From a virus, in IMG/VR virus record IMGVR_UViG_3300025872_000295, positions 1 to 24,490 of that record: DNA of 24,490 nucleotides; one strand, written 5' to 3'. This document shows positions 1 to 24,490 of this stretch, one piece after another (position 1 is the first letter of the stretch; every line of letters starts with the position of its first letter). Under the pieces are notes generated by a model. That model was not told the DNA's origin. It ran no database searches and saw nothing but the letters and a program-made list of their open reading frames with translations. The translations under genes were made by a program, and so were the position numbers.

Positions 1-2116
1 TTCCCTGCATGGACTTGGCCAACTGAGTACTGCTGGCTCCGGCTTCTCCCTGCTTACGGATGAAGTTCAGGATGCGCTTGTGCGAGGCTTCCGTTTCGTT
101 CTCTGCAACTTCCTGCACTAACAAGTTTGCCGTGTAGTTAAACGACCAACGAGCCAGATCATTTGCCATCTTGAAGATTTCAAACGTCACCGTGGGCGAT
201 ATGGGGTCACGGGCTATGGCTTCGATCATGGAAATCTTCACGGTGATTTCGGCATAGCGCACCCAGAGGGCATCGTCGCCACGAGACTGATTCAACTGCC
301 AATTACGAACCGCTTGGTACTCCTCGAACGCTTTGTCTTCCCAATGCACGATCATCGGAACAACGGCGCTATTAGGCAGTAGCGGCTGATTGGCAAGGTT
401 GCCGATGCCAGCGGGAACGACGTTGTAAGAGTCCATCATGTCTTTAACGATGTCTTCCGGCGGTGGTTCTGATACCGGGATTTGCGTCTCGGGATAATCC
501 TCGAATGGCGGGATCATCAAGATGCGCGAGAGCGTACCGTTGTCCACCATGTCGTGGTTCAGCGCCGGGATCAGCGTCCTCGGAGTCGTGGTTCCGAAGA
601 AGTTGAAGTTGGGCTGATTGATGTCGAGACGAACGCGGTCGCGAGAGTCTGCATATTCCTGACCGTGATACATACCGCTGCTACTGGAGTACACCTCAAG
701 CAACGTCTTAATGATGTCGCGCTGGTGACTTGCAGCGTTCTTAGCAGTCAGGCTCTGAAGGTACAAGCCCATTTCGTCAAGGTGGCTGATACGCGACGGG
801 AAGTCGAAGAGCGTGCGAAGGATGGCAACACCGGAGCTAAAGCGATCACCGCAGATCAACGGATGCAAGCCAGCCGCATTCATCAGTTCTTTGACGCGCT
901 GTCGGCTGTGATCTTTACCGGCACCGGGTTTGGCAACGGCAATCGCAAACAGGTTGCAACGAGTGTTCAGATGGGCCATGGCATATCGCCGCCCAAAGAT
1001 CGCACCGAACATCACCAGCGTATTGGCCAGAGCAAACGTCGGCTGAGGCTGCTGCGCTGTGGCATTGATCCACCGGACAACTCGCCCTACCAACGACGGG
1101 CTTGTAAACCAATCGCTCGGAAAGTTTTCTTGGGTGCTTTTGGGTATCTTTTTGGGTGTCTTCAGCCCCGTCAGATCAACCTTGACCGCCTTGACCGGAT
1201 TCAGATCCAAGTGAACCGGCGGAACCCATCCGTTGCGCTGAGCGTAATAATATAACGTCCCTGCTCCGATCTTAGACGGCGGGGACTTGCTGTAGTGTTC
1301 CCATCGCTGCTGAGTTTCGAGAGCGTTGTACTTGCCGGACTCACGCGACCATTGGTCGAAGATGTGCATTCCCTTGGCTTCAGTAGCGCAGTAGATCGCC
1401 ATGCCGATGCGGTTCCAGTCATCCCATGACAGATCGGGATTCGGAACAAACTTGAGCGCATCTTCGACCGCAGAGAGCGTGCCTACCAAGCCATCGTGGG
1501 AGGTCTTGGCATCCTTGTCTGGCATCACCGTGCTGATGAGCCGGGTACGACGCATGGACGGAGGTAACGCCTTATACGCCTCCTCTGCCGCAGCCAAGAC
1601 TTGCTCTCTGGTTACCAATGGCAACGCGCTAACAGGCGTCTGATGCGGGCATTCCAGCGGCCATGAGTACGGCTTGCCGGTTTCCGGGTGTGTGGCGTAG
1701 GCCACGAACTGCTGACCAAGACCGAGCACTTCAATCGGATGCAATGAGATCTTAGTGAACGGCTCTTCGGTGCGATAGAGATACAACGCCTTGGGGGACT
1801 TACCCACACGGATCAGATCGGTGCGTCCCAACTTCTGCTGAAACACTTCCCCAACAGCAACTGCAACGGACTCATCCAGAATGTCAATGTCAATGGCAAC
1901 AACTTCGCCCGTTAAAATGCCGATGCCGCACCCCGGCCATTTAGACCAAAGATCGACATGCACTTGTTGGGCGTTCATTTCCGTCCAACGCGCTAACTCA
2001 CCCCACTTCTCACCGTCATATCGACCGGGACGCTTGGTTCCCGGCATAATCGGAATAATTCGATAGCCCGCATCGACGAGCTTTTCGCCGTATTGTTCTA
2101 CGTAATTCTCAGACAT
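1..2116 (-). CDS. Prim-pol / PriCT-2 / DUF3987-like P-loop replication protein, C-terminus cut by window edge
   Basis: An open frame of about 705 codons runs from ATG 2116 to the left edge with no stop, so the C-terminus is missing. Residues 1-160 look like a bifunctional primase-polymerase (prim-pol) domain: an acidic IDIDILD motif at about 75-81 (putative metal-binding Asp), the GKSPKALYLYR segment at 106-116, and a Gly-rich GLGQQFVAYATHPETG segment at 132-147. Residues 215-297 resemble PriCT-2 (DWNRIGMAIYCAT). A P-loop KPGAGKDHS lies at about 396-404, followed by an acidic HLDEMG segment, as in DUF3987 helicase-like domains. By family it would prime and possibly unwind phage DNA at replication forks. 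Its start overlaps the rusA-like stop by 8 bases, so the genes are probably coupled. Domain calls are from motif recognition; whether it has real polymerase activity cannot be judged. Confidence 0.85.
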   Translation of the reverse strand, partial: MSENYVEQYGEKLVDAGYRIIPIMPGTKRPGRYDGEKWGELARWTEMNAQQVHVDLWSKWPGCGIGILTGEVVAIDIDILDESVAVAVGEVFQQKLGRTDLIRVGKSPKALYLYRTEEPFTKISLHPIEVLGLGQQFVAYATHPETGKPYSWPLECPHQTPVSALPLVTREQVLAAAEEAYKALPPSMRRTRLISTVMPDKDAKTSHDGLVGTLSAVEDALKFVPNPDLSWDDWNRIGMAIYCATEAKGMHIFDQWSRESGKYNALETQQRWEHYSKSPPSKIGAGTLYYYAQRNGWVPPVHLDLNPVKAVKVDLTGLKTPKKIPKSTQENFPSDWFTSPSLVGRVVRWINATAQQPQPTFALANTLVMFGAIFGRRYAMAHLNTRCNLFAIAVAKPGAGKDHSRQRVKELMNAAGLHPLICGDRFSSGVAILRTLFDFPSRISHLDEMGLYLQSLTAKNAASHQRDIIKTLLEVYSSSSGMYHGQEYADSRDRVRLDINQPNFNFFGTTTPRTLIPALNHDMVDNGTLSRILMIPPFEDYPETQIPVSEPPPEDIVKDMMDSYNVVPAGIGNLANQPLLPNSAVVPMIVHWEDKAFEEYQAVRNWQLNQSRGDDALWVRYAEITVKISMIEAIARDPISPTVTFEIFKMANDLARWSFNYTANLLVQEVAENETEASHKRILNFIRKQGEAGASSTQLAKSMQG

Positions 2117-2492
2117 TTTCTACCTGAACCTCGACTCGCTCCTCGCCATACTGCTTTGAGGCCACGAGTTGTGCTACCGCTGCATCGTCGCTAAAGACAA
2201 CGCCATTCAGCCCATCCAAAATCGCCTTAACGATGTTGTCCAAATCAGGACGAGAGATGTGCCACCCCGTTTTTTTCTTATGTGCAAAGTACGCTGTAAT
2301 CGTGACCTTCACAGGCCCTTCAAACATATCCTTACCGAGCATCGCAACCTGTGCAAGCGCCTTCACGTTCATTTCGTAAATTTCAGTATCACGCGGCGTA
2401 TACGTCACTACCTTGTTGCCACGCTTTGCAAATCTGGGACGCCCCTTGGGCATAGGTTTGCCGTGAATTACCATGTCCACTACTTGTCCCAT
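2109..2492 (-). CDS. rusA: RusA-like Holliday junction resolvase
   Basis: This 127-residue protein has the typical RusA length and motifs: an N-terminal beta segment followed by GKPMPKGRPRF (11-21), the signature RPDLDNIVKAILDGLNG (81-97) with acidic residues at D83 and D85, and SDDAAV (101-106), which supplies the third catalytic Asp position. RusA enzymes are small dimeric endonucleases that resolve four-way DNA junctions made in recombination and replication; this fits the single-strand annealing genes on the other strand. The ATG is preceded by GGGGGAA, a strong ribosome site, and lies 13 bases inside the end of the HTH regulator gene. Its own stop lies inside the prim-pol start. The three genes therefore form one leftward transcription unit. 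Confidence 0.92.
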   Translation of the reverse strand: MGQVVDMVIHGKPMPKGRPRFAKRGNKVVTYTPRDTEIYEMNVKALAQVAMLGKDMFEGPVKVTITAYFAHKKKTGWHISRPDLDNIVKAILDGLNGVVFSDDAAVAQLVASKQYGEERVEVQVENV

Positions 2493-2860
2493 GTTTCCCC
2501 CACAATTTTGTAGATGCGTTCAACAATGTTTGATGGCGTATCCGATTGCCCTTGGATAAACCGCGTTAGAGTATTGCGATGAATACGTATCTTTTTTGCC
2601 GCAGCAGATAGCGTAAGACCTTGTTTCCGCAAGGCTAATCGAACCCGCTCGCCCTCGCTCATGTACGAGTTATAGCGCAGAACTACTTGACCTTTGGTTT
2701 TACGCTCAATTACCTTTAACCACTTGGGCGACGGTAACCTAGAGCCAGAAACCCACCGAGTGACCGCAGCACGGGTGCAACCGCACATAGCCGCAAAGTC
2801 TTCGTGAGTCAAGCGATTCTCTTCCAGCCACTCTGCAAGAGACACAATTCGTGTTTTCAT
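2480..2860 (-). CDS. Tandem helix-turn-helix (Cro/XRE-like) DNA-binding regulator
   Basis: A 126-residue protein carries two helix-turn-helix units. The first spans about 7-50 (DFAAMCGCTRAAVTRWVSG) and the second about 69-120 (LTLSAAAKKIRIHRNTLTRF). Each has the usual helix, turn and recognition-helix pattern of the XRE/Cro family. It is the first gene of the leftward unit and faces the rightward recombination operon across a short control region, so it is probably the local repressor or Cro-like switch; this role is inferred. I chose ATG 2860. An in-frame GTG at 2893 would add 11 residues (starting MTECKWW), and neither start has a convincing Shine-Dalgarno sequence. One chain with two HTH units could bind two half-sites alone, unlike the usual single-HTH dimer. 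Confidence 0.82.
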   Translation of the reverse strand: MKTRIVSLAEWLEENRLTHEDFAAMCGCTRAAVTRWVSGSRLPSPKWLKVIERKTKGQVVLRYNSYMSEGERVRLALRKQGLTLSAAAKKIRIHRNTLTRFIQGQSDTPSNIVERIYKIVGETWDK

Positions 2861-2915
2861 GGTGACATCTTGCCACCACTTGCATTCCGTCACAAGGGGG
2901 TGTAGATTACAAATT

Positions 2916-2929
2916 GTCGGGCAACCGAC
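2916..2929. repeat. Inverted repeat GTCGG-GCAA-CCGAC, candidate operator or hairpin
   Basis: A perfect 5-base dyad with a four-base centre sits next to the direct repeats. As DNA it could be a binding site for the adjacent HTH protein. As plus-strand RNA it would fold into a short hairpin closed by a GCAA (GNRA-type) tetraloop. The sequence does not decide between the two. Confidence 0.5.
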
Positions 2930-2962
2930 TTAACACTGAACCCTGAACTTTTAACACTGAAC
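2930..2962. repeat. Two direct repeats TTAACACTGAAC, 21 bases apart
   Basis: TTAACACTGAAC occurs at 2930-2941 and again at 2951-2962. The 21-base spacing is close to two helical turns, so both sites face the same side of the DNA. Related GAAC words occur at 2945-2948 (TGAAC), 2966-2969 (GGAAC) and 2972-2976 (TGAAC). This is the arrangement expected of an operator array, and the neighbouring tandem-HTH protein is the obvious candidate ligand. The binding assignment is inferred. Confidence 0.55.
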
Positions 2963-2976
2963 AAGGAACATTGAAC

Positions 2977-3351
2977 ATGCGCTCTGAAACTGAAATTGCT
3001 GAGGATTTGTTCAACGCTAAGCAAATTGAACGCGAAGCCGAAGAACGCCGAATCCAGCTTGAAGAAGAACTCGTGGCCGTTTTAGGCAAGCGAGACGAAG
3101 GTAGCAAAACTCACACGGTTGGCCAGTACAAGGTTGTCATTACCGGGCGAGTGAACCGGAAGATCGACTGGGAGTCCTTCGATCAACTGTCTCACAAGAT
3201 CCCTGAGAACCTGTGGCCGGTCAAACGTGCCTTAGATGTGACCGGGGTCAAGTACCTCGCGAACAACGAACCCCAACTGTACAAGGTGCTGTCAAATGCT
3301 TTGACGGTTGAGGAAGCTAAAACCACTGTATCTATTGTTATGGGAGCCTAA
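2977..3351 (+). CDS. Small conserved phage protein, DUF7173-like
   Basis: A 124-residue protein opens the rightward operon. The first ~50 residues (EREAEERRIQLEEELVAVLG) are charged and helical, likely a coiled coil. A beta-rich stretch follows (HTVGQYKVVITGRVNRKIDW) and then a C-terminal region that includes VKYLANNEPQLYKVL. It resembles small phage proteins often found just before Sak4-like ATPases, which I recall as DUF7173; no biochemical role is known to me. The context suggests a helper of the recombination or replication genes. I chose ATG 2977 because AAGGA lies 9 bases upstream; an in-frame TTG at 2971 is less likely. The next gene starts 3 bases after the stop. Confidence 0.75.
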   Translation: MRSETEIAEDLFNAKQIEREAEERRIQLEEELVAVLGKRDEGSKTHTVGQYKVVITGRVNRKIDWESFDQLSHKIPENLWPVKRALDVTGVKYLANNEPQLYKVLSNALTVEEAKTTVSIVMGA

Positions 3352-3354
3352 GAG

Positions 3355-4119
3355 ATGGCCATATCACTTAAAAGCCTAAAGAAAACTGGCGTAGCCCGTC
3401 CGCCGCGTGTCGTGCTGTACGGAACGCATGGCATTGGTAAATCTACCTTTGCTGCGCAAGCGCCTAACCCTGTGTTCATTCAAACCGAAGAAGGTCTGGA
3501 TGCGATCAATGTCACGGCCTTCCCGCTGTGTCAGTCGTTTGAAGACATGTTGGATGCGATTGGATCACTCGCTCAAGAGGATCACGACTTCGCAACCGTG
3601 GTGATTGATAGCGCGGACTGGGCAGAGCAACTGATCCACAAGCGCGTAGCCAAGGACAACAACGTGGCTACTATCGACGCCATCGGCTACGGGCGTGGCT
3701 ACAAGGCAGCGACGGACTATTGGAAGCAACTGCTCGACGGGCTGGATCATCTTCGCTCGGACAAGAACATGCAGGTCATCCTGCTTGCTCACACTCAGGT
3801 CAAGCGATTTGACGATCCGTTGGCTGATCCGTATGACCGTTACCAGTTGGATCTTCACCACGGCAGCGCGAGCCTGATTAGCGAATGGTGCGACATTCTC
3901 ATGTTTGCTAACCAGCAATACAGCACAGTTAAGAGCGACGTTGGCTTCAACCAAAAGGTCACTCGTGCTGTTGGTAGTGGCATGCGTCTGCTGTACACCC
4001 AAGAGCGTCCGGGTTGGCAAGCCAAATCGCGCTGGCCGTTGCCGGATCAACTTCCCCTCGACTACGCCAAGTTTGCTGAGGCGCTTGGCACTTCTATGAA
4101 CAACGTGATCGGAGAGTAA
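3355..4119 (+). CDS. Sak4-like RecA-fold ATPase (phage nucleotide-binding protein, AAA_24)
   Basis: The 254-residue protein has a Walker A motif GTHGIGKST (23-31), acidic residues EE (45-46) just after beta strand 2, Walker B TVVIDSADW (81-89) and a sensor-type strand VILLAHTQVKRF. This is the pattern of AAA_24/Sak4, a reduced RecA/Rad51-like core that phages use as a single-strand annealing or exchange recombinase. The partners fit: a DUF669 protein, which usually accompanies Sak4, follows at once, then a Cas4-like nuclease. It probably binds ssDNA during recombination-dependent replication. GGGAG upstream of the ATG is a good ribosome site. A non-recombinase ATPase role is possible, since the family is usually annotated only as nucleotide-binding. 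Confidence 0.85.
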   Translation: MAISLKSLKKTGVARPPRVVLYGTHGIGKSTFAAQAPNPVFIQTEEGLDAINVTAFPLCQSFEDMLDAIGSLAQEDHDFATVVIDSADWAEQLIHKRVAKDNNVATIDAIGYGRGYKAATDYWKQLLDGLDHLRSDKNMQVILLAHTQVKRFDDPLADPYDRYQLDLHHGSASLISEWCDILMFANQQYSTVKSDVGFNQKVTRAVGSGMRLLYTQERPGWQAKSRWPLPDQLPLDYAKFAEALGTSMNNVIGE

Positions 4120-4123
4120 GAAA

Positions 4124-4600
4124 ATGGCATTGCTTAATTTAAATCCTGCTGACTTTCAGGACATTTCGGACGATACCCAACAGATCCTGCCAGTTGGCGA
4201 GTACCAGATGCATATCATCAACTCGGAACTGCGGGACACCAAGGCCGGTGACGGTCAGTACCTTTGGCTAGAGTTTGAGATCCTCGGGCCAAAGTACGTC
4301 GGTCGCAAGCATTGGGATCGCCTGAACCTGTTCAATAAGAACGAGACGGCGGTCAAGATTGCTCGTAAGCAGTTGGCGTCGATCTGCGCGGCTCTGAACT
4401 TTGCATCGTTGCCGAATGACTCGGTTCAGTTGCACAGTAAGCCGATGAAGGTCGTTGTTTCGCACAAGGAGAACAAGCAGGGCAACCTTGAAGCCCGCGC
4501 TAACTACTACGCGATGAATGCTCCTGTGGCTGCGGAACCGGCTGCGACGGCGGCTCCTGCTGCTGCAAGTGCCAAGCCTTGGGAACGGCATAAGAAGTAA
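4124..4600 (+). CDS. DUF669-type protein, putative ssDNA-binding partner of Sak4
   Basis: The 158-residue protein matches the DUF669 pattern: an N-terminal LNPADFQDISDDTQQILPVG, the beta-rich core YQMHIINSELRDTKAG, and YLWLEFEILGPKYVGRKHWD, where a single-strand-binding OB-like fold is expected. Residues 133-150 are an Ala/Pro-rich linker and the C-terminus is the basic AKPWERHKK. This differs from the acidic tip of bacterial SSB, so it probably does not recruit host proteins in the SSB way. It starts 4 bases after the Sak4-like gene, and the pair commonly co-occurs in phages. The ssDNA-binding role comes from family knowledge and neighbours. The stop is followed within six bases by the structured element at 4606. 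Confidence 0.8.
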   Translation: MALLNLNPADFQDISDDTQQILPVGEYQMHIINSELRDTKAGDGQYLWLEFEILGPKYVGRKHWDRLNLFNKNETAVKIARKQLASICAALNFASLPNDSVQLHSKPMKVVVSHKENKQGNLEARANYYAMNAPVAAEPAATAAPAAASAKPWERHKK

Positions 4601-4605
4601 ATAAA

Positions 4606-4667
4606 GAGACGCGGCACTCGGGTGCAATTCCCGCCCATACCCCACCGCATTTCGGGTGTCGCGTCTC
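4606..4667 (+). ncRNA. Structured RNA element: 14-bp stem with a tRNA T-arm-like inner hairpin
   Basis: Bases 4606-4619 pair with 4654-4667 over 14 positions, twelve Watson-Crick and two G-U. The G-U pairs suggest a structure kept at RNA level. Inside, CGGG (4619-4622, sharing its first base with the outer stem) can pair with CCCG (4630-4633) around the 7-base loop TGCAATT, giving a T-arm-like shape. The stem is followed by CCTTTT, and GGGGGA (4674-4679) is the ribosome site of the nuclease gene at ATG 4683. It could be an attenuator or partial terminator, an RNA-processing site, or a translation-control structure for the nuclease. It lies outside coding sequence if ATG 4683 is the start. The pairing is visible; function is unknown. 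Confidence 0.5.
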
Positions 4668-4682
4668 CCTTTTGGGGGAATC

Positions 4683-5633
4683 ATGGTCAAACTGCCAGAG
4701 ATCGAAGATCAAACCTTAAAGGCGGTTGACGCCGCCTTGGAAGCCGAGCAAGAGAGCCGTCCGAGAAACTACTTGGGTGCATCTGCCATTGGCGACGTAT
4801 GCGACCGTAAGCTGTGGCTGAACTTTCGTTGGGTCAAACGCGGATTTATTGAGGCCGCTGGGCTACGTCGAATTAACGATGGGCACCGGGGCGAGTTAGT
4901 CGTTGCCGATATGCTTCGCAAAGTGGCGGGGCTTGATCTTTCTACGGAGAAAGAACCGGGCGTTCAGCACTCGTTTGAGGCGCTTGGCGGACACTTCCGT
5001 GGCAACTGCGACGGGCTACTAACTGGACTTATTCAAGACCCTGACACGCTCTATGTATGGGAGTGCAAGGTCATCAATGACATCAAGTACAAGAAGCTGG
5101 TGTCACTCAAAATGAAGAGCGAGAAGGATGCGCTCAAGAACTGGGACTATGTGTACTACGCGCAAGCTCAGATCTATATGCATTTCTTCAACGCGCCAAA
5201 GCATTACCTGACTGCTGGCTCATCCGGTGTGCGCGACATCACAAGCGTCGTGACCGAATACGATCAGGGTGAAGCCGAGAAGTTTATTGAGAAAGCCAAT
5301 CGCATCATTTTTGCGCCGCGACCGGCTGGCAAGATTTCGTCTGATCCAGCATGGCACGAGTGCAAGTATTGCTCTTTCCATAGCATGTGCCACGAAGACG
5401 ATATGCCGCGCCATAAGTCGTGCCGGACTTGTCTGCATAGCTCACCGCTAAAGACAGGCGGCTGGAAGTGCGAATTCCACAAGAAAGACTTGACCCAAGA
5501 GGATCAAACTAACGGCTGCGAGCATCACTTGTTTGTGCCCGACCTCATCCCCGGCGAGCAGATAAACTCAGGGCCTAACTGGGTCGAGTATGCGCTAAAG
5601 GGGGGAGTAGTATGGATAGACAAATCGAAGTAG
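4683..5633 (+). CDS. Cas4/RecB-like PD-(D/E)XK exonuclease with Cys clusters
   Basis: This 316-residue protein has the PD-(D/E)XK series: HRGE (68-71), D110 in GNCDG, ECK (127-129), and Q161/Y165 in QAQIYM. Four cysteines match the Cas4-type iron-sulphur pattern: C40 in GDVCDRKLW, then C227, C230 and C236. A second group (C247, C250, C263, C279) may form a zinc ribbon, an addition to the basic Cas4 layout. Such enzymes resect DNA ends; beside Sak4 and DUF669 it probably makes the ssDNA used for annealing. I chose ATG 4683, which has GGGGGA upstream. The in-frame GTG at 4656 lies inside the RNA stem and adds a weak extension. The gene overlaps the next one by 22 bases. There is no CRISPR context. 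Confidence 0.82.
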   Translation: MVKLPEIEDQTLKAVDAALEAEQESRPRNYLGASAIGDVCDRKLWLNFRWVKRGFIEAAGLRRINDGHRGELVVADMLRKVAGLDLSTEKEPGVQHSFEALGGHFRGNCDGLLTGLIQDPDTLYVWECKVINDIKYKKLVSLKMKSEKDALKNWDYVYYAQAQIYMHFFNAPKHYLTAGSSGVRDITSVVTEYDQGEAEKFIEKANRIIFAPRPAGKISSDPAWHECKYCSFHSMCHEDDMPRHKSCRTCLHSSPLKTGGWKCEFHKKDLTQEDQTNGCEHHLFVPDLIPGEQINSGPNWVEYALKGGVVWIDKSK

Positions 5634-5815
5634 ATGACGAGTATGAGTCGGACGATTTGCTCCTGACGGGAGACGATATAGAAACCATTTTGAGGGCGTT
5701 AGACGCCTACGGCTACGCAATGGTGATGTCTCAGTCGATGGGCGAGCTAGAGAAAATCAAACGCGCAGCCGAAGCCTTGATGAAACAACTGCCGAGAACG
5801 GAGTTTGATTCGTGA
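5612..5815 (+). CDS. Small acidic protein of unknown function
   Basis: A 67-residue protein with a strongly acidic first third (VDDEYESDDLLLTGDDIE), then predicted helices (LRALDAYGYAMV, ELEKIKRAAEALMKQL). It starts inside the nuclease gene, 22 bases before its stop, with a GGGGGGAG-type ribosome site just upstream, and ends in a GTGA overlap with the helicase. The close packing supports a real gene coupled to both neighbours. I do not recognise a family. An accessory role for the nuclease or helicase is only a guess. Confidence 0.7.
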   Translation: MDRQIEVDDEYESDDLLLTGDDIETILRALDAYGYAMVMSQSMGELEKIKRAAEALMKQLPRTEFDS

Positions 5816-7491
5816 TTACGCTTAGACCATATCAAGAAGAAGCGATAGATAGCACGCTGAAGTACTTCCAAGACAACGACGGTAACCCGCTTATCGTACT
5901 CCCCACCGGAACGGGCAAGAGCGTGGTGATCGCGGAGTTTTGTAAGCGCATCTTAGCGCAGTGGCCGGACACCAAGATTCTGGTCATTACGCACGTTCGT
6001 GAGTTGATTAAGCAGAACTACGATGAGTTGAAGGGCATGTGGCCCGAAGCCCCGGCTGGCATCAATTCGGCAGGACTCAAGAAGCGCGACTATAAGCCTT
6101 CCATCGTGTTCTGTGGGATACAGTCGGTGCACAAGAAGGCATCGAAGTTTGTGAAGGTTGATCTGGTACTGGTCGATGAAGCGCATCTGATCCCGCGCAA
6201 GACCAACACGATGTACCAAAAGTTTCTGAACAATCTGAAGATTATGAATCCGCATGTCCGCGTGGTTGGGCTAACGGCAACGCCGTACCGACTGGACTCG
6301 GGATTACTTCACCAAGGAGACAATAGTCTGTTTGACGGCATTTCCCATGAAGCCGATTTAAAAGACATGGTAGAGCAAGGGTATTTGACCAAGCTGGTAT
6401 CCAAGCAGCCCAAGACTCGGCTGGACGTTACCGGAGTCAGTATCCGAGGCGGCGAGTTCGTTGCCGGGGAGCTAGAGCGTGCGGTTAATCGCAACGATGT
6501 AAATGAGTCCATCGTGCAGGAAATTGTACTGTTCGGGGCGGAGCGTAAGTCTTGGCTAATTTTCTGCGCCGGAGTTCAGCACGCCACAGACGTTGCCGCC
6601 ATCGTAAAACGCCATGGGATCAATTGTGAGACGATCTTCGGGGATACCCCAAGCCATGAGCGGGATCGGATCGTGCGCGACTTTAAGGCTGGTCAGATTC
6701 GCTGTATTGCTTCCATGGGCGTGCTAACGACGGGGTTCAACGCGCCGGGGGTAGATCTGCTGGCTATCTTGCGGCCTACTCAGTCAACCGGCTTGTATAT
6801 ACAGATCATGGGACGGGGGATGCGTAACGCTCCCGGTAAGGACGACTGTTTGGTTTTGGACTTTGCGGGCAATATCGCTCGTCACGGGCCGGTGGACCGG
6901 GTTAATCCGAAGAAGCCTCGCAAGAACGACGGAGAGGGTGTAGCGCCGGTTAAGACCTGTCCCGAGTGTAAGAGCATCGTCTTTGCCGGGTGCGCGGACT
7001 GCCCTGATTGCGGTTACGTATGGCCGGTCAAGCCGCCTGAAATTGAAAAGACGGCAACAACACTGCCAGCGATGAGCATGAACGCTCCGGCCACTTGGTT
7101 GAAAGTTAACGCGGTGTCTTATCGTATGCACAAAAAGGCCGGTAAGCCTGACTCGGTGCGGGTCGAATACCGCTGCGGACTAGCCGTTTATAGCGAGTGG
7201 GTTCTGTTTGACCACAAGGGCTACCCTCGGGAGAAAGCCCTCAAGTGGTGGCGTAGACGCATGCCGGGGCCGGGGATTCTGCCATCCAGTACCGCCGATG
7301 CCTTAGGACGAGCCGACACGTTGATGAAACCCACAGAGATTCAAGTTCGCAAAAATGGCAAGTACACAGAAGTTGTCGAGTTTCGGTTTATGCCCCATGT
7401 GCAAGCGGGAGGCTCGGGGGTTCCTGTATCTGCCGCCGCCGGGGGTGCTCCGTCGCAAAGCGCGTCTCTGTTCAATGCAGTGCATGGATGA
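5812..7491 (+). CDS. Superfamily 2 DEAH-type DNA helicase with zinc-ribbon insert
   Basis: The 559-residue protein shows classical SF2 motifs in order: a Q-motif-like LRPYQEEAI (4-12), Walker A PTGTGKS (31-37), DEAH (122-125), motif III TATPYR (155-160), TTGFNAPGVD (306-315) and motif VI QIMGRGMRN (331-339). A CPEC...CPDC zinc ribbon lies at about 383-400. The remaining ~150 residues are a phage-type accessory region. It resembles the SSL2/RecG-like helicases phages carry beside replication genes and probably unwinds forks or branched DNA. The start is GTG 5812, in a GTGA overlap with the preceding stop. The last 137 bases also encode the start of the next gene in another frame, so the C-terminal tail must satisfy two reading frames. 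Confidence 0.9.
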   Translation: MITLRPYQEEAIDSTLKYFQDNDGNPLIVLPTGTGKSVVIAEFCKRILAQWPDTKILVITHVRELIKQNYDELKGMWPEAPAGINSAGLKKRDYKPSIVFCGIQSVHKKASKFVKVDLVLVDEAHLIPRKTNTMYQKFLNNLKIMNPHVRVVGLTATPYRLDSGLLHQGDNSLFDGISHEADLKDMVEQGYLTKLVSKQPKTRLDVTGVSIRGGEFVAGELERAVNRNDVNESIVQEIVLFGAERKSWLIFCAGVQHATDVAAIVKRHGINCETIFGDTPSHERDRIVRDFKAGQIRCIASMGVLTTGFNAPGVDLLAILRPTQSTGLYIQIMGRGMRNAPGKDDCLVLDFAGNIARHGPVDRVNPKKPRKNDGEGVAPVKTCPECKSIVFAGCADCPDCGYVWPVKPPEIEKTATTLPAMSMNAPATWLKVNAVSYRMHKKAGKPDSVRVEYRCGLAVYSEWVLFDHKGYPREKALKWWRRRMPGPGILPSSTADALGRADTLMKPTEIQVRKNGKYTEVVEFRFMPHVQAGGSGVPVSAAAGGAPSQSASLFNAVHG

Positions 7492-7699
7492 CTATATGAT
7501 CGACAAATCACCCAACGAAAAGATCGCGCTTAACGATGCTTCTGCGGCTGCGGGGCACTTCATCGAAGCATCCGGGGTCTACAACTTTCTGGAGTTCAAG
7601 CCAGACCAGTTCGACGAGTTCATCGAAGCCATCGTGACGGCTTACGTCGAGTCGCTTCAGGGCCAGAAAGTCGAAACAGACGGTGTAAGATTCCCTTAG
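7355..7699 (+). CDS. DUF6511-like zinc-binding phage protein overlapping the helicase
   Basis: The 114-residue protein begins 137 bases before the helicase stop, in the +1 frame. It has a zinc-finger-like series GLCPMCKREARGF (C13, C16) and LCSMQC (C39, C43), then DKSPNEKIALNDASAAAGHF and a C-terminal helix EFIEAIVTAYVESLQ. These match my memory of the DUF6511 phage family, found beside replication genes with unknown function. The ATG has no clear ribosome site, so translation may depend on the helicase ribosomes; an in-frame TTG at 7373 would still keep the Cys series. The motif match outweighs the chance that this is a shadow frame, because the non-overlapping 200 bases encode the conserved part. 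Confidence 0.75.
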   Translation: MASTQKLSSFGLCPMCKREARGFLYLPPPGVLRRKARLCSMQCMDDYMIDKSPNEKIALNDASAAAGHFIEASGVYNFLEFKPDQFDEFIEAIVTAYVESLQGQKVETDGVRFP

Positions 7700-8691
7700 A
7701 CCGCCTTACCACGGAACCATGCTTTGCCATGTTCAACGACGCACAGTTCAGGCTGAAGCATCTTACCGCCCACAAAGGTAATGACGGCAAACCCCGATGC
7801 CCAATTGACCGGACTGGCTTCAGTGTAGTTGAACTGCGGGCCGTATGGTTCCGCCAGCGTCCCGGTGTCTACGCCATATCTCCGACCGCGATAGTCCGCC
7901 CACGGCGTAACCTTCAACTGGTGCATGTGCCCGTGAACATACGAGACACCCGCTTTAAGGGTTGAGTTGTAGGACGAGTGAACCCCCCCGGCTACGGGTC
8001 GATGCCGGACGCACAGCCAGTCATCCTGCTCACGGTTCAAATGGATTGCCCAGCCCGCTTCCCAGCGCGGCAAATAGTCCAGCAAGGTCATGCCAGACAT
8101 CTCTTCAAACTCGCCTACGCGGCCTGAGAGGTAGTTCTCGAAGCGGGAGTCATGGTTGCCGATGGTGCGCAGGAGCTTGGCTCCCTTGGCCGCTCGTTCG
8201 ATCTCAGCGCAGCGATCCTGCACAGTATGGATCTCGTCCTTCAACTCAGGCTGCTTCTCCCACATGATGCGGGCGTGCCGGGAGATTCGAGCGCCGTCCA
8301 GAATGTCGCCATTCAAGATGACCATTTTCGGACTAAGTTGCTTAGCTAACTTGCAGAAGGCTTCGTGCGCCTTAGTCACGACACCCGGCCAGTAGTGGGC
8401 ATCGGATGCAATCATTAAAACGCCATCATGTAGCGTTTCGTCGATCTGGTTTTTGTAGTTACGGGAACGCTTCTCGGCTAATTGGGTCAGGCTATCACCG
8501 ACTTTGACTCGCCAGCTTTTTCCCTTCCCCTTTTCTCTGGATTGCAGAACAACGCCGTATCGAAGCTCAAGAGTTCTACGCCTTGTCCGCACGGCGCGGA
8601 CGTTCATTTGGAAGTATTCTGATAGTGCTTTAGCTCCGCCTAGTTTTTTCCACGCTGCAATGAATTCATCATCACTCACTTTTTGCGGCAC
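7696..8691 (-). CDS. Calcineurin-like metallophosphoesterase with N-terminal HTH-like region
   Basis: The 331-residue protein has metallophosphoesterase motifs: SDAHYW (96-101), NGDILDG (127-133), GNHD (178-181), a VRHRP segment (228-232) and GHMH (254-257), which together bind a two-metal centre. By family it hydrolyses phosphoesters, possibly DNA, RNA or nucleotides; substrate is not evident. The first ~50 residues (AWKKLGGAKALSEYFQMNVRA) look like a helix-turn-helix, suggesting DNA targeting. The start is GTG 8691 with AGGTG upstream. It overlaps the preceding gene by 20 bases and is the last gene of the leftward late operon. Its TAA overlaps the stop of the converging plus-strand gene. 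The first motif has SDxH in place of the more common GDxH. Confidence 0.85.
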   Translation of the reverse strand: MPQKVSDDEFIAAWKKLGGAKALSEYFQMNVRAVRTRRRTLELRYGVVLQSREKGKGKSWRVKVGDSLTQLAEKRSRNYKNQIDETLHDGVLMIASDAHYWPGVVTKAHEAFCKLAKQLSPKMVILNGDILDGARISRHARIMWEKQPELKDEIHTVQDRCAEIERAAKGAKLLRTIGNHDSRFENYLSGRVGEFEEMSGMTLLDYLPRWEAGWAIHLNREQDDWLCVRHRPVAGGVHSSYNSTLKAGVSYVHGHMHQLKVTPWADYRGRRYGVDTGTLAEPYGPQFNYTEASPVNWASGFAVITFVGGKMLQPELCVVEHGKAWFRGKAV

Positions 8692-8899
8692 GATTCACCT
8701 TTATACCTAGTTTTTTGCGGCGAGCATTGGTCGCTTTATCGTCTCGGGAAGCCCGCCATTCTAGGTGCCCATCTACCAGACGATACTCTTCCTTGTGGAC
8801 CAACGCGCAATCACAGCACTCCGAGTGCGTGTACCCACGGACCCTGTACCACTTTCCGTCTTCAATTTGGACGGGCACGTACTTGTCCTGTTTTTTCAT
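8672..8899 (-). CDS. Small Cys-rich basic phage protein
   Basis: This 75-residue protein contains a SECCDCALVH cluster (27-36), a central EYRLVDGHLEWRASRD and a basic tail with RRKKLGIKV. Small phage proteins with a CCDCGLVH-type motif and an RxxRD ending are common, without a known role. The cysteines and nearby His could bind one metal ion. It starts at ATG 8899, 10 bases after the large ejection protein gene, and overlaps the metallophosphoesterase gene by 20 bases, so the two are probably translated together. Confidence 0.72.
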   Translation of the reverse strand: MKKQDKYVPVQIEDGKWYRVRGYTHSECCDCALVHKEEYRLVDGHLEWRASRDDKATNARRKKLGIKVNRAAKSE

Positions 8900-8909
8900 G
8901 GGCTTGACT

Positions 8910-11900
8910 CTACCTGTTTGCGTACCGTCTTAGCAAGAGTTCTTCTTGGAGTGTATATCCGCCGCGAGCTTTTTTGACGCGCTGGGCGTCGATGTAAGCC
9001 TGAGCTTCCTGTTCGCTTTTAATTCCGATGGCGTCCGGATTTTTCCCGGTCTGCTCCATGAAAAGCGTTTTCCACATGGTTGGATGGCCCGGCTTTTTGA
9101 GCATTACTCCGTCACCAGTCATTGACGACCAGTGATAGCGGTTCTTGTCATACGGATCACGTTCTGGACGTATGCCAGCTTTCCAAGCCGTAATGTAATC
9201 ATAGTCAGCGTTCTGCCCAAGATTGGGGCATTCATTAAATTCTTTGCAGAACTCTGAGTACCAAGGATGCTTTTTAATTTCAGCCTCAATACGCTGACGT
9301 TCAGCATCAACGCTGCCGCCACGAGCTTTTTTGACTATGCCGCCATGCGCTCTTTGATTCATGGCCAAAAGCCGGAATAACTCCCGACGCTTTTCTACCG
9401 GAGTCGCGTTAAAAGTTTGTGCATTTAACAAGAACTCTGGATTAAGGCCACCGCCCATCTCGGGGCTACGGGTAGATGACATCAATCCTTGAAGGCGTTC
9501 TTTTTGCTCGGGAGTCAAGTCTTCAAACGAGTATCCTTGAGGGGCAACGGCTTCTTCACGCGGCGATGGCGCAGGCTCTTCCGCTGGAGAGGGTTCGGCT
9601 GACAGGTCTTCGCTGTCCTCAAAGCCGCCGGGAATAAAGTCTGCTGCTTCTGCTCTTTGAGCTTCTTGCTCAACCCGAGCGCGTTCCTCGCCACTCAAGG
9701 CCGTTTTGCCAGAGGTATAAAAAGATCGCGGCAGAACACGAGACAAAGAGTCAGCCATCTTTCCAAGCGACACCGGGTTGCTCAGGTCAAACTTAATGGT
9801 GGTGACCGTGTTAGCCAGTTTCTGCACACCGTTAGGGTCAAGCATCAATTCCATGATGGCTTCGTCGGTCGCAGTAGCAAGCTGAGAACTGTTGTACTTA
9901 GACAACAAACGAACGACTTTTTGAGGAAGGCTTGTAATGCGGTCGCGCAGCGTGGACGACAGGTAAGGAATATCAATACCCGGCACGATCTGAGCCAGCG
10001 CATCAAGCTCTCTGCGATCAATCGCTACACCCAACTTGGATATGTCCGCTGCCGACACCTTGTCAGAGAACAACGCCAACTTGCGCAAAGACGGCTGGAA
10101 CGCCTCGCCAAAGACAGCTTCAATGCCAGCCTTGTTAGCCGGGTCCATGACGTACTGCATGAATCCGTTGGCATTACGACGGCCAAGGTTAATAACCTCA
10201 AGTCGCAGCGCGTTTCTAACAGCCTTGGCAGTGTCGGCATCAAGGTCCTTAATGTCGCGCATGATCTTTTGGCGTTGACGAGGATTGTTGATGACATTTG
10301 AGGCTAACGTGGAATAGTCTGGCGCATCGAACTGAGTCAAAGCGTTATTGGCAACGCGAGCTTCCGCAGCCTTAGCGGCCTTATCTAGCGATCCAAGGCG
10401 CGAGCGCAACTCACGATCATCCAGAACGGCCTTCCGCAATTTATCTTCAAGGCCCGGAATCTGCGAAATAATTTCCTTTTTGTCCTTTAAGTACTTGGAC
10501 AATTTTCCAGCGTTAAGCATTCCGTCCTTAACGGCTTTATCGTAAACCTCAGAAATGATCGCATTTTCGGCAATTTGGTCGCCAGACTCTTTGCCAACGG
10601 CTTTAATGAACTGTCTATAAGACTCGGCATTTTTAACAATAACCGGAGCTACTTGGGTTGCATACTTTTTAGAGTCAACGTCTTTAATGCCCTGAGCGCC
10701 AAAAGGAATGCCAATTTTCTCAACGTACTTTAAATCAATGTCATTAAGACGCTTACTGAAGTCACCCGGAATAGTTTCGCGAGCAGCGTCCACAACCTCT
10801 TCAAGTTGCAAAACCTTGCGCATAGAGTCTTCACTCATACGCTGACGCTTCAAGCCGTTGATTGCCTTCTTTAGAGACTCTACGTTGTCAAACGAAATGG
10901 GAATATGCTCAAGCACAGTTTCTGAGGTGCCCGGAACAGGAAACTCCTTGGGCGACAGGAACTTCATAATGTCGCTGTCAACCTTGGTGCCCTTGCCAAA
11001 GATGTCACGCAGATTGTTTTGACGAACAAACTGATAGATCTGTTCAACGCCTTCAACTGGCATCTTGACGCCAGCCTCTCTGGCTTCGGCCAAAAGCTTT
11101 TCGTAATCAGGGGAAACTTCGTTTTTAGCTGCTTTTTTGCGTTGTTCTATCAGGGCCTCAATTCGAGTTCCCAATGTCTCAGGGTCCATTACCGGAGTGA
11201 CACCCTCGGTAAGGTTGTTTAATTCATCTTCAATGTCCTTACGCTGCCGTTGGACAGCAGGGGCAACCTTGAGTCCGGCTTCTGGCTTAACTTCAGCGCT
11301 ATACGGCTTGCCAAACATCTTCTCGCTTTTGGCTTGAATGTCAGAAGATGCCTGCTGAACAACGCGATTAACCTTTTCGCGGAAAGACGGGTTGATCTTG
11401 GCAAGTCGCTCTACTTGCTGGCGAATGACCGGGTTGTCGGCCATGGCAATAACGAGAGGAGCATCGGACTTGTTTACAAACTGAGAGGCGTCGTTAACCA
11501 ACTGAATAAGCGCATCAACAGACTCTGCACCCTGCTCCTTCGCGGCAAGTTCAAGCAAACTCTTTGCAGCACCACGAGCATACGTTTCAGTCACTTCCGG
11601 TTTGCCCTTCAGCAAGTTCCGGTTCTTCGTGATCTGATCCAAGCTTCTAGCAAGAGCGTCCGTTACCACCTCTCTAGGAGCAGCTGTTCCAACGCCGCCA
11701 AGGATGCTTCCAGCCAAACGACCTACACCAGTAGACTCTTCGCCCGTAACGGCACGCTCAATAGACTCACCAGCCTTTCCGCCAATCTCACCAAAAGCGC
11801 CAGTCAAGAACTCGGAAGCAGCACGAACAGGTGTCTTGAGCAGGCCAACCCCGCCGCCAATATAGCTCGTAGGATCAGCAACGGCCTCTACACCAGCGCC

Positions 11901-12407
11901 AACCACTTCACTGATTGGACCGGGCGCACGCATATCAGTCTTAGGCGGCTTAAAACCAACCTTTTCATAAACAGGAGCAATTCGCTTTTGAGACTCAGTA
12001 AAGGCTTCAGAAGCCGCTTGGATAATAGGCTTAGATTCTTCGCCAATGCCGTACACGCGACGCATGACTTCTTCTTGGGGAATGGCACCGGTCTTGGCCA
12101 TTTCAGCAGCAGCCATCTTGCCGTAGCCAGCGCGAAGCAATGCATCCAACGCAGCCGGAGCGTTAATGACGCCTCGCTTAAATGCGTTCAAAAGATACTC
12201 TGTTACGCCAGCAGGTTCTTGGGCAGTCGTTTCTTCAGGCTGCGCAATTTCACGATCACCAATACGAGTGACCGTTACGTCTGGTCGCGGCTGAGTTTGA
12301 GGAGCGCCACCAACCTTAGAATTCAACTCTTCTAGCTCAGCCTGAGTCAATGGCTCGTCAAACTCGAAAGTTTTGCCATTAACAGTGTAAACATGGGGTG
12401 TAGCCAT
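8910..12407 (-). CDS. Very large virion protein, probable DNA-ejection (internal virion) protein
   Basis: The 1165-residue protein starts with a short domain (YTVNGKTFEFDEPLTQ) resembling the N-terminus of many podovirus internal virion proteins. It is then mostly helical and Ala/Lys/Glu-rich with long coiled-coil-like segments, and includes a Gly-rich, weakly hydrophobic stretch near 165-240. Near 1067-1110 there is a module DYDYITAWKAGIRPE followed by HWSS and KKPGHPTMWKTLF, a layout I associate with C-terminal modules of phage ejection proteins. A basic KKARGG motif occurs twice (about 1025 and 1145). I see no lytic transglycosylase or other catalytic motif. It would be packaged and injected to help DNA cross the periplasm; this is inferred from size, composition and position after nozzle and repeat proteins. 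ATG 12407 has AGGGG upstream. Confidence 0.7.
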   Translation of the reverse strand: MATPHVYTVNGKTFEFDEPLTQAELEELNSKVGGAPQTQPRPDVTVTRIGDREIAQPEETTAQEPAGVTEYLLNAFKRGVINAPAALDALLRAGYGKMAAAEMAKTGAIPQEEVMRRVYGIGEESKPIIQAASEAFTESQKRIAPVYEKVGFKPPKTDMRAPGPISEVVGAGVEAVADPTSYIGGGVGLLKTPVRAASEFLTGAFGEIGGKAGESIERAVTGEESTGVGRLAGSILGGVGTAAPREVVTDALARSLDQITKNRNLLKGKPEVTETYARGAAKSLLELAAKEQGAESVDALIQLVNDASQFVNKSDAPLVIAMADNPVIRQQVERLAKINPSFREKVNRVVQQASSDIQAKSEKMFGKPYSAEVKPEAGLKVAPAVQRQRKDIEDELNNLTEGVTPVMDPETLGTRIEALIEQRKKAAKNEVSPDYEKLLAEAREAGVKMPVEGVEQIYQFVRQNNLRDIFGKGTKVDSDIMKFLSPKEFPVPGTSETVLEHIPISFDNVESLKKAINGLKRQRMSEDSMRKVLQLEEVVDAARETIPGDFSKRLNDIDLKYVEKIGIPFGAQGIKDVDSKKYATQVAPVIVKNAESYRQFIKAVGKESGDQIAENAIISEVYDKAVKDGMLNAGKLSKYLKDKKEIISQIPGLEDKLRKAVLDDRELRSRLGSLDKAAKAAEARVANNALTQFDAPDYSTLASNVINNPRQRQKIMRDIKDLDADTAKAVRNALRLEVINLGRRNANGFMQYVMDPANKAGIEAVFGEAFQPSLRKLALFSDKVSAADISKLGVAIDRRELDALAQIVPGIDIPYLSSTLRDRITSLPQKVVRLLSKYNSSQLATATDEAIMELMLDPNGVQKLANTVTTIKFDLSNPVSLGKMADSLSRVLPRSFYTSGKTALSGEERARVEQEAQRAEAADFIPGGFEDSEDLSAEPSPAEEPAPSPREEAVAPQGYSFEDLTPEQKERLQGLMSSTRSPEMGGGLNPEFLLNAQTFNATPVEKRRELFRLLAMNQRAHGGIVKKARGGSVDAERQRIEAEIKKHPWYSEFCKEFNECPNLGQNADYDYITAWKAGIRPERDPYDKNRYHWSSMTGDGVMLKKPGHPTMWKTLFMEQTGKNPDAIGIKSEQEAQAYIDAQRVKKARGGYTLQEELLLRRYANR

Positions 12408-12419
12408 TTAATGCCCCTA

Positions 12420-13619
12420 TTAATTAGTCTGTCGGCCAGCTTTGCCGGTACTCAACGTAATACCAGTAGATTTTTTATTTGCCTTAGCTTCATCTTCAGC
12501 TCGCTTTTTCTGAGCTGCAATACGTTGCTTTTCGGATGAAGTTAGCCATTTTCTTCCAACAATTCTTTCGACGGCTTCTTGAGAAATGTCGCTTGACCCA
12601 GAAAAAGTATCTAATACGCTTTCTCTTCCAGAGTTGTATTGAGGCGCAAGCAGGTCCTCAATGACTAAAAGAACTTTTTCTTTATCTTCTAAAGACAAGT
12701 CAGACGGAATGCCGCTTAAAAAATTAGAAATACTGTTAACAACCCTTGTTGGGAAGCTGCCAGCATTGGCAATGGTATTTACTTCAAGTACGCTTAACTG
12801 CTTATCACCTTGCAGTCCAGCAAGAAATCTATCTAGCTGCTTGCTTGCTGTTGGACTGCCTTCTTTTGCAGCCTTTAAAAGAGATTGCGCCTGAGAAACA
12901 GATGCTAGCTTTGCGCTAATTGGAGCAAGTTTTCGATCACGAACAGATGCAACGCGAGCCTGAACAACGCTGCTTGGTCTGTTTGGATCTGGCTCAGCTT
13001 TTTCAGGGCGAGACTTTTTAATCAAGTCTGCTTTAAAATTTAAATATTCTTCTAACGTCATTCCCATAGAAGCCGCGTTCTTTTCATCAGTAGTCCGAGA
13101 GTCGCGAGCTTGAGTCGGCTCTCTGAAATACTGAGCCATCAACTGTCGAGCTTGCGAACCTTCCTTCTGAGCACGCTCCATGCGGTACTTGGCAGCAAGT
13201 TGGTCCAACTGCAACGCCTTGGCTTCGGCTTCCTTACGGGCTTCGGCCTGCTCGCCGCCATACTCACCAATGTCACGCAAGAATGTATACAGGTTCCGTC
13301 GCTCGTAAAAACGCGGATCACTTTCTTTACGCGGCTGAGTCAGACGCATGGCAATGTTGCGCAATTCCTCGCCCTTGCTGGGCTGTGCAAGAAGACGCTG
13401 TTTGGCCTGCTCAATCGTACTAAGAACCGTGTTGAAGTCTTGCTTTTCGGATTCAGACGCGGCCTTTTCTCTCTCTAAGAGACGCTTAAAGAGTTCCGAG
13501 CGCAATCCGCCAACAGAGGGTACAGCCGAAAGCCCAGACTGAGACTCCTCGTCTTCGGTGTATTCTTCTTCTGGAAGGTAGTCCGACTCAAGGCCGTACA
13601 GTTCGTTTTCGTCTTCCAT
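12420..13619 (-). CDS. Helical, highly charged virion-associated protein
   Basis: A 399-residue protein with an acidic N-terminus (YLPEEEYTEDEESQ), a long charged helical region (EQAEARKEAEAKALQLDQL) likely to form coiled coil, and a basic tail (QKKRAEDEAKANKK). I do not recognise a family. Its position between two large repeat-rich virion proteins and the 1165-residue protein suggests a second ejection or internal virion protein. I chose ATG 13619 because GGGGG lies 6 bases upstream; an in-frame TTG at 13625 would overlap the previous stop. The 3' third looks more AT-rich than the neighbouring genes, by eye. Confidence 0.65.
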   Translation of the reverse strand: MEDENELYGLESDYLPEEEYTEDEESQSGLSAVPSVGGLRSELFKRLLEREKAASESEKQDFNTVLSTIEQAKQRLLAQPSKGEELRNIAMRLTQPRKESDPRFYERRNLYTFLRDIGEYGGEQAEARKEAEAKALQLDQLAAKYRMERAQKEGSQARQLMAQYFREPTQARDSRTTDEKNAASMGMTLEEYLNFKADLIKKSRPEKAEPDPNRPSSVVQARVASVRDRKLAPISAKLASVSQAQSLLKAAKEGSPTASKQLDRFLAGLQGDKQLSVLEVNTIANAGSFPTRVVNSISNFLSGIPSDLSLEDKEKVLLVIEDLLAPQYNSGRESVLDTFSGSSDISQEAVERIVGRKWLTSSEKQRIAAQKKRAEDEAKANKKSTGITLSTGKAGRQTN

Positions 13620-13621
13620 GA

Positions 13622-15079
13622 TCAACCCCCCTCAGTCGGGGTAACAAAAACTTCATCGTTGGTGTTAATCCGCCCCGGATCATACTGGCCAGTTTCATCT
13701 GACGGAGAAGATCCGCCGGGGAAATACTTGTTAATCAAGTCAATAATTTCTTTAATGCCAGTCGCGCCACTAATTGCCTTCTCAATTGCAGACGCACCAC
13801 CCGGCTGAGCAGGAGTCTCAACCGTTGTAGAAATCTCCGTCTTAGGCAAGTTAATGCCCTTGAGAATGTCAGACATAAACTTGATCTGTTCTTTTGAATA
13901 CCCTTCTTGACGCAAGAAGTCTTGATAAGCCAGATCCAAGTTGGCTTGCTGCATGACACGCTCTTTAGCGCCAACGCCAGTAATCGCTTCAGCGCCCTTG
14001 AGGCCAAGCGCCTGCTCAGTCTCGCCCAGCATTGAGTACTTAGAAGCCAAGTCACGCAGAGCCTGCGCATCCTGAACAGACAACTGGCCCTTGGATTCGC
14101 CAATACGAGCCAAGTTGGCCGCGTCTTGAGCCGTGAGCGTACCCGTAGCCTTGCCGATGTCGGCCAGTCGAGCAGCATCTTCTGCCGTCAACTGACCCAT
14201 CTTGGCACCGATGTCAGCAATGCTCTGACCGCTCTGTAGCAGACGGTTGTAGTCTGCCGTGCTCAATTGACCAGCCGTGCCAGCCAGATCCGCCAAGCGA
14301 GCCACATCACGACCGTAAATGTCCGCAGCCTGACCGTAGCCAGCCTGAAGCGCCTTGGCCTGTTCGCCCAGAACCGCCTGTTGAACATCGCGCAACGCAC
14401 GCGCACCAAACTCACCCATGCGGGTCGAGCCGGGACCAACGCCAAACTGTCCGGCGCTAATAAATTCTTGGCCAACTGCCGGAAGATATTTTTCCTGCAA
14501 CTGGCGAACGCCCTGCTTGCCAATTTCTTCCACGACGCCCTGAATGTAGGGATTCATGTACTCCTGAGCCGCTTGGGGGAATGTTCGAGCCGCTGCTGAC
14601 ATATACGGCTGCGCTGCTGATAGTGCCGATCCAGCCCCTGCGCGTTGAAGAGCGTCGATGCCTTGCGCAAACATGGGTTGGGCCGCGCCGACCCCAGACA
14701 TTCCAGCAGCGCGAGTAAACATAGGCGCAGCCGCTTCGGCTCCACGCATTCCCGCAGCCGTTGTAAAGTCTTCAGCAGCCGCCCCCAATCCGCTCATACC
14801 TCCGGCTCGGCCTAGTTCGGCCCCGGCTTGCTTCAGGAACGGTTGATACGATGTGGCAGCAGCTTTAGTAGCCTCAAACCCAGCCTTTTCATCGGGGGTA
14901 AAGCCAGCAATGCGCGGCCCGGTGTACTGAGCGTATGGAAGGTCGGCAACAGCCTTAGCGCGACCCAGCATGTCTGTGGTGTACTGGGTATACCACTCTG
15001 GCAACTGAATCTGAGATGTGCTGCTAGTAGTACCGGGTGTCGGGGCGCTGCCCTCAAACAAGAAATCTACAACGCTCAT
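13622..15079 (-). CDS. Repeat-rich structural protein of the tail or ejection apparatus
   Basis: This 485-residue protein opens with LPEWYTQYTTDMLGRAKAV and then YAQYTGPRIAGFTPDE (49-64), a signature I associate with structural proteins of environmental phages. Residues 95-160 hold Ala/Gly/Met repeats of about 16 residues (GMSGLGAAAEDF, GMRGAEAAAPMF, GMSGVGAAQPMF). Residues 261-345 hold about four helical repeats of 18 to 25 residues. The C-terminus is acidic and Pro/Gly-rich. The start shares a base with the preceding stop (TAATG), and GGAGGG lies upstream. A virion role fits the position between the nozzle group and the large ejection-type protein. The exact function is unknown. Confidence 0.68.
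   Translation of the reverse strand: MSVVDFLFEGSAPTPGTTSSTSQIQLPEWYTQYTTDMLGRAKAVADLPYAQYTGPRIAGFTPDEKAGFEATKAAATSYQPFLKQAGAELGRAGGMSGLGAAAEDFTTAAGMRGAEAAAPMFTRAAGMSGVGAAQPMFAQGIDALQRAGAGSALSAAQPYMSAAARTFPQAAQEYMNPYIQGVVEEIGKQGVRQLQEKYLPAVGQEFISAGQFGVGPGSTRMGEFGARALRDVQQAVLGEQAKALQAGYGQAADIYGRDVARLADLAGTAGQLSTADYNRLLQSGQSIADIGAKMGQLTAEDAARLADIGKATGTLTAQDAANLARIGESKGQLSVQDAQALRDLASKYSMLGETEQALGLKGAEAITGVGAKERVMQQANLDLAYQDFLRQEGYSKEQIKFMSDILKGINLPKTEISTTVETPAQPGGASAIEKAISGATGIKEIIDLINKYFPGGSSPSDETGQYDPGRINTNDEVFVTPTEGG
14045..14299 (-). repeat. Tandem helical peptide repeats (GQL-T-x-DAARLADIG type)
   Basis: Within the 485-residue protein, residues 261-345 contain GQLSTADYNRLL, GQLTAEDAARLADIG, GTLTAQDAANLARIG and GQLSVQDAQALRDLA. 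The last three are spaced by exactly 18 residues (54 bases) and the first by 25. The pattern suggests stacked short helices or a coiled-coil shaft. The DNA copies have diverged, so the repeat is not recent. Confidence 0.7.
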
Positions 15080-18066
15080 TAGCTCAACCCTCCGCCCATA
15101 TACTTGTTGGGCGATTTTGCGTCCGGACTAATCTGGCCACGCGAGAGGGCACGACCCTTGTGCTTGCGGATATTAGCACGGAACTGATCCATGCGCCGAG
15201 CACCCTCCTTGGTCGAGCCGTCCCCCAAAAGGGCCAGCGTTTCTGCATCCATTACATATTCCCCATCGCTCAGCAGAGCCGGGATCTTGTCATCGCGCCC
15301 CGAGCCGGGGCCATCAAAATAGCGAGTCTGGCTGGAGCCTCCACCGGCATACCCGGTCAGGCCACCCGTGGCCATGGGCTTATCTTCCTCCGGCGTACTG
15401 GCAGGCGGACCCTCTTCCAAAGGCGGCTGAGTCGGTTGCTCCAACTGCATGGAGTCTTCAAAGAACTTAGCCTCTGGCCGCGTGCCATAGGTGTAGTAGT
15501 CAATGTCCGGACTCAATTGCTTGCGGGTATAGACGTACTTCGGCAGCGCACCGCCCAAACTTGGGGCTGTTGGCTTGGTCACCGGAGTCGTTGGCGTTTT
15601 TGCCCCAGCCGCACCCAAAGCGCCTAGCAGTTTCAGTAAGTTTTCCAGATTGGCGTACTTGTCCATCAACGCCTTCAGCGGATTTTCCGCTTCTGTTGGC
15701 GTGTCAAACTCTGGTGGCTTTTCGGGCAGATCCACGGGAGTCTTTAGCGGAGGCACAATCGGCGGCAAATCAAGCTCCGGCAGCGTCGGTTTTGTTGTTT
15801 CAACAACCACTTCATCCAGAGGCTCTTCATCCTCCGGAGGTTCTTCCGCAGGCGGCTCAAACTGAGGCGGCTCAGTTGGCAAATCAACTGGCGTTTCAAG
15901 CGGAGGCACAAACGGGGGCAAATCTAACCCCGGTAGCGTCGGTTTTGTTGTTTCAACAACCACTTCATCCAGCGGGCCTTCTTCTTCCGGCGGTTCTTCA
16001 CCCACTTCCGGCGTAGGCTCAAATTGCGGCGGAGCTTCTGGCAACGTCACCGGAGTGCTAAGGGGCGGTACAAATGGCGGAATCGGCAGGTCAATAGGAA
16101 TTGGCTTCCCGGTCTGAACAATAACTTCATCCAAAGGATCGGAATACCATGGAGTTTCGTCAGCAATTTCTAAAGGCGGCTCTTCAAACTGCGGCGGAGC
16201 CTCGGGTAATGTGACCGGAGTAGTAGTTGGGGGTACAACCGGCGGAACAATCGGCACAGCCGGAGCCTTCGTGCCAGTCACCACGACCTCATCTAAAGGA
16301 CCCGGTTCAGCCGGTGTAGTCGGTGTTGCGCCAGCGCCACCACTTGCAGCACCCGCAGCACCTGCCGCGCCAGCGCCTAAAGCGGCAAGTTGAGCAGCAG
16401 TTAACCCGCCACTAGCAACAATCGGGAACGTAGCCGTACCAAGACCAGCAGCACTCACCGCACCCGGAATCAAGCCAGTCGGCACAACGCCAGTCAGCGC
16501 ACCAGCGCCAGCAGCGCCAGCAGCGCCTGCTCCAGCACCACCAGCCGCCCCCGCGCCCGCACCAGCGCCAGCCCCACTACCAGCACCAGCACCAAACAAG
16601 CCGGGAATTGCAGTAGCACCCATGGCAGCCGCAGCTAACATGGTAAGCTCCTTAACCGGCAGTTTGCTCAGCAGCGTCTCCTTGGCTTTAACCCCCAGCA
16701 TCGGATCAACGTAGCCAGCCTGTCCACCAAGTGCGGCAACATTTCGCTCGATAGCTTGCTCTTTACTAAATTCATTGCCGGGACCAATGTATCTCTCTGT
16801 AAAAACCTTAGAAGGCATTTCATTGTAGAACTTGGCAATCTCGTCAGCCGTCATTGGGCCGCGCAATTCACGAAGTTTGTTGGAGTCAATTATGTTTCCA
16901 ACAAAGTCTCCGCCAAGATCACGTTCCGCAGCCAAAGCGCTATCAAACGCGCCAGCAAAATCATTTGCTTTGAGTTGATCGCTAATTTTCTGAAGGGCCT
17001 GCACGCGAGGATTGCTTGTTACAGCTTCTCTCTCAGCGTCGGTAATTGCAGCGGGCTTAGCCACTTCCTGCAAAGCACCAGCCATCTCTGGCGTAACTTC
17101 AAAATCAATAGCAGGCTCTTCAGCGCGAGTTGGCGTTGCTTGTATCCCAGCGCCAGAAGGCGGAGTGGTAACACCAGATGTGCCAGTGAAACCCTGTTGA
17201 AGAAGTCCCGGCTCAAGTGCCAGCTTTTGTAGTTCTTGATTCTTACGCAGGTTGGCGAACAACTCATCAAGCGCACCCATGTTCAAGCCAGTGCTTTCGG
17301 GAGTAGTGGCCCCCTCAACAAAAATATTTGGAGTTGGCTCTTGGGTTACAACAGGTGGTGCAGCAGGTGGTGCAGAAGGGGGTTCAGCCACGCTCAACGG
17401 CGACGGACCAACAGGCTCCGGCGTAGAAACCGCAGTCAATGCCCCAACGGGTTCTTGTACTCGCGCAGCCTGCTCGGCCGCAACACGCGCAGCCTCTTGT
17501 TCAGCAGCCACTCGCGCAGCCTCTTGTTGAGCCAAGCGATCTAATTCAGCCTGACGAGCAATCTGAGCCTGTCGGGCTTCCTCGGCCTGACGAGCAGCAT
17601 CTGCTTGTCGCCGTTGTTCCGCAGCAACGCGGGCAGCCTCTGCTTTCTGAGCAGCAACTCGTTGAGCCTCTGCACGCTGAGCAGCAGCACGTTCGGCCTC
17701 AGCCCTTTGAGCAGCAACACGTTCGGCTTCTGCACGTTGAGCGGCAACACGAGCAGCTTCTTGCTGACGAGCCACTTCTGCCAGTCGAGCGGCCTCCGCT
17801 TGTTGAGCGGCCAAAGCCTGCTGGCGCTGCATCTCAGCCAACTGCTGCTGACGTTGCTGTTCTGCAACACGCGCCTCTTCCGCTCGACGGGCCTGCTCTT
17901 GCTGCTCTGCAATGCGCCGCCGATCTTCTTCAGGATCAGCAGCAACCGTGGCTGACGGGATAGCTCCGTAGGTGTAATACGAAGTGGAAGGAGCCTCTGG
18001 CTGCGGAGCCACCGTGCTCAACGCGCCCCTGCTCAAATCCTCTCGCGCTTCTTTACGTCTTGCCAT
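15079..18066 (-). CDS. 995-residue mosaic virion protein with TolA-like coil, Gly/Ala segment and TonB-box-like repeats
   Basis: Domains in order: a YYTYG motif near 30-35; a TolA-like helical repeat (about 50-205) with 10-residue units such as AAQRAEAERV; a Pro-rich linker; a mixed globular region (265-460); a Gly/Ala-rich hydrophobic segment (about 475-582) with long GAGAG runs; four repeats of 51-54 residues (about 590-785), each opening LDEVVVTGTK, LDEVIVQTGK or LDEVVVETTK and followed by Pro-rich sequence such as PPFVPPLSTPVTLPEAPPQF; a second YYTYG near 856; and a C-terminal domain (about 915-995) with GSGRDDKIPALLSDGEYVM, a motif seen at the end of many phage virion proteins. ATG 18066 has AGGTGA upstream. 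The neighbours make it a tail or ejection protein. Crossing or contacting the cell envelope is my inference. No enzyme motif is visible. Confidence 0.72.
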   Translation of the reverse strand: MARRKEAREDLSRGALSTVAPQPEAPSTSYYTYGAIPSATVAADPEEDRRRIAEQQEQARRAEEARVAEQQRQQQLAEMQRQQALAAQQAEAARLAEVARQQEAARVAAQRAEAERVAAQRAEAERAAAQRAEAQRVAAQKAEAARVAAEQRRQADAARQAEEARQAQIARQAELDRLAQQEAARVAAEQEAARVAAEQAARVQEPVGALTAVSTPEPVGPSPLSVAEPPSAPPAAPPVVTQEPTPNIFVEGATTPESTGLNMGALDELFANLRKNQELQKLALEPGLLQQGFTGTSGVTTPPSGAGIQATPTRAEEPAIDFEVTPEMAGALQEVAKPAAITDAEREAVTSNPRVQALQKISDQLKANDFAGAFDSALAAERDLGGDFVGNIIDSNKLRELRGPMTADEIAKFYNEMPSKVFTERYIGPGNEFSKEQAIERNVAALGGQAGYVDPMLGVKAKETLLSKLPVKELTMLAAAAMGATAIPGLFGAGAGSGAGAGAGAGAAGGAGAGAAGAAGAGALTGVVPTGLIPGAVSAAGLGTATFPIVASGGLTAAQLAALGAGAAGAAGAASGGAGATPTTPAEPGPLDEVVVTGTKAPAVPIVPPVVPPTTTPVTLPEAPPQFEEPPLEIADETPWYSDPLDEVIVQTGKPIPIDLPIPPFVPPLSTPVTLPEAPPQFEPTPEVGEEPPEEEGPLDEVVVETTKPTLPGLDLPPFVPPLETPVDLPTEPPQFEPPAEEPPEDEEPLDEVVVETTKPTLPELDLPPIVPPLKTPVDLPEKPPEFDTPTEAENPLKALMDKYANLENLLKLLGALGAAGAKTPTTPVTKPTAPSLGGALPKYVYTRKQLSPDIDYYTYGTRPEAKFFEDSMQLEQPTQPPLEEGPPASTPEEDKPMATGGLTGYAGGGSSQTRYFDGPGSGRDDKIPALLSDGEYVMDAETLALLGDGSTKEGARRMDQFRANIRKHKGRALSRGQISPDAKSPNKYMGGGLS
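15700..16300 (-). repeat. Four tandem 51-54-residue LDEVVV/Pro-rich repeats
   Basis: The marker ACTTCATCCA (or ACCTCATCTA) recurs at 15809, 15962, 16124 and 16286, giving periods of 153, 162 and 162 bases, all multiples of three. The two copies nearest the gene's 3' end are almost identical over about 45 bases from GCGTCGGTTTTG onwards, which suggests a recent duplication or recombination between copies. The other two are more diverged. Confidence 0.85.
17648..17767 (-). repeat. Tandem 30-base repeats encoding a 10-residue helical unit
   Basis: TGAGC(A/G)GCA(A/G)C recurs at 17648, 17678, 17708 and 17738 with exact 30-base spacing, encoding AAQRAEAERV-type units of the large virion protein. 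Weaker copies continue on both sides. The array has no spacers and stays in frame, so it is a protein-coding minisatellite that could change length by slippage. Confidence 0.85.
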
Positions 18067-18073
18067 AGTTCAC

Positions 18074-18307
18074 CTAATCCAAAACTTGATAGAAACGGAT
18101 TGCCCATTCGCGCCAATCGTCATACTGATAAGGCGACGGCGGGTTCTGCTGGGAAATCCCATTGATGCCAATGATGCCAGCCGCCCAATTCTGCCACTCA
18201 GATTCGTTTTCCAAGCGGGCTATTGGGCCAAACTGCTCAAGATCATAAACGGTTACGTCCGCCCAATCTTGCAGCCGCATGGTTCTCGGATCAACCAAGC
18301 GGGTCAT
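18074..18307 (-). CDS. Small conserved tail-module protein
   Basis: A 77-residue, Trp-rich protein (LQDWADVTVYDLEQFGPIA, WQNWAAGIIG, YDDWREWAIRFYQVLD). Small proteins with this Trp/Asp pattern occur in many environmental podovirus-like phages directly after the nozzle-type gene; no function is known to me. It starts in an ATGA overlap with the nozzle gene, and the 995-residue protein starts 7 bases after its stop. A structural or assembly role is likely. Confidence 0.72.
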   Translation of the reverse strand: MTRLVDPRTMRLQDWADVTVYDLEQFGPIARLENESEWQNWAAGIIGINGISQQNPPSPYQYDDWREWAIRFYQVLD

Positions 18308-19914
18308 GGGTTCTCTCCCAAGACCGTGCCCGTAGCCGGTTCGATATGAGCAATAATTTGCCCCATCTGGTAGTTGCCACCCAGTATGTTGCTCTCAAAG
18401 CGGAACCGTAACTCACGGCGAATCTCGCGGAAATAAACCAACTGTTGCTGACGGTCAGTCAAATTGGAATAGATCGTTTGCGGGTCGCTTGTGACTTCGC
18501 CTGCTCTAGCATTGGCGCGACCAGTAATTCGCACGGTCATGTTTCCAGACTGCACGAAGTCAGGCTCAATGAACTCAACGCGAACCGCCATGTTTTGAGG
18601 TTGTTCGCTGGTCATTAGCGACATATCTGCTGTTTCAAAAAACGACTGAATTGGCCTAATCTCTGTGCCGTTGATTTCGTCGGTGCCGTACTCGTGCTGC
18701 CAAACCACGTAGCCCTTTTGATTATTAATGATGCGGTAGTCGCCATTCTCGGTAATACGCAAATCATCGTTTTCGGTTTCGCGCAAATTCGTATCGGTCG
18801 TATCAATGACCCCAATGGCCAAAGGTGAGTTAAATACCTGCGCGTACTGACCGGCAGACCGACCACCACCGGGCAACTCCGTGTCGTACCACGTATTCTC
18901 GCGCACGTTGTAGATCACCGCATGCGTACACTCGGTCGCATTGCCACGCGGGTAACACCACCAGATCTCGCCCCAACGAGGAATCTTGAATGCAAAAACT
19001 TTTTGCCGTTGGGCGTAGTTCAGGTTGTCGTAGAACCAGTTGAGGTTTAGGCTGTTTGGCACCTCACGCACGACACCGTTGAACATCAAGAATCGGTCAA
19101 CGCCGCACCAGAAGTAGATGCCGTCATACTCAATGACGCTTTGGCCAGAGAGGATGCTTGACTGCGAGGTGATCGTGTCAAACTGAAACACCGCAGATCC
19201 GCCAACGTAAGAGGCGCGAACCACCGAGTCCAACGACCAGAAAAGACCGGCAGGCGCATTGCCTGCACCAGCGCGAAGCGGCAAACCTTTTAAGATTTTT
19301 TGGCTAGTAACACGAGCGGCACCAGAGTCACCTCCAGTCCAGTCGTCCGTATAACCAGCGCGGCTCCACTGAACGAAGCCATCGGAGCCATAAGCAAACA
19401 CATACGGAGCCAAAGCAACTATGCCGCCCGATACGGTTACCTGTGGAACTGGGGATAATGGAGTTGTTCCGTTGTCGTACCCACGGTAAAGCTGTCCGCT
19501 AGCATCAGACGAGATGTCCTCAACGTCATTAGAAACATGAGCCAGTATTTCGTTCTGATTGGTTGTGGTGTTGTACGCCACATCAAAATGCCACAAAGCA
19601 TTGACGTTAGAAACGTAAGCCGGATCAGTTCGGTTGATGATGTTGCTGGCTAAGCTGTTCTGATCTAACCGAAAACGGAAAACACCATCCGATGTTCCGA
19701 TGTGGACATAGGTAAAAGAGTTGTGGTTGTGGATGTACATGCCACGCGCAATGTTGTCCAAAGAATCTTGGACTGCGCGAAAGCCGCCTATCTTTCTTGG
19801 CAACCCACGCTGAAACCGGACCCACTGTCCATCAACGTAATAATTACCCTCGAACTTGGTACCGTCGCGCTTGATACCGGGTTCAGAGCGAACAATAACC
19901 GGCTGCAACGGCAT
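18304..19914 (-). CDS. Tail nozzle / DNA-stabilization-type protein (P22 gp10-like role)
   Basis: The 536-residue, beta-rich protein begins with the family-typical pattern PLQPVIVRSEPGIKRDGTKF, then GQWVRFQRGLPRKIGGF. Repeated aromatic beta segments (SDGVFRFRLD, LAPYVFAYGSDGFVQW, FSLD/FWSLDSV) suggest a beta-propeller or similar fold, as in nozzle proteins that plug and stabilise packaged DNA below the adaptor. Near 376-395 there is an internal LRETENDDLRITENGDYRI repeat. The start forms a TAATG junction with the fibre gene. The family assignment is from motif memory; the nozzle role is supported by the adaptor gene just upstream and the large ejection-type proteins downstream. Confidence 0.75.
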   Translation of the reverse strand: MPLQPVIVRSEPGIKRDGTKFEGNYYVDGQWVRFQRGLPRKIGGFRAVQDSLDNIARGMYIHNHNSFTYVHIGTSDGVFRFRLDQNSLASNIINRTDPAYVSNVNALWHFDVAYNTTTNQNEILAHVSNDVEDISSDASGQLYRGYDNGTTPLSPVPQVTVSGGIVALAPYVFAYGSDGFVQWSRAGYTDDWTGGDSGAARVTSQKILKGLPLRAGAGNAPAGLFWSLDSVVRASYVGGSAVFQFDTITSQSSILSGQSVIEYDGIYFWCGVDRFLMFNGVVREVPNSLNLNWFYDNLNYAQRQKVFAFKIPRWGEIWWCYPRGNATECTHAVIYNVRENTWYDTELPGGGRSAGQYAQVFNSPLAIGVIDTTDTNLRETENDDLRITENGDYRIINNQKGYVVWQHEYGTDEINGTEIRPIQSFFETADMSLMTSEQPQNMAVRVEFIEPDFVQSGNMTVRITGRANARAGEVTSDPQTIYSNLTDRQQQLVYFREIRRELRFRFESNILGGNYQMGQIIAHIEPATGTVLGENP

Positions 19915-21113
19915 TAGTACGTACCGCCCTCAATCGGGTCAAGACCAAGGGCAATCTGAGCAGCCGACTGACTAGCAGCCGTAAATACTGCGGTGCCCAC
20001 CGTGGTTGCTCCCAAGTTGGTGCGAGCACTAGAAGCCGTCGTAGCTCCTGTACCACCTTGAGAAATCTGCACAGGCAACGAAACCGTGGACGTATCAGCG
20101 TCAACCACATCCGTGCCATCGCAGTAGAAAATGGCTCTCGCATTCTGAGCCAGCGTCACGCCGGGAGATGCTTGACCAGAGGTTCTCACTCCAAACTGAT
20201 ATGCGCCACTAGTTTGGTTGCTAACCCAGTACTGTTGTATCGTATTGGGGACGATGATCTCTCTGTCGCCGGTCAGCGTGCCGGTGAAGATGTAAGCAGT
20301 CTTGTTCAACTCTCCGATAGAGAGCGTGTAGTTGCCGCTGCCAGAAATATCAATCGACAATAGCGTGAAGGCATAGACAGAAGCCTGACCAAAGCCAATC
20401 GTCCAAAACTCCACGCCATCCGTGACGACAATACAACTGTCGCCGGGCGACAACACCAGCGTAGCCGTTCCATTAATCAACTCCGAGCTATTAGGATCAA
20501 TGACCAGATCGCCTGTTCCACTGTTGCGAACATTAACGAACCAGTCCGAGCCTACAGACGGCGCTGAACCTAAAGAGAGCGTCCCTGCCCCACCGTTCCA
20601 TACGAGCACTTTTGCTCGGTCACTACTACCGGTGGTGTAGTTTGTGTTGAACGTGCTGACCGGCATCGACTGGTTGAGAGTCGTTGCAATCGCCTTGATG
20701 CCAAGACCAGCCAGCGCAGAAGCATTACTAGCCGAAGCTGAAGCTCCGTACTGGAACGAGCGCCAAGTGCCAGCCGTCGTGCTGTTGTTGGTCAGATATA
20801 TCTGGAACGTTGCGCCACTCGGAACCGCACAAATCTGAGTCCCGCCGTAGTCTTTAACCGTAAATGTGCTGGCACCGACGTTGTTAAACAAAACCGTTTC
20901 GCCAGTCGAAGCCTCGGTCGCATCCGGCATCGTAATAACAAGGCTGGTCGTCGTCGGATTAACGTCCATGATGGCCGAAACGACATCCGTAGTCGGAGCC
21001 GACTCCAACGGCCAGTCAAGCGCCTGATCAATCGTTAACGATACATAGCGATACGAGACATCACTCGGATAGATCGTCGTGCCACCGAACGTCTGCGTAT
21101 AGGTTGTAGTCAT
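19914..21113 (-). CDS. Tail fibre protein with GGTGA motif
   Basis: The 399-residue protein is rich in Thr, Ser, Gly and beta-strand patterns. Near its C-terminus it carries SQGGTGATTASSARTNLG, a hallmark of phage tail fibres, followed by only about 30 residues ending DPIEGGTY. The N-terminal TTTYTQTFGGTTIYPSDVSY probably anchors to the tail. In longer fibres the GGTGA motif is usually followed by a receptor-binding or chaperone domain, which is missing here; this may be a short fibre or one whose tip is encoded elsewhere. It starts 2 bases after the adaptor stop and ends in a TAATG junction with the nozzle gene. Confidence 0.8.
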   Translation of the reverse strand: MTTTYTQTFGGTTIYPSDVSYRYVSLTIDQALDWPLESAPTTDVVSAIMDVNPTTTSLVITMPDATEASTGETVLFNNVGASTFTVKDYGGTQICAVPSGATFQIYLTNNSTTAGTWRSFQYGASASASNASALAGLGIKAIATTLNQSMPVSTFNTNYTTGSSDRAKVLVWNGGAGTLSLGSAPSVGSDWFVNVRNSGTGDLVIDPNSSELINGTATLVLSPGDSCIVVTDGVEFWTIGFGQASVYAFTLLSIDISGSGNYTLSIGELNKTAYIFTGTLTGDREIIVPNTIQQYWVSNQTSGAYQFGVRTSGQASPGVTLAQNARAIFYCDGTDVVDADTSTVSLPVQISQGGTGATTASSARTNLGATTVGTAVFTAASQSAAQIALGLDPIEGGTY

Positions 21114-21115
21114 GG

Positions 21116-21763
21116 TTAAGCCTCACGCCGGTTCGTGGACCGGTCAACAATCTTCTGTAGATCCTCGCCATTAAGCGCCGCCAGCGACCGGTCATAGTAG
21201 GACTGCCACAACTGGACGCGCTCGTCGTCCTTCACAAATGGCGTAGCCTCAACCAAGGCTCCGTACAGCAACAGGTTCGGCGCAAACTCGGTCAGCCAGT
21301 TCGTCTGGTTGGCGTCATCCAGCAACGGCGGCAGTTCGTAATACAGCACCTCCAGCGGATAGTTAGCATCCGGGGTCGGCGCAAAAATCCAATGCTTGTA
21401 GTCGTAGTCCGCGTAAAACTGCGGGCCACCCGTAGTCGTCTCATTCGGCCAGTAGGAGCGGATGTACTCGTAGGATCGGGCAAACACAGGCGTGTGCACG
21501 TTGTTATTAGTGCCGGTGCCGTAGTTGATGCTGATGGTGTCGCGCCACCGATCCGGCTTCGGGTAAACCGCTACCCCAGATTGCAGGGTTGTATTGACCA
21601 CTGTCTGGAAGCCTTGGATCTTTAGTTCACGGGCAATCCGCCGCTCGGCCAACGTAATCAGCCGGGGAATCTGCTCGTAAACGATAGGGTCGGTCGCGCC
21701 ACCGCGTTCAAGGTAGTTGCGGATGTCCGACTGCAAACTGGTAAATGTCATCGACGCAGGCAT
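21116..21763 (-). CDS. Head-to-tail adaptor protein (P22 gp4 / SU10-adaptor type)
   Basis: The 215-residue protein starts MTFTSLQSDIRNYLERGG and continues IPRLITLAERRIARELKIQG, the helical N-terminal pattern of adaptor proteins that bind beneath the portal ring. A beta region then includes YPKPDRWRDTISINYG and KHWIFAPTPDANYPLEVLYY, and a C-terminal helix region includes LYGALVEATPFVKDDERV. Length and motifs fit the podovirus adaptor family. The start ATG 21763 has GGAGAGG upstream. The short gap before it (21764-21829) may contain a promoter. The nozzle, its expected partner, lies two genes downstream. Confidence 0.78.
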   Translation of the reverse strand: MPASMTFTSLQSDIRNYLERGGATDPIVYEQIPRLITLAERRIARELKIQGFQTVVNTTLQSGVAVYPKPDRWRDTISINYGTGTNNNVHTPVFARSYEYIRSYWPNETTTGGPQFYADYDYKHWIFAPTPDANYPLEVLYYELPPLLDDANQTNWLTEFAPNLLLYGALVEATPFVKDDERVQLWQSYYDRSLAALNGEDLQKIVDRSTNRREA

Positions 21764-21815
21764 AAACCTCTCCTAAGTCCCGCGTCTTACCAGTCGGGCA
21801 AGACTAAATGGCTCT

Positions 21816-21824
21816 AGTGTAGCA
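21816..21824 (-). promoter_or_regulatory. Candidate extended -10 promoter before the adaptor gene
   Basis: The minus strand of the endolysin-adaptor gap reads TGCTACACT, fitting the extended -10 form TGnTAnAnT with one mismatch in the last part. No good -35 box is correctly spaced; TTGACT lies only 6 bases upstream of the -10. A weak hairpin (21784-21804) lies between it and the adaptor start, with no T-run. This is one of the few gaps over 50 bases in the late operon. Confidence 0.25.
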
Positions 21825-21829
21825 AAAAG

Positions 21830-22201
21830 TCAATAGGACCAAACAGTAGGCCGCACTCCCGTAGTGAGCGTATCCAAGTGGATAAACCGGCCAGACCCCT
21901 TCTGCTGAACGCCGATGCCTGTAAATCCTAGGATCATGGCGAACTTCAGAAGTCTATGGGCATCATCTCCTTCTACTCCTATGTCACACGCACACCCTGA
22001 AGCATGCGCACCGGGAGCCGGTTTCTTGGCTTCTATTGGATGCTTCGGGCAACGGTAGCCGCTTGTTACCCGCATGGGCTTACCATAGGAATTACGCAAT
22101 GACTGGAGTTTACCCATGAACTCCGGGGTCATCTTGTTCTCACCGCAGTGGGAGCAGTTAAACTCCTCTGCTTTGAAATTAGGGTAAAACTTCCAGTCCA
22201 T
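21830..22201 (-). CDS. Endolysin, Peptidase M15-type (zinc D,D-/L,D-peptidase)
   Basis: The 123-residue protein has the M15 zinc-site pattern: SGYRCPKHP (47-55), GAHASGCACD (65-73; H66 and D73 as likely zinc ligands) and FIHLD (107-110; H108). It would cut the peptide cross-links of peptidoglycan at the end of infection. The N-terminus NCSHCGE (15-21) is a Cys/His pair typical of this phage subfamily. There is no signal peptide, so export would rely on the holin genes immediately upstream. The start is a TAATG junction with the holin-type gene. Its TGA overlaps a TTGACT sequence. Confidence 0.88.
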   Translation of the reverse strand: MDWKFYPNFKAEEFNCSHCGENKMTPEFMGKLQSLRNSYGKPMRVTSGYRCPKHPIEAKKPAPGAHASGCACDIGVEGDDAHRLLKFAMILGFTGIGVQQKGSGRFIHLDTLTTGVRPTVWSY

Positions 22202-22593
22202 TACCGCTTCCTCATGGCGTCAGCAATAGACGGCGCAATCTTCTCTACGCTGCGACCCACCACGTAACCGCCCAGTCCAAATTCTACGATGCTCCAGAGT
22301 TTGACGTATTCGGCTTCCGAGAGGTTCGGCGCTGCCCACCCAAACCATCGGGCGACGATCAGGCACACAAAAACCAACATGGTGAGCGGTCGCCAGTTAG
22401 CAGCCAGCCAATGCTGCGAAGCTGCTTCGGTCTGAATGATCTTAGCCGCTGCCCCCTCTATCTCGGCTTGATGCGCGAGCAAGGCCTTCATCATCTCGGC
22501 TTCGGCCTTGGCTTTCTGCTCTGGGTCGGGGAACAGATTGCCAATGACCTTACCGAGAATCGGCGCAAGAGTAGGGATCAGCGCTTGGATCAT
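22201..22593 (-). CDS. Holin, GTA_holin_3TM-like membrane protein
   Basis: The 130-residue protein has an N-terminal weakly hydrophobic segment (IPTLAPILGKVIGNLF), a charged helical middle (DPEQKAKAEAEMMKALL), the signature LAANWRPLTMLVFVCLIVARW with a clear membrane span, and a second span (LWSIVEFGLGGYVVGRSV). The WRPLTML segment is typical of the 3TM holin family. It sits directly before the endolysin and joins it by TAATG, so it probably times membrane permeabilization and endolysin release. The start is in an ATGA overlap with the preceding gene. Confidence 0.8.
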   Translation of the reverse strand: MIQALIPTLAPILGKVIGNLFPDPEQKAKAEAEMMKALLAHQAEIEGAAAKIIQTEAASQHWLAANWRPLTMLVFVCLIVARWFGWAAPNLSEAEYVKLWSIVEFGLGGYVVGRSVEKIAPSIADAMRKR

Positions 22594-22799
22594 TTGTCTT
22601 CAAGCGCCGAGGTGGTGATGGAGCGAAGCACCATGTTGGTCACACCGCCAACAAGCAGAATGGTTGCAGCCACTTCGGTGCCGTACAGCGTGGTCAGATG
22701 GGAGCCGACAAGCTCAAGACCGCCCAGCACTGCAAGCAGCGCATTGACCCACATCATGCGGGATTTAATAGCCCCGCGAAATTTGGCTTCCATATTCAT
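22590..22799 (-). CDS. Small two-span membrane protein, possible second holin
   Basis: The 69-residue protein has a short basic N-terminus (EAKFRGAIKSRMMW), two likely membrane spans (VNALLAVLGGLELVG and VAATILLVGGVTNMVL) and a charged tail (ALEDK). Size and topology fit a small holin or antiholin, and similar proteins with an IKSR-W start are common in phage lysis cassettes. It overlaps both neighbours by 4 bases (ATGA). Which of the membrane proteins is the true holin cannot be told from sequence. Confidence 0.65.
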   Translation of the reverse strand: MNMEAKFRGAIKSRMMWVNALLAVLGGLELVGSHLTTLYGTEVAATILLVGGVTNMVLRSITTSALEDK

Positions 22800-22957
22800 T
22801 TGTCTGCCCTTTTGTTAAACAAGTCAAACAAGGTCTTCATCTTTTCTTCCAGCACTGCAACGCGAAGATCTAGCTTTGCCAGAACAATGATGAGCGTAAT
22901 GATGGCTAACAATATTGGCCATGCTTTAATGAGGATTTCAATAACCCCCATCTCCAT
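22796..22957 (-). CDS. 53-residue single-span membrane protein of the lysis cassette
   Basis: A short gene encodes one hydrophobic segment (ILIKAWPILLAIITLIIVLA, about 8-27) followed by a coiled-coil-like helix (LRVAVLEEKMKTLFDLF) and the end NKRADK. It starts in a TAATG junction with the upstream gene and ends in ATGA with the next, which strongly supports translation. The single span plus a C-terminal helix could be an accessory holin or spanin-like protein; no lipobox or other deciding motif is present. Confidence 0.7.
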   Translation of the reverse strand: MEMGVIEILIKAWPILLAIITLIIVLAKLDLRVAVLEEKMKTLFDLFNKRADK

Positions 22958-23178
22958 TACTTATCTGCCTTTTCATCAAGCTTGTCGAAGATCCTGCCCA
23001 ACATGCCCTTAATATCCTCAATGTCTCGCTGATAATGAATCTGCGTTACATAAGTCAAAGGCATATTGCGAACGTCCTTGTCCAGTATGCGAATCGACTG
23101 ACTGATGTTATTCAGTATCCAGCCACCAAAAAGGCCCGCTATGCCAACAACAATGTTGAACAGGATCTGGACATCCAT
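22957..23178 (-). CDS. 73-residue single-span membrane protein with helical tail
   Basis: The protein has an N-terminal membrane span (LFNIVVGIAGLFGGWILN, 6-23), then a polar region (IRILDKDVRNMPLTYV) and a C-terminal helix (DIEDIKGMLGRIFDKL) ending DEKADK. Such proteins recur in aquatic phage lysis cassettes; the role is unknown and could be holin-like or regulatory. Its C-terminal 25 residues resemble those of the 53-residue neighbour, suggesting a duplication. ATG 23178 follows the previous stop by one base, with GAGGG upstream. Confidence 0.7.
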   Translation of the reverse strand: MDVQILFNIVVGIAGLFGGWILNNISQSIRILDKDVRNMPLTYVTQIHYQRDIEDIKGMLGRIFDKLDEKADK

Positions 23179-23179
23179 G

Positions 23180-23338
23180 TCAGCCCTCGCTTGCTTCCGG
23201 CTTCGGCAGCAACGGCTCCACCTGCTCCTTCAACTTCGCCCAGAGCGGATAGCCGCCTTGAGCCGTGGGCAGTGAGCCGAGCAGATTGACAATAGCGACC
23301 GCTTCTTCAAGGGTCATTTCTAGTTTGACGGGTTCCAT
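23180..23338 (-). CDS. 52-residue conserved phage protein
   Basis: A short reading frame from ATG 23338 to TGA 23180 encodes a soluble, acidic helical protein (LEMTLEEAVAIVNLLGSLP, then GGYPLWAKLKEQVEP). Its start shares a base with the previous stop (TAATG), and its stop is one base from the next ATG, so it fills the gap exactly. The MTLEEA...LG.LP....LW pattern occurs in small phage proteins with no known role. Confidence 0.72.
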   Translation of the reverse strand: MEPVKLEMTLEEAVAIVNLLGSLPTAQGGYPLWAKLKEQVEPLLPKPEASEG

Positions 23339-23661
23339 TAAACGCTCCACGGAAGTGCCGGAGAAACCACCGGCGGGTTGATCTGATCTTGAATCTGCTT
23401 ATCCACCGCCGCCTCGGTCGCAGCCTTGTCCACGCCGTTTGCCCAAATCCATCCGAGGACGGTATCAAGCGTCAGGTCAGCGTAAGGCACAAACGACGCA
23501 CCCTCCACGACGGGAAGCGAGCAAGTGCTGTACACGCTGCCGGAATACTCGCCGTCTGCGCCGGAGCAAGACCAGTGGCAGACAATCACATAATCTTGAT
23601 GACCGTCCACATTAGGCAGACAGTCCATTTTGCTGACAGACCAAACGTAATTAATAGCCAT
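23338..23661 (-). CDS. Conserved phage protein, DUF7936-like
   Basis: The 107-residue protein begins MAINYVWSVSKMDCLPNVDG, continues with beta-type HWSCSGADGEYSGSVYSTC and FVPYADLTLDTVLGWIW, and ends NPPVVSPALPWSV. This order (DC.P..DG, HW..SG.DG.Y.GSVY, PYADLT, NPPVVSP.LPW) is a well-recognised small phage protein, which I recall as DUF7936; its function is unknown. It often lies near fibre and lysis genes. I chose ATG 23661 because GAGG lies 7 bases upstream; an in-frame TTG at 23673 would overlap the HNH stop. Confidence 0.78.
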   Translation of the reverse strand: MAINYVWSVSKMDCLPNVDGHQDYVIVCHWSCSGADGEYSGSVYSTCSLPVVEGASFVPYADLTLDTVLGWIWANGVDKAATEAAVDKQIQDQINPPVVSPALPWSV

Positions 23662-23662
23662 T

Positions 23663-24211
23663 TTAAACCTCAAACTGCGCGTGTTTAATCCTATTATTCT
23701 GCAACGGAATAACCTGTAAGTTGTTCCATGTATGCAGCCCTGTAACCTTTTTGCCCTTTAACGGCACGATATGGTCAACGCTCCATTTGATCCCTGTATC
23801 CCTGTCTCTCATCCGTGCCAATTCGTGAGCCTCGCGGCAAGCAAAGTCGGTTAATTCTTCATCCCACTTAACGATGCGACCCCACTTTCGCATCCGCCCC
23901 ATCATTGTTATCCATGATGATTTTCCCTTAGCAATGCCTTTGCGCGATGTTCGCCTCCTAGTGGCAATGCCGCTTTCAGACTTTAACCAAGCGTCAATCT
24001 TGTCCTTGTTATTAATTCTGTAGTTTCGCTCATATTTTTTGCGAACACTAAAGTTATCTGTCATCCACTTTTTGTTTTGGACTGCCGAACATGGCACACA
24101 AGAACTATTCACCGTATAGCGGAGAGTCCCGCCGCATACCGAGCATGGTTTGCCGTCAAACTTGTTAAGCCCCTGCTCCTTGGCAAGTCGCTTACTTTCG
24201 TTGACTGGCAT
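23663..24211 (-). CDS. HNH endonuclease, probably a free-standing mobile gene
   Basis: The 182-residue basic protein has an N-terminal zinc module (CSVCGG at 23-28 and CVPC at 38-41), a Lys/Arg-rich middle and an HNH core: SVDHIVPLKG (144-153), GLHTWNNLQVI (158-168) and a final QNNRIK with the third-motif Asn. HNH enzymes of this kind nick or cut DNA, and free-standing versions spread between phages. It sits inside the late operon between the fibre end and the small conserved genes, starts in a TAATG junction and ends one base from the next ATG. It looks more AT-rich than neighbours, in line with separate acquisition. A packaging-associated HNH is less likely, since no terminase is nearby. 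Confidence 0.82.
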   Translation of the reverse strand: MPVNESKRLAKEQGLNKFDGKPCSVCGGTLRYTVNSSCVPCSAVQNKKWMTDNFSVRKKYERNYRINNKDKIDAWLKSESGIATRRRTSRKGIAKGKSSWITMMGRMRKWGRIVKWDEELTDFACREAHELARMRDRDTGIKWSVDHIVPLKGKKVTGLHTWNNLQVIPLQNNRIKHAQFEV

Positions 24212-24490
24212 TATTTAGCCTCCAATGCGGCGAGTCGGGCTTCAAGGGCATCGTTCTTGGCGCTCAGTTCTTGGATGGCTTTGAGCAAAATATACGGCAA
24301 AACACTAGTTTTAATAGCCTTTGGGTTTTGAACATCGCCAAGCGGAACGCTGTCCTCAACAACCAAGCCGGGAAAAACCTGCTCTACTTCTTGAGCAATT
24401 AAACCTAGTTCTTTTGCTGTTAAATCATCATCAGTGCGCCAGTTGTATTTGACAACCCTGAGTTTTTCTACATCGTCAAGATAGCCGTTT
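24211..24490 (-). CDS. C-terminal end of tail fibre/spike with Peptidase_S74-type chaperone, cut by window edge
   Basis: An open frame entering from the right edge and ending at TAA 24213-24211 encodes about 92 residues: GYLDDVEKLRVVKYNW, then LGLIAQEVEQVFPGLV, a linker with DVQNPKAIKTSVLPY, and a terminal coiled coil ILLKAIQELSAKNDALEA. This is the C-terminal half of the intramolecular chaperone domain (Peptidase_S74) that trimerises and cleaves itself from tail fibres and spikes. The cleavage site and fibre body lie outside the window. The start of the HNH gene shares a base with this stop. Confidence 0.88.
   Translation of the reverse strand, partial: NGYLDDVEKLRVVKYNWRTDDDLTAKELGLIAQEVEQVFPGLVVEDSVPLGDVQNPKAIKTSVLPYILLKAIQELSAKNDALEARLAALEAK

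Follow-up and report, generated by a model that had tools for sequence, protein, structure and literature searches.

The window analysed here is the IMG/VR virus record IMGVR_UViG_3300025872_000295, a stretch of 24,490 bases in which a single open reading frame encodes a 995-residue protein bearing four short repeated boxes. The genes upstream of it correspond by profile matches to a holin, an M15 endolysin, an SU10-type adaptor, a tail fibre and a P22-type stabilisation/nozzle-like protein. From the nozzle-like gene onward the order is a 77-residue gene, the 995-residue gene and then genes of 485, 401 and 1165 residues, after which the genes lie on the opposite strand (Table 1). The same order is found in Caulobacter phage GB2A, Phage DSL-LC04 and MW202545, where the last member of the block is named as a 'lytic tail protein', a 'DNA transfer protein' or a transglycosylase.

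The 995-residue gene therefore sits between the nozzle/stabilisation gene and the opposite-strand genes, which is the place of a podovirus ejection block. Because the gene order matches that block, we infer that its product is the podoviral ejection (internal virion) protein that comes first in the block, corresponding in position to T7 gp14 or P22 gp7; the basis is gene order rather than homology, since profile searches detected no relationship to either protein. With the podovirus ejection proteins (T7 gp14–gp16; P22 gp7, gp20 and gp16; PMC8954989) it shares the order after the adaptor and nozzle/stabilisation genes, a hydrophobic segment and large disordered regions, but it is 995 residues long as compared to approximately 200 for gp14, and no Ton box has been described in those proteins. 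A first-pass annotation of this DNA had proposed a virion protein that acts at entry, and the gene order supports that placement.

Table 1. Positions of the genes and protein segments discussed in the text.
Feature	Position	Strand	Remark
995-residue box-bearing protein, single ORF	15079..18066	−	Opens the putative ejection block; order as in Caulobacter phage GB2A, Phage DSL-LC04 and MW202545
N-terminal Ala/Glu/Arg/Gln helix ('TolA-like'), residues 45–203	17458..17934	−	AF2 pLDDT ~93; variable accessory part
Gly/Ala-rich uncharged hydrophobic segment, residues 470–585	16312..16659	−	Candidate membrane-active part
Acidic proline-rich arm with boxes, residues 586–800	15667..16311	−	Predicted disordered (composition and pLDDT)
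Ton-box-like motif 1, PLDEVVVTGTKA, residues 590–601	16264..16299	−	Contains DEVVVTG
Ton-box-like motif 2, PLDEVIVQTGKP, residues 644–655	16102..16137	−
Ton-box-like motif 3, PLDEVVVETTKP, residues 698–709	15940..15975	−
Ton-box-like motif 4, PLDEVVVETTKP, residues 749–760	15787..15822	−	Recent duplicate of motif 3
Conserved C-terminal domain, GPGSGRDDKIPALLSDGEYVMDAETLALLGDGS, residues 891–995	15082..15396	−	Family-defining part; near-invariant in alignments
P22-type stabilisation/nozzle-like virion structural protein	18304..19914	−	Upstream; phrog_3287, E 4.8e-33
Remaining three genes of the putative ejection block (485, 401 and 1165 residues)	8910..15079	−	Same placement and order in GB2A and DSL-LC04

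Pfam searches with the protein and 14 of its relatives returned no match, save for one spurious match to WTAP, and a search of the PDB with the 995-residue sequence gave no significant match. The approximately 100 C-terminal residues are nearly invariant across the family and tie the window protein to the Caulobacter phages at 41% identity; they also weakly match a tape-measure family (phrog_6090, E 0.0012). The homologous 'tail length tape measure protein' of Caulobacter Riverwalkvirus (RW, RLK, KcrB and GB2A) has the same C-terminal domain, the same gene order and one clear box together with some degenerate ones, but differs in its length (approximately 580 residues), in the absence of the coiled-coil helix and in its first box (PVDEIVVTPSQP, the one good box of GB2A), which lacks the TG. 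Relatives binned in metagenome-assembled genomes carry mixed host labels. The C-terminal domain occurs in proteins of both the ejection and the tape-measure type, from very different phages, and the loci that carry it include some in Streptomyces and Nocardia genomes. A separate lineage of ejection-like proteins (L018, L031, L040, L059, L087 and L107) contains one VIDEVVVTGQMP each; in L018 at least, a C-terminal SDGEFVM-type motif resembles that of the window family.

The four boxes of the window protein follow the pattern PLDEV[VI]V-x-[GT]-[TG]-K and begin, counting the preceding proline, at residues 590, 644, 698 and 749, with spacings of 54, 54 and 51 residues. Four LDEVVV/LDEVIV modules had been described in the first reading of the sequence, and they are present as described. 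Boxes 3 and 4 differ little in their codons and are therefore considered a recent duplication, whereas boxes 1 and 2 differ in codons at several shared residues. The arm that carries all four is 27% proline, has a net charge of −39 and contains no arginine, so the TonB-like proline-rich linkers noted earlier are real. Directly N-terminal to the arm lies a segment that is 61% glycine plus alanine, lacks aspartate and arginine, and includes the peak hydropathy of the whole protein. None of the other ejection genes of the block contains a conserved box. The C-terminus of the neighbouring 485-residue protein (13622–15079, minus strand) reads NDEVFVTPTEGG, and three of its relatives (L237, L239 and L271) end in the sporadic box-like tails ETITVTPSEGG or ETITVTPTEGD.

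Structure prediction with AF2, using a shallow alignment of 15 fetched sequences, gave a confident coiled coil at the N-terminus and a confident helical domain at approximately residues 343–460. In contrast, residues 462–941 fell almost wholly below a pLDDT of 50 and contained no strands. All four boxes were in this class and without secondary structure, and the arm itself mostly scored between 26 and 44. Burial of the motif within a rigid fold, which would have counted against a Ton-box reading, was thus not predicted; the boxes are instead predicted to lie in an exposed, flexible segment, and given the depth of the alignment the disorder of the arm is supported, short of proven.

The long N-terminal helix had also been likened to TolA. 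The helix is real as a confident prediction, but the TolA profile TIGR02794 scored 23.8 bits against a cut-off of 59.45, and six of the nine aligned members, among them the Caulobacter phage, lack the helix. We therefore rejected homology to TolA, and since most relatives do without the helix it is not essential. Of the earlier interpretation as a whole, the Ton-box likeness holds, the placement in the virion and at entry is supported by gene order, and the TolA part is weak.

A Ton box is the 10-residue segment by which bacterial outer-membrane transporters grip TonB, the protein that supplies them with energy. We selected 30 TonB-dependent receptors by their Plug profile alone and scanned them with a position-specific matrix built from the phage boxes only. 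In 26 of the 30 the top match was the Ton box following the signal peptide, with scores mostly of 10–23 bits as compared to shuffle means near −2; five of these 26 matches were weak (below 7 bits). Similarity to receptor plug N-termini thus exceeds that of shuffled sequence, and it resides in the box of approximately 12 residues, as searches with the whole 51–54-residue repeats gave no match to receptor or other family profiles.

A degenerate DNA pattern (LxE[VI][VITA]VT[GA]x[RK..]) was then run on bacterial genomes with the reversed pattern as control. It gave 35 matches, versus four for the reverse, in 36 gammaproteobacterial genomes, where nearly all of the ORFs concerned were receptor-like with the motif right after the signal peptide, and where the Plug domain began just after the motif in all ten ORFs tested. 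By this measure the pattern appears to be almost a receptor-specific signature in those genomes. In 40 genomes of Actinomycetes (which are monoderm and not known to have a TonB system) the looser pattern matched four times versus three for the reverse, which is background. The stricter pattern was absent from all 395 Actinomycetes genomes and also from all 58 alphaproteobacterial genomes, such that only the looser pattern separates the groups.

The window boxes also conform, by matrix and pattern, to the Ton-box consensus E-[TEV]-V-[IV]-V followed by T-G/A, and box 1 holds a heptapeptide identical to the published Ton box of the SusC transporter Bt1763 (82-DEVVVTG-88; PMC7782687). The pattern shared with that transporter is 10–12 residues long, includes the T-G/A-x-K/R end and lies in both cases in a flexible segment. 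However, the phage protein is a viral structural protein with several internal boxes; Pfam searches found neither a Plug domain (PF07715) nor a beta-barrel (PF00593) in it, and it has no signal peptide, so it is not itself a TonB-dependent receptor. In the apo form of Bt1763 the barrel encloses the Ton box, which rests against the plug (PMC7782687). A competing strand would accordingly have a place to bind, and the boxes might engage an outer-membrane receptor or another periplasmic partner rather than TonB, for example by displacing the receptor's own Ton box from plug and barrel and thereby opening or jamming the pore. That the likeness runs past the pentapeptide core into the first plug residues (TGxK/R) agrees with such an action, but it would require the arm to extend as far as the barrel's periplasmic side, and we consider this mode of engagement improbable.

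To place the boxes in their family, the set of relatives was enlarged beyond the close ones by an alignment-guided scan to 90 non-redundant members. These 90 proteins contain 121 copies of the core [DEPSATNQ]E[VI][VIT]V as compared to a mean of 2.7 (maximum 8) in 200 shuffles, which argues against the suggestion that LDEVVV is a structural strand kept by chance; the reversed core occurs 42 times, a count inflated by low-complexity 'EPEVVVPP' stretches. A 12-column matrix at a threshold of at least 15 bits gave 182 forward matches and none in reversed or shuffled sequences, the null counts being the informative part because the matrix was made from the same family. Among 116 distinct boxes chosen by L/I/V/M-x-E-V/I-x-V/I, position +9, which lies outside that selection, is lysine or arginine in 98, position +6 is threonine, glutamate or glutamine in 100, and the preceding residue is proline in 65.

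The linker between boxes turns over entirely, from proline-rich in the window protein and three relatives (L006, L013 and L236) to helix-like 'DLAxIGxGGLTAAELLKGFTEP' units in three others (L008, L010 and L011). Across this turnover the boxes are kept (LEEVVVTGNRA, LDEVIVTGSKY, LQEIEVTGKRI, LKEVTVTGTKA and EEEIIVTGSKT). Identical box residues within a protein are encoded by different codons in 1070 of 2122 cases, and because half of them differ in this way, selection appears to act on the residues and not on the codons. Each box-bearing relative examined has its most hydrophobic, Gly/Ala-rich stretch ahead of the first box and its linker. The number of boxes at or above 15 bits ranges from zero to seven; 36 of the 90 members, including 13 of the 55 that are at least 700 residues long, have none, and the boxes are therefore not universally needed.

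That variable number, the low complexity of the linkers and the recent duplication of boxes 3 and 4 are what one would expect if a generic EVVV strand had been duplicated within a proline-rich spacer and kept, without any partner, for length or solubility. Such an expansion is largely refuted, and we regard it as very improbable: the boxes persist as the linkers change from proline-rich to helix-like, the matrix finds nothing in the null sequences, half of the identical residues use different codons, and the likeness is specific to receptors. Nor did a scan of other viral ORFs, 0.55 million residues in all, give any strong box match; in that set the reversed counts are biased, the loci having been picked for the reversed motif. 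The repeated box very probably functions, with one partner or another, as a linear motif of the Ton-box type.

Among viral sequences at large, the strict pattern LxE[VI]VVTGx[KR] was found in 69 stretches, versus 12 for its reverse. Thirty-five of the 69 belong to the window family and the others include unrelated proteins: tail-tube caps (L357, L379 and L380, the latter two being of the T4 baseplate type and matching phrog_230), a tail-tube-like protein (L387), tape measures (L399 and L056/L126) and structural proteins (L361, L364, L366 and L386). Those that can be named are often parts of the delivery conduit. Four further proteins, homologous to one another at 37–42% identity (L052, L102, L106 and L129), carry the motif at differing sites (residues 616, 210 and 486). 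In three of them (L052:5606–7618, L102:5106–7088 and L129:3314–4876) LDEVVVTG[KNT]R[KR] lies in differing disordered-looking places, as if it had been gained independently. Two of the tail-tube caps (L379:866–2095 and L380:2–1255) bear one or two copies within an extension at the N-terminus (LQEVTVTGTRN, LEEVVVTGRRT). Among named phages, the single box of these other families is missing from Porphyromonas tape measures, from the Flavobacterium immuto protein, from DSL-LC04 and from the cyanophage relative, so the motif occurs only sporadically beyond the window family.

Its presence in tail-tube caps and tape measures could equally mean a docking site within the virion, and docking is the main rival explanation, possible though somewhat unlikely in our estimation. 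The boxes would then be strands that add to a beta-sheet of another phage protein (a partner in the ejection complex or tail tube, as the internal core is assembled or stacked), and the resemblance to Ton boxes would reflect a shared chemistry of strand addition. The unrelated virion proteins with the strict motif (L379/L380, L387, L399, L056/L126, L364 and L052/L102/L129) do assemble against one another, and many boxes per chain would suit ring-shaped assemblies. A partner belonging to the phage would not, however, be expected to select the T-G-x-R/K end seen in host receptors; the window family is podovirus-like and has no evident tail tube; none of the neighbouring genes tested matches a TonB-like C-terminal domain; and many box-free members retain the neighbouring 485-residue gene.

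The reading that we prefer, at a probability of roughly 0.45, is that the protein is injected into the outer membrane and periplasm and there engages TonB through several Ton-box mimics. Occupying the gene position of T7 gp14 and P22 gp7, it would be ejected first, through the tail, and its Gly/Ala-rich hydrophobic segment would insert in or at the outer membrane, with the acidic, disordered arm extending behind it into the periplasm. Each of the four short strands on the arm, copying the host Ton box, would join the C-terminal domain of TonB in the way that a receptor Ton box does, by beta-strand addition, and the abundance of boxes in a virion would draw TonB-ExbBD to the site of entry. The outcome might be that the arm and channel are pulled across by the proton-motive force, that the channel is anchored to the inner-membrane machine, or that TonB is occupied.

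Two published findings favour this reading: T7 gp14 is the first protein to be ejected and forms an outer-membrane pore (PMC8954989), and TonB-box-bearing colicins parasitise TonB (PMC11658791). Group B colicins and other TonB-box bacteriocins are likewise foreign proteins in which a Ton box exploits TonB, as is proposed for the phage (PMC11658791). Theirs is an N-terminal box joined to a killing domain, whereas the phage protein has four internal boxes (residues 590–760) and no recognisable toxin domain, profile and PDB searches having found no bacteriocin receptor-binding or killing domain in it. This internal placement counts against our preferred reading, as do the box-free members, the GB2A box without TG and the lack of homology to gp14 or gp7.

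A broader generalisation, which we put forward as rather doubtful, is that diverse tailed phages of diderm bacteria have converged on a Ton-box mimic, a short linear motif, in the proteins of their genome-delivery conduit (ejection proteins, tape measures and tail-tube caps), with TonB-ExbBD serving them as an energised handle by which protein or DNA enters, whether or not their receptor is TonB-dependent. Where phages such as T1 and phi80 depend on TonB, this has been attributed to the receptor that they use. Searches of the open-licence literature found no description of a Ton box in a phage virion protein.

The question bears on how short-tailed phages bring their ejection proteins and their DNA through both membranes, and on the force that helps. 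Our comparisons suggest that phages may hook TonB during entry. If so, a virion protein equipped with Ton boxes would let the virus seize the transducer of the proton-motive force directly, in parallel with group B colicins, and the boxes would provide a sequence signature for spotting such phages in metagenomes.
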